DNA of 64,000 nucleotides from Chitinophagales bacterium (lineage in GTDB: Bacteria; Bacteroidota; Bacteroidia; Chitinophagales; CAIOSU01): positions 62,001 through 126,000 of the forward strand of contig JBBDNB010000018.1 in the NCBI GenBank assembly GCA_040877935.1, read 5' to 3'. The notes under the pieces are model-generated. The model was not told where the DNA came from. It worked only from the letters and a program-made list of their open reading frames with translations, and ran no database searches. Made by a program: the position numbers and the translations under genes. Positions within the stretch are counted from its first letter, which is position 1. Each line of letters opens with the position of its first letter. Of the stretch, positions 1 to 64,000 are shown piece after piece.

Positions 1-2966
1 GTTTTGGTCCCTCGGCAGGATATGGTGGATATAGTTATGATTGGAGTAACGGATCCAGCCAAGGTAACAATATTGGTATTACTGCAGGAACTTATACCGT
101 AACCGTAACTGATGGTGTCTGTAACACTGTGGGGCAATATACACTGGACCAACCTACTCCGCTTACTGCAAATACAAATGCAACAGACGCCAGTTGCGGA
201 GCAAATGACGGATCTGTTTCAATAACAATTTCCGGAGGAACACCGCCCTATCAAAATATCTCTTGGGCTGGAGTTCCCGGAGCTACACGAACTGGACTTG
301 GTCCCGGAATGTACATTGCTGATTTTGAAGATGCCAACGGTTGTTCTGCTCTATTGCAATATACCGCAACAGTTGGCGATCTTCCTTGTGGAATCAATAC
401 AAATATTAGCTCTACTGATGTAAGTTGCTTGGGCGGTAGTGATGGGACAATATCCATAAGCGTAACCGGAGGATCACCACCTGCAACTATGAGCTGGAAT
501 CATGGGCCTAATGGATTCAATATTAATGGTTTAGCTGCCGGTACTTACACCTATAATTACAGTGATGATGCAAGTCCAGCCAACGATTTTAGTGGTTCTG
601 TAACCATTTCCGAACCTCCTGTAGCGCTACAAGGCAACTTAACAACTATAAATACTTCTTGTGAGGGAATAAATGACGGATCGGCAGTAGCTTCAGTTAC
701 ATCCGGAGGAAACCCGCCCTATACCTATAATTGGAGCGGAGGATTGCCCAACAACCCTGTAGTCAATAACCTCTCTCCCGGTCCTGTTTCTGTAACTATT
801 ATTGACAACCTTGACTGTGAAGTTACATTAGATGACAGTATCACCGGACCTTCTGAGCTTTTGCTTGCAATTGATGCTGTAGATGATTCCTGTTATCAGG
901 CAGGAACAGGCAGTGCAAATGCAAATGTCAGCGGTGGAAATCCACCTTATACCTACTTTTGGAACAATGTTTCTTCTGCACAAAATAACTTAGAACTCAG
1001 TGCCGGAACCTATACAGTAACAGTAACGGATAACAAAGGCTGTACTATTATAGACAGTACAGTGATTGGCGAGCCGGCAGATTTTAGTTACAATCTCGAT
1101 ATTGAAAATGTAACTTGTTCCGGTGATTCCAACGGAAGTATAGAGATCGCAAACCTTATTGGTGGAACAGCACCATATACTTATGCATGGACACCACCAC
1201 AACTTTCAGGAAATAACCCAACAGGTCTTGGAGCTGGAACTTATAGCTTCACTGTAAATGATGCAAATAGCTGCAACTTCTCTGACAGCGTAGAAATTAC
1301 TGAGCCAGATTCCGCTTTATTTGTAAGCCACACACATACCGATGTCTCTTGTTTTGGGGCAGATGACGGAAGCATTACACTTTATATAAGTGGTGGAACA
1401 GCACCCTATTCTTATATGAGCAACCTTATTCCAAATGACAGCATCACAATTGATAATCTTCCTCCCGGCTTCTTTTCTGGAAATATTGAAGATGCAAATG
1501 GCTGTACTTTTTTTGTGAGCCAGACTATTTCTGAACCAGCCCACATAGCCATTACAGAAACACATATAGATGCAAGCTGTTTTGGTATAAGCGATGGATC
1601 CATTGATATCACTGTATTTGGTGGTATTTCACCTTATAGTTTTGAATGGAGTGATACCGTATATACGGAAGACAGAAACAATCTTTCGGCAGGAACTTAC
1701 AATCTCACTATTATTGATTCAAACTCATGTGAGGATTCTATAAGTATAGCAATAGATGAACCTGCTGAAGTACCACTCACAATTGATGTTACAGATGCAG
1801 ATTGTTTTGGCGATTTAGGGAGTGCTACAGCCATACCATCTGAAGGTTCGGGGCCATACGATTTTCAATGGGACAATTCATCGGAGAATAGTGCTACAGT
1901 TGCATTGATAAATGGCAATCACAATGTTACAGCCACTTCTTCTGAAGGTTGTGAACAAACTGCAACTTTCACTATTAATTCTCAGCCACAAATCATTTTA
2001 CAGGCAAGTACTTACAATCCAGATTGCTACGGAGACACAAGCGGAGCAATTACTTTGAATGTATCAGGGGGAGTTGGAGGATTTTCATACAACTGGACCC
2101 CGCCTGTAAGCAATGCTGAAAATGCTTCAAATCTCCCTGCAGGTGAATATCAGATTCAAATTACAGATCAAAACAACTGTAGTGAAGACACAACAATACA
2201 CATAATAGCACCCGAAGAACTTGATGTTGTTTCTACAGCCGAAAATGAAACTTGTTTTGATGCGAATGACGGCAGCATTAACATAAACTCTAATGGCGGC
2301 ACAGCTCCCTATACCTACAATTGGAATGACGGTACAAGTGAAACAATCCGCGAAAATTTAGCTCCGGGGGTTTATTCATTAACTATTACAGATGCCAGTG
2401 GCTGCAGCACAGTTATAATTGATTCCATTGAAGCTGCACTGCCTATATGGGTACGCACAGACAGCTCGGTATATACCATATATGAAGGACAACAAATTGA
2501 AATCAACAGCGAAAGTTTTACAGATGGGAAAAATATACTTGCTTATGATTGGCAACCCATTACGGGCTTAGATTGCCCCGACTGTGAGAGTGTTACAGCA
2601 GCACCTGTTGAAAGTGAAACTTACACATTGAGTATTGTTGATGAAGCAGGTTGTACTGCTGATACTACATTTGAAATCATAGTGCTCAATGAACAGGTAT
2701 TTTATGCTCCTTCTGTTTTTACGCCCAATGGAGATGGGATAAATGATGGCTATGGAATTAAAGCGGAAGGTGTCATCAACTTTAAATTTCAAATATTCGA
2801 CCGCTGGGGCACCTTGATTTTTGAAACCAATGACATCAATGAAGAATGGGACGGCACTTATAAAGGAAAATTGCTCCCTCCTGATGTATTTGTCTATAAA
2901 GCCTATGCAGATTTTCTAGATAAAAGCAGCCTGAGGAAAGAAGGCAGTTTGACCTTGATTCGGTAA
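1..2966 (+). CDS. SprB-repeat adhesin with T9SS type B sorting domain (5' end outside window)
   Basis: The reading frame is open from the left edge (first full codon at base 3), so the gene is cut by the window; the GTG at 129 is internal. The visible ~988 residues are about eleven SprB-type repeats of roughly 80 residues. Each repeat carries a Cys-x-x-x-x-DGSI-like strand, a GG(T/N)xPYTYxW core, and a later AGTYTVTVTD strand. Towards the end, FTPNGDGINDGY followed by FKFQIFDRWG and the final KEGSLTLIR match the gliding-motility-associated C-terminal domain, the type B sorting signal of the type IX secretion system. The product is therefore expected on or outside the outer membrane, as an adhesin or gliding-type surface filament. 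SprB repeats are known from the Flavobacterium gliding adhesin; a role in motility here is inference. A hairpin repeat follows the stop closely. Confidence 0.9.
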   Translation, partial: FGPSAGYGGYSYDWSNGSSQGNNIGITAGTYTVTVTDGVCNTVGQYTLDQPTPLTANTNATDASCGANDGSVSITISGGTPPYQNISWAGVPGATRTGLGPGMYIADFEDANGCSALLQYTATVGDLPCGINTNISSTDVSCLGGSDGTISISVTGGSPPATMSWNHGPNGFNINGLAAGTYTYNYSDDASPANDFSGSVTISEPPVALQGNLTTINTSCEGINDGSAVASVTSGGNPPYTYNWSGGLPNNPVVNNLSPGPVSVTIIDNLDCEVTLDDSITGPSELLLAIDAVDDSCYQAGTGSANANVSGGNPPYTYFWNNVSSAQNNLELSAGTYTVTVTDNKGCTIIDSTVIGEPADFSYNLDIENVTCSGDSNGSIEIANLIGGTAPYTYAWTPPQLSGNNPTGLGAGTYSFTVNDANSCNFSDSVEITEPDSALFVSHTHTDVSCFGADDGSITLYISGGTAPYSYMSNLIPNDSITIDNLPPGFFSGNIEDANGCTFFVSQTISEPAHIAITETHIDASCFGISDGSIDITVFGGISPYSFEWSDTVYTEDRNNLSAGTYNLTIIDSNSCEDSISIAIDEPAEVPLTIDVTDADCFGDLGSATAIPSEGSGPYDFQWDNSSENSATVALINGNHNVTATSSEGCEQTATFTINSQPQIILQASTYNPDCYGDTSGAITLNVSGGVGGFSYNWTPPVSNAENASNLPAGEYQIQITDQNNCSEDTTIHIIAPEELDVVSTAENETCFDANDGSININSNGGTAPYTYNWNDGTSETIRENLAPGVYSLTITDASGCSTVIIDSIEAALPIWVRTDSSVYTIYEGQQIEINSESFTDGKNILAYDWQPITGLDCPDCESVTAAPVESETYTLSIVDEAGCTADTTFEIIVLNEQVFYAPSVFTPNGDGINDGYGIKAEGVINFKFQIFDRWGTLIFETNDINEEWDGTYKGKLLPPDVFVYKAYADFLDKSSLRKEGSLTLIR

Positions 2967-2983
2967 TAAACTTCCTTTCTTTT

Positions 2984-3018
2984 AACCTGATTTCGATAAT
3001 TATTTAAGAGCTCAGGTT
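2984..3018. repeat. Intergenic palindromic repeat, copy 1 (possible terminator)
   Basis: AACCTGA (2984-2990) and TCAGGTT (3012-3018) are exact reverse complements around a 21-base loop that contains ATAATTATTTAAGAG. A T run follows, so it may end transcription of the SprB-repeat gene. The core resembles the repeats at 50987-51032 and 58599-58653. Confidence 0.6.
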
Positions 3019-3030
3019 TTTATTATTGGC

Positions 3031-4152
3031 TCAGGAAGCCAAAGCCATTTCCCCTTCTTCTGTCAATCTCGCTTTACCTATTTCATCCAGGCTTTCCACA
3101 CGCTTGTTCATTATCTTAAACCACAAAGGGGGAATCAGCGCCAACAAAATCGCTCCGGGATATCCGGTAGGCAATTGCGGTGCATCATCCATATGGCGCA
3201 GTACTTGGTATTTTCTACTGGCCAGGTAATGATGGTCGGAATGTCGGGTTAAGTCATATAGAAAAATGCGGCCCAGCGTATGGTTGGAATTCCAGGAATG
3301 CCAGGGCATTGTCTTTTCAAATCTGCCCGGTGAAAGTTCTTTTCTTCTCAATCCGTAATGCTCAATATAATTGACCGATTCCAATAGCAAATAACCTCCC
3401 AGTGCCACTGCAAGAAAAGCTACTCCCGCTTTTACACCCAGAAAAAGAAATATTCCAGTTACCAACCCACCTTCCCAGATATGATACCTTATCATTTCAT
3501 TGCGAAGCGTAAATATTGACTTCCCGAGTTTTCTCAATCTTTCATTCTCAAGCTTGCAGGCATGCAAATAGCTGCCAATAATTGATCGGAAATAAAAAGT
3601 GTATATAGGTTCATTTTTCTTTGATGAAGCCGGATCCAAATCAGTAGATACATTGCGGTGATGCCCCCTGTTGTGCTCAATAAAGAAGTGCATATACAGA
3701 GAACTCAATAAAAGTATCTTAGCCATCCACTGTTCTGATTTTTTTCTTCTGTGCCCCAACTCATGTGCTACATTTATACCCAATACCCCACAACAAATTC
3801 CAACGGACAGAATCATTCCGGCAAATTCTAAATTGCTCAATGGAGTATAGGCTACACGATATAGAAAAAATGCTATAATTCCCCATTGTAGTGGAACATT
3901 TAGATATACTAAATAATCAAAAAACTTTTCTTTGCGCTTACGCTGCTCTATTTCTTTAGGGAAATTATAAGTGGTGCCTTTAGCAAACAACTCAAAAAAA
4001 GGCAAGAGTACAAAGGCAATAATAAAAGTGAGCGGTGACCAATATCCTCCAAAATAAATTGCCAGAAATGCCGATATTGGAACCAAATAGGACACAAAAT
4101 ATTTAAGGTCTTTCATAAGCTGCGTATTTTTGATAGTTATGAATTTAAGCAT
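3031..4152 (-). CDS. alkB: Alkane 1-monooxygenase (AlkB family)
   Basis: AlkB-type integral-membrane di-iron hydroxylase, which oxidises terminal methyl groups of medium-chain alkanes to primary alcohols using O2 and electrons from rubredoxin. All the histidine boxes of the family are visible: HELGHR (residues 130-135), EHNRGHH (159-165), NYIEHYG, and RHSDHH (303-308). Several hydrophobic segments surround them, and the 373-residue length is normal for the family. The start at 4152 is 36 bases upstream of an alternative ATG at 4116 (MKDLKYF); either could be used. The gene is divergent from a TetR regulator, and a palindrome in the 59-base gap overlaps its predicted -7 box, which suggests repression. 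No rubredoxin or rubredoxin reductase gene lies in the window, so the electron donor must be encoded elsewhere. The substrate could be something other than an n-alkane. Confidence 0.9.
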   Translation of the reverse strand: MLKFITIKNTQLMKDLKYFVSYLVPISAFLAIYFGGYWSPLTFIIAFVLLPFFELFAKGTTYNFPKEIEQRKRKEKFFDYLVYLNVPLQWGIIAFFLYRVAYTPLSNLEFAGMILSVGICCGVLGINVAHELGHRRKKSEQWMAKILLLSSLYMHFFIEHNRGHHRNVSTDLDPASSKKNEPIYTFYFRSIIGSYLHACKLENERLRKLGKSIFTLRNEMIRYHIWEGGLVTGIFLFLGVKAGVAFLAVALGGYLLLESVNYIEHYGLRRKELSPGRFEKTMPWHSWNSNHTLGRIFLYDLTRHSDHHYLASRKYQVLRHMDDAPQLPTGYPGAILLALIPPLWFKIMNKRVESLDEIGKARLTEEGEMALAS

Positions 4153-4166
4153 TTTTTTAGAAAAAA

Positions 4167-4192
4167 TAAACTATAATCAAAAATATAGTTTA
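4167..4192. promoter_or_regulatory. Candidate TetR operator between alkB and its regulator
   Basis: TAAACTATA (4167-4175) and TATAGTTTA (4184-4192) are perfect 9-base inverted arms around an 8-base spacer. The palindrome lies in the short divergent gap and spans the candidate alkB -7 box. Size and position suit a TetR-family operator; binding is inferred. Confidence 0.65.
4178..4185 (-). promoter_or_regulatory. Candidate -7 box for alkB
   Basis: On the minus strand this reads TATTTTTG, a full match to the Bacteroidota TAnnTTTG box, about 26 bases before the alkB ATG. No convincing -33 box at standard spacing was found. It sits inside the palindrome at 4167-4192. Confidence 0.45.
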
Positions 4193-4211
4193 GCATGAAG
4201 CAATTTACAGA

Positions 4212-4874
4212 ATGGGAAGAAAACCGATAAAGAAAGAGAGAATAGATGCACCTGAACTCAAAAAGGAATGGGTTAGAATTTTAACCCCTATTTATATGAG
4301 GAAAGGATTGCGCAGTATGAATATGCAGGTGGTTGCTAAAACAATAGGCGTTAGCAAGGCTACTTTGTACAAATATTTTTCTTCCCGTGAAGAGATTATA
4401 GAATATGCCCTGGAAACAAAACTGGAAGAAATAGGTGCTTTTAAGAACCAGCTTTTTGACAATTCACTTTCGTTTCAGGATCGCTATTTTCATGCAATTT
4501 TTGTCTTCTTCAATGGGATAGCAGGTGTTTCTAATGAGTTTTTGCGCGACCTTAAAAACATGTACCCCAATGTGTGGAAGAAAGTAGAATTTTTCAGGGA
4601 ATATACAGTAAGCATGCTTCAGTTGTTTTATGAAAATGCCATTGAAGCCGGTATTTTTAAAGCAGTGAATCCACATATTTTGGTAATGAACGATAAGCAA
4701 TTTTTCGATCTGATCTCCGACCCTGATTTTCTAAACGAACAAAACATTTCAATTCAGGAAGCTTTTAAAGATTATTTCACACTGCGCATTTCTGGTTTGT
4801 TCAATAGAAGTAGTGATTTTGACATTAATCTGGAAGAAAAAATAAAAGAACTGACATTAAACATCAGGATTTGA
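4212..4874 (+). CDS. TetR/AcrR-family transcriptional regulator
   Basis: A 220-residue DNA-binding protein. The N-terminal third carries the TetR helix-turn-helix: GLRSMNMQVVAKTIGVSKAT followed by LYKYFSSREEIIEYALE at about residues 35-70. The C-terminal part is helical and shows no family-specific ligand signature I can name. The gene starts 59 bases from the divergent alkB, which implies local control of the alkane hydroxylase, probably relieved by a lipid-like ligand; this is inferred from position. The palindrome between the genes is the obvious operator candidate. The length is typical for the family. Confidence 0.88.
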   Translation: MGRKPIKKERIDAPELKKEWVRILTPIYMRKGLRSMNMQVVAKTIGVSKATLYKYFSSREEIIEYALETKLEEIGAFKNQLFDNSLSFQDRYFHAIFVFFNGIAGVSNEFLRDLKNMYPNVWKKVEFFREYTVSMLQLFYENAIEAGIFKAVNPHILVMNDKQFFDLISDPDFLNEQNISIQEAFKDYFTLRISGLFNRSSDFDINLEEKIKELTLNIRI

Positions 4875-4912
4875 GTATTTTCACATGCATATGTTAATAC
4901 AATATAAAATTT

Positions 4913-7900
4913 GTGCATAAGTATTATTTGAAGATTATATTTAACTTATTCTGTGTGTTGTTTTGCGCCATAAACAGTTTTGCCCAAACCGAGACAATTC
5001 GCTTCAAACACATCGGCATAGATAAAGGCTTGTCTCAAAATGCCGTGATGGACATTGCCCAGGACAAGAATGGTTTTTTATGGATAGCTACAAGTGATGG
5101 GCTGAACCGCTACAATGGCCATGAAATTAAAGTTTACCGCAGCGATTATCAGGATACAAGCAGTCTGATATCCAATATTTTGAAAAGGCTTTTTGTTGAC
5201 AGCAAAGACCGGCTTTGGATTACATCAGAGAGAGGCGGCCTGGGTCTATTCCAGAAAAAAAGTGATGATTTTCGCTTTTTCCAAAATCATGAAAATGAAA
5301 GTGTCTATACAATCAGCACAAATATTGTTGAGGACAAAAACGGTATGCTTTGGTTTGCGATCGATCGTAGTGGATTGGTTCAATTTAATCCCAATGATTA
5401 TTCTTTTAAGGTATTTCCTCTGAACAATCTTGAATTATCTCACTGTGTTTTCAATTCGGTGAATATTTATGAAGGGAATATCTGGGTAAGTTTAAGAGAT
5501 CATGGTATTGCCTTTTTTGACATTTCCAGGCAAAAATTTTTAGAAGAAAATACCCCTGACATTAGTTCACTTGATCAGCACACCAGGAAAATCTGCATCA
5601 GCGACAACAATATATTTGTTGGTACTAAAAATGGAATATACTATTACCGGAAAGAATTGAATGATTTTAAATTCCTGGAAATAGAAGGTTTCAATAAATC
5701 TATTTCAGAAGTAAATTCCATTGTGTGTTCCGATTCAGTGCTATGGTTCAATTCACAAGACAGGGGGTTGTTTAAATATGATTTAAAAAGTAAAATCCTT
5801 AATATATATAAAGACAACAACAACTCTAAATTTGCCTTAAGCTACCCATCTGTGGTCTCTTTGTTAATCGACAGGCAAAACATATTGTGGATTGGGACAT
5901 ACGGTGGCGGGCTGAATAAAATGAGTTCAACTTTGCCTTTTAAACTTTGCACCTATGACAAATACGATCCTTACAGCCTGGCACATAACAGCAGCAGGGA
6001 AATACTAAAAGACCACTCTAACAGACTTATTGTTGCCTCTTACAATGGGGTCAGTATATTTGATGAGGATAAAAGAAACAGGTTTGATTTACCTTATGAC
6101 GCTAAGTACGACAACACAAAAATACCTGTCGGAAAACACTTGTTATCAAAGGCAGTTTACTCTATTGAATTAGATGGAGAAGATAAACTATGGATAGGTC
6201 ATGAAGGCTCTGGAATTCAATGCTACAACTTTAAAAGCAAAGAATTTAAAAATTATTGGATGACCAGCGAACAATCCATTTCAATAAAGTTGAATTTTAT
6301 AAGTTCCATTAAAAAAGACCATGAAGGAAATATTTTAGCAGGAACAATGGAAGGATTATTTATTAAAAAGCCCACTAAAGATAAGTTTGAACCTTTTCCC
6401 TTATATGATTCCAATAATAATGAAAATCCTGAAATTCACGATATATTCCTAGATCCAGATAGTGCTGTTTTCCTGGCATCTGACAATGGATTGTATTTTT
6501 TGAAAAATGACAAATTAAAATTTATCAATTGTCTGGATTATGTGTCAGACACCGTTGCTTTTTGCAAGGTTCAGAATAAAATGAAGAGCATCTCTTCCAT
6601 TAATGACAGCACATTATTAATTTCTACTTCTGGAAGCGGTATTTTAAAATTTGTGTATAAAATTGAAGATTCAAAGCTTATAGTTAAGGAATTTAGTCCT
6701 GTTAATAACAGCATTATCAAAACTCAAACTGTTTACGGGATTCTATGCGAAAATGACTCCACAATTTGGTTCAGTACCAATACTGGAATTTATCGTTACA
6801 ATTTATATAGTAATTTGATATATCATTTCACATATTCAGATGGTCTACAGGGAAATGAATTCAACTCAACATCCTTTTATAAGGACAAAAAGGGCATAAT
6901 GTATTTTGGCGGAATCAATGGGATTAATGCATTTAACCCCGGAAAAATTGACCTAAAGAAACAAGAAACAAAGCTGTTTTTTGAAAGTATTCAGTTTGGA
7001 GACAGCAGCATTACCAATCTGTTTAACCAAAATATATCAAAGGTCAATATCAATTACGGGGAAAATCCTGTTTCAATAAAGTATTTAGGCTTAAACTTAG
7101 ATCGGCCAGACAATATCAACTACTTTGTTCAGCTTGTTGGAGTAGATCCAGAACCAAAATTCATGGGCAAACAAAGAGAAGTCAATTATTTTAATCTTTC
7201 CCCGGAAACTTATGAATTGCGTATTTGGGCAGGCAATTTAAACGCTATCAATCTATCGGAAAATTATGAATCCCTTAATATCAGTATCATTCCACCATTC
7301 TATTTATCCAATTGGTTTAAAGTCATTATGTTCCTTTTATTTGGCAACATTGTATATCTGATTATAAGACGCAGAACAAAGGATCTGCGCAGGGAAAAAG
7401 AGCGGCTGGAAAAACAGGTGCAATTGCGTCAAAAAGAAATTGAAAATCAAAAACTGGAAAATGAAATTGCCACCTCTAAGGCTGTCATTAAAGGACAAAA
7501 TATTGAACAGAAAAGAATTTCAGAAGAATTACACGATGGTTTGGGGCATATTCTTACCTCTGTATCGCTGAATATATCAGCCATTCAAAACTATGTTCAA
7601 AAAGGACTTTGGGGTAACCTTCCAAATGAACTAAAAACACTCAAAGAATTGCAAAACCAAGCCATTACGGAAGTTCGAAATATCTCACACAATCTTATGC
7701 CCAATTTAATAATTGAAGAAGGCTTAGAAGAAGCCATCAATGAATTTTGTATAAGAATTGAACGCAATTGCAAAGTTGAAATAAATTTTATTTGCCAAAA
7801 TTTACCGGATAATCCTGATAATGAAATTGTAATCGCTATTTATAGAATGACACAGGAAATAGTAAATAATAGTATTAAACATGCTGTGCCCAATCATATT

Positions 7901-8104
7901 GAAATTGCGCTGTACTGTGAAAACCAAATGATCCATCTGAATATAAAAGACAACGGCATTGGTTTCGATCAAAAATCGCTGAAAAACAAAAAAGGGCAGG
8001 GACTTAAAAACCTGCAAGCCCGAACTGAACTGAATCGCGGTGAGTTTCACATTTCGAGCAAAAAAGGTCAAGGAACTGAAATTCACATTAGTATTCCGCT
8101 TTGA
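4913..8104 (+). CDS. Propeller sensor histidine kinase (Reg_prop, Y_Y_Y, HisKA_3-type)
   Basis: A 1063-residue membrane sensor kinase. Residues 1-25 form a signal peptide (ending NSFAQ). About 650 residues of Reg_prop beta-propeller repeats follow, with motifs such as DKNGFLWIATSDGLNRY and RQNILWIGTYGGGLNKM. Next come a Y_Y_Y-like domain (about 700-800), one membrane helix (about 802-820) and a coiled coil. The kinase core has a NarL-type dimerisation helix ELHDGLGH with phospho-acceptor His874, then an ATPase domain with N box EIVNNSIKHA, DNGIGFD, and a terminal glycine-rich box. No receiver domain is fused, so this is not a hybrid kinase. The GTG start at 4913 is chosen because the signal peptide begins directly there and no in-frame ATG precedes it. 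It ends 8 bases from a convergent LytTR response regulator, its probable but unproven partner. Confidence 0.9.
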   Translation: MHKYYLKIIFNLFCVLFCAINSFAQTETIRFKHIGIDKGLSQNAVMDIAQDKNGFLWIATSDGLNRYNGHEIKVYRSDYQDTSSLISNILKRLFVDSKDRLWITSERGGLGLFQKKSDDFRFFQNHENESVYTISTNIVEDKNGMLWFAIDRSGLVQFNPNDYSFKVFPLNNLELSHCVFNSVNIYEGNIWVSLRDHGIAFFDISRQKFLEENTPDISSLDQHTRKICISDNNIFVGTKNGIYYYRKELNDFKFLEIEGFNKSISEVNSIVCSDSVLWFNSQDRGLFKYDLKSKILNIYKDNNNSKFALSYPSVVSLLIDRQNILWIGTYGGGLNKMSSTLPFKLCTYDKYDPYSLAHNSSREILKDHSNRLIVASYNGVSIFDEDKRNRFDLPYDAKYDNTKIPVGKHLLSKAVYSIELDGEDKLWIGHEGSGIQCYNFKSKEFKNYWMTSEQSISIKLNFISSIKKDHEGNILAGTMEGLFIKKPTKDKFEPFPLYDSNNNENPEIHDIFLDPDSAVFLASDNGLYFLKNDKLKFINCLDYVSDTVAFCKVQNKMKSISSINDSTLLISTSGSGILKFVYKIEDSKLIVKEFSPVNNSIIKTQTVYGILCENDSTIWFSTNTGIYRYNLYSNLIYHFTYSDGLQGNEFNSTSFYKDKKGIMYFGGINGINAFNPGKIDLKKQETKLFFESIQFGDSSITNLFNQNISKVNINYGENPVSIKYLGLNLDRPDNINYFVQLVGVDPEPKFMGKQREVNYFNLSPETYELRIWAGNLNAINLSENYESLNISIIPPFYLSNWFKVIMFLLFGNIVYLIIRRRTKDLRREKERLEKQVQLRQKEIENQKLENEIATSKAVIKGQNIEQKRISEELHDGLGHILTSVSLNISAIQNYVQKGLWGNLPNELKTLKELQNQAITEVRNISHNLMPNLIIEEGLEEAINEFCIRIERNCKVEINFICQNLPDNPDNEIVIAIYRMTQEIVNNSIKHAVPNHIEIALYCENQMIHLNIKDNGIGFDQKSLKNKKGQGLKNLQARTELNRGEFHISSKKGQGTEIHISIPL

Positions 8105-8112
8105 TAAAAGCT

Positions 8113-8805
8113 TCAAACCACATTTAAACGCCCGATCAATTCATTGCGGTAGGACTTGCCAATTGGAATCATTTTTCCATTGACTACACAGAATTCTTTG
8201 TCGAAATTGTCGAGTTTGCTAATATTTATGATATAAGATCTGTGCACTCTAACAAATTTGCTTAGCGGCAAATGCTGCTCTATTAATTTCATTGTAGAAT
8301 GTATCATATGTGTATTATCATCACAAATAATACTTACGTAATCTCCTGAAGCTTCTATCCACTTAATTTTATCAAATAAAACTTTCATGTAAATGCCTTC
8401 CTTTTTTACAAAAAGGGCATTTGTCAACTTACACTTGTCTCTATTATTATCTAATAATACATTTACTTTTTTTATTGACAGTAAAAAACGGGAATAATCA
8501 ATAGGTTTTATCAAATAATCAGCAATATCATACTCAAAGGCTTGTGCTGCATATTCAGATTTAGAAGTTGTAAGTACTACTTCATTTAAATTGTCCTTAC
8601 AATGCTCCAAAAACTGAAACCCTGTCATTTCGGGCATTTCAATATCCAAAAAAATCAAATCAATATTATTGTCATCGATTATAGGCAAAGCATCTATAGC
8701 GCTATTGAATTCACCGCTAAGAAGAATACCTGAAGTTCGTTCAATAAAGGATTTAAGTACCTGTCTCGATACTTCATCATCATCTATAATTATAGATCTT
8801 ACCAT
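8113..8805 (-). CDS. LytTR-family response regulator
   Basis: A 230-residue two-domain regulator. The receiver domain (about 1-125) has the acidic pocket IIIDDDE, the phospho-acceptor Asp54 in FLDIEMPEMTG, and a conserved Lys in DYLIKPI. The C-terminal LytTR DNA-binding domain (about 130-230) has IKWIEASGDYVSI and FVRVHRSYIINI. It would bind promoter repeats and activate transcription on phosphorylation. Its ATG overlaps the stop of the upstream HPt gene in a TAATG arrangement, so the two are probably translationally coupled. It is tail-to-tail with the propeller kinase at 4913-8104. Kinases for LytTR regulators are often LytS-type, so the pairing needs proof. Confidence 0.92.
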   Translation of the reverse strand: MVRSIIIDDDEVSRQVLKSFIERTSGILLSGEFNSAIDALPIIDDNNIDLIFLDIEMPEMTGFQFLEHCKDNLNEVVLTTSKSEYAAQAFEYDIADYLIKPIDYSRFLLSIKKVNVLLDNNRDKCKLTNALFVKKEGIYMKVLFDKIKWIEASGDYVSIICDDNTHMIHSTMKLIEQHLPLSKFVRVHRSYIINISKLDNFDKEFCVVNGKMIPIGKSYRNELIGRLNVV

Positions 8806-9185
8806 TAATTCGTTTTAAGCTTATTTAATTCTTCAGAAAGCTCATTTTTAATATGCATATGCAATTTTTGCAAGCTATGTATATACTGTGCTATAGCCTT
8901 TTCATTAATATGCAACAAATCCAGTTGATTAATTTCATTTATGAGCAAAGTAGCATCTGCCGCACCTATTATCGAAAAATTGGCTTTTATTTTATGGCAA
9001 TAAAAGGCAACCCCATTACTATCTCTGCTTTTGAGTTTGCCTTGCAGCTCACTTATATAAACTGGTTCATTCTTTAAATAAGACTCAATGACTTCCTTTA
9101 AAAATGAAGGGTTACCGCCTGAATTGTTTTTAAGATAATTAAGGTCTAACTTAATTTCTTGCTTTTGCTCTCCTTTCACCATCAT
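8805..9185 (-). CDS. Hpt (histidine phosphotransfer) domain protein
   Basis: A 126-residue single-domain phosphotransfer protein. The signature CHKIKANFSIIGA places the phospho-accepting histidine at residue 64, followed by the helical DATLLINEINQLD. It has no membrane or output domain. HPt proteins pass phosphate between receiver domains, so a stand-alone HPt beside a kinase without its own receiver is slightly unexpected. It may serve a hybrid kinase elsewhere or feed phosphate to or from the coupled LytTR regulator. Two consecutive ATG codons lie at the start; the first is used here. It shares one base with the downstream regulator gene. Confidence 0.85.
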   Translation of the reverse strand: MMVKGEQKQEIKLDLNYLKNNSGGNPSFLKEVIESYLKNEPVYISELQGKLKSRDSNGVAFYCHKIKANFSIIGAADATLLINEINQLDLLHINEKAIAQYIHSLQKLHMHIKNELSEELNKLKTN

Positions 9186-9376
9186 TCCTAAATTTAACGC
9201 TAAACAAAAACAATAAGTTTAATATTTAGGTCGCAAAAAAGTTAAAACCTGACAAAAGTCCTTACTTAAAATTTAAGAAGCAACATTTTTTATCCATTAA
9301 ATGTGCACAAATTTTGCGGCAATTATTCATAAACAGATTTGATAATTATTTGCTGCTCAGATTGCTGCGATCATAA

Positions 9377-10273
9377 TCACTTGATTGATTTCAGCCCATT
9401 TTTATATTCTTGATACACAAGATGTATTAACCCATCAGATACACCAAACTTGGGCACATAAACCAATTTTATATTTGCCCAGTCACTGAGTTGAAGAAAA
9501 ATTTCTACAGCGGGGATAATCACATCTGCACGATCAGGACGTAGCCCCATGCTTTTTACACGCTCGTAAAAAGTGCTTCCAGTTAAATCTTCCAACGCAC
9601 ATATTAATTCTTCTTTTCTTATAAAACCGTTTTTGGTATCTCCATAAAGTTTATAGAGTTTATTGATGTTTCCTCCGGAACCAATTCCACTTATATTTTT
9701 GTGTTTTTTTAAAAAAGGGCTGAGCCAATTATTCATTTCTTCCCAATGTGCATCCTCTACCTGATTGTTCAATATTTTCAGCGTACCAATTGGAAAGGAA
9801 CAAGAGTCGATCAATCGTTTTTTGTGAAATAGAGACAGTTCTGTACTGCCTCCACCAACGTCTATATATAGATAATTCTTCTCAGGATCCAAATATTCTA
9901 CAATATTATTACCGTAGATAATTTCCGCTTCTTCTTTTCCGGTAACAATTTCTATGTCAATTTCAGCTTCTTCTTTTACGCGCTCAATCAGTTCATGTCC
10001 ATTTTCAGCCTCGCGCATAGCAGCAGTGGCACAAGCTTTAAAATGTTTTACATCGTGTACGTCCATCAGAATACGAAAAGCCTTCATGGTATCAATAAAT
10101 TTGGCAGATTTTTTTGGTGAAATTTTCTTGTCCAGAAAGGATTCTTCCCCAAGCCTCAATGCAACACGATACAATGCATCCTTTCGATACACTGGACCTT
10201 CATCACTTTCAAAAACATTCATTAACAAAAGTCTTATGGCATTAGAGCCTATATCTATTGCTGCAAATTTCAA
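9377..10273 (-). CDS. ppx: Ppx/GppA-family exopolyphosphatase
   Basis: A 298-residue enzyme of the actin-like ASKHA fold, which removes terminal phosphates from polyphosphate or from pppGpp. It starts with AAIDIGSNAIRLLL (phosphate-binding loop 1) and has YIDVGGGSTELSLF (loop 2) and GIGSGGNINKLYK. The length matches the short two-domain forms without the C-terminal HD region of E. coli Ppx. Only two bases separate it from the stop of ppk1, so both are co-transcribed and control polyphosphate level in opposite directions. Whether polyphosphate or pppGpp is preferred cannot be told from the sequence. Confidence 0.88.
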   Translation of the reverse strand: MKFAAIDIGSNAIRLLLMNVFESDEGPVYRKDALYRVALRLGEESFLDKKISPKKSAKFIDTMKAFRILMDVHDVKHFKACATAAMREAENGHELIERVKEEAEIDIEIVTGKEEAEIIYGNNIVEYLDPEKNYLYIDVGGGSTELSLFHKKRLIDSCSFPIGTLKILNNQVEDAHWEEMNNWLSPFLKKHKNISGIGSGGNINKLYKLYGDTKNGFIRKEELICALEDLTGSTFYERVKSMGLRPDRADVIIPAVEIFLQLSDWANIKLVYVPKFGVSDGLIHLVYQEYKNGLKSIK

Positions 10274-10275
10274 AA

Positions 10276-12342
10276 CTATTGATCTTTAGGTGAACTGTAC
10301 TTATCTTTTATATAGGTATAAATTTCTTCTTGAGCACGAATTTTCTTTTGACCATCTGAGGAAACATATCTGTTGCTCAATTTACTGTCAATTATCCTTG
10401 CGCGTACATTGTCGCTAAACTGAATATTCAGGATATCAATTATTTCATGCTTTAATTTATCTTCAAAAATCGGGCAGGCCACTTCTATGCGATAATCTAG
10501 GTTTCGGATCATCAAATCTGCTGAAGAAATATAGAGCTCTTCATCTCCATCATTTTCAAAATAATAAATCCTGGAATGCTCCAAATATTTATCCACTATG
10601 CTAATGACTTCAATATTTTCACTCAAGCCCTTTATGCCCGGTTTCAGGCAGCAAATACTCCGGCAAATCAGGCGCACCTTCACTCCTGCCTGGCTGGCAA
10701 TATACAACTCGTCAATTATACTTTGATCGGCCAGCCCATTGATTTTCAACATGATTCCGCTTGTTTTGCCGGCCTTTACATTTTCTATTTCCCTGCGAAT
10801 CTTGCCAATGATCATTGTTCGTGTATCAAAAGGAGAAACCATCAGGTAATCAAAAGACACACGACTTAAAGGGTTTTCTATCAAATTAAACAACTTATTG
10901 ACTTCATTGGTCAATCTTGTATCAGTAGTAAACAAACTTTCATCTGTATAAAGTGTAGCAGTAGCTTCATTGTAATTGCCCGTTCCAATATTCAGGTATT
11001 CTACGATCTCGCCTTTTTCTTTTCGTCCTATTATGCAAAGCTTGCTGTGAACTTTATAGCCTTTCACACCATAAATGATATTAGCCCCCTCACGATGCAG
11101 TCTCTTTGCCCAATATATATTGTGTTCTTCATCAAATCGCGCCTGAATTTCCACTACTACAGTAACACGTTTTCCATTACGGATTGCATTCATCAAAGCA
11201 TTGATCACAGCCGACTGATCGGCTACGCGATACAGCGTCATTTTAATACTTGTTACTTTAGGATCGATAGCAGCTTCCCGCAAAAAATCAATAAAATGAT
11301 GAAAGGAGTGATAGGGAAAATGAAGCATAAAATCCCCTTTTTTCATGGCTGCAAAAACACTTTTATTTTCACGCAAAACAGGATGTAAAAGTGGCGGCTG
11401 ACTTCTGTAAACAATGGTTTTTCTCCCCAGGTCGGGGAAGTGCATAAATTCGCGATGATTGTGGTAACGCCCTCCAGGTTGTATATTATCACTCTGAGAT
11501 AGATTGAGTTTACTGATCAAAAACTGATAGAGGTCATCGGGCATGTTTTCATCATAAACAAAACGTACTGGATTGGCCTTTGCACGTTTTTTCAAGCTTT
11601 TGCGCAATTGCTCTAGAAAGCTTTGTGCCACATCATTGTCAATATTCAATTCTGCATCTTTTGTCACCTTTATTACATAGGCTTCAATTTTGCTGTAATT
11701 AAATATGTAGAAAATATCATCTAGGTTGTGGCGAATTATATCGTCTAACTGAATGATATAGCGATCTTTACCCTGCTGTGGTAAAATCAAAAAACGATCT
11801 ATCATATGTGTGGGAACAACTATAAGAAAATAGCGCACCTTTTTCGATTTTTTGGGAAATAGCTTTACTGCCAGATAAACCCTGCGTTCGTCCAGATTTG
11901 GAAATTCTGATACGCTGTCAATCATAAGAGGTGTAAGTGTAGGTCGTACTTTCTCCTGGAAATAAGACCTTACAAATTCACTTTGCTTTTCGTCAAGCTC
12001 TTTTTCATTGATCAGGTGTATGTTTTCTTTTTCCAGCTCATCCAGCAACTGATTATATACATTTTCAAACTTATCCCTTTGCTCAAATGCTATTTGTTTA
12101 ATTTGCTTGAGAATCATTTCAGGCGTGCCGCCCAGCACTGATTTAATCTTGAATTTTGAATCCACTATACGCTTAATAGTAGCAAAACGCACTCTGAAAA
12201 ATTCATCAAGATTATTGGAGAAAATACCGAGAAACTTCACTCTTTCCAATAAAGGATTGCTGGGATCCTTTGCCTCCTGCAATACGCGTTCGTTGAAAGA
12301 CAGCCAACTGATCTCCCTGTTTACATAATGTCTTTTCGCCAT
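10276..12342 (-). CDS. ppk1: Polyphosphate kinase 1
   Basis: Reversibly transfers the gamma-phosphate of ATP to inorganic polyphosphate. The protein starts MAKRHYVNREISWLSFNERV at 12342, the usual N-terminus of the family. A longer frame to 12393 adds 17 residues that look untranslated. Family landmarks are NNLDEFFRVRFA near the N-terminus, FPYHSFHHFIDFLREAA, and the catalytic VHSKLCIIGRKEKGE with the autophosphorylated histidine at about residue 432, equivalent to E. coli His435. NIGTGNYNEATATLYTD follows. At 688 residues it is full length. The exopolyphosphatase gene follows two bases after its stop. Confidence 0.95.
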   Translation of the reverse strand: MAKRHYVNREISWLSFNERVLQEAKDPSNPLLERVKFLGIFSNNLDEFFRVRFATIKRIVDSKFKIKSVLGGTPEMILKQIKQIAFEQRDKFENVYNQLLDELEKENIHLINEKELDEKQSEFVRSYFQEKVRPTLTPLMIDSVSEFPNLDERRVYLAVKLFPKKSKKVRYFLIVVPTHMIDRFLILPQQGKDRYIIQLDDIIRHNLDDIFYIFNYSKIEAYVIKVTKDAELNIDNDVAQSFLEQLRKSLKKRAKANPVRFVYDENMPDDLYQFLISKLNLSQSDNIQPGGRYHNHREFMHFPDLGRKTIVYRSQPPLLHPVLRENKSVFAAMKKGDFMLHFPYHSFHHFIDFLREAAIDPKVTSIKMTLYRVADQSAVINALMNAIRNGKRVTVVVEIQARFDEEHNIYWAKRLHREGANIIYGVKGYKVHSKLCIIGRKEKGEIVEYLNIGTGNYNEATATLYTDESLFTTDTRLTNEVNKLFNLIENPLSRVSFDYLMVSPFDTRTMIIGKIRREIENVKAGKTSGIMLKINGLADQSIIDELYIASQAGVKVRLICRSICCLKPGIKGLSENIEVISIVDKYLEHSRIYYFENDGDEELYISSADLMIRNLDYRIEVACPIFEDKLKHEIIDILNIQFSDNVRARIIDSKLSNRYVSSDGQKKIRAQEEIYTYIKDKYSSPKDQ

Positions 12343-12462
12343 AAATTTTAATAAGAAATTATCTGAAAAGCTAAAAATAAGAAGCAGAAGCAAGTTGCTG
12401 AAATTATTCGTGTTAAGCTTTAAAATGAAATAAAAACTTACTTAGCAGGAATAAATAAGTGA

Positions 12463-12789
12463 TTATTCATACTTTTTCAATCTTTGGAGTAATTCTTTGT
12501 TTGAGATATCATCCTGTTCGCCTTTGTTGTATATTGAAAGTAGGATGACAGTAGTTTTGGTAACTTTAACAAAGGAAATTATCCTTGCTCCACCCGATTT
12601 ACCTTTCCCTTTAGAAGCTACGGAAACTCTGATTTTATAGCAGGATTTACCAATTGGCGTTCCTTTTGTGGGATTACTTTCTAATTCTGTGAAGAGTCCT
12701 TTCAATTCCTGCTTTAATGAAGCATATTTTTTACTGAGTCTTTTTGCTTCCTTTTTAAAGTTTGGAGAAAGTTCAACTTTATAATTCAT
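12463..12789 (-). CDS. RelE/ParE-family toxin
   Basis: A basic 108-residue protein whose start MNYKVELSPNFKKEAKRL and later YKIRVSV, GARIISFVKV and VILLSIYNKGEQ strand pattern fit the RelE/ParE toxin fold. RelE-type members cleave mRNA in the ribosome; ParE-type members poison gyrase. The sequence does not settle which applies. It overlaps the end of the preceding small gene by 11 bases, the normal antitoxin-toxin layout. The C-terminal QRLKKYE is lysine-rich. It lies between ppk1 and the photolyase gene with no sign of a mobile element nearby. Confidence 0.75.
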   Translation of the reverse strand: MNYKVELSPNFKKEAKRLSKKYASLKQELKGLFTELESNPTKGTPIGKSCYKIRVSVASKGKGKSGGARIISFVKVTKTTVILLSIYNKGEQDDISNKELLQRLKKYE

Positions 12790-12991
12790 CCAGGAAATCT
12801 TTAGCCGGTGTAGTTTTCAATTTGTTCTCATTATACAATTTCATTTCTTTAAAACCTTGTTCTACATTTTTGATAACATCAGCTTTAGTATCTCCTTCAA
12901 TGTCTTCTATTTGAACAAAATTCAATTTTTCAATTAAATTCATGAAAAATTTGAATTCACTATTCTTAATATTTAATACGACTCTTTTCAT
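12779..12991 (-). CDS. Putative antitoxin paired with the RelE-type toxin
   Basis: A 70-residue protein directly upstream of, and overlapping, the toxin gene. It begins with a strand-like MKRVVLNIKNSEFKFFMNLI, continues with an acidic helical segment (EDIEGDTKADVIKNVEQG), and ends AKDFLDEL, an acidic tail suited to masking a basic toxin. No standard DNA-binding fold (helix-turn-helix or AbrB) is evident, so autoregulation is uncertain. The call rests mainly on size and gene order. Similar small proteins accompany RelE-type toxins in Bacteroidota. Confidence 0.65.
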   Translation of the reverse strand: MKRVVLNIKNSEFKFFMNLIEKLNFVQIEDIEGDTKADVIKNVEQGFKEMKLYNENKLKTTPAKDFLDEL

Positions 12992-13099
12992 CTTCCGGTT
13001 TTTATAGATATTGACTTAACAGAAAACCACAAATATTTAGTTCACTCAAATTTATTGCATTTAGCTGACATTTATAAATATCAGCTTTATAAGTACCCA

Positions 13100-14404
13100 T
13101 CATCCCAGTACAGATTTATAGGTTTTCAGTGCTCTAGCTCTTGCCATTTTATGCTCTACAATCGGACTTACATAATCACCCTCCCAAATCTCTGGCACCC
13201 ATTTTTTAATGTATTTGCTCTGTGGGTCAAATTTTTTGGCTTGCGAACTGGGATTGAAAACCCTAAAATAGGGTGCCGCATCACAACCCGTTCCTGCAGC
13301 CCATTGCCACCCCCCATTATTCGATGACAATTCAAAATCCAAGAGTTTGTCAGCAAAATACTGTTCTCCCCAGCGCCAGTCAATCAGCAAGTGCTTGCAC
13401 AAAAAACTCGCAGTCACCATGCGTACCCTATTGTGCATAAACCCAGTTTCGTTCAATTCGCGCATTCCCGCATCTACCAAAGGATAGCCAGTCTCTCCTT
13501 TTTGCCAGGCTTCAAATTCTTTTTCATTATTGCGCCAGGGAATCGCATCGTATTTTGGTCGAAAAGCACTCTTCACCACATGGGGGTTGTACCACAGAAT
13601 CATCATGTAAAAGTCGCGCCAAATGAGTTCGTTCAGCCATTTTTCGTTCAACTCCAATCCCTTTTTTGCCAACTGACGAATACTTACTATTCCAAATCGC
13701 AAATGCACGCTCATTCTTGTTGTGCCTTGCTCTGCTGGCAAATCACGGGTATTGTGGTAATTTTCAATGATTTTTTTCGGTAAATCAGCATCGGGAATAT
13801 GATCGCTTTTTTCCTCAAATCCCATTTCTTCCAAGGAAATTTCCGGTAAAACTTTGCTTTTCAAATAATGCCCAAAATATTTTTCATTGGGATAAGGCTT
13901 GAGGTCAGAATCCTGAAGTAAATCTTTCCAAACACGGGAATAGGGCGTAAACACCGAATACCAACCCCCATCTTTTTTTAGCACTTCATCTTTTTCGAAA
14001 ATGCACTGATCCTTGAAAGAATGAAAAGCAATGCCCTTCTCTTTTAGGAGTTTTTCAATTTCCGAATCGCGCTGCCGTGCATAGGGTTCATAATCCCTAT
14101 TGGTGTAAACCGCCTCAATATTGTATGAATTTAGCAATTGCTCAAAAGCCTTTTCGGGGCTGGAATAAAAGATTTTCAAAGAACTGTCCATCTCTTCCAA
14201 TTCCTTTTTAATCCTACTTATTTCGCGATGAATAAAAGTCACCCTGCGATCAGCTTTTTCGGGCAATTGATCCAAAATGTTTTTATCGAAAATGAATATT
14301 GGTAGTACCCTTTCATGGTTTTTCAGCGCATGATACGCAGCCGCATTATCCTTTAGGCGCAAATCCCTTCTGTGCCATACAATGGCAATTGATTCTGACA
14401 TCAT
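13100..14404 (-). CDS. phrB: Deoxyribodipyrimidine photolyase (cryptochrome/photolyase family)
   Basis: A 434-residue blue-light flavoprotein that splits cyclobutane pyrimidine dimers. The N-terminal antenna-binding Rossmann domain starts IAIVWHRRDLRLKDNAA. The C-terminal FAD-binding helical domain includes GTTRMSVHLRFG, LIWRDFYMMILW, GYPLVDAGMRELNETGFMHN and RVRMVTASF. It continues with DWRWGEQYF and NNGGWQWAAGTGCDAAPYFR, the core of the FAD pocket and its tryptophan chain. Length and motifs match class I CPD photolyases; a cryptochrome function is less likely but not excluded. Two adjacent ATG codons are present at the start. The gene is divergent from a serine hydrolase gene across an 81-base gap. 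Confidence 0.93.
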   Translation of the reverse strand: MMSESIAIVWHRRDLRLKDNAAAYHALKNHERVLPIFIFDKNILDQLPEKADRRVTFIHREISRIKKELEEMDSSLKIFYSSPEKAFEQLLNSYNIEAVYTNRDYEPYARQRDSEIEKLLKEKGIAFHSFKDQCIFEKDEVLKKDGGWYSVFTPYSRVWKDLLQDSDLKPYPNEKYFGHYLKSKVLPEISLEEMGFEEKSDHIPDADLPKKIIENYHNTRDLPAEQGTTRMSVHLRFGIVSIRQLAKKGLELNEKWLNELIWRDFYMMILWYNPHVVKSAFRPKYDAIPWRNNEKEFEAWQKGETGYPLVDAGMRELNETGFMHNRVRMVTASFLCKHLLIDWRWGEQYFADKLLDFELSSNNGGWQWAAGTGCDAAPYFRVFNPSSQAKKFDPQSKYIKKWVPEIWEGDYVSPIVEHKMARARALKTYKSVLG

Positions 14405-14485
14405 GAATTTTTGAATTTAACAGAGCAATATAGAAATGGTTTTGGTTTTCATCTAAATTAAACAAGCAATATTTATATTTACCAA

Positions 14486-15625
14486 ATGAAGCACTTTATT
14501 AAAATACTCATGGGAATTGCCCTGATCTTGCTTTTGCTGGTTCTAGGGATTCAATTAACTGGAAATGGCTATCTACTCAAAGCCGCGCGGGGCACATATT
14601 TGCACGGCAATAATTCCGCCACCATTGACGATGCACGATTTTTTGACACCAATACCGTAGGTACCGGTTCTGATAATTGGGAATGGCCGCTGCACCAAAA
14701 TTACAACGAAACAGCATTGACAGATCGCCTAGAATCTACACTTCAGGAGACCAATAGCATCGCTTTTCTTGCTATAAAAAATGACAGCATCATCTTGGAA
14801 CAATACTGGAATGGCTATTCTGATAGTTCGCGTACCAATTCCTTTTCCATGGCTAAAACCATCACTACTTTTTTGGCGCAAATTGCCATACAAAAGGGCA
14901 TTTTCAAAAGTTGGGAACAAAAGGTAAAGGATTTCCTACCAGAGCTAAAAGGCCCCTACTCAGATGAATTGGAGCTGTGGCACCTTTCCACCATGTCTTC
15001 TGGGCTTCATTGGGATGAACACTACAAAAATCCGTTTAGCATTACAGCCAAAGCCTATTATGGATCAGATATCAAAGAATTGTTGCTTTCGCTGCCCATA
15101 GATGAGGAACCGGGTAAAAAATACAATTACCAAAGTGGTTCTCCCCAGTTGTTGGGATTGGCTTTAATTGAAGCCACGGGAAAATCTTTGAGTGAATTGA
15201 CTAGCGAATGGCTGTGGAAACCTTTAAGTGCCAAACACAAAGCCACTTGGCATACCGATGACAATGGCATCGAAATGGCCTTTTGCTGCTTCAACTCCAA
15301 TGCGAGGGACTTTGCCCGGTTTGGCAAATTGATGATCCACCACGGAAACTGGAACGGTCAACAGATCCTTGATTCTACATTTGCGAAAAAAGCTGGAAAA
15401 TCAGCTCTTTCTCCCTACTACGGATACAGCTTTTGGGTTATAGAATCCAATGGAATTGAAGCGTTTTATCAAAGGGGAATTTTGGGTCAATACATCATCA
15501 CAATTCCAGCACAGGACTTGGTGATTGTCCGCTTGGGACACAAACGCATGAAAGATCTTCCAGATCAACACACTGAGGATGTGCACATCATTATTGAAGA
15601 AGTTCTAAAAATGCAAAATGTTTAA
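14486..15625 (+). CDS. Beta-lactamase-family (S12-like) serine hydrolase, membrane-anchored
   Basis: A 379-residue serine hydrolase of the class C beta-lactamase / DD-peptidase / NylB superfamily. An N-terminal hydrophobic stretch (residues 5-24) is a membrane anchor or signal. The nucleophile motif is FSMAK, with Ser121 and Lys124. The second motif is YNYQSGSPQLLG, where YQS replaces the usual YSN. A downstream YGYSFWV region and GILGQYIITIPAQDLVIVRLG complete the fold. Similar proteins hydrolyse esters or amides; the substrate cannot be predicted. It is divergent from the photolyase gene with no operon partner. Confidence 0.85.
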   Translation: MKHFIKILMGIALILLLLVLGIQLTGNGYLLKAARGTYLHGNNSATIDDARFFDTNTVGTGSDNWEWPLHQNYNETALTDRLESTLQETNSIAFLAIKNDSIILEQYWNGYSDSSRTNSFSMAKTITTFLAQIAIQKGIFKSWEQKVKDFLPELKGPYSDELELWHLSTMSSGLHWDEHYKNPFSITAKAYYGSDIKELLLSLPIDEEPGKKYNYQSGSPQLLGLALIEATGKSLSELTSEWLWKPLSAKHKATWHTDDNGIEMAFCCFNSNARDFARFGKLMIHHGNWNGQQILDSTFAKKAGKSALSPYYGYSFWVIESNGIEAFYQRGILGQYIITIPAQDLVIVRLGHKRMKDLPDQHTEDVHIIIEEVLKMQNV

Positions 15626-15685
15626 TTTCAAGACATTCACTATGAAAAAAAACGTTAAATAATAGGTGAGCGGATTTGAGATTCT

Positions 15686-15693
15686 TAACTTTG
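15686..15693 (+). promoter_or_regulatory. Candidate -7 box for the FKBP gene
   Basis: TAACTTTG fits the Bacteroidota TAnnTTTG box 35 bases before the ATG. No -33 box at good spacing was seen. Confidence 0.4.
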
Positions 15694-15728
15694 TGAAAAC
15701 TTTTTAATAATTAAAATTAGAAGAGCTT

Positions 15729-16157
15729 ATGTCTCAAGCAACAAAAGGAAGTAAAGTAAAGGTACATTATACCGGAAAATTAACTGATGAAACAGTATTT
15801 GATAGTTCAAGAGAAAGAGCACCTCTCGAATTTACTGTTGGTGCAGGACAAATGATAGAAGGCTTTGATGTCGCTGTTGATGGTATGAAAGTTGGAGAAT
15901 CAAAAGAAGTAGCCATCCCTGCAGAAAAGGCTTATGGCCCCAGAAATGAAGAAGCCATTATTAATGTTCCTAAAACAAAATTACCTGAAGGCCTCGATGC
16001 TGAAGTAGGAATGCAATTGGAAGCCAGTCAACAAGACGGAAAAAAACAACTGCTAGTAATTACGGAAGTAAAAGATGAAGAAGTGGTATTGGATGCCAAT
16101 CATCCCCTGGCAGGAAAAGACCTTGTTTTTGATATTGAATTAGTGGAGGTCGTTTAA
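15729..16157 (+). CDS. FKBP-type peptidyl-prolyl isomerase, SlyD-like
   Basis: A 142-residue cytoplasmic isomerase that speeds cis-trans change at proline and can act as a chaperone. The FKBP half shows KVKVHYTGKL, FDSSRERAPLEFTVGAGQMI and GFDVAVDGMKVGES. The inserted flap domain (about residues 70-120) and the closing NHPLAGKDLVFDIELVEV are typical of SlyD. The His-rich metal-binding tail of E. coli SlyD is absent. No signal peptide is present. A clear terminator follows, so the gene is probably transcribed alone. Confidence 0.92.
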   Translation: MSQATKGSKVKVHYTGKLTDETVFDSSRERAPLEFTVGAGQMIEGFDVAVDGMKVGESKEVAIPAEKAYGPRNEEAIINVPKTKLPEGLDAEVGMQLEASQQDGKKQLLVITEVKDEEVVLDANHPLAGKDLVFDIELVEVV

Positions 16158-16181
16158 GGCTTGCATTTTCAAATTGTTATT

Positions 16182-16212
16182 AAAGGCGAACCTAATAAGT
16201 TCGTCTTTTTTT
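16182..16212 (+). terminator. Rho-independent terminator after the FKBP gene
   Basis: The arms AAAGGCGAAC (16182-16191) and GTTCGTCTTT (16199-16208) pair with one G-U, around a 7-base loop. A seven-T run spans 16206-16212. Confidence 0.85.
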
Positions 16213-16362
16213 ATTTCTTTTATGAATCAGACAAGCACAAATCAGTTTTACCTGAGTTTAATAATTATTTCGAATAGTGTTTTTTATGCCTGAGACATAT
16301 AAACCTATATACCAAACCGTCCTAAAAGATTAATTTTGCAATTAAATTGTTAATTCAAATCC

Positions 16363-17631
16363 TTGCTCGGCAAAATCTTCCATACCTTATTCACACGCAG
16401 TGCCACGCTGATCTTTAATTTTCTGATTGTAATCGGAATATCGCGTGTGCTTGGTGCTCAGGGAAAAGGCGAAAGCACACTGATTATTACCAGTATTTAC
16501 CTGGTTGTGTTTCTTGCAAATATGAGCGGTGGTAAAACACTGATATATCTCAGCCCCCGTTTTTCAGCATTGCAACTTTTGCTTCAAAACTACAGCGGAG
16601 CGTTAATCAGCTCATTGCTTGCCGCTATTGTGCTTTTTACATTTCAGCTTGTTCCGCAACAATGGACCTATGCCATTCTTATACTTGCTTTTTTGGCAGC
16701 AATATTAGAGGCCAATGCTTCGCTTTTGGCAGGAAAGGGCGCAATAAAGAAGCACAATATTCTTCAGGGTATGCAGGTATTTCTTACTCTACTTGGGCTA
16801 AGCCTGGGGTTTTACCTGTTCCAGAGCAAAACCCTCGACAGCTATATTTATGCCTTGTATTTTTCCTACAGTACCACTCTTCTGCTATCCTTTTTATGGC
16901 TTTTGCCAAAGCTCAGCATTATTAATTTTGAATTTTCAATTGATGCCCTAAAAAGAAGCTTGAGCAAAAGTTTTGAATTCCAAATAGCAGATATGCTCCT
17001 GCTTTTAGTCTATCGCATCAATTTCTACTTAATGCTTTATTTTCACGGAGCAGCTTCCCTGGGACTTTTTTCTGTAGGTGTTTCAATTCTGGAAGTGGCC
17101 TGGTTGACAGGTCGTTCAATTTCATTCATTCAGTTCAGCCAGGTTTCAAATACTCCTGAACAAAAAATCGCAGCCAATCTCAGCCTCAGCCTTATAAAAG
17201 CAAGCCTGATCAGCAGCGGTATTTTTCTTGTATTGGTACTACTGATTCCCGGCAGTGTTTATGCAGCAATTTTCGGTTATGCCTTTGAACCCATTACGCT
17301 TTACATGAAATGGCTGGTCCCCGGTATCTGGCTGCACAATATCTACCTGATCACTTCCCATTATTTTGCAGGGCGAGGAGAAAACCGCATCAATATCTAT
17401 ATCTCGCTTAGCGGATTAATATGTACCTTTGCGCTGGGTTTGATCCTGATTCCAAACTACGCTATTAGCGGTGCTGGATTAGCTGGTACAACTGGATTCG
17501 GGTTGATGGCCATTTTTGCAGTTGCAAAATTTTTAAGAGAAAATAAATTGAATTACAAGGATTTAATACCCGGTGAAAAAGATAAAACTTTACTCCTGGA
17601 AAAAATCAGAAGTTTCATTTCAAAAAAGTAA
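16363..17631 (+). CDS. Polysaccharide/oligosaccharide flippase-like membrane protein
   Basis: A 422-residue protein with about twelve hydrophobic segments throughout, starting FTRSATLIFNFLIVIGISRV. The GISRVLGAQGKGE segment near the N-terminus is characteristic of Wzx-type flippases of the MATE/MOP superfamily, which move lipid-linked saccharides across the inner membrane. The start is the TTG at 16363: an in-frame stop lies 12 bases upstream and no ATG is available near the fold start. It is followed by purL after only 3 bases, so they share a transcript despite unrelated roles. No glycosyltransferases surround it, so its substrate is unknown. Confidence 0.8.
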   Translation: MLGKIFHTLFTRSATLIFNFLIVIGISRVLGAQGKGESTLIITSIYLVVFLANMSGGKTLIYLSPRFSALQLLLQNYSGALISSLLAAIVLFTFQLVPQQWTYAILILAFLAAILEANASLLAGKGAIKKHNILQGMQVFLTLLGLSLGFYLFQSKTLDSYIYALYFSYSTTLLLSFLWLLPKLSIINFEFSIDALKRSLSKSFEFQIADMLLLLVYRINFYLMLYFHGAASLGLFSVGVSILEVAWLTGRSISFIQFSQVSNTPEQKIAANLSLSLIKASLISSGIFLVLVLLIPGSVYAAIFGYAFEPITLYMKWLVPGIWLHNIYLITSHYFAGRGENRINIYISLSGLICTFALGLILIPNYAISGAGLAGTTGFGLMAIFAVAKFLRENKLNYKDLIPGEKDKTLLLEKIRSFISKK

Positions 17632-17634
17632 TCT

Positions 17635-19872
17635 ATGTCAACAATTAAGGTCGATCTCAACGTAGCCAAGGAATTGGGATTAATTGAAGAAGAATATGAA
17701 AAAATCAAAAGCATAATGGGGCGCACTCCCAATTTTACCGAGCTCAGTATTTTTTCGGTAATGTGGTCGGAGCACTGTTCCTATAAAAACTCCATCAATT
17801 GGTTAAAAACACTGCCCAAAAAAGGCGATAAATTATTGGCGGAAGCCGGGGAAGAAAATGCCGGATTGATTGATATTGGAGATGGACTGGCCTGTGCTTT
17901 TAAAATTGAATCGCACAATCACCCTTCAGCTATTGAACCCTACCAGGGAGCTGCTACGGGTGTTGGTGGTATTCACCGTGATATTTTTACTATGGGCGCC
18001 CGGCCTGTTGCAGCATTGAATTCATTGCGGTTTGGCAAACTCACAAGTCCTAAAACACAACACTTACTAAGGGGAGTAGTGAAAGGTATTGGAGATTACG
18101 GCAATTCATTTGGCGTTCCCACTGTTGGCGGGGAGGTTTATTTTGACAATTGTTATGAAGTCAATCCCTTGGTCAATGCCATGTCAGTAGGAATTATGAA
18201 AGTTGGCAAAACCATTTCAGCTATTTCATTCGGAAAGGGCAACCCCGTGTATATTGTTGGTTCCGCTACCGGAAAAGACGGCATTCACGGTGCCACATTT
18301 GCTTCAGAGGATATTTCTGAAGATTCATCTGAAAAATTACCGGCAGTACAAGTAGGTGACCCATTTCAGGAAAAATTATTGTTGGAAGCCTCTCTTGAAC
18401 TGGCCGAAACCGATGCTATAGTTGGTATGCAGGATATGGGAGCAGCAGGCATTACCTGTTCCACGTCTGAAATGTCGGCCAAAGGCAAACACGGTATGCG
18501 CATTGATTTAGATAAAGTACCTACAAGGCAAGACAATATGCTGCCATTTGAAATTCTGCTTTCAGAATCGCAGGAACGCATGTTGATTGTGGTGAAAAAA
18601 GGCAGGGAAAAAGAAGTTGAAGCCATTTTTGACAAATGGGATTTGAATTGTGCCGTAATAGGTGAAGTAACCGAAGGCAATACGCTGGAATATTATATGC
18701 ACGGTAAAAAAGTAGCCGAAGTGCCTGCTGATGATCTTGTACTGGGTGGCGGAGCCCCGGTTTATGAAAGAGAATATTCTGAACCAGCTTATTACAAAGC
18801 CTACAAAAAATTCGATATTGAGCAAGTAAAAGAACCTGAAGATTATATGAAAGTATGCTCTATGCTGGCTTCTGAATGCAACATTGCATCTAAAAAATGG
18901 GTTTCAGAGCAATACGACTCAATGGTGGGTATCAATAATTTAACAACCAATGCTCCTGCTGATGCTGCTTTGATCAGAATTAAAGATAGCAATAAAGCCC
19001 TGGCCATGAGTGTTGATTGCAATGCGCGCTATGTAAAAGCTGATCCGTACAAAGGTGCTGCAATAGCCGTGTCAGAAGCTGCAAGAAATATTGTTTGTTC
19101 TGGTGGGCAGCCTGCTGCCATTACCAATTGTCTGAATTTTGGAAACCCATACAATCCTGAGGTTTACTGGCAGTTTGTAAATGCAATAAAAGGCATGGGC
19201 GATGCTTGTAAGAAATTCAAAACCCCTGTTACAGGTGGGAATGTTAGTTTTTACAACCAGTCCAATGATGGAGGTGCAGTATTTCCTACTCCTGTGATTG
19301 GAATGTTGGGAATTGTAGAAGATCGCAATCAGTGTATGAGCTTGGATTTTAAAACAGAAGATGATTTGATTTACCTTCTTGGTGCTCCAAAAAATGAAAT
19401 CAATTCTTCCGAGTATTTAGTTCGCTATCATGAAATCAATGAAAGTACTACGCCACATTTTGATCTGGATGAAGAATTTCAATTGCAGAAAAATATTCAA
19501 CAATTGATCAAAAAGCAATTGATCAATAGTGCGCATGATGTGTCCGAAGGCGGCATTTGGATCACTTTGTTGGAAAGTGCCATGTCGGGTGACAAAGGTT
19601 TTCAGATTCAATGCAGCGATAAAGTGAGAAAAGATGCTTTTCTTTTTTCTGAAAGTCAAAGTCGTGTAGTGGTAAGTGTTACGCCTTCACTAAAAGAGGA
19701 GTTTGAGGATTTTCTGAGAAATAACGCTCAGGGTTTTGAGCAAATTGGTTTGGTTACCGAAAATACAGTGATCATTGATTTAGAGCCTTATGGCTATACT
19801 AAAGACTGGAAATTGCTCTATGAAACAGCTATTCCTAGTCATTTGGGTGAAAGCTCTGCATTGGTGGAATAA
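17635..19872 (+). CDS. purL: Phosphoribosylformylglycinamidine synthase subunit PurL (small type)
   Basis: Fourth step of purine synthesis: ATP-dependent conversion of FGAR to FGAM. The 745-residue length is that of the small PurL, which works with separate PurS and PurQ, rather than the ~1200-residue single-chain enzyme. Visible motifs are MWSEHCSYKNS near the N-terminus, ESHNHPSAIEPYQGA, VGMQDMGAAGITCSTSEM, PVTGGNVSFYNQ and AHDVSEGGIW. No glutaminase domain follows, so ammonia must come through PurQ and PurS encoded elsewhere. It starts 3 bases after the flippase gene and is followed after 7 bases by a small membrane-protein gene. Confidence 0.96.
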   Translation: MSTIKVDLNVAKELGLIEEEYEKIKSIMGRTPNFTELSIFSVMWSEHCSYKNSINWLKTLPKKGDKLLAEAGEENAGLIDIGDGLACAFKIESHNHPSAIEPYQGAATGVGGIHRDIFTMGARPVAALNSLRFGKLTSPKTQHLLRGVVKGIGDYGNSFGVPTVGGEVYFDNCYEVNPLVNAMSVGIMKVGKTISAISFGKGNPVYIVGSATGKDGIHGATFASEDISEDSSEKLPAVQVGDPFQEKLLLEASLELAETDAIVGMQDMGAAGITCSTSEMSAKGKHGMRIDLDKVPTRQDNMLPFEILLSESQERMLIVVKKGREKEVEAIFDKWDLNCAVIGEVTEGNTLEYYMHGKKVAEVPADDLVLGGGAPVYEREYSEPAYYKAYKKFDIEQVKEPEDYMKVCSMLASECNIASKKWVSEQYDSMVGINNLTTNAPADAALIRIKDSNKALAMSVDCNARYVKADPYKGAAIAVSEAARNIVCSGGQPAAITNCLNFGNPYNPEVYWQFVNAIKGMGDACKKFKTPVTGGNVSFYNQSNDGGAVFPTPVIGMLGIVEDRNQCMSLDFKTEDDLIYLLGAPKNEINSSEYLVRYHEINESTTPHFDLDEEFQLQKNIQQLIKKQLINSAHDVSEGGIWITLLESAMSGDKGFQIQCSDKVRKDAFLFSESQSRVVVSVTPSLKEEFEDFLRNNAQGFEQIGLVTENTVIIDLEPYGYTKDWKLLYETAIPSHLGESSALVE

Positions 19873-19879
19873 TACGAAT

Positions 19880-20092
19880 ATGGAGCCGGAAAATCTGAAA
19901 GAGGAAAGCAAATTAAATCCACTGCAAAAGGCCTGGGATTCATTCAGAAATTTTACTCAAACACATGTTGAAGATCACTGGTCAGTAAAACTTCTAAAAC
20001 TCTTTTTACAGATAGTGGGAATTGCTATACTCATCATTCTATCTCCGGTAATTATTCTTGTATTGCTATTTGCTTTTTTACTTTCACTTTAA
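19880..20092 (+). CDS. Small single-pass membrane protein, unknown
   Basis: A 70-residue protein starting MEPENLKEESKLNPLQ. The first half is polar; the last ~25 residues (VGIAILIILSPVIILVLLF) form one membrane helix. The ATG at 19880 is used because it follows the purL stop by 7 bases; a longer frame from 19790 lies wholly inside purL. It is one base from the next membrane-protein gene. I do not recognise a family. Confidence 0.6.
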   Translation: MEPENLKEESKLNPLQKAWDSFRNFTQTHVEDHWSVKLLKLFLQIVGIAILIILSPVIILVLLFAFLLSL

Positions 20093-20093
20093 T

Positions 20094-20450
20094 ATGAAGG
20101 GCATTGGCAACATATTGTTCTGGATTTTTCTGATCTCCTTTACTGCCCATCAGGTAGGCCAAAAGCTAATGGGCATAGAATTGCCTATGCTCGATCGTTA
20201 TGTCGATCCATTGCTTGGGATGCCGCTATTGCTATATGCCTTTTTGATGGAAAGGCGTTACCTCTGGAATCTGGGTGCTGACTATACGCTTTCAGTAATG
20301 GAAATTGTTATTGCCACTACAATTGTTTCTGTTATTAGCGAATTTCTTTTTCCGGCTTTATCAAGTGATTTCACTTTTGATCCATACGATTTCCCCGCAT
20401 TTGGAATGGGTGCTGTACTTTTTTACTTTACCATGAACAAAAAACAGTAA
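20094..20450 (+). CDS. Small integral membrane protein, conserved in Bacteroidota
   Basis: A 118-residue protein with about four hydrophobic helices. Landmarks are MKGIGNILFWIFLISFTAHQ, DRYVDPLLGMPLLLYAFLME and FLFPALSSDFTFDPYD. The arrangement of a DxYxDPLLxMP motif followed by an ERRYLW motif recalls short Bacteroidota proteins that databases sometimes label as magnesium-citrate transporter-like; I treat that name as weak. The start at 20094 is one base after the stop of the preceding gene. An upstream extension to 20058 would overlap that gene. Confidence 0.7.
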   Translation: MKGIGNILFWIFLISFTAHQVGQKLMGIELPMLDRYVDPLLGMPLLLYAFLMERRYLWNLGADYTLSVMEIVIATTIVSVISEFLFPALSSDFTFDPYDFPAFGMGAVLFYFTMNKKQ

Positions 20451-20495
20451 TTTTTAAAAGCGCAATTCATTTCAGTTGCTCAATATTTTAACCCA

Positions 20496-21734
20496 ATGAA
20501 ATTTCAAGACTACAAGATATCCGACACTTTAAAACAAAACCTTGAATCTATGGGCATTAAACGGCCTACAGATATTCAGTTTAAGTGTATTCCACCGATA
20601 TTGAAAGGCGAAGATGTGTTGGCCATTGCCCAAACAGGAACTGGGAAAACCCTGGCTTTTGCCCTTCCACTGATTGATACAATTCACAAATCAAAAAAAA
20701 ACAAAGCTGCTTCTGATATTCAAGCTGTTGTACTGGTTCCCACCCGAGAATTGGCTTTGCAAATCACAAGTGTTTTTAATCAATTGGAAAAACACACCCG
20801 CTGCAAAAGTCTTTGCATTTTTGGTGGTGTAGAACAGGACAAACAAATCAAAAGCCTGCTGAAAGGCAATGATATTTTAATCGCAACGCCAGGTCGCCTA
20901 TTTGACTTAAATGCACAAGGATATGTTTCTCTAAAAAACACAAAAACGCTGGTGCTTGATGAGGCCGATCATATGCTGGATTTGGGATTTATTGACGACA
21001 TCCGAGATTTGAGTGCTCGATTGCCCGCAAAGCGACAGACCTTGTTTTTTTCTGCTACGATCAACCCAAAAATAAAAAAACTGGCTTATTCACTGATTTC
21101 AAAAAATGCCATTCGCATTCAAATTTCTCCTGATAACCCGGTGAATAAAAATGTAAGTCATGCCCTTTGTTTCATTGGTATTGACGATAAGCGCTTTTTT
21201 CTAGAGCGCTTCATAAATGAAAATCCGGAAAGTAAAATTCTCGTATTTGTAAGAACGCGAGTTCGAGCAGAACGGGTTAAAAATGCAATGGAACGTGTAA
21301 ATATCGCTTGTGAAACCCTGCACGGTGCAAAAGACCAAAAAGAGCGCATCAAAATCTTAGATGCTTTTAAAGAAAATGAGATCAATGTATTGATTGCTAC
21401 TGATGTGAGTGCAAGAGGAATAGATGTGAGTAATGTAGAATTTGTAATCAATTACGATATGCCCGAAAAAGCAGAAAATTATGTACACCGAATAGGAAGA
21501 ACAGGACGGGGCAATAAAAAAGGGCAGGCCCTCTCTTTTTGCAGCACTGAAGAAAAAGAATTACTGAAGGAAATTGAGGAATTGCTGGGCAAAAAAATAA
21601 AGGTTTTACCTGTCCATAAAAAAGATTATGAAGACACGATTGCTCTTAGTGATCAAATGCAGGAAGATTCAGGCGATAATTGGAAAGCATTAATTGAAGA
21701 TGAAATGAATAACAAGCGAAAGAAAAGAAAGTAA
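20496..21734 (+). CDS. DEAD-box ATP-dependent RNA helicase (RhlE-like)
   Basis: A 412-residue RNA helicase with both RecA-like domains. Motifs in order are the Q motif (RPTDIQFKCIPPIL), AQTGTGKT, PTRELALQ, TPGRLFD, DEADHMLDLGF and SAT. They are followed by SKILVFVRTRVRAERV, ATDVSARGIDVSNV and VHRIGRTGRG. A short lysine-rich tail (NNKRKKRK) may bind RNA. The likely role is remodelling of rRNA or mRNA, often important in the cold. The start MKFQDYKISDTLKQNL is standard for the subfamily. An imperfect hairpin lies just after the stop. Confidence 0.94.
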   Translation: MKFQDYKISDTLKQNLESMGIKRPTDIQFKCIPPILKGEDVLAIAQTGTGKTLAFALPLIDTIHKSKKNKAASDIQAVVLVPTRELALQITSVFNQLEKHTRCKSLCIFGGVEQDKQIKSLLKGNDILIATPGRLFDLNAQGYVSLKNTKTLVLDEADHMLDLGFIDDIRDLSARLPAKRQTLFFSATINPKIKKLAYSLISKNAIRIQISPDNPVNKNVSHALCFIGIDDKRFFLERFINENPESKILVFVRTRVRAERVKNAMERVNIACETLHGAKDQKERIKILDAFKENEINVLIATDVSARGIDVSNVEFVINYDMPEKAENYVHRIGRTGRGNKKGQALSFCSTEEKELLKEIEELLGKKIKVLPVHKKDYEDTIALSDQMQEDSGDNWKALIEDEMNNKRKKRK

Positions 21735-21750
21735 GTTTGCTATAAAAACA

Positions 21751-21782
21751 GAGGGATGGAAAAATTTCTTCTTCCACCCCTC
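21751..21782. terminator. Hairpin between convergent genes
   Basis: GAGGGATGGAA (21751-21761) pairs with TTCCACCCCTC (21772-21782) with one mismatch and a 10-base loop. There is no strong T run. It lies between the helicase gene and a gene on the other strand, so it may stop either transcript. Confidence 0.45.
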
Positions 21783-21832
21783 ATTGACTATAGGCAACAG
21801 TCAATTATAGTTAGTAATAAAACAACCCTTAT

Positions 21833-24229
21833 TTACTTCAGAACAGACACTTTTCGCATGCTTCTACTATTTTTACCGGCAATTTCCAGTAAATATATTC
21901 CCGCAGGCAAATTTTGTGTGTCCAATGTAGTTTTCAGCTCTCCGCTGATATTGTTTTGTGAAATTATCTTTCCGGTACTGTCAAAAAGTTTAATAGTTTC
22001 CAGGTCATTGTTTTCATGCCATTCAACTATTAACTGCCCTCTTGTAGGATTTGGATATACTTCAAGTCCAAATTGCCCTTCAAAATTTGGAGCAATACCT
22101 ACAGATTTATTTTGAACAAACAATGAGTCACCGGCAGAACTAATATTCAATTCTGATTCATCGGCAGCAATAGCCACTACATTATCAAAGTTTAAGTTTA
22201 ATGTAGCTGCTAAATCATTTTTACCATCTATATTGTCCTGAAGTACAAAACTCACAATAGCAAGTGCTCCATATCCTGTTTTGTTATTGTGGTCTATTCT
22301 GGCAATACCCATATCAACTTTAGAGGCACTGTAAATATCCTTATACAAGAAAACACTGCTGTCAATTGGAGCCAGCCACGAATTACTAAAATCAACTTGA
22401 AATGAATTGCTATCTATTATACTGGCATCATAAGCAATAGAAAAAGCAATACCATATATATCATCAATAGGATTGGACATTGTTCCAAGTTGAATTGTAC
22501 CCTGAACTGTTTCTCCAAGCTGAAAGCTGTCTTTTTGAAAATTTAGAAACAAGTCAGGGTTCAACGCTTGTTGAGGTGAACCACTAGACTTAGCATGCGT
22601 AAGTCCATAATTCATTCCAATGGGTTGAACATCAAACAGGTCAATAATTCCATTGCCATCACAATCTGCATGTTTGTAATTCACACCAATTGAAAATGTG
22701 TCTGCCCAGTCTGAAGAAGCCTGACCTACCCAGTTGCTTGAAGCATTTGCACGAACAAGGCCGGCTGTATTGTACCCAACTGCAATCGGTAATATATCAT
22801 AGACATTGGCAACTCCATCATCATTCGCGTCTCCTGGCCAAACCAAGTCTTGCGCTACTACACCAGTATCAGGTGAAAGTTTTACTACCCAATAGTCTCT
22901 CAAGCCTCTTTTAGCTTCAGATTTATCACCTGAAATTAGGGACTGGGAAGTGCCTGCTAAAAAATACCCCCCATCATTTGTTAAGCTTACTGAACTAAGA
23001 TTATCCCAACTATTTCCGCCAATAACGCTTTGCCAAACAATATTTCCTGAAGTATCCAATTTTACAAGCCAGTAGTCATTGGAACCTTTTGTATTCATTG
23101 TTTTGCTACCTGACACCGGAGACCTGGATTTCCCCCCAATCAAAACATCACTGTTGTCACATTCATTGACAGTTGTTAAAGCATCAAAATCACTTCCTCC
23201 AATAGTTTTTTGCCATTGTATATTTCCTGAAATATCAAGTTTCACAACCCAATAATCAAATTGCCCTATATGGGCTTCTGTTTTATCTCCTGATATACCA
23301 GACTTGGAAGATCCCGCTATTATATATTCACCATTATTAGAAGATTCTTCTATAGCATGAATTCTATCAGATTGCGCTCCGCCAATGGTTTTTTGCCATT
23401 GTATATTTCCATTATTATCCAGTTTAATCACCCAATAATCAAATTCACCTTTAGAATTTTCTGTCTTATCTCCTGATATATCTGAATTTGAAGAACAACC
23501 TAAAAGGTAACCAGCATCACTTGTTTGAATTATAGGCGCACCACCTAAAGTATCTCCTTTGTCAGAATGTAAAATCTGATAAAAGGATTCATTACCAGTT
23601 CCTCCAATAGTCTTTTGCCATTGTATATTGCCCGAAATATCAAGTTTTAGAATCCATAAATCTATTCCCCCTTTTGAACTTTCAGTCTTATCTCCTGAAA
23701 TTCCTGATTCAGACCAACCATTTACTATATACCCACCATCTATAGTTTGTGATATAGAATACAACCTTTCATCAGCATTTCCTCCATAGGTTTTTTGCCA
23801 TTGTATATTACCAGTACTATCAGTTTTTAAAATCCAGTAGTCTAAGCCCCCTTTTGAAGTATCTGTTTTATCACCTGAAATGTCTGAGTTGGAAGTCCCT
23901 CCAAGTATATACCCTCCATCTGATGTTATATTTATCTGGTTAAGATCATCCCATCCAAGTCCTCCATAGGATTTTTGCCATAAAATCCCTCCCAATGAAT
24001 TTACATTTATAACCCAAAAATCAAGATCACCTTTATGGGGTACTGTTTTATCTCCACTGATGCCTGAATTAGACCAGCCTCCCATTGTATATGTACCGTT
24101 AGGAAGTTGAATGGCATTTCTCAATTGTTGATGAGAATTACCTCCCAATGTCTTATCCCACTCAACAACAGGTTGTGCAAAAATACTAATGTTAAAAAAT
24201 GAAGCGACTATTACAATTAGAGTTTTCAT
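21833..24229 (-). CDS. Secreted seven-repeat protein with dockerin-like and cohesin-like modules and T9SS type A sorting domain
   Basis: A 798-residue secreted protein starting MKTLIVIVASFFNISIFAQ (signal peptide). The 24229 start is preferred over 24259 for that reason. Seven ~60-residue repeats follow, with the pattern GGY-GGxSxSxISGDKT, DYWVVKLDxxGNIxWQKTIGG. An N-terminal half-unit (EWDKTLGGNSHQQLRNAI) could close a seven-bladed propeller. Next come two EF-hand-like dockerin segments (GDANDDGVANVYDILP, ADCDGNGIIDLFDVQP). A beta-rich module (FQLGETVQGTIQLG, IYGIAFSIAYDASIID, GYGALAIVSFVL) resembles cohesin. The C-terminus (LEVYPNPTRGQLIVEW ... AGIYLLEIAG) is the type A sorting domain. The protein should be secreted across the outer membrane; its ligand is unknown. 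Confidence 0.85.
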   Translation of the reverse strand: MKTLIVIVASFFNISIFAQPVVEWDKTLGGNSHQQLRNAIQLPNGTYTMGGWSNSGISGDKTVPHKGDLDFWVINVNSLGGILWQKSYGGLGWDDLNQINITSDGGYILGGTSNSDISGDKTDTSKGGLDYWILKTDSTGNIQWQKTYGGNADERLYSISQTIDGGYIVNGWSESGISGDKTESSKGGIDLWILKLDISGNIQWQKTIGGTGNESFYQILHSDKGDTLGGAPIIQTSDAGYLLGCSSNSDISGDKTENSKGEFDYWVIKLDNNGNIQWQKTIGGAQSDRIHAIEESSNNGEYIIAGSSKSGISGDKTEAHIGQFDYWVVKLDISGNIQWQKTIGGSDFDALTTVNECDNSDVLIGGKSRSPVSGSKTMNTKGSNDYWLVKLDTSGNIVWQSVIGGNSWDNLSSVSLTNDGGYFLAGTSQSLISGDKSEAKRGLRDYWVVKLSPDTGVVAQDLVWPGDANDDGVANVYDILPIAVGYNTAGLVRANASSNWVGQASSDWADTFSIGVNYKHADCDGNGIIDLFDVQPIGMNYGLTHAKSSGSPQQALNPDLFLNFQKDSFQLGETVQGTIQLGTMSNPIDDIYGIAFSIAYDASIIDSNSFQVDFSNSWLAPIDSSVFLYKDIYSASKVDMGIARIDHNNKTGYGALAIVSFVLQDNIDGKNDLAATLNLNFDNVVAIAADESELNISSAGDSLFVQNKSVGIAPNFEGQFGLEVYPNPTRGQLIVEWHENNDLETIKLFDSTGKIISQNNISGELKTTLDTQNLPAGIYLLEIAGKNSRSMRKVSVLK
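22870..24150. repeat. Tandem coding repeats, seven ~180-base units
   Basis: The seven propeller-like units are similar in DNA as well as protein. For example, TTGCCATTGTATATT recurs near 23210, 23394, 23615 and 23796, and a TTATCTCCTGA-like block recurs in each unit. This is consistent with unit duplication. Confidence 0.75.
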
Positions 24230-24437
24230 GATCATTGATTTTGGTGATATTATTATCATCGATTACAAAAATGCCTTTCATTCTACTCAAAAAAAAGGAC
24301 ATTTTATACAGATTGTTCATTCATAATTTAACATAAAAAATTTAAGGCTCAGTAATATCAGTAATTTACAATTTTAAGTGTTCATTTAAATGCGTACATT
24401 TACTGAAATCAAAACATTATTAAATTAAGCAATAAAT

Positions 24438-25877
24438 ATGTCAGATTCCAAACTTTATTTATTATTCAAAAGCCTTGACAAAACAGAGCTCAAGGATTTT
24501 AATAAATTTATTCAATCTCCCTATTTTAATACCAATGAAAAATTATCCACGCTTTTTCAATATTTAGTAAGTGAAAATGCAGCATTTAAAAACGGAAAAC
24601 CGGACAAAAAAAATATTTATCAATATCTATTTCCAAATAAGCCATACAAAGACCTACACTGCCGCCAATACTTAACTACGCTATCTTCCATGATAGAAAA
24701 ATTTCTTGAAACCGAACATTTACAAAAGGAAAAGCATCTACTGGATCATTCATTACTTGAAGAATTGATTGAACGAAATTCGGAAAAACTATTCAACCAA
24801 ACTTACCAAAAAACAAATCCTGATACATCCATAAAAAACGGACAATTTTATCTCAATCAATTTAAGCGGGAAGACATACGAAACCGTTTTCTGACACATT
24901 TTGCACAACGCAAAAACCGTTTTATTGCACAGCCGGATTATACACAAACCATACAAGAACTCGATACATTTTATCTTATTTACAAACTGAAATACTGCTG
25001 TGAGTTGCTCAATTACAAAACTATTGGTGCAGTGGAGCAGGAAACCATTTTGCTGGACGAGATCCTTGAGTTGCTCAGCAAAAAAAATTATTCCGAGATT
25101 CCTGCAATAAATATATACTACAAGATACTTCTGACATTGACTCAGCCTGAAAATGAAAGCAATTTTCACGAATTAATGTCAGCACTTAAAGTAAGTGACC
25201 ATAATTTTCCTCAACCCGAAACAAGGGAAATGTATATTTATGCCCAAAATTTCTGTATCCGGCAAATCAACAAAGGAAAAACAGCCTATCTCAATGAGCT
25301 CTTAAATATTTACAAAATATTGCTGGAGAGAAAAATCATACTCAAAAATGAAGAATTGTCGCCCTGGGATTATAAAAACATAGTTGTTACTGCATTGCGC
25401 AGCAAAGATTTTAACTGGGCCAATTCCTTTATAAACACATACAAAGCATATTTGCCTACAAAGGAAAGAGAAAATGCCTATTCCTATAATCTGGCGAAAT
25501 ATCATTTTTATTTAAATAATTACGACAGCGTATTGGATTTATTACAAAAAGTGGAATACAAAGATGTATTCTACAGTCTCGACTCCAAAGCTATGTTGAT
25601 GAAAACCTATTATGAATTGAGGGAATTAGAATTGTTGTATGCCTTGATGGAAAGTTTCAAGACCTATCTCAACAGAAAGAAAAATCTTTCGGAGCACCAC
25701 GTGAAAACGTACAAAAACCTGATCAAGATTACTAAAAAATTGACGAAACTGACAAATGGAGACAAAAAGAAAGCCGCACTTATAATTGAGCAAATCAACT
25801 CCACAAAGCCACTGGCAGACGCTGGATGGCTAAAAGAAAAAGCGAAAACATTTCTTGCTGTCAGTATTTCTGAATAA
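24438..25877 (+). CDS. Uncharacterised helical-repeat protein
   Basis: A 479-residue soluble protein with no signal peptide or membrane segment. It is rich in Leu, Lys, Glu and Tyr, with regular helices throughout. The opening LYLLFKSLDKTELKDFNKFI and SPYFNTNEKLSTLFQYL is shared by many uncharacterised Bacteroidota proteins. The C-terminal half (YNLAKYHFYLNNYDSVLDLL, YSLDSKAMLMKTYYELRELE) looks TPR-like. No catalytic motif is visible. It stands alone between a secreted protein gene and the cold-shock gene, so context gives no function. Confidence 0.75.
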   Translation: MSDSKLYLLFKSLDKTELKDFNKFIQSPYFNTNEKLSTLFQYLVSENAAFKNGKPDKKNIYQYLFPNKPYKDLHCRQYLTTLSSMIEKFLETEHLQKEKHLLDHSLLEELIERNSEKLFNQTYQKTNPDTSIKNGQFYLNQFKREDIRNRFLTHFAQRKNRFIAQPDYTQTIQELDTFYLIYKLKYCCELLNYKTIGAVEQETILLDEILELLSKKNYSEIPAINIYYKILLTLTQPENESNFHELMSALKVSDHNFPQPETREMYIYAQNFCIRQINKGKTAYLNELLNIYKILLERKIILKNEELSPWDYKNIVVTALRSKDFNWANSFINTYKAYLPTKERENAYSYNLAKYHFYLNNYDSVLDLLQKVEYKDVFYSLDSKAMLMKTYYELRELELLYALMESFKTYLNRKKNLSEHHVKTYKNLIKITKKLTKLTNGDKKKAALIIEQINSTKPLADAGWLKEKAKTFLAVSISE

Positions 25878-25917
25878 GGCAGGTACTAATTTTTATAAGA
25901 AAAAAAGTTTTTGGCAT

Positions 25918-25940
25918 AAAAAAACCGGGCAAAGCCCGGT
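25918..25940 (-). terminator. Rho-independent terminator of the cold-shock gene
   Basis: ACCGGGC (25924-25930) and GCCCGGT (25934-25940) pair around a 3-base loop. On the minus strand the hairpin is followed by a T run (the A run at 25918-25924), 38 bases after the csp stop. Confidence 0.85.
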
Positions 25941-25977
25941 CTTGAATCCATTGTACTTCTATAAATGCCTGATGAAC

Positions 25978-26169
25978 TTAAGCCAGTTTAACATTTACGG
26001 CATTCAATCCTTTTCGACCTTCTTGAAGTTCGAAACTCACTTCGTCATTTTCTTTGACCTCATCGATCAAACCTGATACATGTACAAAATACTCTTTGTC
26101 TTCTTCTACGTCTTTAATAAAGCCGTAGCCTTTTGATTCATTGAAGAACTTTACAATTCCGTTTCTCAT
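25978..26169 (-). CDS. Cold-shock protein (CspA family)
   Basis: A 63-residue single-domain nucleic-acid-binding protein. RNP1 (SKGYGFIKD) and RNP2 (EYFVHVSG) are both present in the five-strand barrel, and the start MRNGIVKFFNESKG is typical. It probably acts as an RNA chaperone that melts secondary structure at low temperature or during growth changes. It is flanked by a strong terminator and a -7 box, so it is a single-gene unit. Confidence 0.95.
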   Translation of the reverse strand: MRNGIVKFFNESKGYGFIKDVEEDKEYFVHVSGLIDEVKENDEVSFELQEGRKGLNAVNVKLA

Positions 26170-26197
26170 TGTGTTAATTATAATTAAAAAATATGAT

Positions 26198-26205
26198 CAA
26201 AGATA
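26198..26205 (-). promoter_or_regulatory. Candidate -7 box for the cold-shock gene
   Basis: The minus strand reads TATCTTTG, a full TAnnTTTG match 28 bases before the ATG. No -33 box was identified. Confidence 0.45.
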
Positions 26206-26324
26206 ACAGAATTTTTTAGAAATAGTAGATCTGAATATATTTTTTTCTAAAAGGCAATCAAAAAGGCAAATTTTAAGCTCAATTGATTTGCTGAATTTTA
26301 TAAGACATAAGACCAAAGCTGCTT

Positions 26325-27677
26325 TTATAAATAGCTTTGATCTAACTCTCCTGTTTCGTTTTCTTCAAAAACAATTCCTTTTTCTTCCAAGCCTCTTAAT
26401 ACAGGCTTATAAATTTCTTCCAATACGGGCAATTGCACTCCTTTGGATTCCACTGCATTACTCAAAAGCAATTTTGCAGCAAGTCCCAATGGCAAACCCA
26501 CGCATTTGGCCATTGCAGTATTTCTTTGATTTTCACCAATACATACCATACTGGAATGCAATTCATGCATAGTATCCTTTAATTTATAAATAAACTTGTG
26601 CCACATCACTATCATATCTTTTTCATCCTCTTTTAAAGTCCACCTGTCCTCAAGAATTTTTTGCAGTATTTGAGCCGGGGTTCCTTTTTCAAGTCCCACT
26701 TTTTTATTTGAAAAAATACCGAGCCAGCGCAATTTGTACATCACTTCCGAATCGAGGTCAAGATTCAGGTAATGCGCCAGTTTTAATTCTACAGAATCTT
26801 TGGGACGGAAATACAAAAAGGAATTGATAAAATCTTTGTAGCTCATATTCTTGCAATCGATTTGATACGAATCGTCTGTTGCTCCCAGTTGAACAAAAAC
26901 ATTCCAAGTGCGACTAAAACCAGGTCTGCGTAAAGTTCCGCGATAAATGGTTCTTGCATTTTCCAATCCGTAAATACTTTGATATTTCAGCGAATCTCTG
27001 TTGGCATAGCCACCAAAATAGCCATAGGGCGGAATATGTATGATTTCTGTTCGATGAAATAAGCGGTGATAAGGAATATACTTCAGTTTGCCCTCGTGTA
27101 AAAATTTGGACACCCCCTGCCCTGCCAGCACCACATTGCGTGGATTCCATGTGAATTTATACTGCCAGGGGTTGTCTGCTTCGCTTTCTGGAGCAAGCAA
27201 GCCTCCAGTAAAACTCTCAAAGGTATCAATAGAAGCACCTTGCTTTTTAAGCCGGTGAATCAACTGCATGGCCGACATATGATCAATTCCTGGATCCAGC
27301 CCCATTTCATTCAGCAGTAAAACGTCCGCTTTTTTCGCAGCTTCATCCAAAGCCCGCATTTCATCAGATACATAAGATGCTGTAATCATGTTTTTGCCGA
27401 GCTTTATGCAAGCTTCAGCTACCGGCACATGCATATGAGCCGGTAATAAGGAAATAACAAGCGTTTGTGTTTCTATTGTTGCTTCCAACTGATCTTGCTT
27501 GCGAATATCCAATGCTGAAATTTTCAACCTGTCGTGTGTCGTAAATTTTTTCTTTACGGTTTCAGGGTCAATATCAACTATGTTAATCATCCAATCGTTT
27601 TCAGATGCTTCTGTCAATAAATAGTCCACCAATACATTGCTGGATTTCCCTGCTCCTATTAATAAAATATTTTTCAT
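26325..27677 (-). CDS. Saccharopine dehydrogenase family protein
   Basis: A 450-residue NAD(P)-binding oxidoreductase. The N-terminal Rossmann loop is ILLIGAGKSSNVLVDYL. NEMGLDPGIDHMSA and ESFTGGLLAPESEADNPWQY are signatures of the glutamate-forming saccharopine reductase group (Lys9-like). The C-terminal catalytic domain includes NPRNVVLAGQ, GYANRDSLKYQ and GATDDSY. Members link lysine, alpha-aminoadipate semialdehyde and glutamate, but bacterial homologues also act in polyamine or other metabolism, so the exact reaction is open. It is divergent from a cytidine deaminase gene (19 bases between starts) and near an ornithine aminotransferase, which also forms glutamate and a semialdehyde. Confidence 0.85.
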   Translation of the reverse strand: MKNILLIGAGKSSNVLVDYLLTEASENDWMINIVDIDPETVKKKFTTHDRLKISALDIRKQDQLEATIETQTLVISLLPAHMHVPVAEACIKLGKNMITASYVSDEMRALDEAAKKADVLLLNEMGLDPGIDHMSAMQLIHRLKKQGASIDTFESFTGGLLAPESEADNPWQYKFTWNPRNVVLAGQGVSKFLHEGKLKYIPYHRLFHRTEIIHIPPYGYFGGYANRDSLKYQSIYGLENARTIYRGTLRRPGFSRTWNVFVQLGATDDSYQIDCKNMSYKDFINSFLYFRPKDSVELKLAHYLNLDLDSEVMYKLRWLGIFSNKKVGLEKGTPAQILQKILEDRWTLKEDEKDMIVMWHKFIYKLKDTMHELHSSMVCIGENQRNTAMAKCVGLPLGLAAKLLLSNAVESKGVQLPVLEEIYKPVLRGLEEKGIVFEENETGELDQSYL

Positions 27678-27696
27678 TAGTTTTAGCTTGCTTTTT

Positions 27697-28158
27697 ATGA
27701 CAAATAAGATAGAATTTAAAACTACTGTAAAAGTTTATGAAAGCCTAAATCAATTGAGCAAGGCCGATCAAATACTTTTAAAAAAAGCAGAAGAAGCTTC
27801 CGCACTCTCCTATTCGCCTTATTCAAAATTTCCCGTAGGAACAGCCTTCCAATTGGATGATGGCACTTATATTCTGGGCAGCAACCAGGAAGATGCCGCT
27901 TTCCCCGCAGGAATTTGTGCGGAACGCGTGGGCCTGTCTAATTTGGCTATGCAAAAACCAGGGACGCCTATATACACCATAGCAATAGTAGTGCCTTCCG
28001 ATGCTCCTGCTGCACCATGTGGCATTTGCAGGCAATCACTTTTTCAACAGGAATTTCGGCAAAATCAAAACATACGGCTTTTACTGAAAGGAAAAAGCGA
28101 AGAAATTTATCTGTTGCCCTCTGTCAAGTCTTTGCTTCCACTGCCTTTTACTTTTTGA
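27697..28158 (+). CDS. cdd: Cytidine deaminase
   Basis: A 153-residue zinc enzyme that converts cytidine and deoxycytidine to uridine forms for pyrimidine salvage. The zinc and catalytic motifs are CAERVG (with the proton-shuttling Glu) and PCGICRQ. The N-terminal helix and YSPYSKFPVGTAFQLDDGTY carry the nucleoside-binding residues of the homotetrameric family. The ATG at 27697 is chosen: the longer frame from 27637 runs into the divergent saccharopine dehydrogenase gene and has no matching N-terminus. The length suits the short tetrameric class. Confidence 0.93.
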   Translation: MTNKIEFKTTVKVYESLNQLSKADQILLKKAEEASALSYSPYSKFPVGTAFQLDDGTYILGSNQEDAAFPAGICAERVGLSNLAMQKPGTPIYTIAIVVPSDAPAAPCGICRQSLFQQEFRQNQNIRLLLKGKSEEIYLLPSVKSLLPLPFTF

Positions 28159-28250
28159 CAAAATGAGTGCTCTATCAGCATCAAATTTTCAAAGCAAATC
28201 GGCAAACAATTTACACGGTCATTTCATTAGCTAAGTGAACAATTATCTCT

Positions 28251-28258
28251 TACTTTTG
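28251..28258 (+). promoter_or_regulatory. Candidate -7 box for rocD
   Basis: TACTTTTG matches TAnnTTTG 15 bases before the chosen rocD ATG, which would give a very short leader. No -33 box was identified. Confidence 0.4.
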
Positions 28259-28273
28259 AAGCAAAATGAAATA

Positions 28274-29503
28274 ATGAAAGATCAGAAATACTATATAGAG
28301 CTTGAGAAACGCTATGGAGCCCACAACTACCATCCGCTGCCGGTAGTATTGGAAAAAGGTTCAGGGGTTTTTGTCTGGGATACAGACGGCAAACGCTATT
28401 ATGATTTTTTAGCAGCATATTCTGCCGTTAATCAAGGACACTGTCACCCAAAAATTTTAGAAACACTCAGAAAGCAATCAGAAAAACTCACCATTACTTC
28501 ACGTGCATTCCACAACAATATACTGGGGGAATACGAAGAATACATCACTAAATATTTTGGCTACGATAAAATATTGCCAATGAATACCGGTGTAGAAGGC
28601 GGTGAAACTGCCAATAAGCTTGCGCGTAAATGGGGCTATACCAAAAAGGGCATTCCAGAAAACAAAGCCCGGATAATATTTGTGAATGGCAATTTCTGGG
28701 GAAGGACGCTTGCTGCCATCTCTACATCTGATGACCCCAGCAGCTATGAAGGTTTTGGTCCATACATGCCAGGATATGATGTGATTCCGTACAACGATCT
28801 TGAAGCACTTGAAAAGGAATTGCAGGATCCCAATGTCGCAGCATTTATGGTGGAGCCCATTCAAGGCGAAGCCGGTGTAGTTGTACCGGATGAAGGTTAT
28901 CTTGCTGGTGTGCGCAAACTGTGTACAAAATACAATGTGCTTTTTATAGCCGATGAAGTGCAGACTGGTATTGGCCGGACAGGGAAAAGGCTGGCCTGTG
29001 ATTATGAGGAGGCACATCCTGATATTCTGATCCTGGGAAAAGCCCTTTCGGGAGGCGTTTTGCCTGTGTCGGCAGCCTTGGCAAATGACGAGGTTATGCT
29101 TTGTATAAAACCGGGAGAACACGGTTCTACTTTTGGAGGCAATCCACTGGCATGTGCGGTAGCTAAAACCTCATTGGAGGTTGTGAAAGAAGAAAAAATG
29201 GCGAAAAATGCTTTTCGCCTGGGAAAAATATTCCGCAAAGAAATGGAGCAACTGGTAAATGAACTGGACATTCTCAAACTGGTCAGAGGCAAAGGACTGC
29301 TGAATGCAATTGTGATTAATGATAAGGAAAAAAGCAATACTGCATGGGACATTTGCATGGAGCTGAAAAACAGGGGATTATTGGCCAAGCCCACCCAAGG
29401 CAATAAAATCCGCTTTACTCCGCCTTTAATTATTACTGAAGAGCAATTGATGGATTGCTTGGAAATTATTAAAGGGACTTTGAGGGATTTTGATAAGAAA
29501 TAG
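28274..29503 (+). CDS. rocD: Ornithine--oxo-acid aminotransferase
   Basis: A PLP enzyme that moves the delta-amino group of ornithine to 2-oxoglutarate, giving glutamate semialdehyde and glutamate. The start [20 protein letters not shown] is the family N-terminus; the in-frame GTG at 28235 would add 13 odd residues. Other motifs are [41 protein letters not shown] and [13 protein letters not shown]. The PLP lysine lies in [15 protein letters not shown], followed by [15 protein letters not shown]. At 409 residues it is full length. A terminator follows directly. Confidence 0.95.
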
Positions 29504-29515
29504 TTTTTAAATCAG

Positions 29516-29540
29516 AAAGCCGGTTTTTAGCCGGCTTTTT
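29516..29540 (+). terminator. Rho-independent terminator of rocD
   Basis: AAAGCCGG (29516-29523) and CCGGCTTT (29531-29538) pair around a 7-base loop and are followed by T residues. Confidence 0.85.
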
Positions 29541-29631
29541 TATTGGCATTTAGAGCTCTATCTCAAAATGTATTTTTGATAAAAGTTTATCTTGTGAGTT
29601 CTTGGTAATACTAAATACTCAAAAAAGTAAG

Positions 29632-29844
29632 ATGGATAATTTTGTTTTTGACACTTTCATTTCAGGAATTAAAGAATTTTCAGAAAATACATATAAAATA
29701 CTAACTAAAAGTGAAGAATATAAAAAAGAAGCACAGCTATATCACTATACATCTCTTGAAGCTTTTCAATCAATGGTACAAAATGAATCGCTAAGAGCTA
29801 CTATTAACCTGACGGTATTTGACCGATATTTTCATGCGGCATAG
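29632..29844 (+). pseudogene. DUF2971-type gene cut by the IS element
   Basis: An N-terminal fragment starting MDNFVFDTFISGIKEF at the ATG at 29632. At residues ~39-57 it has LYHYTSLEAFQSMVQNESLR, the opening motif of DUF2971 proteins. Native sequence ends at the TA at 29802-29803. The remaining codons to the stop at 29842 come from the IS left end. DUF2971 proteins are usually more than 200 residues, so most of the gene is missing. Joining the flanks across the element gives about 20 further codons before a stop, without a recognisable DUF2971 continuation. Confidence 0.75.
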
Positions 29845-30922
29845 CTTATTTCCTCGTGCTGAAAATATTTCCTTACCCTGCCGTTATTGTATTTAAGCAT
29901 GTTCATGTGTCCTTCCACGTTGTCCCTGAGCTGATCCTGGCTCCTTGGCGAGGGCTTTTCCGACATGCCGTACTTCAGGTCGCAGTTCAGGTACTCATCG
30001 GGGTTTTTCTCCGGGGAGTAGGATGGCAGGTAGAATACCTCTATGGCCTTGCGGTTTTCCCCGAGCCATTGCTTTACCTTTTTGCTGTGGTGTACCCGCA
30101 GGTTGTCCAGTATGAGGAAGGTCTTTTTCCCCTTGCCCTTGATCAACTGTCGCATGAACTCGATCAGCCTGTCTGAGTGCATGCTGCCCGAGTAGATCAT
30201 GAACTCTACCTTTCCCCGGTTGGTCACGGTGGATATCATGTTTACCGAGAAGCGCTTTGACATACTTTTCTTCACGGGCGTCCTGCCCCGTGGCGCATAG
30301 GAGCGCCCATGCTGGCAGTTGTTCTGCACGCCCGTTTCATCGCCCCAGTGTATCTCGGCATCTTCCTCGGTTGCGCGCTCCCTGATGGCGGGGTATTCCT
30401 CGTCAAGCCATTTGCGCACCTTTTCCGGGCATTGCTCGTAGGCCTTCTTCTTTGGCTTCTGGGGAGTGTACCCCCATGACCTGAGGTAGTCGCCCACCGT
30501 GTTCACGGCAAGGGTTACCCCCAGCTTGAGCTCCACCAGCTCCTTTACGGCCCCCCTTGTCCACAGGGCGTAGGGCAGCTTCAGTTGGTCCGGCATGGTG
30601 TCCAGTATCATCCGCTGGACCTGTTTTTCCTGTTCTTTGTCCAGCAGCTTCATGTTCTCGGACTTTGCGCCACGGGCGTTGTCCCACAGCCCTTTTTCGC
30701 CCCCTGCCCTATAGGCCTTCTTCCAGTCGCTTACGGTATTCTCCCTGACACCGAAGGTTTTCGCCACTTCCTTTTGTTTTTTGCCCTCTTGCAACAACTT
30801 GACCGCGCGCAGCCGGAAGGCGAAACGCTGCTCGCTGCTTAGTTTCCTGAAATCTGTCTTTTCCATCGCCCTAAGATACGGAAAATTTATCTAATTATAT
30901 CGGTATATTACCGTTAAGTTAA
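29804..30922 (-). mobile_element. IS630-family insertion sequence, ~1119 bp
   Basis: Ends were set by comparing both flanks. The left end starts TTAACCTGACGG and the right end, read inward on the other strand, starts TTAACTTAACGG; 21 of the first 26 bases match. TA is present on each side (29802-29803 and 30923-30924), the target duplication of the IS630/Tc1 superfamily. One transposase gene fills the element. Its base composition is visibly richer in G and C than the surrounding genes, which suggests recent arrival from another genome. Confidence 0.85.
29832..30866 (-). CDS. IS630-family transposase
   Basis: A 344-residue transposase. The N-terminal helix-turn-helix (KQKEVAKTFGVRENTVSDWK) should bind the inverted repeats; a second winged-helix part covers residues ~70-150. 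The catalytic DDE triad of the DDE_3 type is visible: Asp in IHWGDETGVQNN, Asp in FLILDNLRVHHSK, and Glu in SPEKNPDEYLN. The gene is uninterrupted and all three acidic residues are present, so it may be active. Codon use is GC-rich compared with its neighbours. Confidence 0.92.
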   Translation of the reverse strand: MEKTDFRKLSSEQRFAFRLRAVKLLQEGKKQKEVAKTFGVRENTVSDWKKAYRAGGEKGLWDNARGAKSENMKLLDKEQEKQVQRMILDTMPDQLKLPYALWTRGAVKELVELKLGVTLAVNTVGDYLRSWGYTPQKPKKKAYEQCPEKVRKWLDEEYPAIRERATEEDAEIHWGDETGVQNNCQHGRSYAPRGRTPVKKSMSKRFSVNMISTVTNRGKVEFMIYSGSMHSDRLIEFMRQLIKGKGKKTFLILDNLRVHHSKKVKQWLGENRKAIEVFYLPSYSPEKNPDEYLNCDLKYGMSEKPSPRSQDQLRDNVEGHMNMLKYNNGRVRKYFQHEEISYAA

Positions 30923-31244
30923 TAATATGGAATATGATCACCAAAAAAATAGCCTATCAACCTCCACGCGAATACCTTTTTCTTGACCAAAAAAGAAAGC
31001 TGGGCTTAGTCAAGCGAATTAAAAAACAAATTGATAAATTTGACGTTAGTCAGAATCCTTTTAAAAACTAGAGAAGGGAATTCTATATCCTTCAAACTTT
31101 GCAGATCTTGGGAAATTAGTTGTTTTTCAAGTGACCAATTATGAGGTATGTTATAAATAGGCTCACAATACGTCTATAAATTGTTTAGGTTTGATAAGGT
31201 ATTGTTATTCATGTGTTTTAAAGTTAAAATATATTAAGGCGCAA
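30923..31244. other. Right flank of the IS element; no clear gene
   Basis: These 322 bases hold the second TA copy, then a 45-codon frame at 30934-31071 (MITKKIAYQPPREYLFLD...), lysine-rich and unrecognised. This may be debris of the interrupted locus. The rest is AT-rich leader of the next gene, with a TAGGTTTG box at 31186-31193. Confidence 0.4.
31186..31193 (+). promoter_or_regulatory. Candidate -7 box for the lipoprotein hydrolase gene
   Basis: TAGGTTTG fits TAnnTTTG 51 bases before the ATG at 31245. No -33 box was assigned. Confidence 0.35.
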
Positions 31245-32198
31245 ATGAAGGATATCTGTTTTTTTAAAGTTGCTTTATATGCATGTATATTTGTTTCTTT
31301 TTCTTGTCGGGGACAAGAAAAAGAAATTACTTATGTCGATACAGAATCATTGTCTCCCATACAAGCCACAGGATTGCCCATTCGGATTCCAAATGATTCT
31401 ATGTTATTGCCAGAGCTTAGTGACCCGAAACTTCAAAAAAGACTGGAAGATGAAATTAATAAAGTTTCTAAATGGAAAAGCCTGGTAGCCAATAAAAAAA
31501 TGGCTATTGGTATTGTCGATTTGACTGATGTAAACAACATTCGATTTGCTCATATAAACGGCAATCACATGATGTATGCTGCCAGTTTGCCTAAAATTGC
31601 AGTACTCTTAGCTGCTACTGATGCTATTGAAAACGGTGAACTTGAGGAAACTGCAGAAGTAAAAGCAGATATGAAAATAATGATCAGTAAATCTAACAAC
31701 GCAGCAACAACACGTATGATAGACAGAGTGGGCTTTCAAAAAATAGAATCGATTTTAACCTGTGATAGATACTGTTTGTACGATGTAGAATTTGGCGGAG
31801 GTTTATGGGTTGGCAAACGTTACGGAGGTGGCGGAGCGACAAATCGTGAGCCGATCAGAAATTTAAGTCATGCTGCTACAGTCACTCAAGTATGTCGGTT
31901 TTATTATCTGTTGGCTCAGGGGAAATTAGTAAATCAAGAACGATCTGAACAAATGCTTGAGATAATGGAGGATCCTGCTTTGCATCATAAATTTGTAAAT
32001 ACATTAGACATAATTGCACCTGATGCGCGGTTGTTTCGCAAATCCGGTTCATGGAAAACCTATCATTCAGATTCTGTATTGGTTTGGGGAAAAGATCCAA
32101 ACAGAAGATACATTTTAGTAGCACTTGTAGATGACAGTAGTGGAGAACAAATTATAAGAGACTTAGTCATGCCTGTAGAAAGGGCTTTAAAGAAGTGA
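31245..32198 (+). CDS. Lipoprotein-type serine beta-lactamase-fold hydrolase
   Basis: A 317-residue protein starting MKDICFFKVALYACIFVSFS and then Cys21, a lipobox-like site, so it is probably a periplasm-facing lipoprotein. The ATG at 31245 is chosen for this signal; the longer frame from 31191 lacks one. The serine hydrolase motifs are ASLPK (Ser114, Lys117), SKSNNAATT (an S-x-N site) and RKSGSW (KSG). The class A general-base Glu of the omega loop is not evident, which argues against efficient beta-lactamase activity. The fold is that of class A beta-lactamases and penicillin-binding proteins. It precedes a nucleotide-transporter-like gene and shares its motif set with the hydrolase at 35164-36429. 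Confidence 0.8.
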   Translation: MKDICFFKVALYACIFVSFSCRGQEKEITYVDTESLSPIQATGLPIRIPNDSMLLPELSDPKLQKRLEDEINKVSKWKSLVANKKMAIGIVDLTDVNNIRFAHINGNHMMYAASLPKIAVLLAATDAIENGELEETAEVKADMKIMISKSNNAATTRMIDRVGFQKIESILTCDRYCLYDVEFGGGLWVGKRYGGGGATNREPIRNLSHAATVTQVCRFYYLLAQGKLVNQERSEQMLEIMEDPALHHKFVNTLDIIAPDARLFRKSGSWKTYHSDSVLVWGKDPNRRYILVALVDDSSGEQIIRDLVMPVERALKK

Positions 32199-32214
32199 TT
32201 TGTGTCATTTTACA

Positions 32215-32244
32215 GAGGCCTAAGGTTATTAGTGCTTAGGCCTC
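32215..32244 (+). terminator. Strong hairpin after the lipoprotein hydrolase gene
   Basis: GAGGCCTAAG (32215-32224) and CTTAGGCCTC (32235-32244) are exact reverse complements around a 10-base loop, followed by only a short T stretch. It is probably a terminator or an attenuating structure between the two genes. Confidence 0.55.
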
Positions 32245-32288
32245 CTTTAAAGTACAAGAAATAAAATATTTAGAACCCTTAAAACTGC

Positions 32289-35120
32289 ATGGTACAAACC
32301 TTCATAAAGAAATTATTCGACATTAGGGATGGAGAGTTGAAAGTAGCCTTACTGATGCAGGGATATGTTTTTTTTATCATTGCCACTCTACTGATCATCA
32401 AACCTTTAGTTAATTCAATATTTATTTCTGAGTTAGGTGCAGAAAATCTTCCTTTTGGATTTTTATTAGTAGCCATTACTGCTGTCATAAGCTCTTACTT
32501 TTATTCACGATCCACTGAGCAATTTTCGTTATTACATATTATTCGATTTACCATTGTTTTTAGTATTGTATCCCTAATTATTTTAGGAGCATTATTGCAT
32601 TTAGGTCTCATCAAAGGATGGATTTTATACATGTTTTATACAGGTGTCGCTATATATGCAGTTTTGGCTACATCACAATTTTGGGTGTTAGCAAATCTCG
32701 CTTTTAATGTAAGAGAAGCCAAGCGGTTATTCGGTTTTATTGGTGCTGGCGCCATTACAGGTGGTATTTTTGGAGGCTATCTCACCACTATTTTAGCACC
32801 CTTTATAGGCAATGAAAATCTTGTATTTGTTGCAGCTTTCTTTTTAGCCCCCTGTTTCCCATTACTCTCTAAGATTTGGAAAATAAAAGTAAGTGCTCTT
32901 AATACTTTTAAAAAGAAAAAAAGAACTGCCACTTCAAATGAAAATCCTTTTAAACTCATTAAAGGCTCAAAGCACCTCACTTATCTTGCAATTATTATTG
33001 GAGTTGGTGTAATTACAGCGAAGTTAGTAGATTACGAATTTAGCTATATCGCAGCACAACACTACACAGATAGTGATGAGTTAACTTCTTTCTTTGGGTT
33101 CTGGTTGTCTTCATTTAACGTAGCTTCTTTGTTGCTTCAACTTTTCCTAACCCGAAGAATTGTTGGTGTTTGGGGTGTTGGCTTTTCATTAATATTATTA
33201 CCCGTTTTGATATTTTTAGGGGGCTTGTTATTTTTAGTCTTTCCGGAACTTTGGGTAGTCATACTCCTCAAAGCCACAGATGCTAGTTTAAAACAATCTG
33301 TAAATAAATCTGCCATTGAATTGATTGCATTGCCATTGCCTTTACAACTTAAAAAGAAAACAAAATCTTTTATTGATGTTGTAGTTGATAGTATTGCAAC
33401 GGGAATTGCAGGTTGTATTCTTATCTTTTTAATAAAAGGCCTGGATGTGCCCCCTTCATACATCATGGTGCTTATTGTAATACTCACCTTCACATGGGCA
33501 TATTTTGTTTTCAAAGTACGTAAAGAATACTTTCTTTCCTTTAGAAAAAATCTTGAAGTTATTGTACCTGTTCCTATAAAAAAGAGAAAAACAGAAACAC
33601 CCAAGGAGTCTTTTATAGAGGGAATGCGGAATGTTTTTGAAAATGGTCAAGATCGAGAAATACTATATATGTTAAGTAAAGCACAGGAGGTAAATGATAA
33701 GCGTTTAGTTGGACCAATTTCTGAACTCTTAAGCCATCCTTCGCATAAAATCAAGGCTGAAGCCTTACGTAATCTATATTTCTTAAATGCAGATAGCATC
33801 TATACGGAAGTGATATCCTTTTTAAACACAAAAGATGATGAACTTGTTATGGCAACGCTAGAGTATTTACTTTTACACTCAAACACAGACGAAAGTATTG
33901 TATTTGATAGCTATTTAGATCATCCTGATGAATATATTTCAGGCGCTGCACTTTTATGTTTAGCCAAAGAATCTCAGGATAATATTGTACTCAAAGAAAA
34001 GTACAACCTATTTGACCGTATTGAAAAAAAGAAATTAGAAATCGCCTTACTGCCAGAAGAACTTCAACTCAAAGAACAAATTGAACTTTTACAAATTATA
34101 GGTGATGCTGACTATAAAAAAGGTTACGATACTATTCTTGATGCTTTAAATAGTAAAGAAAATGATGTATTACAACAACAAGCTATCATAGCTGCTGGAA
34201 ATACGCTCAATGACTTATTTGTTAATCCTTTATTGGAAAAGTTAGTCATTAAAAGCCAAAGGGAAATAGCGATAAAGGCACTTACAAATTATGGGAAAGC
34301 TATGCTTAATGTACTTTTCAAAAAACTTATGGCTGACGAAATTCAGGAGTCTGTCAAGAAGTTTATTCCCAAAACTATGGCTGCTTTTAACACCCAAGCA
34401 GCTGTGGAAATCATTTTTGAAAGCTTTAAGCATGCTGTAGACTTATCCGTTCGTTTGGAGTGTGTGACTCAACTTTGTATTCTAAAAGAAAAAAATAAAA
34501 GTTTAGAATTTAACGAAAGACAAGTGGCCAAGCTTATTCTTGAAGAATGCAAGCTTTATGACAACACAATTAATGCAATGCATACCCAAATCATTGTTCA
34601 TTATTTAAGGCGTAAGCGGCTAAAAATGAATTTGCCAGATGAAGAAATGAAAGCAAGAGAAAGCTTAATGGAATTGCTGGAAAGGAGATTAGAAAATGGA
34701 TTACAACGCATTTTTAAACTGTTGGAATTGCGCTACTCTCAAAAAGATGTGCGCATGGCCTACCAAGGCATTCTTAGTGAAGAGCAAGAAAAGAGAACAA
34801 ATGCTATTGAGTTTTTAGATATTTTGCTTAATCCAGATTTAAAAAATGCGCTTATCCCTATAGTTGAAGCCAGCATACTAGATATTACTTCAGTTGAGGT
34901 AATAGAAGCGATAAGCAAAAACAAAACAACTGAATTTGAATGTTTTCAAAATATCCTCAATGGGAAAGATGGACGTCTAAAATTAGCTGTCCTTTACCTC
35001 ATTAATAAAATGGGAGACCCAAAATATACTAGCCTTGTTGTTCCCTTTCTACATCATAAAGATGAAGGAATAAGAGATTTTGCAGTAAAGGCTATGCAGT
35101 CTATTTCAAAATCAGCTTAA
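32289..35120 (+). CDS. Npt/NTT-type nucleotide transporter-like protein with C-terminal HEAT repeats
   Basis: A 943-residue protein in two parts. Residues 1 to about 410 form about eleven or twelve membrane helices (GYVFFIIATLLIIKPLVNSI, LFGFIGAGAITGGIFGGYL, LKKKTKSFIDVVVDSIATG) in the style of the ATP/ADP antiporter-like (Npt1/Npt2, TlcA) group within the MFS fold. After a basic linker (KKRKTETPKESF), residues ~430-943 are helical HEAT-like repeats (HPSHKIKAEALRNLY, HPDEYISGAALLCLA, HHKDEGIRDFAVKAM). Family members exchange nucleotides or act as sensors; which applies here is unknown. It converges with a pair encoding a beta-lactamase-fold hydrolase and an ATP-dependent phosphotransferase with a signal peptide. 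Confidence 0.75.
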   Translation: MVQTFIKKLFDIRDGELKVALLMQGYVFFIIATLLIIKPLVNSIFISELGAENLPFGFLLVAITAVISSYFYSRSTEQFSLLHIIRFTIVFSIVSLIILGALLHLGLIKGWILYMFYTGVAIYAVLATSQFWVLANLAFNVREAKRLFGFIGAGAITGGIFGGYLTTILAPFIGNENLVFVAAFFLAPCFPLLSKIWKIKVSALNTFKKKKRTATSNENPFKLIKGSKHLTYLAIIIGVGVITAKLVDYEFSYIAAQHYTDSDELTSFFGFWLSSFNVASLLLQLFLTRRIVGVWGVGFSLILLPVLIFLGGLLFLVFPELWVVILLKATDASLKQSVNKSAIELIALPLPLQLKKKTKSFIDVVVDSIATGIAGCILIFLIKGLDVPPSYIMVLIVILTFTWAYFVFKVRKEYFLSFRKNLEVIVPVPIKKRKTETPKESFIEGMRNVFENGQDREILYMLSKAQEVNDKRLVGPISELLSHPSHKIKAEALRNLYFLNADSIYTEVISFLNTKDDELVMATLEYLLLHSNTDESIVFDSYLDHPDEYISGAALLCLAKESQDNIVLKEKYNLFDRIEKKKLEIALLPEELQLKEQIELLQIIGDADYKKGYDTILDALNSKENDVLQQQAIIAAGNTLNDLFVNPLLEKLVIKSQREIAIKALTNYGKAMLNVLFKKLMADEIQESVKKFIPKTMAAFNTQAAVEIIFESFKHAVDLSVRLECVTQLCILKEKNKSLEFNERQVAKLILEECKLYDNTINAMHTQIIVHYLRRKRLKMNLPDEEMKARESLMELLERRLENGLQRIFKLLELRYSQKDVRMAYQGILSEEQEKRTNAIEFLDILLNPDLKNALIPIVEASILDITSVEVIEAISKNKTTEFECFQNILNGKDGRLKLAVLYLINKMGDPKYTSLVVPFLHHKDEGIRDFAVKAMQSISKSA

Positions 35121-35163
35121 AAAAGTGAGGCATCAAACATCTCCTACATATTTGAAATAATAA

Positions 35164-36429
35164 TTACCCCCTAACAGCCTTATCGATCTTACTGGCAAGC
35201 ATTAAGTGATCACTTGCAGAGTTCTTGTTCAATACGTTGGTCATAACACATACCATATATTTTGAACCATCCGTATGTTCTACAATGGCTACTGAATTCA
35301 TATAGTTAAACACATTACCTTTGTATTTACCGCATTCTTCGCCTTTGCTTATATCGCATTTATACAAACTTCCAGATTTAAAATAGACAGCGGCATCCCT
35401 CAATTCAGGTGCTTGTGCATAGCGAATTCTTCGATCGGTCATGTACATTAATCGCTTGATTTCTAAGCTTGATTTTTCATCTACAATATTACCTTGTTCA
35501 AGTTGTAGCATCCATTTCATGAGTCCTAGTGGCGAGCCAATACTCCCACCTTTACTACCCACATAAGGATTTACACCTCTGGTAAAAAAAGTTCCTAAAC
35601 GCCATTCATCTTCTGTAATACCCAATTGTCGTAAAGGATCGTTAACTATGGAAACAGCTAGGTCTGTGATACTATTTTTAGGCCCTTCTTTAAAATAAGC
35701 ATCGGCATCTTCTTGGGTCATCGTTGGGTACTTATCTCCAAAAGCACACATGAGTAAGGCCTCTCGCCACACAACACTCGCTGCACCATTATTGCTGACA
35801 GACAAGGCATGATCTGCCCATTCAAACAAAGAAAATACATCGCTTGCCTGTGCTTGGCGCTTTACCAATTTATTGGTTTCTATATTAAACACCGGAATGG
35901 TATGTTCATCAGTTAGCACCCAATTCCCTCCTTTTACCATTTTGTTTTTTAAGAGTTCAACACGCTTGTTGTAATCATCAGGATAAATTTTAGCTAGCTG
36001 ATCGAATAGTGCAGTAACCACTATTAGCTTACCCACACTTCCTGGCTGGTAACCACGAGTTTCATTTTGTTGTGCATACCTCAAACTATCTGGTTTTGAA
36101 ATATCAAGAACAGTTACAGAGTAGCTTTTATCTAACCTAGGAAATAAAGCGTCTATCTTTTTTTGAAGCAATGCATCTTGAACCAAAATCTCCTTTGGCG
36201 TATTTTGCTTTCGCGAGAGCAAGTTAAGTTTAATATCATTTATGCTTTTGTAGGCTCCTGCTGGTAGTTTAATAGCGGGTAAATCGCCTGAAAGTGACAA
36301 TTCTAAGCCTCTCAAGCGTTTTATACCTGAGTATTGGTAGCCATCAATTGGATAATCCGTATAATTTGCAGGTACAATAAAAGCCATACAGGCAAAAGCC
36401 AAAAGACTTATTTTAAGTGTTTTGATCAT
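35164..36429 (-). CDS. Secreted serine beta-lactamase-fold hydrolase
   Basis: A 421-residue protein with an N-terminal signal (ISLLAFACMAFIVPANY). The serine-acylase motifs are PGSVGK (Ser131, Lys134), SVSNNGA and FKSGSLY, the same S-x-x-K, S-N-N and K-S-G set as the lipoprotein at 31245-32198. Insertions around the motifs make it ~100 residues longer. A Cys pair (KCDISKGEECG) follows the KSG motif. It is expected to act in the envelope on a peptidoglycan-like or other acyl substrate; no class A omega-loop Glu is obvious. It starts 4 bases after the large phosphotransferase gene, so both are one transcript and probably one process. Confidence 0.8.
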   Translation of the reverse strand: MIKTLKISLLAFACMAFIVPANYTDYPIDGYQYSGIKRLRGLELSLSGDLPAIKLPAGAYKSINDIKLNLLSRKQNTPKEILVQDALLQKKIDALFPRLDKSYSVTVLDISKPDSLRYAQQNETRGYQPGSVGKLIVVTALFDQLAKIYPDDYNKRVELLKNKMVKGGNWVLTDEHTIPVFNIETNKLVKRQAQASDVFSLFEWADHALSVSNNGAASVVWREALLMCAFGDKYPTMTQEDADAYFKEGPKNSITDLAVSIVNDPLRQLGITEDEWRLGTFFTRGVNPYVGSKGGSIGSPLGLMKWMLQLEQGNIVDEKSSLEIKRLMYMTDRRIRYAQAPELRDAAVYFKSGSLYKCDISKGEECGKYKGNVFNYMNSVAIVEHTDGSKYMVCVMTNVLNKNSASDHLMLASKIDKAVRG

Positions 36430-36433
36430 GGGG

Positions 36434-39346
36434 CTATAAGGGTTTGCTTAATAAAATTTGTTTTTGTGTATTTACGTCAGGTGTGATTGATTGAAGATAC
36501 TCTGAACCTAAGGCATTTTTATTTTCAACAAAAGGTCTAACCTGAAACAACCATAGCTTATTATCCTTAAACCCAAGCTCTACGTCATAAGCTCCTTTAT
36601 AATCTGAATTTGTTTTTTTGGCTAAAGTTTTTCTGATGGTGCTTGCCAATTCGTTTATTTCTGCAATGTTCTGCGCATTTAAAATGGGGTTTTCAAAGGT
36701 CGTTACTTGTTTTCCTGTGCCACCTGTAACAGGTAGGATTGTATAATAAGCTTCTCTTGCCGGAGATAACAATTTTACTTTTCCTTCTGAAGTAATGTTG
36801 TATGTTTCAGCAAATTGCCCATCTACTGCGCCACCAGCACCACGACTAAAGGCAAGGGTTAAATCATTTTCATCTCCTGAAGAAATACCTTTTGTAACCA
36901 AAACTCCGGAGTAATCTACATCTACCGAAGGAATGACCAGGATCGAGGGAAATACATTCTCTGGATTTAATAAATATTTTTGTCTCCACTTAAAGCTGCG
37001 TTCTGTATAAGGTGATGCCCATACATCTTTAATGCCTTGTATTATTTTCTGCTTTTCTACAGCATTAAAAATAGTTAAGTTAAGGCCTGCACCTGAAAAA
37101 TCCTTCAAGTCTTCCATGTTAGTGTCACTCCTTAAAAACACGGGGACACTGCCTATAGGTTTTTCAAAAATAGTTTGAAATGATGATGAAATTTCAGCTA
37201 AAAACTCAGACTTTAAGGGCATTATTTTTATCGCAGCCCTTAAAATTTCCAATTGTCTTAATTGAAAATTCTCTACCTCAACTTTAGAAATTCCTTGTTC
37301 TCTTTTGGCATCGGCTTCTGTAAACATTGCGTTTAAAAACTCCCAGTAACTTTTGCCTTGATTTGGCATTTGCTGATCCATGTGTTTTTTGAAAATCCCA
37401 AAAGGAATGACAAACCCTTCTACAACTTGTTCGGGAAACATAGACTTGAGTTGACCAAGATTAGCAGCCTTAGGACCGCACAGTTTGCCGGAGTTACTCG
37501 CATCAACCTCACGTAGATTTAATATAGATGTTTGGCCTAAGCGAATCTCTTCAACGGGTACAGCAATTCTATCTTCCTTACGGACCTTTTTAGTAAACAG
37601 CACTTTTTCTTCTGCCGTCATTTTAGCCGCCTCTTTTAAAATTACTGTCCCTTTATTGGAAACCGCATAAAACACTTTTTCACCGTGAAATGGCATTAAA
37701 TCTTGCAGATTTTCATCGGACAAGGCTGCATTTGGAACACCTAAATTTCTTGCTAACAATTGAACATGAGAAACCAAGTTCCCTTCAGCAACAGTAGCTA
37801 TTCCTGCTATCGGTTTTAAGTCGGCAGGAGCACGTTCAAATATATATATCTTATCACTTGAGACTTCAATATCATCAGGGTTACCGTTTATCACGACCAG
37901 TTCCCCAAATGCATAACCTGGATTTAAACCACGGACGCTACTCTGGTTTTTGAGATTCATGACTTTATTAGACAACGAAGATTCTTGAGCAATGAAATCC
38001 CCTAAATCTCCCACAGTTTTTCCCAATTGTAAGGCAACAGAGGAACGAATGCGGTCATCAATAAAACTATAGGCTTTTGGCTCAAAAGCAGTATATGTGT
38101 TGACCACATCTTGATAATTTGCCTTTACCATTGCCGAGCTCCATTCTACCACACCACGAGCAGTTTCATGCATCTTGATTAAATTGCCCAAACTTATACT
38201 CTTTCCAGCAACGGGTTGAAGTGTAGCCTGTACGCTTTCCCACTCCCAAAGTTCTATCGCTCCTGTTCCAGCTATAGCCATGGCTAAGGCATATACTTTT
38301 TCCTGTTGCTCTCCAAGGGTTACAGGATCCCACTCTGCTGACTTTTTAAAGACAATAGTTTCAAGTTTATTCGCAATATCTAAAAGTTGAAGACGCTGAG
38401 CGCCCCCTTTTTCTTTGGTGATATTTTTTCTTATGTTTAGAAGCATTTTAGCCGTTTCTTTAGTGAATAGCGAAGGATTTACGGTAGTGCTATTGGCTTG
38501 GATAAAATTTTGCAACTTTGTTTTTAAAGCACTTTCACTTTTAAGGGAATTCACCTGTGTTGAAATAGCGGAAAGGCTTGCAGGTTTATGGAACTTCTGC
38601 ATGGTCACTAAGAGCTCCTCTAACTTTTTAAGCAGATCAGAAGTTAGCAATGATGAATTTTTGTTTTTAAATTCCACTACTTTTTCAATATCCAGAGGCT
38701 CAGGATTGCTATGTATTTTTACACGCAGGTCCATAAATTTTGAATATTGATCAGAAATAACTTTAGACTGTGCGCGCATCAATTGAGAGACATCGTCATC
38801 GCCTTTATGAGGGATATCCTTTAGAGATTGCAAAATAAGGTAATAGTTTTTGACCAATACATCATCTTTGGTCAATAGCCATTTGTAAAAATCAACACCC
38901 CATTTTTCTTCATCTTCTACTTGTATGGCACCACGGTAATACTGTCCTTTTCTATTTACCCAACCCTCGTCAATACGGGCTAGATATTTACCAAGTTGGT
39001 ATTGTTTTAAGCGAGAATGGTTATGCACTTCATCCCAAAACTCAGTCTTATCAGTATAAGCCAATATCTGTCCTAAAAATATATGATCGCTTTTTCCAAG
39101 AGCAATGACTTCATCTTTATAAGTGGCGTGTTGGATGCCCCCAATATCTTTGGGACATGGATCTTTAGGTGGACGGATACTACCATCATCACAAAACCAT
39201 TGAATGCTTTTGTATGGCCCACGGATATCATTTTTGTAAGTTTCAATTTGACTTTTTACTTTTTCGTTACTAAGCTGTTGAGCGTTTACTGATAACACCG
39301 CTAGAAAGGCAAAAATCAATAAAAATGGGTGTTTTTGGTATTTCAT
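36434..39346 (-). CDS. Secreted PEP-synthase/glucan-dikinase-like phosphotransferase
   Basis: A 970-residue protein with a clear signal peptide (PFLLIFAFLAVLSVNAQ). Residues ~25-470 are helical and unrecognised. A phosphohistidine swivel domain follows (~475-575) with EGNLVSHVQLLARNLG and His527 as the likely phosphate carrier. The C-terminal part (~620-945) is a PPDK_N-type ATP-binding domain: GPKAANLGQLK, VVEGFVIPFGIF, FLRSDTNMEDLKDFSGAG, a GVLVTKGISSGD segment and YDVELGFKDNKLWLFQVRP. The order histidine domain then ATP domain is that of glucan water dikinases; PEP synthase and PPDK have the reverse order. A signal peptide on an ATP-using enzyme is unusual. The substrate is unknown. A hydrolase gene follows after 4 bases. 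Confidence 0.8.
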   Translation of the reverse strand: MKYQKHPFLLIFAFLAVLSVNAQQLSNEKVKSQIETYKNDIRGPYKSIQWFCDDGSIRPPKDPCPKDIGGIQHATYKDEVIALGKSDHIFLGQILAYTDKTEFWDEVHNHSRLKQYQLGKYLARIDEGWVNRKGQYYRGAIQVEDEEKWGVDFYKWLLTKDDVLVKNYYLILQSLKDIPHKGDDDVSQLMRAQSKVISDQYSKFMDLRVKIHSNPEPLDIEKVVEFKNKNSSLLTSDLLKKLEELLVTMQKFHKPASLSAISTQVNSLKSESALKTKLQNFIQANSTTVNPSLFTKETAKMLLNIRKNITKEKGGAQRLQLLDIANKLETIVFKKSAEWDPVTLGEQQEKVYALAMAIAGTGAIELWEWESVQATLQPVAGKSISLGNLIKMHETARGVVEWSSAMVKANYQDVVNTYTAFEPKAYSFIDDRIRSSVALQLGKTVGDLGDFIAQESSLSNKVMNLKNQSSVRGLNPGYAFGELVVINGNPDDIEVSSDKIYIFERAPADLKPIAGIATVAEGNLVSHVQLLARNLGVPNAALSDENLQDLMPFHGEKVFYAVSNKGTVILKEAAKMTAEEKVLFTKKVRKEDRIAVPVEEIRLGQTSILNLREVDASNSGKLCGPKAANLGQLKSMFPEQVVEGFVIPFGIFKKHMDQQMPNQGKSYWEFLNAMFTEADAKREQGISKVEVENFQLRQLEILRAAIKIMPLKSEFLAEISSSFQTIFEKPIGSVPVFLRSDTNMEDLKDFSGAGLNLTIFNAVEKQKIIQGIKDVWASPYTERSFKWRQKYLLNPENVFPSILVIPSVDVDYSGVLVTKGISSGDENDLTLAFSRGAGGAVDGQFAETYNITSEGKVKLLSPAREAYYTILPVTGGTGKQVTTFENPILNAQNIAEINELASTIRKTLAKKTNSDYKGAYDVELGFKDNKLWLFQVRPFVENKNALGSEYLQSITPDVNTQKQILLSKPL

Positions 39347-39873
39347 TTTAATATGTGGTTACAATAGTTAGACGCCTAAAAATCAAATAGGCCATTAAAG
39401 AGTTGGCTTAGACCCTACTTAACTAATAGGGAATAAATACTTCTTAGGGAGAGTCCAATATACGAAACAAAACTCAAATCAATAGATAAATTATTTTTGA
39501 AAAAAAACTTTATGAATAGTCTCTGTCATAATCTGAAACTTATAAATGGCTTAAAAAAAGCTGATCATCATTTTAGTCCAGCCCCAGCCATCTTGTGCGT
39601 TTTCAAATTTCATTATGAAAGCGAGGCCCCTGAGTGTCCCGACCTACATTACGGGGCAAGCTAGTCGAAATGCCAGATATAAAATTCAGAAATTATAATT
39701 CCCTTTACATTATTAAAGGAGATTCAACCGGATATCTGAATACAGAAAACTTAAATTACAGGACAATAACGGGTAATGCTGCTGGTTAAAACTAGCGCAT
39801 TGCTAGCTGAATTCTAGCCAAAGAGTATAGCCTGCTTGCGCCTCTCTAAAAAACATCGCAAAACCCAAACCAC
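39347..39873. other. 527-base stretch without a recognised gene
   Basis: Mostly AT-rich, with a more GC-balanced island around 39575-39675. Two short frames are open: one of about 40 codons across 39580-39710 containing RPLSVPTYITGQASRNARYK, and one from 39670 to 39789 (MPDIKFRNYNSLYII). Neither matches a family I know. The left part is the leader of the phosphotransferase gene. It could hold remnants of a decayed gene. Confidence 0.35.
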
Positions 39874-40683
39874 TCATGGTCTATGCCCAGTATCAAATCC
39901 TGGTCTTATAAAAGCCCTTGCTTTTGGGAAACATTTTTCAGCATTACGCCTGAGTTGCTCCAGCAACACCAAAAAATCAAGAATCTCATCAGCCTGTGTG
40001 GGCATTTGCTCGTAGAGTTTTCCCCATGCAGCAATCGAACGATCTATTGCCAACAAAGCCACTTTTGCCGAGCCATCCGCATCGCTCGGAAATTCATCTC
40101 CCAAATCCATGTCCTCAAATAAATCATCATGGCTGGTCAAAGCGCGCATCAACTTGGTATAGATCAAGTGCTGATACCACCTGATTACGGATATCGCGTC
40201 TTCTATCATTATAGCCGCACCTTGTGTTTCTGATGTTTTGATTCCAAGTTTTAAATTATTGTTGAGCTCCTGTTCCAATTCTAATAAAACTGGTTCAGCA
40301 GCAATAAACCATTTATGAACCTTCTTGGTGTATTGCATAGAAGTTCTTGACAATTCATGATCTTCTGCTTTTTCCTTGCTTTCTTTTTCTTTTTGTTCAA
40401 ATTCCGGATCCGGTTCTATTTTATCCAGATCAATCCCTTGTTCGTAGGCAATGTATTCTATCATTTCCCTGGTTTGACGAAAACTTTCCTGCACACTCTC
40501 CCAAAACATTTGTTTTTCATCGCTGCCAGCATTTTTGGATAGAATTTCTTCAGACATCTCATAATTCAAACAACGAGCAGTAAAGGGACAGCGCTCGCAC
40601 CATCGATCGCAATAGTTAAAAATGCCTGGAATGTGTCTCGGATTATGTGGACGATCTAAAAATTCCGGTTTTTTCATAAACAA
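39874..40683 (-). CDS. Uncharacterised protein with N-terminal four-cysteine cluster
   Basis: A 269-residue soluble protein. Near the N-terminus is YCDRWCERCPFTARC, four cysteines in about 15 residues after a HNPRHIPGIFNY lead, spaced as in iron-sulfur or zinc sites. The rest is helical and acidic, with a charged linker (EFEQKEKESKEKAEDHE) and segments such as MIEDAISVIRWYQHLIYTKL and ALLAIDRSIAAWGKLY. No catalytic motif is apparent. It might be a metal- or cluster-binding protein; this is inferred from spacing only. It is transcribed alone, between an empty region and a hairpin repeat. Confidence 0.7.
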   Translation of the reverse strand: MFMKKPEFLDRPHNPRHIPGIFNYCDRWCERCPFTARCLNYEMSEEILSKNAGSDEKQMFWESVQESFRQTREMIEYIAYEQGIDLDKIEPDPEFEQKEKESKEKAEDHELSRTSMQYTKKVHKWFIAAEPVLLELEQELNNNLKLGIKTSETQGAAIMIEDAISVIRWYQHLIYTKLMRALTSHDDLFEDMDLGDEFPSDADGSAKVALLAIDRSIAAWGKLYEQMPTQADEILDFLVLLEQLRRNAEKCFPKARAFIRPGFDTGHRP

Positions 40684-40770
40684 ATAAGTTTGGGTCTAAT
40701 TTACAAAAGAGAAAGATTATCCCATATTGCCTCTCAGTCATACGATGACTTTGGTTGATTGGCTACTGAC

Positions 40771-40803
40771 AATCCTTCAAGGCTTTGAAAACCTTGAAGG
40801 ATT
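40771..40803. repeat. Long perfect intergenic hairpin
   Basis: AATCCTTCAAGG (40771-40782) and CCTTGAAGGATT (40792-40803) are exact 12-base inverted arms around a 9-base loop. No T run follows. It lies between two genes on the minus strand and may be a transcript-end structure or a dispersed repeat. Confidence 0.7.
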
Positions 40804-40848
40804 TGACAGGTGTATTTTGGCTTTTCCCTTTGGCGAAACACCTCTCTA

Positions 40849-43800
40849 TTAATCTATCAACATACGCTTCACGGAACTGCCTTGTTCGGTTTGTAATTCC
40901 ACAAAGTAAATGCCCGTAGATAATCCTGAGTTATTGATAAAGAAACTTTGAGTGCCAGAACTAACGCTCAATTGTCTGTGATCAATTACTTCACCCAAAA
41001 TATTGGTAATCTTAAACTGAACTACGCCACTTGTCTCGGCCTGTAGTTCAAGGTTAAAACTTCCCTGGTTGGGATTGGGATAGATTTCCCAATTGCCTTC
41101 ATTAGACAGTTCCCCGATTCCTACATGAATGTATTCTGTACAAGCGGTATCACTGCAATTATATTGGTCAGTAACAACCACACAATACCTGCCTGTTTTA
41201 GGAGTGCTGAAATATTGGTTGTTTGCGCCAAAAATCAAATTCCATGGGCTCTGCTCATACCATTGGTAACTCATTCCGGCAGGTGCAGCCAACATTGTAG
41301 AACCAGAAATGCTGATACTTGCATTTGGTCTTTCCACTACATTTATTGAATCTATGCATTCCGTTGCATTTCCATCGCTGGTGGTTAAAGTCATAATAAC
41401 AGGGTATGTGCCTGGCGTATTATAAGTTATGCTATGCATTCCTGGACCTGTAGCAGAAGAAGGACTGCCACTAGGGAAACTCCAATTTATAAACAACCCG
41501 GTCGTAACTCCAGCATAATTGAACAATGCGACTTCCCCTTCACAAACATTTGGCTTAAAGGTCCATTCGCAAGGCAAAGGATGTTCCTTGCAGTGAATAG
41601 GGAAACAAATGGTAGTATCCTTACAAACCACTTGGTTTTCATCTACCGTAAATGTAAGGCAGAGCTCCTCATCCTGACTGCTTCCAATATAGCTGCCGCT
41701 CACGGTATTCAATCCATTTATTAAAGTGTAAGGATTGTTTACGTTTAAAATTCCGGTATTGCCGCTGCTAATATTCAAACTGCCACATCCATCTATCAAT
41801 AAATCAAAATAATATTTAGGTCCTGCTGAGGTCTGTTCGCACCATATTGTATCACTAATAAATTCAAATCTGCAACAAGAGGTATCACAAGGTGGCAATA
41901 CTACACAGGCGGGTTCTGAAAAACAGCACAGGGTATAATCGCCCAAGGAATCCAATCCTTCCAAATGTGTTCTGAAACAGATCGTGTCACCTGCACTTCC
42001 ATTGTAAATAGTGGTAGAAAGAGAAGTAGAACTATCCCCTGGAAGTATTTCCTCTCCCACTACAGAAGGGCCAAACAATAATCCCAAATGCGGGCTCAAT
42101 ACCCCGAGATTAACCCTGTCAACGGTATCTGAGCTATTATTGATCACATAATATTGCATTTCATAATTTCCATCACTATTGCAGAAAATAGTATCAATGA
42201 TAAATTCAGCGCACAAAGAATCCTGAGGGCCACAATCTTCCAGGTTCAATTCCAATTCCCCTGTAGTATCGGTACAACCAAAACTATTCGTTACTTCCAA
42301 TGCATATAAACCACTCAAATTTGCGGTATAATCTTTAGAGTTGGCTCCAGAAATAGGACTTCCATTCAACATCCACTGATAAGAGGTGCCACCTACTGGA
42401 CCGATAATGGTATATGGCGCGCAAGTATCAAAGCATCCTACATAATAGGAACACAGCTCGGGAAGTGGGTTGATAGTAGCGCAATATGTTGTGCTGCTGC
42501 TACAGCCATTGGTATCCGTTGCAATCAATTGATAACAGCCATTTTCCGTAACCGAAATAGTATCTGAAATTGCACCTGTACTCCACTGTAAATTCACGGA
42601 TGCATCTGGATGATCGCCCACCAATGTAATTGTTTCTCCATAGCAAACCACACTTGCCCCAACAGGCGTAATAGTTGGATCCGCTGGATTGTCCAATGCC
42701 TCCATAATAAAAGGCATAGAAGTATCAGAGCAACCCAAATCATTGTCCGTTACAACCAATTCGTAAGTAAATATTCCGGGAGATGATGGCATAAAGAAAA
42801 TGGAGCTATTGGTACTGCCATTGTTGGTGCCATCGTCCGTAAACCACTGGTAACTCCAATTGCTATTGAAATTTCCATTCAAGGAATAAGCCTGCCCCAA
42901 GCAAATGGTATTGGAACCACTATTATTAATCACGGCTGCAGGTGCAGTATTTACAATTATTCTGATAAAAGTGCTGTAAGTACAACCGCTTCCATCATCC
43001 ATTTCCAAAGTATAAATTCCGGTACTATTTACCGTTATGGAATCATTGGTAGAGCCATTGCTCCACAGATAATCGCAGGAAGCACAGGCAGGAGCTACCA
43101 ATACAACATCTTCGCCTTGGCAAACAATGGTATCGGGATAAGCCGAAATATCACCGTAATTCACAGGGCTTACAATTTCTACCGTATCGCTAATGGAGTC
43201 AACACAGCCGTAAATATCGGATACAAATAAATCTACCGTGTAATCTCCTGCTGCAAAATAGGCAACAGTAGGATTTTGATTGAGGGAAGTAGCACCATTG
43301 CCAAATTCCCAAGACCAATAATTAACTGCTCCAGTAGAAGCATCCGTAAATGGAACGGGCGTTGCCACACAGCTAGGGCTAGGAAAGGTAAAGGCTGCCG
43401 AAGGTGATGGGTCAATTTCTACTGTATCCCTATGTGTTACAATACATGCGGCATTGGAAATGGTCAATTCCACATAATAAGTTCCGGGAGAAGCATAGGT
43501 ATGACAAGGATTTTGAAGTGTTGAAAAATTTCCATCTCCAAAATCCCAATCCCAATTGACAATAGAACTTCCTGCCGTTGTAGCACTTTTATCCGTAAAG
43601 CATACTGCATCTCCATTACAACCCGATTCCAAATCAAAATTAGCATATAAGGGAATTTCTACCAGCATGGTATCAACAACCCTACATGTTTTATTGCCTG
43701 CAATATTTGGAATATCGCCACTCAATTCCACCAAATAAAATCCGGCATCATCGTAGGTATGCGTGGGATTGGTAAGTGTTGAGGAGTTTCCATCTCCAAA

Positions 43801-46479
43801 AAGCCATACGTAATTGCTGGCATTTACCGAACTATTGGTAAAAATCACAGGATTGCAATCCGTGTATGAGAAATCGATAAAACCATCAGGTGTACAGGTA
43901 TCTGGCGTACAATTGTTTTCCACAACACTCAATGGATCCGAAACAGCGGTACAGCCATTGGAAATGTCCGTTACCGTTACATTAAATGTTCCGGGGCTGC
44001 TTGTTGTAATGCATTGGGTTGTAGCGGCATTGGACCACACATAAGTATAATCCGGATTGCCCAAAGCGCAAATATTTACCGTATAAGTGCTTCCCGTGCA
44101 ATATCTCAGCAAATCTGGTGAGCTGATGCTGGCATTGGGCGGTGAAACATAGCTCACATTTATTTGACCAATCCCTGTACATCCATCCGCATCCGTTACA
44201 GTAACTTGATAGAGGCCATCTTCAGAAATATTCGTAGGATTTGAAGTAGAAGTATATCCCGAAGGACCGCTCCAATTATAGCTCACAAATGCACCTCCGC
44301 CAGCGCTCAAATCAGTTGAGCCATTTTCGCACAATGGAGCCAATTGGGAAACAACTGGTTCTGGAATTTTCTTTAAAGTAACATTAACAGAGTCTGCATA
44401 CACCTCGCCACAAACTTCTACGAACAATGCCACCCAAACATTTCCGGGCGCATTATTGCCCCATTCTACGCTTGTACTTGGGCTTCCCTGTGAAAGCACT
44501 GTTCCGTCAATATTTGAGTTTACGGTCCAGGTAAAAATGGCACCAGAAGGATATGTCGTTGGTGTGGAAAAAACATCCGTAGCATTGGCACAAGAAACAC
44601 TTGGTCCATTGATAACAGGTGTCGTTCCGCTTCCGGCAGAAATATTTAAAGTGCTCGTATCAGAATCGCAATACGGAAATTCAGCAGAAGATTCATAGGC
44701 CTGAACCAAATAAGGCCCGATGGCATCCCAGTTGACCGTTACGCAATTGTTGGTAGCAGTAGCCGGAGATCCTCCGGTAATGATCCAATTGACATTGAGA
44801 CTACTTCCTGGCGCACAATATGCAGTGGTAGAATTAGGGCAAATTATGGTATCCCCTACTATTTGCGGATCTGCCGGTGGATCAATTACATCCACTACAT
44901 ATCTGGCAGAATCCTGGCAGGTTTCTGTAGGGTCAACAGGTAGCGCAGTAACTACATAAGTACCCGTATTTCCAACCCAATCGATATTCACAAAATTGCT
45001 TGGGCTACCACTTAAAATTGGTCCGGAAGGTGAAACCGTCCAATTACAACTAATGGAAGTACTAAAACCTGATGAGGCATTGGAACAAGCCGTATTCATT
45101 CCGAAAATCTGGAATTTTGGTCTTAGGTCAATAATGTATTGAGCAGATCCACCGCAATTCAAGAATGAATCATAGTAGCTCACATTCAAGGTATCGGTAC
45201 AAGCAGAGGCAAATTCCGACCAGCAAATTTTGACTTTATTGCAAGAGGTCGTATCCTGCAATTCCCCGCAACCGCCATTTAAACTCCAACTATAAGTTGC
45301 ACCGCTAAAATGAGGCAGGGTATAAAATGCACAATCGCCCGGACAAACTTCCGATGGTCCACTGATTGTCCCTTCATCGGGTACTATTGGCACATTGATA
45401 AAAGTAGTATCCACACAAACTCCTGTGCAACCGGATAAATACAAACCAATGGTGCCCATTTGCCCTGGTCCCCATGCAATATTTACACTTGGCTCACCTT
45501 GTCCTGATACAATATTACCTCCAATGGCAAACCAATTGAAAGTACAGGAAGTATCTGCATTGGCAGTATATTCCATAGTATCGTTGGCGCAAATGGTGGA
45601 TGGGCAAGAAATTTCAGGCCCTGCAACGGAATCCACAGTAATTGTATTTTGAATTGTATCGGTGCAAAAACATTCATTTTCAGCAATTAAGGTAATGGTG
45701 TATATTCCGCCACTGCTGTAATTGTGATTGGGCTCAAAAGCAGTGGAAGTATTCCCATCGCCAAAATCCCAGAAATAGGAAGTGGCACCCGTGGAATTGT
45801 TCTCTAGCCAAACATTGCTGAATTTACATACCGATGCTTGATTGTTAAATGCAGCTACTGGCAAATCAACTTTTTCTATACAAAGCTTGGTGGAATCGGT
45901 ACAGCCAAAAGAATTTGTTTCTACCAAAAACAAAGTGCCGTAATCTGAATTGTCCCAAGTAACGCTCACGCTATTTGTACTGGCTCCACTGATGGAGCTC
46001 TCCCCAATAGCAGACCAAGCATAAGTGCTTCCCGTACTAAGCGACACGCTATATTCCACCGTAGCACCTTTGCACACTTTCTCGCATACAATCAGCTCAT
46101 CATCCGGGAAACCTATGCCCTGTCCCCTACTGGTATCGGGCGGACAAGAAGGATAAGGCTCACTTGCAATTACAGGGCTTGGACTTGGGTTGATATTTAC
46201 ATTGAGCGTATGGAAAATTGGCGGTCCACTGGGGGGAACTACTTCCACCACTATGGTTCCCGTTCCTGCGCCATTCCAGTGGATGTCCACATTATCAGTA
46301 TAGGGCGATCCACTGACAAAACCACCCGTTACGCTCCAAGCGTAAGTAGCTCCTGAAACGATCGGGACAGAATAATTTGCCTGATCGCCAGCGCAAACTG
46401 GGTTATCTCCTGAAACTTGAGGAAAGGCAGATTTTAAAATCAAAAAGGTAAAGACGAGCAGTAGGTGAAGATTTTTCAT
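40849..46479 (-). CDS. Giant PKD/Ig-like repeat surface protein with T9SS type A sorting domain
   Basis: A 1876-residue secreted protein with an N-terminal signal (LHLLLVFTFLILKSAFPQ). It is built of PKD-like and Ig-like modules of ~80-90 residues. PKD cores include YFWDFGDGNTSTAFEPNHNY, YVWLFGDGNSSTLTNPTHTY and WDWDFGDGNFSTLQNPCHTY. Ig-like units repeat GPSxVCPGxxxxY and TYxWSxxGG patterns with paired cysteines. The last ~75 residues (NWEIYPNPNQGSFNLELQ ... TGIYFVELQTEQG) are the type A sorting domain, so the protein should pass the outer membrane by the type IX route and be attached or released. The role is probably adhesion or matrix; no enzyme domain is visible. Cysteine content is high for a Bacteroidota surface protein. 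It is transcribed alone. Confidence 0.88.
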   Translation of the reverse strand: MKNLHLLLVFTFLILKSAFPQVSGDNPVCAGDQANYSVPIVSGATYAWSVTGGFVSGSPYTDNVDIHWNGAGTGTIVVEVVPPSGPPIFHTLNVNINPSPSPVIASEPYPSCPPDTSRGQGIGFPDDELIVCEKVCKGATVEYSVSLSTGSTYAWSAIGESSISGASTNSVSVTWDNSDYGTLFLVETNSFGCTDSTKLCIEKVDLPVAAFNNQASVCKFSNVWLENNSTGATSYFWDFGDGNTSTAFEPNHNYSSGGIYTITLIAENECFCTDTIQNTITVDSVAGPEISCPSTICANDTMEYTANADTSCTFNWFAIGGNIVSGQGEPSVNIAWGPGQMGTIGLYLSGCTGVCVDTTFINVPIVPDEGTISGPSEVCPGDCAFYTLPHFSGATYSWSLNGGCGELQDTTSCNKVKICWSEFASACTDTLNVSYYDSFLNCGGSAQYIIDLRPKFQIFGMNTACSNASSGFSTSISCNWTVSPSGPILSGSPSNFVNIDWVGNTGTYVVTALPVDPTETCQDSARYVVDVIDPPADPQIVGDTIICPNSTTAYCAPGSSLNVNWIITGGSPATATNNCVTVNWDAIGPYLVQAYESSAEFPYCDSDTSTLNISAGSGTTPVINGPSVSCANATDVFSTPTTYPSGAIFTWTVNSNIDGTVLSQGSPSTSVEWGNNAPGNVWVALFVEVCGEVYADSVNVTLKKIPEPVVSQLAPLCENGSTDLSAGGGAFVSYNWSGPSGYTSTSNPTNISEDGLYQVTVTDADGCTGIGQINVSYVSPPNASISSPDLLRYCTGSTYTVNICALGNPDYTYVWSNAATTQCITTSSPGTFNVTVTDISNGCTAVSDPLSVVENNCTPDTCTPDGFIDFSYTDCNPVIFTNSSVNASNYVWLFGDGNSSTLTNPTHTYDDAGFYLVELSGDIPNIAGNKTCRVVDTMLVEIPLYANFDLESGCNGDAVCFTDKSATTAGSSIVNWDWDFGDGNFSTLQNPCHTYASPGTYYVELTISNAACIVTHRDTVEIDPSPSAAFTFPSPSCVATPVPFTDASTGAVNYWSWEFGNGATSLNQNPTVAYFAAGDYTVDLFVSDIYGCVDSISDTVEIVSPVNYGDISAYPDTIVCQGEDVVLVAPACASCDYLWSNGSTNDSITVNSTGIYTLEMDDGSGCTYSTFIRIIVNTAPAAVINNSGSNTICLGQAYSLNGNFNSNWSYQWFTDDGTNNGSTNSSIFFMPSSPGIFTYELVVTDNDLGCSDTSMPFIMEALDNPADPTITPVGASVVCYGETITLVGDHPDASVNLQWSTGAISDTISVTENGCYQLIATDTNGCSSSTTYCATINPLPELCSYYVGCFDTCAPYTIIGPVGGTSYQWMLNGSPISGANSKDYTANLSGLYALEVTNSFGCTDTTGELELNLEDCGPQDSLCAEFIIDTIFCNSDGNYEMQYYVINNSSDTVDRVNLGVLSPHLGLLFGPSVVGEEILPGDSSTSLSTTIYNGSAGDTICFRTHLEGLDSLGDYTLCCFSEPACVVLPPCDTSCCRFEFISDTIWCEQTSAGPKYYFDLLIDGCGSLNISSGNTGILNVNNPYTLINGLNTVSGSYIGSSQDEELCLTFTVDENQVVCKDTTICFPIHCKEHPLPCEWTFKPNVCEGEVALFNYAGVTTGLFINWSFPSGSPSSATGPGMHSITYNTPGTYPVIMTLTTSDGNATECIDSINVVERPNASISISGSTMLAAPAGMSYQWYEQSPWNLIFGANNQYFSTPKTGRYCVVVTDQYNCSDTACTEYIHVGIGELSNEGNWEIYPNPNQGSFNLELQAETSGVVQFKITNILGEVIDHRQLSVSSGTQSFFINNSGLSTGIYFVELQTEQGSSVKRMLID

Positions 46480-46744
46480 GATGTATTATTTTTTATTAAA
46501 AAAGTATATCGCTAGGACGACAACTGAAACATTATTAGAAATGTTAATTTCGTAAATTTAAATAATATAAAGGTAAAGCCCACAATTATTTTTTAACATT
46601 TTTTCAAAAAAATCAAAAAAACAGGTTTGTGGTAGGGTGAATTCGAAAAAGAAATAAATACGAACTATTTCCTCAGAATTCGAGCTAAATCCACCCCCCT
46701 ATTATTAGCACCCTCGCTACTTGTTAATGCATTCTGCTTATAAA

Positions 46745-47416
46745 TCATTGAACTACACTGTGCAAAAACTTTCGCACCGGCTCAGCAGCTTTGTGTTTTT
46801 CCATTATTACATCCGTCAAAGCAGGGTTTAGGACTTCATCCGGGGACAATTCTGAAAAATAGTAAAAACTTTTATTGTAAATAAGCGGCTGCTTTTCACC
46901 TGTTTTTTGAAATTCCTTTGGAATGCGTTTGTTTTGCTCCCCTTTGATTCCTCCAAACACACTTTTGAATCCAGGATCATTAATTACTTTTTCAAATTGG
47001 GTCAATTCATTGGCAATTTTCTTCCGAATGGCATAAAGTAGGTCTTTATCCGGCATATACAATCCTCCGTAAACCCGGATATGCTCCGGTCCTACTTCAA
47101 TATACATGCCCGGGTTGTGCATACCTTTTCTGCCGTCTTTCGCTATAATAGCCGAATTGCTTGTCTTGTAGGGTGTTTTGTCCTTGCTAAAGCGAATATC
47201 GCGGTGAATTCTGAAGATGGCCTGTTGTGGTTTGATTTTTACAGTGGGATCCAACTTGTTGACGCGAAGGATCAAGTCTTCCACAAATTTTTTAAAGGGC
47301 TCCTTTACAGATTTTTCATAGCGCTTTTTGTTTTCATGAAACCACTCCCGGTTGTTGTTGGCAGCCAGTTCTTTGAGAAAAGCATTGTATTCGGTAGTAA
47401 AATAACTTTTAGACAT
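46745..47416 (-). CDS. DUF2461 family protein
   Basis: A 223-residue cytoplasmic protein of the DUF2461 (TIGR02453) family. The signature NNREWFHENKKRYE near the N-terminus is followed by IFRIHRDIRFSKDKTPYKT and GMYIEVGPEHIRVYGGLYMP. No biochemical role is established for the family. The gene is divergent from the DUF4442 gene (157 bases apart) and has no operon partner. Length is typical. Confidence 0.9.
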   Translation of the reverse strand: MSKSYFTTEYNAFLKELAANNNREWFHENKKRYEKSVKEPFKKFVEDLILRVNKLDPTVKIKPQQAIFRIHRDIRFSKDKTPYKTSNSAIIAKDGRKGMHNPGMYIEVGPEHIRVYGGLYMPDKDLLYAIRKKIANELTQFEKVINDPGFKSVFGGIKGEQNKRIPKEFQKTGEKQPLIYNKSFYYFSELSPDEVLNPALTDVIMEKHKAAEPVRKFLHSVVQ

Positions 47417-47573
47417 TGCTTAAATGATTTGGTGAAAAGGATAATGTTGAATTTAAAGACAAAAATTGAGAATTACAGCTTTATTGCTTTCACAAACATG
47501 GATTTTAGATTAAAAATTAAATTTATTGGTGTAGTCAACATAAGCGAGGAAATACCGTATCTTAACAGCTCTT

Positions 47574-48089
47574 ATGCAAAAAATCATTTCCTTTCTTACA
47601 AAAATAATGGGCAGGGGAAATGCCTTTAAGTTCCTGTTCAATATCTCTCCTATGTACCGAAGCACCGGAGGACGGCTTATTGAGGTTGATGATGACCTTC
47701 ATTATGTAAAGATTAAACTATCGCTCAACTACAAAACCAAAAACTACGTAGGCACCCTTTATGGCGGACACATGTACAGTTGCGTAGATGGCATTTTTAT
47801 GGTGCAGCTCATCAATATTTTGAAAGACGATTATGTAGTGTGGGACAAATCTGCCAGTATTCGATTCAAACGGCCAGGCAACCAAACTTTATATGCGGAA
47901 TTTCAGATCAGTGATGCTTTTATTGAACAGATCAAAACTGAAATTGCGGAACAAAATGAAAAAGACTATACCCTGCAAGTTGATCTGAAAGACAAAGAAG
48001 GAAAGCTATACGCAGAAGTGGAAAAGGTGATTTACATAGCTTCCAAAGCGTATTACAAACAAAAAAGACGCAACAAAAAACGTTCGTGA
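47574..48089 (+). CDS. DUF4442 hotdog-fold protein (thioesterase-like)
   Basis: A 171-residue protein resembling DUF4442 hotdog-fold proteins, relatives of acyl-CoA thioesterases. Landmarks are FLFNISPMYRSTGGRLIEV, NYVGTLYGGHMYSCVDGIFM (the central helix of the hotdog) and DKSASIRFKRPGNQTLYAEF. A role in acyl-thioester hydrolysis is plausible but untested. The C-terminus is strongly basic (YYKQKRRNKKRS). It converges with a fatty acyl desaturase gene, a loose lipid context. Confidence 0.8.
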   Translation: MQKIISFLTKIMGRGNAFKFLFNISPMYRSTGGRLIEVDDDLHYVKIKLSLNYKTKNYVGTLYGGHMYSCVDGIFMVQLINILKDDYVVWDKSASIRFKRPGNQTLYAEFQISDAFIEQIKTEIAEQNEKDYTLQVDLKDKEGKLYAEVEKVIYIASKAYYKQKRRNKKRS

Positions 48090-48141
48090 GATAGCATTAA
48101 AACCTACACCCCTCTCCTATCAGTTGCGCCCTCGCTACGGG

Positions 48142-48930
48142 TTAAACAGCTCTTTTCAACTGGATAATTCCAGCCCAATGCATTAGGCGCATTGTCTGAT
48201 AAGTCAAATCCAATTCCCATACCTTGCGTGCAAAGTTGGCATTGGCAGGCTCTCCGTGGTGATTGTTGTGCAGATTTTCACCTAACATCGGAATGGGAAG
48301 ATTTACGGAAGTGTCCTTGGTCTTGTAATTTCTATATCCTTTTCGGTGCGCAAACCAATTGATGATCAATCCGTGAACCGGCCCCATCATAAAATGAATG
48401 GGCAGCAATAAAAACAGCACCCAGGATTGTGCAAAGAAAATATAAAACAACACATACGAGCTGCCCCAAATCAAACGGGATGGAAGTGACTGTCCCCACA
48501 AATCAAACTTGGGATAGTAGGGCAGGTTTTTCTTAAAAGTTTCAGGTACCACAATATTCCTTTCGGTAACAACATTCACTTTGAACTTTTCAAATCCTTT
48601 GTCAATCCTATCGTATATCCTTGCTGTTTCTGCCATCATCCAAACAAAGCCAAACCACTTTGCCATAGGCTTCTGTTCTTCTATTACGTGTTTGGGGGAA
48701 TGTACATCTTTATCGGTATCGGCATTGGCGTGGTGCATACGGTGCAAAATACCATAGGCTCGGGGACTCAAATAAGAGCTTCCCTGAAATATATAAGAGA
48801 GGAACATAAATACTTTCTCCCAGGCTTTGCTCATTGTAAACATGTTGTGCGCTGCATATCTGTGGTGAATCAGGGTTTGAAAAAATAACGACAAATACCA
48901 ATGCGCTACAAAAAATAAAAGTATAATCAT
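48142..48930 (-). CDS. Fatty acyl desaturase (membrane di-iron, delta-9-like)
   Basis: A 262-residue integral-membrane desaturase that introduces a cis double bond into acyl chains, using O2 and two electrons. The three histidine boxes are HHRYAAH, LHRMHHANADTDKD and HNNHHGEPANA, the pattern of acyl-CoA/acyl-lipid delta-9 desaturases. Two hydrophobic regions flank the second box. The short N-terminus begins directly in a membrane helix. It probably tunes membrane fluidity. The electron donor is not encoded nearby. Confidence 0.88.
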   Translation of the reverse strand: MIILLFFVAHWYLSLFFQTLIHHRYAAHNMFTMSKAWEKVFMFLSYIFQGSSYLSPRAYGILHRMHHANADTDKDVHSPKHVIEEQKPMAKWFGFVWMMAETARIYDRIDKGFEKFKVNVVTERNIVVPETFKKNLPYYPKFDLWGQSLPSRLIWGSSYVLFYIFFAQSWVLFLLLPIHFMMGPVHGLIINWFAHRKGYRNYKTKDTSVNLPIPMLGENLHNNHHGEPANANFARKVWELDLTYQTMRLMHWAGIIQLKRAV

Positions 48931-49195
48931 ATAAAATTTATAGTAATTTAATGTTTTGATAAAATCTCTTTCAGATGCTGAAGGAAGATAAATGAAAGAG
49001 TAGTACTTACATAAGCGTATTAAACGAAGATATGTTTCCTAAGAATGCAGATATTAATACATCATATTTAAATAATTTTGCTTGCAATTTTGTGTTCAAG
49101 TAGAAAGAGCGACATTAATTATCAAATGAACAACTCCCAATTAATTGTAGATTCTAATAAAATAATTCTCTCTCAGCTTTTCATTTATTCGATTA

Positions 49196-49567
49196 TTATA
49201 CAAACTTTAATAAACTCTCTGCATCTATTGCAGTGTGAGATGCAGAATAAACAACTTTTCCACCCTTAAGTAAGATCAACTGTGGTGATTGGTGTTCAAT
49301 ACTTGTTTTATCTGCTACGGCATTGGAAACATCCCTATGGGCAATCAAATCCAGATAATACATATTGATTTCGTTCAACTTATCATCCCACTTTCGTTCT
49401 AGTCTGTTGAGCACTGTGGAAGATAAGCTGCAACGAGTGCTGTGTTTAAAAATACAAACAGACTGTGTTTTACTCTCCTTTATGAGTTGATCTATTTGTT
49501 CAATATCTGTCAACGAATGCCATTGTATGGCCGTTTTAGTTTCTTTTTTCTTTTTGCTCCAGAACAT
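49196..49567 (-). CDS. ytxJ: Bacilliredoxin-like protein YtxJ
   Basis: A 123-residue thioredoxin-fold protein. The single active-site cysteine lies in FKHSTRCSLSS (about Cys46), the monothiol signature of the YtxJ (BrxC, DUF2847) family. SPQLILLKGGKVVYSASH is the following cis-Pro region. The known role is removal of bacillithiol from proteins, so its presence suggests that this organism makes bacillithiol. The N-terminus is lysine-rich (MFWSKKKKETK). It stands alone and is divergent from the cbpA-cbpM pair. Confidence 0.88.
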   Translation of the reverse strand: MFWSKKKKETKTAIQWHSLTDIEQIDQLIKESKTQSVCIFKHSTRCSLSSTVLNRLERKWDDKLNEINMYYLDLIAHRDVSNAVADKTSIEHQSPQLILLKGGKVVYSASHTAIDAESLLKFV

Positions 49568-49778
49568 TTTAATCCTTTCTAAATTTGGTACTCATGAAAA
49601 ATGTTTTTTAACTCAAAATGTTTACTGGTTTCATAAAAAGTATCCTGCAAAATCCACAGACTTCGAACAAAGAATCAATTTAAAAGCAAAACTATGCTGC
49701 TGCCTTGTTAATTTTGTTGACGATATACTAATTTTATTGGGCAGGGGATTTTTAACAAAGTTAAATTAATGCACTTAA

Positions 49779-50702
49779 ATGGAATTCATAGATTACTATA
49801 AAATTCTGGGAATAGATAAAAAGGCGAATGAAAAGGAAATAAAACAAGCCTTCCGAAAATTGGCCAGAAAATATCATCCCGACCTAAATCCGGGTGATAA
49901 GGCTGCAGAAGATAAATTTAAAAAAATAAATGAAGCCTACGAGGTTTTAAAAAATACTGAAAACCGCAAGAAATACGACAAATACGGCAAAGATTGGAAA
50001 CACGCTGATGTATATGAAAAGGCCAATCAAGGACAAGGTTCTGGGCAAAGGCAGAGTCAACAGCGATATCAGGATTTTTCTGGAGGCGGTGATTTTCAGG
50101 GCGGTGATTTTTCAGATTTTTTTGAATCCATGTTTGGCAATGCAGGTGCAGCATCTGGAAGGCGTAGAAGCACTAAGTTTAAAGGACAGGATTTGAATGC
50201 AGAACTTCAGCTGAATCTTAGAGATGTCTATAAAACCCACAAACAGTTACTGACAATCAATGGCCAAAAAATCAGACTGACCATTCACGCTGGAATTGAA
50301 GATGGTCAAATAATTAAAATAACTGGCAAAGGAGGGAAAGGTGTAAATGGAGGGCCGAATGGAGATTTATACATTAAATTCTCCATAGTCAATAACACCC
50401 CCTTCAAAAGAGACGGTAGTAATTTATACAAAACAGTAGATTTAGATTTATTTACCGCTATTCTGGGCGGTAACATCACAGTAGATACTTTTGATGGAAA
50501 AGTAAAATTAAAAGTGGCTCCCGAAACACAAAACGGTACGAAAGTCAAATTAAGCGGTAAGGGATTCCCTGTTTATAAAAAAGAAGGCCAGTTTGGTGAT
50601 TTATACATTACTTACAATATAAAAATCCCAAAAAATATTAGCAGTAAGGAAAAAGCCCTTTTTGAAGAGCTTCAAAAATTAAGCACAGATGGAAAAAAAT
50701 AA
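49779..50702 (+). CDS. cbpA: DnaJ-family co-chaperone CbpA
   Basis: A 307-residue J-domain protein. Residues 1-70 form the J domain with the HPD motif in KYHPDLNPGDKAAEDKF, which stimulates the DnaK ATPase. A Gly/Gln-rich linker (GQGSGQRQSQQRYQDFSGGG) follows, then two beta-sandwich client-binding domains (GQDLNAELQLNLRDVY, KVAPETQNGTKVKLSGKGFP). The zinc-finger domain of DnaJ is missing, which identifies the CbpA type. It overlaps the start of the cbpM gene by 14 bases, so the two are translationally coupled. Confidence 0.93.
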   Translation: MEFIDYYKILGIDKKANEKEIKQAFRKLARKYHPDLNPGDKAAEDKFKKINEAYEVLKNTENRKKYDKYGKDWKHADVYEKANQGQGSGQRQSQQRYQDFSGGGDFQGGDFSDFFESMFGNAGAASGRRRSTKFKGQDLNAELQLNLRDVYKTHKQLLTINGQKIRLTIHAGIEDGQIIKITGKGGKGVNGGPNGDLYIKFSIVNNTPFKRDGSNLYKTVDLDLFTAILGGNITVDTFDGKVKLKVAPETQNGTKVKLSGKGFPVYKKEGQFGDLYITYNIKIPKNISSKEKALFEELQKLSTDGKK

Positions 50703-50988
50703 ACTCATACCAATTGAAAAAATCTGTACTCATTTCGAAATAGAATTTTCCTTTTTCGATCAACTGAATAGAATGAATCTAATTGAAATAAGGACAATAG
50801 AGCAACGTCATTTTATTCATCAGGACTATATCAATGATCTGGAAAAGATGATTCGCCTGCATCATGAATTAGATATTAATCTGGAAGGCATTGATGTTGT
50901 TTTCAACCTTTTGCAAAAAATAGATGCATTGCAAGATGAGTTAGATACTGTTAAAAACAGATTAAAGCAGTATGAAGATGATTATTAA
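50689..50988 (+). CDS. cbpM: Chaperone modulator CbpM
   Basis: A 99-residue MerR-like protein in the usual place after cbpA. IPIEKICTHFEIEFSFFDQL and an IEIRTIEQRHFIHQDYIN segment form the helix-turn-helix-like part. ALQDELDTVKNRLKQYEDDY forms a C-terminal coiled coil. The family binds the J domain of CbpA and inhibits it. It starts inside the last codons of cbpA. A palindromic repeat begins at its stop codon. Confidence 0.9.
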   Translation: MEKNKLIPIEKICTHFEIEFSFFDQLNRMNLIEIRTIEQRHFIHQDYINDLEKMIRLHHELDINLEGIDVVFNLLQKIDALQDELDTVKNRLKQYEDDY

Positions 50989-51032
50989 CCTGAGTTCGGA
51001 AATTATTTATTGCTCAGCTCTTAAATAATTAT
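50987..51032. repeat. Intergenic palindromic repeat, copy 2
   Basis: It starts AACCTGAGTTCGG at the cbpM stop. AATTATTTA (51001-51009) and TAAATAATT (51022-51030) are exact arms around TTGCTCAGCTCT. An 11-base piece, CCTGAGTTCGG, recurs at 51232-51242. Copy 3 at 58599-58653 is the reverse complement of the core. Confidence 0.75.
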
Positions 51033-51076
51033 CAAACTAAGGTTATTAGGCCGCATTATGCGTACTGCTTTTTTTG

Positions 51077-51151
51077 TGGAGTGTATTGGATTCGAACCAA
51101 TGACCCCCGCCCTGTCAAGGCGATGCTCTAAACCAACTGAGCTAACACTCC
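51077..51151 (-). tRNA. tRNA-Val (anticodon GAC)
   Basis: Read on the minus strand, the gene starts GGAGTGTTAGCTCAGTTGG. The acceptor GGAGTGT pairs with ACACTCC. The anticodon loop is TTGACAG inside a GCC-rich stem, giving anticodon GAC. The T arm is TTGG-TTCGAAT-CCAA. Discriminator A is at 51077. CCA is not encoded. It is isolated between cbpM and the oxidase subunit gene. Confidence 0.95.
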
Positions 51152-51320
51152 AGTTATTCATTCAAAGTCATTCCTGCCTCTATACCTGTTCCTGATTCCT
51201 GATAAAAAGAAAAACCACTTAAAAATTATCACCTGAGTTCGGCAACAAAGGTAAAAGCTTTCAGGAATATTCAGGTATTCTATCTATTCGAAATGACTTA
51301 ATAACCTGTAAAGGGCTTAA

Positions 51321-51965
51321 TCAGGCAACTGTAATATTTAGAATAATAAAAAAGAAATAAATACCCAGCCAAAGTATGCCTATAAAATGCCAGTACATTG
51401 AAAGCAACTTGAATTTGTGAAAACGATCAGGATTTGTAGAAAAAATAAGTTCTTTAACAATATCCGTATTTGCACTGTAGGCATTAAAGGCCATTATAGC
51501 AAGTGGCACACAGCCTCCAAATATATGCAGCAAATGCAAGCCTGAAATAAGATAAAGATATGCCCCTGATGGACTTTCCTGCATGGTAACACCACTTTGG
51601 AACAACTCCATCCAGCCTATTATTTGAAAGAAAATGAAAATTATTCCAAGAGTAAAAGTTGCAAAAAGACTGAAAGCATATTCCTTATATTCTTCCTTTT
51701 GCAGAAAGGCAGCACCTACTTTCAAGAGTAAACTGCTCGATAAAATAATAACTGTATTGGCGTGAAAAATATTAGGAACCCGAATTTCGGTCAAATCCAT
51801 TTGAACTGATGCATATACATAGGCAATAATCAACCCCGTGAATAAAAGACCGATTGCGGCCAGTGCGAAATACATAAACAATTCAGCTAGCGGAATATTA
51901 AAAGGGTTTTTCTCTTTGCTATCCTGCTTTTCCGTACCTGCCCTTCTGTTACTGATGTCACTCAT
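51321..51965 (-). CDS. Haem-copper oxidase subunit III
   Basis: A 214-residue membrane protein with five helices, as in cytochrome c oxidase or quinol oxidase subunit III. Motifs are FMYFALAAIGLLFTGLIIAY, SGLHLLHIFGGCVPLAIMAF (the conserved GxHxxHxxGG) and LSMYWHFIGILWLGIYFFF. The polar N-terminus (about 25 residues) precedes the first helix. It supports the proton-pumping core encoded by other subunits. None of those lie in this window, so it is probably an extra or detached subunit. The start at 51965 gives a normal family N-terminus. Confidence 0.88.
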   Translation of the reverse strand: MSDISNRRAGTEKQDSKEKNPFNIPLAELFMYFALAAIGLLFTGLIIAYVYASVQMDLTEIRVPNIFHANTVIILSSSLLLKVGAAFLQKEEYKEYAFSLFATFTLGIIFIFFQIIGWMELFQSGVTMQESPSGAYLYLISGLHLLHIFGGCVPLAIMAFNAYSANTDIVKELIFSTNPDRFHKFKLLSMYWHFIGILWLGIYFFFIILNITVA

Positions 51966-52169
51966 TTCTGTCCATTTAAAATAGTATCTCTAAAATAGCT
52001 TTTTGTCCATTAGAAAATCAAATTCTCACAGCAATTTTTTCCTTTGTGAAATACAATACAAATCCTTTTGAAATAGAATCCGGGAAACTGTGGAAAAGTC
52101 ATTATCCCTTCTACAATACTAATCACTTTATACTGTGGAAATAATCTGATTTTTGATGAAATAATTAAT

Positions 52170-52177
52170 TATATTTG
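52170..52177 (+). promoter_or_regulatory. Candidate -7 box for secDF
   Basis: TATATTTG is a full TAnnTTTG match 31 bases before the secDF ATG. A TTTTG lies about 14 bases upstream, closer than the usual -33 spacing. Confidence 0.5.
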
Positions 52178-52208
52178 CCACCAATTTTTAATTGATTAAA
52201 ATAACGTA

Positions 52209-55200
52209 ATGCAAGCCAAAGGACTGATTAAATTTTTCGTTGCAGCTTTAATTCTTGTTTGTCTGTATCAGTTGCTTTTTACCTATGTGTCTGTTCGTCA
52301 AGAAAATAAGATGGGACAGATTGCATTGGAAAGAACAACCAATGGACAGGAAATCGAGCAATTTGTACCAGTAGATGCCGAAAATCGTGCTGAAATTATT
52401 GATTCTATCAATAAGGAATGGACTCAAAACAAAGCGCGCCTGCTGGACTCTCTCTCCAGCGAAATTGTACTTGATATGTATTTTGCAGAATACAGCTATC
52501 AGGATGTAAAAGAAAGACAACTCAGCCTGGGTCTTGATTTACAAGGTGGAATGAGTGTGGTTTTACAAATTTCCCTTGAAGAACTCATTCGAGCAATGGC
52601 CAATGAAAGCGAAGACCCTGCTTTTAACAAAGCGTTGGAATTGGCAGTAGAGCGCCAAAAAAACTCCCAGGACAACCTGGTAAGTTTATTTGGAAAAGCA
52701 TACAAAGAAGTTGCTCCGGAAGGTAAATTGGCAAGAATTTTTGCTACTCCTGAATACAAAGATGTAATCACATTTAACTCTACAAACGAAGAAGTACTGA
52801 GTGTTATTTCTGAGGAAGCTCAAGGCGCTATTGGAAGAACATTTAATATTCTTAGAAGTAGAATTGACCAGTTTGGTGTTACACAACCAAGTATTTCTTT
52901 ACAGGAATCTTCGGGCAGGATTATTATAGAATTGCCTGGTGTTAAAAATCCCGAAAGAGCCCGACAATTATTACAGGCCACTGCAAAATTAGAATTCTGG
53001 GAAACCTGGGACAACAGGGATATTTTTAATCCGCTGATGGAAAGCAATGATGTATTGCTCGATATCCTTGGCCTAAACGAAAAAGAAGATTCAGTAGAAA
53101 CCGATACACTTCTAAATGATTTGCTTGGCGATTCAGAAAGTACTGATGAAGAAGAAGCTGAAACAGCAGAAGGAGACACTTTATCAGCCGAAGAAGACTC
53201 AGATGACCTTTTAGACCTGCTGGGTGAAGAAAGTGAAGCAGACACTTCAGATGACAATGAATTGCTTTCGGCTGAAGAAGCCCGCAAAAAATTCCCGCTT
53301 TTTTCCAATGGTTCTATCTTAATGCCAGCTACCGGGCAGGATGAGAATGGACAAGTAGTACTTCAGGAAGGCCCTGTTGTTGGATATGCTTTTGCACAAG
53401 ATAGAGATAAGGTAATCGAGTATCTCTCCTATGAAGAAGTAAGGGCATTGTTTCCTAGAAATATCAAATTCCTTTGGGGACATCAACCAGTGAGCAACAA
53501 TATTTATGCACTCTATGCCATTAAAACCAGGCCAGGTGAAGATAAAGCCCCAATGGAAGGAGATGTGATTGTAGATGCCCGTCAAGACTACGATCAAAAT
53601 GGCCGTCCGGATATTGATATGGTAATGAACTCGGAAGGTTCTAAAATCTGGAAAAAACTTACTAAGGAAAACATTGGCAGCAGCATTGCAATTGTTTTGG
53701 ATGATGTAGTATATACTGCTCCGACTGTGCAGGGTGAAATTGGTGGTGGTCGTTCTCAAATTACTGGAAATTTCACCATTAAAACAGCCAAAGACCTGGC
53801 CAATATTATTAAAGCCGGTAAGCTGCCGGCTCCCGCAAAAATTGTAGAAGAAGAAATAGTAGGTCCTTCACTTGGTGCCGAATCGATCAGAGCAGGATCA
53901 TTATCACTGGCCATCGGACTGGTACTGGTGCTTTTATTTATGATTGCCTACTACTCCACTGCCGGAATAGTATCCAATGTAGTGCTTGTACTCAACCTCT
54001 TTTTCATTATGGGTGTGCTCGCCTCATTTGGCGCATCACTTACCCTACCGGGAATTGCAGGTATAGTATTGACCATAGGTATGGCTGTAGATGCCAATGT
54101 CATTATTTTTGAAAGAATAAGGGAAGAATTGATCAGAGGAAAAGGATTGCGCCTGGCTATCTCAGACGGATACAGCGCTTCCTATTCAGCAATTATAGAT
54201 GCCAATGTCACTACACTTATCACAGGATTTATACTCCTGTTTTTCGGGCTTGGTCCTGTGAAAGGTTTTGCAACTGTACTGGTAATTGGTATTTTCTCTT
54301 CATTGATTACAGCAGTCCTGGTTTCCAGACTTATTATCGATAAATTCACAGATAGAGAAAAGGGTATTAAATTCTTTAATAAGTTTTCAGAAGGCTTTTT
54401 CAAAAACCTGGACTTGAAACTACTCGACAAAAGAAAGATTGCATATGGTTTGAGTTCTATTGTTATTATCCTTGGTCTTGTATCTATGATGACAAAAGGC
54501 TTCCAAATGGGTGTAGATTTTCAGGGGGGGCGCTCTTATGTAGTTCGCTTTGATCAAAGTGTAAAAGCAGTGGATATATCAAAAGCACTGGAAGATGAAT
54601 TTGAAGCTGCTCCGCAGGTAAAAACTTATGGTGCTGATAACCAGGTGAAAATTACTACTGCCTATAGAATAAATGAAGATGGAATTGAAATTGATGGAGA
54701 AATAGAGGAACTGCTTTACAGCGGTGTGAAAGAATTTTTCGTTGAACAACCTGATAAAGAAACCTTTCTTGCAGAACATAAAATGAGCTCTATTAAAGTA
54801 GGCCCTACTATTGCCGATGATATTTTGAAAGGCGCTTATTTTGCTGCTGTATTCTCATTTATTGGAATATTCCTTTATATTCTGGTGCGTTTCAGAAAAT
54901 GGCAATTTGGTCTGGGTGCTTTAGCAGCTGTTGTTCATGATATGCTTATTGTGCTAAGTATCTTTTCGATTTTTGGAGGCATTCTTCCATTCTCATTAGA
55001 AATAGATCAAGCATTTATAGCTGCATTGCTTACAGTTATCGGTTACTCTATTAACGATACAGTAGTTGTATTTGACCGTATCAGGGAATATATCAACTTG
55101 CATCCAACTACTGGCATTACAGGTACTGCAAACATGGCCATTGACCACACTTTGAGCAGAACATTGATCACATCACTCACAACATTATTTGTAGTCGTTA

Positions 55201-55340
55201 TTTTATTTATATTTGGTGGTGAAGTGATAAGAGGTTTCTCATTTGCACTGTTGATAGGAATCATAGTGGGTACCTATTCATCCGTATTCATTGCATCTCC
55301 TATTGCAGTTGATACTTTGAAAAAAGCAGGTACTAAATAA
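52209..55340 (+). CDS. secDF: SecD-SecF fusion protein
   Basis: A 1043-residue inner-membrane RND-type protein that uses the proton gradient to pull secreted proteins out of SecYEG. The SecD half has one N-terminal helix, LGLDLQGGMSVVLQI, a periplasmic P1 region, and a membrane domain with GMAVDANVIIFERIREEL (the conserved proton-relay Asp). The SecF half starts near residue 740 with MTKGFQMGVDFQGGRSYV and has YSINDTVVVFDRIREY. Fusion of the two is normal in Bacteroidota. Residues ~291-357 form a strongly acidic, Ser/Glu/Asp-rich low-complexity insert (TDEEEAETAEGDTLSAEEDS) within the periplasmic region of SecD, uncommon in the family. A clear terminator follows. Confidence 0.95.
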   Translation: MQAKGLIKFFVAALILVCLYQLLFTYVSVRQENKMGQIALERTTNGQEIEQFVPVDAENRAEIIDSINKEWTQNKARLLDSLSSEIVLDMYFAEYSYQDVKERQLSLGLDLQGGMSVVLQISLEELIRAMANESEDPAFNKALELAVERQKNSQDNLVSLFGKAYKEVAPEGKLARIFATPEYKDVITFNSTNEEVLSVISEEAQGAIGRTFNILRSRIDQFGVTQPSISLQESSGRIIIELPGVKNPERARQLLQATAKLEFWETWDNRDIFNPLMESNDVLLDILGLNEKEDSVETDTLLNDLLGDSESTDEEEAETAEGDTLSAEEDSDDLLDLLGEESEADTSDDNELLSAEEARKKFPLFSNGSILMPATGQDENGQVVLQEGPVVGYAFAQDRDKVIEYLSYEEVRALFPRNIKFLWGHQPVSNNIYALYAIKTRPGEDKAPMEGDVIVDARQDYDQNGRPDIDMVMNSEGSKIWKKLTKENIGSSIAIVLDDVVYTAPTVQGEIGGGRSQITGNFTIKTAKDLANIIKAGKLPAPAKIVEEEIVGPSLGAESIRAGSLSLAIGLVLVLLFMIAYYSTAGIVSNVVLVLNLFFIMGVLASFGASLTLPGIAGIVLTIGMAVDANVIIFERIREELIRGKGLRLAISDGYSASYSAIIDANVTTLITGFILLFFGLGPVKGFATVLVIGIFSSLITAVLVSRLIIDKFTDREKGIKFFNKFSEGFFKNLDLKLLDKRKIAYGLSSIVIILGLVSMMTKGFQMGVDFQGGRSYVVRFDQSVKAVDISKALEDEFEAAPQVKTYGADNQVKITTAYRINEDGIEIDGEIEELLYSGVKEFFVEQPDKETFLAEHKMSSIKVGPTIADDILKGAYFAAVFSFIGIFLYILVRFRKWQFGLGALAAVVHDMLIVLSIFSIFGGILPFSLEIDQAFIAALLTVIGYSINDTVVVFDRIREYINLHPTTGITGTANMAIDHTLSRTLITSLTTLFVVVILFIFGGEVIRGFSFALLIGIIVGTYSSVFIASPIAVDTLKKAGTK

Positions 55341-55363
55341 CAATTAACAAATTCAACAAACAT

Positions 55364-55397
55364 AAAACCGGTTACTATTGCAGTACCGGTTTTTTTT
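55364..55397 (+). terminator. Rho-independent terminator of secDF
   Basis: AAAACCGGT (55364-55372) and ACCGGTTTT (55385-55393) pair exactly, with an ACT/AGT extension in the loop. The T run reaches 55397. Confidence 0.88.
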
Positions 55398-55496
55398 GTT
55401 TGGGCATACCTTTGCAGCTTAAGTAATTAAATGAATTCGGTAAACTCCGAATACACTTATTTAAAAATCCAATTTCAAACAAGAGTAGTAAAAGCT

Positions 55497-55504
55497 TATT
55501 TTTG
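55497..55504 (+). promoter_or_regulatory. Candidate -7 box for the acyl-CoA dehydrogenase gene
   Basis: TATTTTTG matches TAnnTTTG 20 bases before the ATG at 55525. No -33 box was assigned. Confidence 0.45.
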
Positions 55505-55524
55505 CTCAAAATAAAACAAAACCT

Positions 55525-56679
55525 ATGTTGCCCAGAAATATTTATGAGGAAGAACACAAAATGTTTTTACAATCAGTTAAGGATTTTGCTAAAAAGGAAA
55601 TTGCGCCTTATCACGAGCAATGGGAAAAGGATAAAATGGTTTCCAGGGAATCCTGGAAAAAACTGGGCGAGGCCGGATTCCTTTGCATGCAAGCTCCGGA
55701 GGAATACGGAGGTCTGGGCATTACGGATTTTCGCTACAATGCGGCTTTTACAGAAGCGCTGGGGCTTACGGGATTTGCAGGGCCGGCAGTTGGCTACCCC
55801 CTGCATTCGGATATTGTATTCCCATATATTTTGCACAATGCCAACGAGACTACCAAAAAGAAATACATTCCCGGTATGGTCAGCGGAGAATTGATTTCTG
55901 CAATTGCCATGACAGAACCTGGGGCGGGCAGTGATTTACAAAATATCAGAACTACTGCTGTTGACAAAGGTGACTATTATTTGGTAAATGGATCTAAGAC
56001 TTTTATCACCAATGGGTATTTGTGCGATATCGCTGTGGTGGCTGTCAAAACAGACCCCAGTAAAGGAGCAAAAGGCATAAGCCTTTTAGTCATTGATGCT
56101 GATAGTGAAGGTTTTTCCAAAGGGGAGCCTTTTGAAAAAGTAGGTCTGCATGCACAGGATACTTGCGAACTGTTTTTTAACGATGTAAAAGTCCCAAAAG
56201 AGAACCTACTGGGACAAGAAGGTTCGGGATTCGCATACCTGATGCAGGAGCTTTCCCAGGAACGGCTGGTAGTAGCATTGGGAGCTGTGGCCGCTGCGGA
56301 AAACACCATTGATGTGACACTTCAATATGTTCAGGAAAGAGAGGCTTTTGGCAGTCCGATAGCTAAATTTCAAAATACCCGGTTTAAATTGGCTGAAATT
56401 ATCACAGAAACTCAAATACAGCGAGTATTTGCAGATCGTTGTGTGGAATTGCACAATGAAGGTAAACTGGATGCAGCATCAGCCTCTATGGCGAAATATG
56501 CCGCTACCGATCTACAATGTAAAGTAGCGGATGAATGCCTGCAACTGCACGGAGGATACGGTTATATCTGGGAATACCAGGTTGCACGTTCTTATGCCGA
56601 TGCCCGCGTGCAAAGAATTTATGCCGGAACAAATGAGATTATGAAGGAATTGATAGCAAGGAAGTTTTTGGGAAAGTAG
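55525..56679 (+). CDS. Acyl-CoA dehydrogenase (LCAD/IVD-type)
   Basis: A 384-residue flavoenzyme for the first oxidation step of beta-oxidation or branched-chain acyl-CoA breakdown. FAD and substrate motifs are AIAMTEPGAGSDLQ, FITNGYLCD and LHGGYGYIWEYQVARSYAD. The C-terminus reads IYAGTNEIMKELIAR, where the usual IYEGT glutamate is Ala. The likely catalytic base is instead the Glu of SQERLVVALGAV on helix G, as in long-chain and isovaleryl-CoA dehydrogenases. The electron acceptor would be ETF. Together with alkB, the desaturase and the DUF4442 protein it fits lipid use, but it is not in an operon with them. Confidence 0.92.
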   Translation: MLPRNIYEEEHKMFLQSVKDFAKKEIAPYHEQWEKDKMVSRESWKKLGEAGFLCMQAPEEYGGLGITDFRYNAAFTEALGLTGFAGPAVGYPLHSDIVFPYILHNANETTKKKYIPGMVSGELISAIAMTEPGAGSDLQNIRTTAVDKGDYYLVNGSKTFITNGYLCDIAVVAVKTDPSKGAKGISLLVIDADSEGFSKGEPFEKVGLHAQDTCELFFNDVKVPKENLLGQEGSGFAYLMQELSQERLVVALGAVAAAENTIDVTLQYVQEREAFGSPIAKFQNTRFKLAEIITETQIQRVFADRCVELHNEGKLDAASASMAKYAATDLQCKVADECLQLHGGYGYIWEYQVARSYADARVQRIYAGTNEIMKELIARKFLGK

Positions 56680-56698
56680 TTGATTCTATTTGAAAAGG

Positions 56699-58567
56699 TC
56701 AAAAAACCACTGCCGATATAACTTCTAATTTAATTTCCCTGTCGAGTCGTTTTTCTATTTTTGTTTTAATTTGACCTATTTTAGAATCATCAAGACTTGA
56801 TGAACTCACAAGCCTCACCGATACCACTACAGGGCTTGAAGGACGTACTTTCACATCTTTGATAGTTACATTTTCAATTTTATACCCTTCCAGCGCTTTA
56901 GTTATTTCTGCTTCTGTCATAATTTGCTTAAAGGAAAAAGAAAGCGGTACACAGATTAACGCAAGTAATACGAAAGAGTAAATCAAACCTCTCCTTGCAC
57001 GTTTAAATGGTGCAAAACCCAACAGCAAGAAAGTAAAACCAGCAGACATAATAATTCCTGACAAGTTGGTAAGGTAGAGCAAAAAGGATCCTGAAAAAAG
57101 TGACCAATCCATCCAGCCTACGCCAATTCCCGCTACTGCCAATGGAGGCACCAAAGCAACTGCAATAGCTACACCCGCAAGGCTTTTGGCAATTTCTTCC
57201 TTGGCATGCGCATAAGCTCCGGCAATTCCTGACGCTACAGCTATCCCTAAATCCAAGAGTGTAGGTGAAAGCCGCATATCCATTTCAGGCGTGATGATGC
57301 GCAATGGAATAATAATACTGACAAATGCAGCAAAAAGCAGGGACAAAACTGTACCCAAAAGAATGGTTTTTGAGCTGTCTTTTAATATAGATACATCATA
57401 GCGCACAATCGCCATTGAAAAAGAAACAATGGGCGGCATTAGTGGCGCTAAAATCATAGCGCCAATTATTACTGGTGATGAATTGCCATACAATCCAAAA
57501 GTGGCCATAATTGTAGATATAGCCATCAGCACTATATATGTTTTATTAAGCCTGGCATTTAGCCTAAGTGCTGTAAAAAGCTCCTTAAACTCTTCAGGTG
57601 TTGCTCTTGGAAGCCAGGGCATTTTGCGTTTTGTCAGCTCTTCCTTTTTTTCCCCATAGGGAAGGTTTTCGGTTTTGAAACTGTTTTTATTGTCGCTGCT
57701 GCTTTCTGTTTCTGTGAAAATACTGGGCAGCAACAAATGAATGGCTTTAGGCTTTACTTCAATTGAAATGTTTTCAGCGGTGAATTTTTCCCCATCAATA
57801 CTGAAGTCAATATTTGTTTCTGAGCTTATGTTTAGTGTTTTGGTTTTGATATAACCAATGAAGGAATCTTCTTTGTCAATACGGTGTCTGCCGGGCAATA
57901 TTCCTTTTATCAGAAATAAAAGCATTTCAAGTACACTCTGAGGCGAAACGATCAAAACATTAAAAAAACCTACATTTGAGCCCTCAAATGATTTGATTTT
58001 CCTACTCAGCGCAATACTTCCCGCTTGTGCCAATGCCACAATTCCCAGGGCAGAAGTATTGATAGAATTTTCCTCTCCCACAGAAAGTTTAAAAGCCTTG
58101 TGTTTCAGGTTTTTTACACGCCAGGTATTTTTGAAAATGCGAAAAATTTGAAGCAGCAAATTGGATTGAGCATTGGTTTCATCAATAAGAAAAATACTGC
58201 CTGTTTTAACAGATTGCAATACCGGTTTTTCATTGCAGAGCAACAGGTCAATTTCAGTGCTTTGTGATTCATCTAAAATGGCTTCGATTGCTTTATCCAT
58301 TTTAGAAGTTACTCCCAATCCCCTTTGTACATATTCTAAACCGGGATGCGGTAAAATGCCAAGTTCCCATTCTTTATCAGCCGCATCTATTAATAATTGC
58401 TTGAGGTCGGAATCACCTAAGTAAGTGATCAGTTTTACTTTTTCAGGCAATTGAGCGATTGTTTCAGAATTGAAAATTTCCGCTTTTATATCCTGCCCAT
58501 CAAAATGGGTGAGCACTTCATTTTTAAATGTCTCTTCCTGTGCCTTATCATATAATATTTGCAACAT
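56699..58567 (-). CDS. DUF389 membrane protein fused to a degenerate lipid-kinase-like domain
   Basis: A 622-residue protein in three parts. Residues ~1-290 resemble a diacylglycerol/lipid kinase: ELGILPHPGLEYVQRGLGV corresponds to the substrate loop, and DGEKFTAENISIEVKPKAIH to the C-terminal sandwich. The glycine-rich GGDGT nucleotide motif is replaced by YLGDSDL, so kinase activity is doubtful. A linker with KKEELTKRKMPWLPRATPEE leads to the DUF389 core (~330-520), with LNKTYIVLMAISTIMATFGL, NSSPVIIGAMILAPLMPPIV and several further helices. The C-terminal ~90 residues are soluble. The function of DUF389 is unknown. A palindromic repeat lies upstream of the start. Confidence 0.78.
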   Translation of the reverse strand: MLQILYDKAQEETFKNEVLTHFDGQDIKAEIFNSETIAQLPEKVKLITYLGDSDLKQLLIDAADKEWELGILPHPGLEYVQRGLGVTSKMDKAIEAILDESQSTEIDLLLCNEKPVLQSVKTGSIFLIDETNAQSNLLLQIFRIFKNTWRVKNLKHKAFKLSVGEENSINTSALGIVALAQAGSIALSRKIKSFEGSNVGFFNVLIVSPQSVLEMLLFLIKGILPGRHRIDKEDSFIGYIKTKTLNISSETNIDFSIDGEKFTAENISIEVKPKAIHLLLPSIFTETESSSDNKNSFKTENLPYGEKKEELTKRKMPWLPRATPEEFKELFTALRLNARLNKTYIVLMAISTIMATFGLYGNSSPVIIGAMILAPLMPPIVSFSMAIVRYDVSILKDSSKTILLGTVLSLLFAAFVSIIIPLRIITPEMDMRLSPTLLDLGIAVASGIAGAYAHAKEEIAKSLAGVAIAVALVPPLAVAGIGVGWMDWSLFSGSFLLYLTNLSGIIMSAGFTFLLLGFAPFKRARRGLIYSFVLLALICVPLSFSFKQIMTEAEITKALEGYKIENVTIKDVKVRPSSPVVVSVRLVSSSSLDDSKIGQIKTKIEKRLDREIKLEVISAVVF

Positions 58568-58598
58568 AATAGTAGAATGTGGAGCACTAAGATATACA

Positions 58599-58653
58599 AA
58601 CCTGAGCTCGATTATTATTTAAGAGCTGAGCAATAAATAATTTCCGAACTCAG
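58599..58653. repeat. Intergenic palindromic repeat, copy 3
   Basis: ATTATTTA (58614-58621) and TAAATAAT (58634-58641) flank AGAGCTGAGCAA. The block is the reverse complement of copy 2 (TTCGGAAATTATTTATTG and onward). The outer CCTGAG and CTCAG ends are also kept. Confidence 0.75.
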
Positions 58654-58688
58654 TTCACAAGCAAAATTAGAATTTTTGCTTAAATGCT

Positions 58689-61600
58689 TTAGAAAATGGC
58701 CCTCAATTGAGCACGTCCGGTATGTACCATATCGGCATTTCCCGTTTTTCGCCCTTCATATCCCAGACCTAGCTGGACATTCTTTCCAATGTTGCGGTCA
58801 AAAGTAGCAGACCAAATAAAATTATCCCCATCCTGGAGTCCTTGTAGAAAGGCAAATTCCAATGCGCTGTTTTCTGCTCCAGCATATTCTACAGAGGTAT
58901 AAGAAAAACTTACATTGATTGTACTTTTAGAAACCACATTGTACCTGCCTTCAAAGGTAAATTCGTTTTCTCTTGCGCTTTCACCTTGATCTCCTTTGAT
59001 ATTGCGTTTATCACTAAATTTGTAGAGTAGGCTAAGGCGGAATTTATTTTTATAAATAAAATTAAATTCAGGGTTTACTTCATAATAGTCAATAGAGTAT
59101 ATTCGGTCTGAAAATAATTGACTGTCATTTGCTCGGTTTCCTTTTGCTGCTTTTAGCACAGTGTTCAGTGCACTGATAATGTTCCAGCGTATGCGGATAG
59201 AGTTTTCATCAAGTGTTCTGCTTTCAAATCCGTTTACAAGGTTATTTTTAGATTTATTGTTTTTAAATGTATATTCCAGGCTATATTTATTATTGGTTCG
59301 GTTAAAAAAAACACTTTGACGAATTGAAGAATTAATAGCGAGCAATGATTCGTTTTCAGTGTCGAAAACAAAGGGATTAAAAACAGAAATATCTGCACCA
59401 CGAAAAACCTTCCTGTTGATTTGTAAGCTACTGAGTGTACTGAATCGTGCTATAAAACCGAGGAAACCTTTTTTGTTGCTGAGCAATGCTTTAGGATTAA
59501 TGTTGAGTACCTGATTGTATTGTGTAATATCTACTGGATCATATTCATTGGTAGGGGTTGCTACCCGTATATGGTTTGCGCGGTTTTGATTGGCTTCATT
59601 TGCCAGCTCAAATTCGTTGAGTTCTTTAATTCCATTGTCATTATAATCTGTTTGCGTATCCCATATATAAGTACCCTGTCCCAAAGGAACCTCTACATAG
59701 GTGTACTCTACACGCTGCTCTTGTCCAGAGCCCAGTTCGTACAAAATATTAGAAGTGATCATCCCCCTCAGAATATTCAGATTGTATTCTATTCTACCCA
59801 GATAATATTGTGCTGCTTTTTCAGTATTGCGCAGGCTGTCTTCATTGAAAAACTGCCTGTATTTTAAATTCCAGTTCAGCTTATGATGTTTGTTGCTCAG
59901 CCATTTTCCGGAAACAGCATAAGTATTGCTTGAATTTGAAAGTTGCAGTTCATTTTCTTCGGGAAAAAATTCCTGTCTGCGAATGTATTCAAAGCGTGCC
60001 CTGTTTGTTGCAGAATCAGCATTTTCAATATATACACTCCACTCATTGAACAAAAAACTCTGATTCAGCAACGAGTCGCTGTCTGCTGCATAGGTTTTAT
60101 TTCTTTCCGGAAAAAATATCCCACCTATTTTCCAGCCGTTTAATTTTTCAAAAGCTTTGTAGGCGTGCAATGTCGCCCGTGTAAATTTTGATTCCTGAAA
60201 TTCTCCCTCTGAATCAAGATGGCGCATATTAAAATCCAAGCGATAACCTTTTTTGTGAAATGAGCCATCTACTTCGTTGATATTGCCCTGGTACTCCTCT
60301 CCTACATTATAGGTAGAATAATAATAAGATGCATGTCCCCAATCGAGGTGTTCCAGGTTTGCCCCGGCTCTTGCCAGGTGTTCATCAGATGTACTTTGTT
60401 TGTTTTGGAAATTCCAGTCGCGGGTAAACTCCACATCGCGATAGCGCTCTATGGGGTTGAAATTTCTATTGATAAATTCATAAGCAGCTGTTGTATGCAG
60501 GTTGAATTTTTTGGATTTGTTTAGCGGGGTAGTCCGGTCGTAATTAACTGAAAGGCCGGATCCTATATTTGCTTCATTGTCAATTTCTGAAAAAGTATTG
60601 CGATCCCTATTGCTCATGGCCCCCTCTATTCTAATACGGTCGTGCTCTGTTGGGGTAAGCTCTATGCCACCGGTTAGAAGCTGTTTGCGCTGTGGAGCTA
60701 CCAGGAGTATAATGGGCTCATAAGATCCTTGGGGAATACCATTCACAGGTGCTACCCATTGAAAAACACGGCCATTGGCACTGCTTATTGCGGGAATATA
60801 ATTGCCGTTGTTTTGTCCTACAAAAGAAAAAGAAACGGTATAAAATGCATTCTCCGGATTGGTAGAATATTCAAAAACCGTATCATATCTGGCCCCATTG
60901 ATAATGGTGTCCTTTAATTGATAGAGTATTCTGTCAGGATCAAATTCTTCAATAGTGCGGTATCCCGGAAAAAGTGCATCTTCAGGATTGTTGCCGGCTT
61001 CTGCCAGAAATTGTTCCTGCTCATCTGTGATATCAGCCTGCGCGGGTTGGTTTTTATTGTCCTGTTCTGAATAAAAATTCAGAAATACTTTGGCTTTTTC
61101 ACGTTCATATACGCTGTTTGAGCTGATCAATGAGCGGAAATAATTTCGATCTGAAAATTCAAACTCTACGATCACCCTTTTGTCACGGGTCATCATCACA
61201 TTTGGTGTAAAGCGAATTTCCCCGAGGTTATAATCTATGATATAATCATTTTCAGCACCGCGGGTCATTTGCTTGCCATTTACAAAAACTCTTTCGGTAC
61301 CTGCAAGTATTATTATAAAGGATTCCCCGTTTGGCCCAGTGAGCCGATAAGGCCCCTGGTTTCCTTCACTTACATTCAACTCCATTCTATTAAACTGTCC
61401 CCTTGCAACAGCTATGCTGTTTCTTGTCCACAGCTCTCCTCCTTTTTCATCTATTTGAGTTTTACTTTGATAGCTGCCCCCTTGCAAATTTTTGAAAAAG
61501 CGCAGAAAATGCGATTCAGGATTTTTAATTTCATAATCGCCCACGGTAAGCTCGTGCGGAGCTTTTCTTATTTGAATAAAAACTTTGTCGAATTCCTGTA

Positions 61601-62186
61601 ACTGCTGTGTGTTACCTTCGGGTTGAACAGGAATACTGTTATCTGTTAAAGCAGCAACTATTTCTATATCTTCTGTAATATAACCGGATAACTGAAGGTT
61701 GAAATTTGAGTTAAGCACCACATCCTGCCGATTGCCAAAAGACAGCCCACGCGCATAGGTTCCATTGTAGTTGAGAGATCCAAAATCAATCAGTCGATTG
61801 CTTTTTTCTTCCGGGCGGTAGGCGAACGGATTCAGAAGATAATCCTGATGCTTTTCCAACTCGGGCATTTTTTTATTGAAATAGGTTTTATTCCAATTGA
61901 AACCAAAATGCCTGTAACTGATTTGAACACTATCGGTCTCGGGTGGATCAATCCAGTTGAATTCAGCTTTATAAGGATCAAGATTGTAGCGGCTTGGCGC
62001 AATAATAGCTCCGTCTGCTGTGTTTTTCACAACTTCAGAACCGGTAATAATACTGAGTGTATCGAGCTGTACTGTATCACCCTGTACGGCAATCGTTTTC
62101 TTCTTGAGATTGCTCAATTCCTGGGCTTTGCCATTTTGAATGAACAAACAAAAGGCTGCCAATAATATGATCCACCAACACTTCAA
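58689..62186 (-). CDS. Large outer-membrane beta-barrel candidate, function unknown
   Basis: A 1165-residue protein with a signal peptide (CWWIILLAAFCLFIQNGKAQ). After ~150 residues, alternating polar/hydrophobic strands rich in Tyr, Asn and Arg run to the end, which closes with GRAQLRAIF, an aromatic-terminated strand typical of outer-membrane barrels. Landmarks are TRGLSFGNRQDVVLNSNFNL, VGDYEIKNPESHFLRFFKNL, SEGNQGPYRLTGPNGESFI and RGAENDYIIDYNLGEIRFTP. Similar large proteins occur across Bacteroidota without a defined role; I do not assign it to TonB receptors because no plug or TonB box is seen. The last ~500 residues look like a barrel domain. Confidence 0.75.
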   Translation of the reverse strand: MKCWWIILLAAFCLFIQNGKAQELSNLKKKTIAVQGDTVQLDTLSIITGSEVVKNTADGAIIAPSRYNLDPYKAEFNWIDPPETDSVQISYRHFGFNWNKTYFNKKMPELEKHQDYLLNPFAYRPEEKSNRLIDFGSLNYNGTYARGLSFGNRQDVVLNSNFNLQLSGYITEDIEIVAALTDNSIPVQPEGNTQQLQEFDKVFIQIRKAPHELTVGDYEIKNPESHFLRFFKNLQGGSYQSKTQIDEKGGELWTRNSIAVARGQFNRMELNVSEGNQGPYRLTGPNGESFIIILAGTERVFVNGKQMTRGAENDYIIDYNLGEIRFTPNVMMTRDKRVIVEFEFSDRNYFRSLISSNSVYEREKAKVFLNFYSEQDNKNQPAQADITDEQEQFLAEAGNNPEDALFPGYRTIEEFDPDRILYQLKDTIINGARYDTVFEYSTNPENAFYTVSFSFVGQNNGNYIPAISSANGRVFQWVAPVNGIPQGSYEPIILLVAPQRKQLLTGGIELTPTEHDRIRIEGAMSNRDRNTFSEIDNEANIGSGLSVNYDRTTPLNKSKKFNLHTTAAYEFINRNFNPIERYRDVEFTRDWNFQNKQSTSDEHLARAGANLEHLDWGHASYYYSTYNVGEEYQGNINEVDGSFHKKGYRLDFNMRHLDSEGEFQESKFTRATLHAYKAFEKLNGWKIGGIFFPERNKTYAADSDSLLNQSFLFNEWSVYIENADSATNRARFEYIRRQEFFPEENELQLSNSSNTYAVSGKWLSNKHHKLNWNLKYRQFFNEDSLRNTEKAAQYYLGRIEYNLNILRGMITSNILYELGSGQEQRVEYTYVEVPLGQGTYIWDTQTDYNDNGIKELNEFELANEANQNRANHIRVATPTNEYDPVDITQYNQVLNINPKALLSNKKGFLGFIARFSTLSSLQINRKVFRGADISVFNPFVFDTENESLLAINSSIRQSVFFNRTNNKYSLEYTFKNNKSKNNLVNGFESRTLDENSIRIRWNIISALNTVLKAAKGNRANDSQLFSDRIYSIDYYEVNPEFNFIYKNKFRLSLLYKFSDKRNIKGDQGESARENEFTFEGRYNVVSKSTINVSFSYTSVEYAGAENSALEFAFLQGLQDGDNFIWSATFDRNIGKNVQLGLGYEGRKTGNADMVHTGRAQLRAIF

Positions 62187-62330
62187 AAGGAATACCTGCT
62201 TTGAAATACGCTAAATTAAGTTAAAATAGAGGACAATTACCCAATCTGATACAACGAAGAATAAATGCTTTCATTTTGGCTTTGCAAAGTATCTGCTAAA
62301 AGATTTGAGGATTCTATACTACTCCCCCAA

Positions 62331-63860
62331 TCATTGTCTCACTTCACGCATCAGCTTTTCCATATCCACAAATTCCGAGCAGGTGACAAAAGCACTGATC
62401 GTAACCCCCAAAATGCCGTGTAAGTTGATGTTTTGCCCGGTAAAGAAAAGATTGCCCAATTTTGTGTTGTGCGATACATAAGTGGCCATATTGTGCTGGT
62501 AATCCTTCAGCATTCCATACATACTGCCTTCTGGCGTAGCCAGGTAATCGCGGTAAGACAGCGGGCTGGCGCTGTACACTGATTTTATACAGGAGCGAAT
62601 TTCGGGAAAGCGTTCTTCAAGTGCATCAATAACCTGCTCTTCCTTTTGCCTCTTAAATGCGCGATAATCCGCGCCTCTCTCCTGCTGATTATGGGGAATG
62701 GTATAATAAGTGTTTTTCCATTTACTGACTTCCTCAAAATCCATATAGCACATGATATTCATGCTCTCTGCAAACTCCGGATCTTTGGAATTGGCAGGGG
62801 TAAATATGGCCATGCTTTTTGGCCATTCCTTACTTTTATATTTTCCTGCTTCCCAAAAATCAGCTTGCCTGAAATGGTAGCAGTTGTGGTTGAGATAAGG
62901 AAAGCTTTTTTCTTTTAAATTGAGAAATACGGAAAAAACCGAAGTGCTGTTTTCCATTGCTGTCATTCGCTGAAAATAGCTTTTGCGAAAATGCGCAGCA
63001 CCGATCATCTTAAGTGTCTGTGCCGGATGCACATTGGAAATAAAATTTTTACCATAAATCTTCTCGCCATCTTTCAATTGCACAGCAGAAATTTGCTTTT
63101 CCGTATCCACTTCCATGTTTTCAACTTCTGCATAATTGCGCACTGTTCCACCCATTGCTTTGGCTTTTTTCACCAGTGCACGCGCTATCTGCGCACCACC
63201 ATCCACACATTTCCAGGCACTGCTGATGTATGAGTTCAGAATCAGTGCATGTTCGTAAAGCGAAGTTTTTTCTTTTCGTGCAGCATAAAGCAAATTATTG
63301 CCCATCAACACATTGCGCAGCTTTTCATTATCCGTAATGGATTTCAGGTAATCATACAGCCCAATGCTTTGATAAGGGCTAATGGCACCAGGTTCAAAAG
63401 GTTTTAAATTATAAACCGCAGTATTGGCACTGATCTCTTGCAGTTTTTCACAATACTCCTCTATTGCTGATTTTTCTTTGGGAAAATAGGCCTGCAATTG
63501 CTGGGAGAAGCGTTCATAGCCCTGCGGAATATTATAAATCTTATCGTCACCACTAAAACTGATTTTGTCAAAAGCTTCAAGTGAAAGGCGTTTGAGCTTG
63601 AGTTCTTCCATCAAACCGAGGTAGGAGAAAAACTGATACAGGTTCTGCCCGGGTGCCAGTCCTCCAATATAATGCACGCCTGTATCGTGGATGGCTTTGT
63701 CGCGCACAAAAATCTGTAGTGCTCCGCCAAACTGCCTGTTTTTTTCCAGCACACAAACACTGTATCCTTCTTTGAGCAGGATATTTGCACAAAGCAATCC
63801 TCCAAGGCCACTTCCAATAATTACGAAATCATATTGATTCACTTTGCAAAAATTGCACAA
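62331..63860 (-). CDS. FAD-dependent oxidoreductase, phytoene desaturase/RetSat-type
   Basis: A 509-residue flavoprotein of the CrtI/RetSat group. The dinucleotide-binding loop is FVIIGSGLGGLLCANILLKE followed by EKNRQFGGALQ. Typical later features are GVHYIGGLAPGQNLYQF, WKCVDGGAQIARALVKKA and the C-terminal FTGQNINLHGILGVTISAF. Members saturate or desaturate isoprenoid or retinoid double bonds; homologues also occur in pigment or lipid clusters of Bacteroidota. The substrate cannot be read from sequence. It is divergent from a truncated secreted-protein gene at the right edge. Confidence 0.85.
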   Translation of the reverse strand: MCNFCKVNQYDFVIIGSGLGGLLCANILLKEGYSVCVLEKNRQFGGALQIFVRDKAIHDTGVHYIGGLAPGQNLYQFFSYLGLMEELKLKRLSLEAFDKISFSGDDKIYNIPQGYERFSQQLQAYFPKEKSAIEEYCEKLQEISANTAVYNLKPFEPGAISPYQSIGLYDYLKSITDNEKLRNVLMGNNLLYAARKEKTSLYEHALILNSYISSAWKCVDGGAQIARALVKKAKAMGGTVRNYAEVENMEVDTEKQISAVQLKDGEKIYGKNFISNVHPAQTLKMIGAAHFRKSYFQRMTAMENSTSVFSVFLNLKEKSFPYLNHNCYHFRQADFWEAGKYKSKEWPKSMAIFTPANSKDPEFAESMNIMCYMDFEEVSKWKNTYYTIPHNQQERGADYRAFKRQKEEQVIDALEERFPEIRSCIKSVYSASPLSYRDYLATPEGSMYGMLKDYQHNMATYVSHNTKLGNLFFTGQNINLHGILGVTISAFVTCSEFVDMEKLMREVRQ

Positions 63861-63932
63861 TTAAATCGATTACTAAAATTGAAATGTTCCAATTTAAATT
63901 TTATTAAATTAGACTCTGACACAAACATTACT

Positions 63933-64000
63933 ATGAAAGGATTCATCTGGACTTTATTGATAAATATATTTCTTCTTACTGTTCATGGGCAGGGTTATTA
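63933..64000 (+). CDS. Start of a secreted protein gene (3' end outside window)
   Basis: The first ~22 codons of a gene: ATG at 63933, then MKGFIWTLLINIFLLTVHGQ, a complete signal peptide ending before Gly-Tyr. The frame is open to the right edge. Its function cannot be told. It is divergent from the oxidoreductase gene. Confidence 0.7.
   Translation, partial: MKGFIWTLLINIFLLTVHGQGY

Follow-up and report, generated by a model that had tools for sequence, protein, structure and literature searches.

A co-inherited gene set around a predicted exported dikinase suggests an undescribed envelope system in Bacteroidota

Introduction

ATP is scarce in the periplasm, which is usually regarded as lacking ATP-driven enzymes. 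Phosphohistidine-dependent enzymes of several described kinds are the closest counterparts of the locus reported here. In GWD, the phosphohistidine domain lies ahead of the C-terminal ATP domain. PEP synthase and PPDK contain a PPDK_N ATP-grasp domain, a phosphohistidine domain and a PEP/pyruvate-binding domain. Rifampin phosphotransferase (RPH) and HpeHI (two-component small-molecule dikinases) likewise use ATP-grasp and swivelling phosphohistidine domains, and for small-molecule dikinases phosphorylation has been proposed as a trap for scavenged substrates (PMC12167813). Among carriers, fusions of a nucleotide transporter (NTT) domain to HEAT repeats form a class described as uncharacterised (Major et al. 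2017, PMC5381601), and in Arabidopsis NTT1 the mutation of K155, E245, E385 or K527 cripples ATP/ADP exchange (PMC3306366).

Relatives of these families stand side by side in the window, a stretch of 64,000 nucleotides from a Chitinophagales bacterium (assembly GCA_040877935.1, contig JBBDNB010000018.1). Open-access papers yielded no description of a four-gene system of this make-up, in agreement with the first-pass annotation of this DNA, which knew of none; nor did they yield one of exported or periplasmic dikinases, of periplasmic ATP in Bacteroidota or of type IX-secreted dikinases.

Results

Layout of the locus

Four open reading frames, here called A to D, are arranged as two convergent pairs, and their positions and Pfam matches bear out the first-pass annotation in both arrangement and family assignment. 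The features, in window coordinates, are as follows.

31245–32198, + strand: gene A, serine hydrolase in the class A beta-lactamase-like family, predicted to be exported; SxxK, SxN and KSG motifs (Pfam PF13354)
32289–35120, + strand: gene B, membrane transporter of NTT/TLC-like type, ending in a tail of HEAT repeats at the C terminus (PF03219 and PF13646)
32289–33533, + strand: predicted transmembrane NTT-like domain of B, residues 1–415
33606–35117, + strand: HEAT-repeat tail of B (matches to alphaRep/HEAT structures)
35164–36429, − strand: gene C, serine hydrolase with a class A beta-lactamase/PBP-A fold, predicted to be exported (PF13354, alignment, model)
36434–39346, − strand: gene D, predicted exported dikinase; its signal peptide is followed by a helical domain, a phosphohistidine swivel domain and an ATP-grasp domain
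39281–39346, − strand: signal peptide of D, residues 1–22, predicted cleavage before Q23
37967–39274, − strand: N-terminal helical domain of D, about residues 25–460, with invariant C52 and C64
37592–37939, − strand: phosphohistidine swivel domain of D, about residues 470–585 (PF00391; VIA structure matches)
37766–37768, − strand: catalytic His527 of D, invariant in homologues
36506–37537, − strand: ATP-grasp domain of D, about residues 604–947 (PF01326; invariant residues; VIA match)

A dikinase with a signal peptide

At the centre of the set is D, which was read initially as a protein with an ATP domain, a phosphohistidine domain and a signal peptide, a reading that profile searches uphold: residues 622–945 match PPDK_N (PF01326, 2e-26), and the PEP-utilizers phosphohistidine domain PF00391 is detected in 40 of 42 homologues. 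The ATP-grasp residues K626, R739, E745, E923, Q935 and R937 are invariant among these 42, as are all core catalytic residues, most of which, including H527, are also constant in distant exported relatives. In VIA structure searches, which covered mainly residues 508–947, the ATP-grasp domain resembles rifampin phosphotransferase (Z 30.7, 5hv1) and HpeI (Z 25.2, 9goj), and the swivel domain resembles that of RPH (Z 9.7, 5fbu) and Enzyme I (Z 9.2, 1zym). D is therefore a member of the dikinase superfamily in the broad sense, having both the swivel phosphohistidine and ATP-grasp domains with their residues intact.

The arrangement of these domains differs from that of RPH, PEP synthase and PPDK. 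As in RPH and HpeHI, a separate, mostly helical region is present where the substrate domain sits, but the order is helical–His–ATP instead of the ATP–RIF–His of RPH, the helical domain has no sequence match (Pfam, D and its homologues), and D has a predicted signal peptide and dedicated partner genes. The ATP-grasp domain stops about 25 residues before the C terminus in the model, and no PEP/pyruvate-binding domain was matched by Pfam in D or among the matches listed for 41 homologues. Owing to this absence and the changed domain order, D is not a plain PEP synthase, an identity that, together with a cytoplasmic location, was to have refuted the first-pass annotation and that we reject, although the PPDK_N and phosphohistidine domains and the invariance of the catalytic residues are shared with PEP synthase and PPDK, from which predicted export also sets it apart. 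The phosphohistidine-then-ATP order is that of GWD and PWD, and a weak match to GWD1_pHisD (PF22973) is present in 13 of the 42 homologues; D, however, is bacterial and carries a putative export signal, and Pfam found no starch-binding module in it, with no carbohydrate-binding domain among the matches listed at E values up to 10.

The predicted signal peptide, MKYQKHPFLLIFAFLAVLSVNA, would be cleaved before Q (site MKYQKHPFLLIFAFLAVLSVNA/Q, the slash marking the cut), and Q23 is conserved in at least 90% of homologues. Scored by a simple heuristic rather than a trained predictor, a hydrophobic core followed by an xxA/Q-type site is found in 55 of 59 D homologues and in 54 of 469 flanking open reading frames. 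This recurrence favours the export originally assumed for D, which is very probably exported; the cysteine pair C52/C64, invariant in the homologue alignment, would fit such a location.

Two putative acyl-serine enzymes

Each convergent pair contains one serine hydrolase, as had been noticed at the outset, with intact SxxK, SxN and KSG motifs. Both match Beta-lactamase2 (PF13354; 8.4e-19 for A and 1.3e-7 for C). The motifs of A (alignment A3 positions 114, 150 and 266) are invariant in 26 homologues, and those of C (S131xxK134, S212xN214 and K351SG), together with the cysteine pair C358/C366, are invariant in an alignment of 33. The AF2 model of C (pLDDT 87.6) has the fold of class A beta-lactamases and PBP-A (VIA Z 24.6–24.8), with which A and C share the three motifs at about 15% identity; C adds an N-terminal extension and a cysteine loop. 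Between SxN and KSG there is always an acidic residue (E202 in A, E275 in C), placed by sequence and a candidate counterpart of the omega-loop Glu of class A beta-lactamases (Glu166); it is a mixture of D and E, whereas that Glu is strict. By the same heuristic, both proteins appear to be exported through signal peptides, that of A possibly belonging to a lipoprotein.

An NTT-family transporter with altered exchange residues

The transporter with a HEAT tail recognised in the first reading is B, which matches the TLC ATP/ADP transporter family (PF03219, 3.2e-11; 43.1 bits against a curated cut-off of 21), HEAT_2 (PF13646, 1.7e-12) and, by profile, the structure of AtNTT1 (9j3j, E 4.8e-15). By sequence it falls within the NTT family and the NTT-HEAT fusion class, sharing the order of NTT domain then HEAT tail (PMC5381601), but forms a subfamily with constant neighbours A, C and D and its own invariant residues, many of them charged (K38, N42, Q130, K245, D331, K335, K340, K355 and K359). 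Because of the positive-inside rule, applied to hydropathy and loop charges with 12 helices assumed, the HEAT tail is probably cytoplasmic.

The residues required by NTT1 were located in B by combining the mutagenesis data (PMC3306366) with an alignment to PDB chain 9j3j; a numbering offset of 84 was inferred, after which all four letters match the chain. Three are replaced, K155, E245 and K527 corresponding to F58, A121 and T371, with the K155 region aligned at low confidence. Only the position of E385 is still acidic (D248). B thus lacks the residue pattern of an ATP/ADP exchanger.

Co-inheritance of the four genes

Co-occurrence in gene neighbourhoods had been named beforehand as the observation that could overturn the proposed system. 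Among 60 homologous loci, two of which are broken by contig ends, all four genes are present in 56 (56 of the 58 untruncated), in nearly constant convergent order, and the absent partners of the two incomplete untruncated loci are encoded elsewhere in those genomes. In a sample of 395 genomes across the phylum, A, C and D occur in the identical 13, and at ortholog strength they occur in the identical 6 of 150 genomes within the order; this match persists even where the genes are unlinked. B has an ortholog-strength match in 14 of 16 genomes; in two of the 13 that carry A, C and D it is represented by a distant relative only. The whole set is scattered but retained in two genomes (G069 and G080), and A alone lies apart in a third (G129). 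The association goes far beyond chance, and the linkage together with the identical phyletic pattern of A, C and D supports A–D as one functional set. Co-inheritance alone does not establish a common substrate.

Flanking genes of the homologous loci are not generally conserved; those that recur are common only to groups of related genera, and a role for them was rejected. The copy in the window was probably acquired from Flavobacteriaceae.

Proposed mechanism and alternatives

Conserved as a group in many species of Bacteroidota, A–D suggest an undescribed envelope system, possibly one using ATP outside the cytoplasm. The analysis shows that the genes are inherited together in a conserved order and that their products have the folds, signal sequences and invariant catalytic residues described; that the proteins are exported in the cell, that ATP is used, that one acceptor is shared and what B carries are inferences. 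Our main reading, to which we assign a probability of roughly 0.5, is ATP-driven phosphotransfer beyond the cytoplasm, served by acyl-serine enzymes dedicated to it. Exported by means of its signal peptide, D would accept the beta-phosphate of ATP on His527, releasing AMP and Pi, and its swivel domain would hand the phosphate to an acceptor held by the N-terminal helical domain, which we propose to be acceptor-binding; this would be dikinase chemistry located outside the cytoplasm. Either ahead of the phosphorylation step or following it, A and C would work on that acceptor, with an acyl, ester or peptide bond being hydrolysed or transferred. B would be an inner-membrane carrier of the NTT family, its HEAT tail in the cytoplasm, moving an anionic nucleotide-like compound: either ATP or another nucleotide outwards for D, or the product inwards. 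To name a cell-wall or glycan-derived compound as the acceptor is no more than conjecture. The signal peptides of A, C and D, the cysteine pairs of D and C and the type IX secretion tails on some relatives of D are consistent with an extracytoplasmic location.

Four rival explanations were weighed. In that of the first-pass annotation, B is an ATP/ADP-type exchanger exporting ATP that D spends on phosphorylating an envelope polymer; B does belong to the NTT family and travels with D, which would need ATP where it is predicted to act. This version is weakened by the three replaced exchange residues, by the two A, C and D genomes with only a distant B relative, and by exported dikinase relatives in genomes without any NTT match, and we consider it rather unlikely. 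As three of the four residues needed by NTT1 are missing, ATP supply by B is unproven, and with ATP scarce in the periplasm so is the ATP source. The same NTT-free dikinases would suit an import system, in which an outside compound is processed by A and C, phosphorylated by D using leaked or environmental ATP, trapped as a phosphoester and taken inwards by B. The trapping proposed for small-molecule dikinases and the difference in invariant charged residues between B and other NTT-HEAT proteins also point that way, but the flanks have no conserved SusCD-like genes or transporter for the unphosphorylated precursor and the ATP supply would be uncontrolled, leaving import unlikely.

Detoxification, with antibiotics hydrolysed by A and C and phosphorylated by D in the periplasm and B unrelated or an efflux pump, would draw on the class A fold of C and on the VIA match of the D ATP-grasp domain, closest to rifampin phosphotransferase. 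It is made very improbable by the different domain order of D and the absence of a RIF-binding domain match, by the D/E mixture at the putative omega-loop position in A and C, and by chromosomal co-inheritance across families, C having no plasmid match. A plasmid resistance cassette was rejected (no match to C in PLSDB), as was antiphage defence, for which PADLOC gave only a weak HEAT match in B. Transfer can carry adjoining genes jointly, and the window copy itself looks transferred, so that A–D might be neighbours by descent alone with separate functions; the occurrence of A, C and D in the same 13 of the 395 genomes, and the survival of every gene where the set is dispersed, render this highly unlikely.

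With a strictly co-inherited set built around a predicted exported dikinase whose catalytic residues are intact, the assumption of a periplasm devoid of ATP-driven enzymes becomes testable, and the uncharacterised NTT-HEAT transporters gain a physiological context. It is possible, though doubtful, that Bacteroidota perform extracytoplasmic ATP-driven phosphoryl transfer by exported, even type IX-secreted, dikinases, of which the four-gene set would be a dedicated version, with an NTT-HEAT carrier giving the nucleotide and two acyl-serine enzymes preparing or processing the acceptor; if true, this would amount to a novel type of system for energy and modification in the envelope. Exported proteins related to D, some bearing type IX secretion tails, occur without A, B and C as partners, suggesting that the question extends past this locus.

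A linked four-gene set

The four open reading frames of the proposed system lie where the first-pass annotation had placed them, and form two convergent pairs, A-B on the forward strand and D-C on the reverse:

31245-32198, +, gene A, serine hydrolase, Beta-lactamase2 protein (Pfam)
32289-35120, +, gene B, TLC/NTT transporter with HEAT repeats (Pfam)
35164-36429, -, gene C, serine hydrolase, Beta-lactamase2 protein (Pfam)
36434-39346, -, gene D, dikinase-like protein, with PPDK_N at the C-terminal end (Pfam)

Use of D as the query against GTDB species genomes yielded 60 loci, dominated by Flavobacteriaceae with a few from Saprospiraceae, Prolixibacteraceae and other Bacteroidota. All four genes are together in 56 of these, with the convergent arrangement kept, and two of the four incomplete loci (L028 and L061) are cut by contig ends. 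In the remaining two the absent partners are located elsewhere in the genome: in Allomuricauda nanhaiensis the A-B pair sits on a separate contig from the D locus, and in Saonia flava B is ~2 Mb away from it. Flanking genes are shared only inside groups of related genera, indicating that the four-gene set is self-contained.

Among 150 genomes of the window's order, the same six hold ortholog-strength A, B, C and D, and matches to A, C and D fall in exactly the same 13 of the 395 genomes of the phylum sample. The computed chance of this A/C/D coincidence, were the genes independent, is ~1e-48, a figure that is illustrative only, as related genomes are not independent. More telling is retention despite scattering: in two sampled genomes (G069 and G080) the genes are dispersed yet all retained, and in a third (G129) A is on a different contig and the set nonetheless complete. 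Ortholog-strength B is present in 14 of 16 genomes that carry A, C and D, whereas G320 and G336 have more distant relatives only. Linkage and phyletic pattern together argue against the genes being neighbours only rarely, the outcome that the first-pass annotation had set against its proposal. We consider A, B, C and D to be one functional set (probability about 0.93).

Individual loci vary. The set is still together in L076 (G032:C22), with B inverted relative to the usual arrangement. Two Maribacter loci have an additional ~510-residue gene between D and C (L003:12894-14432 and L030:13009-14538), and L003 also has a 788-residue membrane-anchored protein between C and B. A second A-type paralogue adjoins the first at L052:17051-17977 and L054:5844-6203. 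In Lacinutrix neustonica (L059, CP113088), D and B are split by frameshifts or stops, through decay or sequencing error.

A probable exported dikinase

In a structure search of the AlphaFold2 model of D (mean pLDDT 86.7), the ATP-grasp domain (604-947) matched rifampin phosphotransferase (RPH; Z 30.7, rmsd 2.9, 308 residues) and the swivel region matched RPH 5fbu (Z 9.7) and Enzyme I (Z 9.2). The domain order of D is rearranged, being helical, His, ATP, whereas that of RPH is ATP, substrate, His (PMC4844700). For the C-terminal end, NCBIfam gives only PEP-synthase/RPH-type matches, far under curated cut-offs. The N-terminal helical domain is without sequence match, and neither a PEP/pyruvate domain nor a starch-binding module is among the families listed by a Pfam search of D and its homologues. 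Residues H527, K626, R739, E745, E923, Q935 and R937 are invariant in an alignment of 42 D homologues, as are C52 and C64. By a simple heuristic (hydrophobic core plus cleavage site), almost every homologue carries a signal peptide.

Weaker matches in other Bacteroidota extend this to a wider exported phosphohistidine/ATP-grasp group (loci L077-L087, for example L080:6325-10035, L083:1218-5396 and L085:2746-5256). These proteins of 631 to 1393 residues preserve the His-then-ATP order and keep the equivalents of H527, K626, R739, E745, Q935 and R937 invariant. An N-terminal signal peptide is present in most of them. A type IX secretion tail (PF18962) is clear in three, at 8.4e-8 or better, and carboxypeptidase-regulatory-like domains occur in others. 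These features provide independent support for export of D, which is quite probably an exported, active dikinase.

The hydrolases

SxxK, SxN and KSG are invariant in homologue alignments of A and C, as is the cysteine pair 358/366 of C. PBP-A is a peptidase-type relative sharing the class A beta-lactamase fold; the model of C (pLDDT 87.6) also has this fold and matches PBP-A as closely as class A beta-lactamases (Z 24.6 to 24.8, rmsd 2.5 to 2.9). The acidic position that lies between the SxN and KSG motifs is Asp in some homologues and Glu in others, so beta-lactamase activity is not implied. That both hydrolases act on the compound taking phosphate from D is an even proposition.

The transporter and the source of ATP

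The membrane-domain profile of B matches Arabidopsis NTT1 (9j3j) at 4.8e-15. Mutants of NTT1 K155, E245 and K527 are impaired (PMC3306366), and other papers list E385 beside them; an offset of 84 between NTT1 numbering and the PDB chain makes all four letters fit. In the profile alignment, K155, E245, E385 and K527 correspond to F58, A121, D248 and T371 of B, which has its own invariant charged residues, absent from other NTT-HEAT proteins of the phylum. The cargo of B may be a nucleotide, probably handled unlike in NTT1. A cytoplasmic location of the HEAT tail is suggested by the strong positive charge of the central loop.

The first-pass annotation had B supplying ATP to D. The wider-group relatives of D have no A, B or C among the neighbours at their loci, and in the order sample the genomes with these relatives (22/144) and those with NTT matches (18/144) are disjoint (chance of zero overlap, 0.04), so exported dikinases do not generally depend on NTT. 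We regard ATP supply by B as rather unlikely.

The alternative reading of the set, the novel case, would be a categorically new system. A, B, C and D can each be assigned to a known superfamily, and their chemistry is of the dikinase type; as far as could be found, novelty lies in the compartment, in how the domains are ordered and in the partner genes. We found no description of the four-gene set in the open-access literature.

Origin of the window copy

In a D tree built by a quick method, with some forks open, the window sequence is placed next to L002 and L023; the clade they share also holds Allomuricauda nanhaiensis and falls within the Flavobacteriaceae portion. G246 (family f25), whose order differs from the host's, also groups among Flavobacteriaceae. 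In the order sample, the remaining genomes from the host's family have no ortholog. Immediately upstream is an IS630-type DDE transposase (29832-30866, -; Pfam), consistent with horizontal acquisition, by which the window copy was likely gained. A very large, 1876-residue repeat protein (40849-46479, -), whose C-terminal end is type IX secretion-like, adjoins the set and is not conserved with it.
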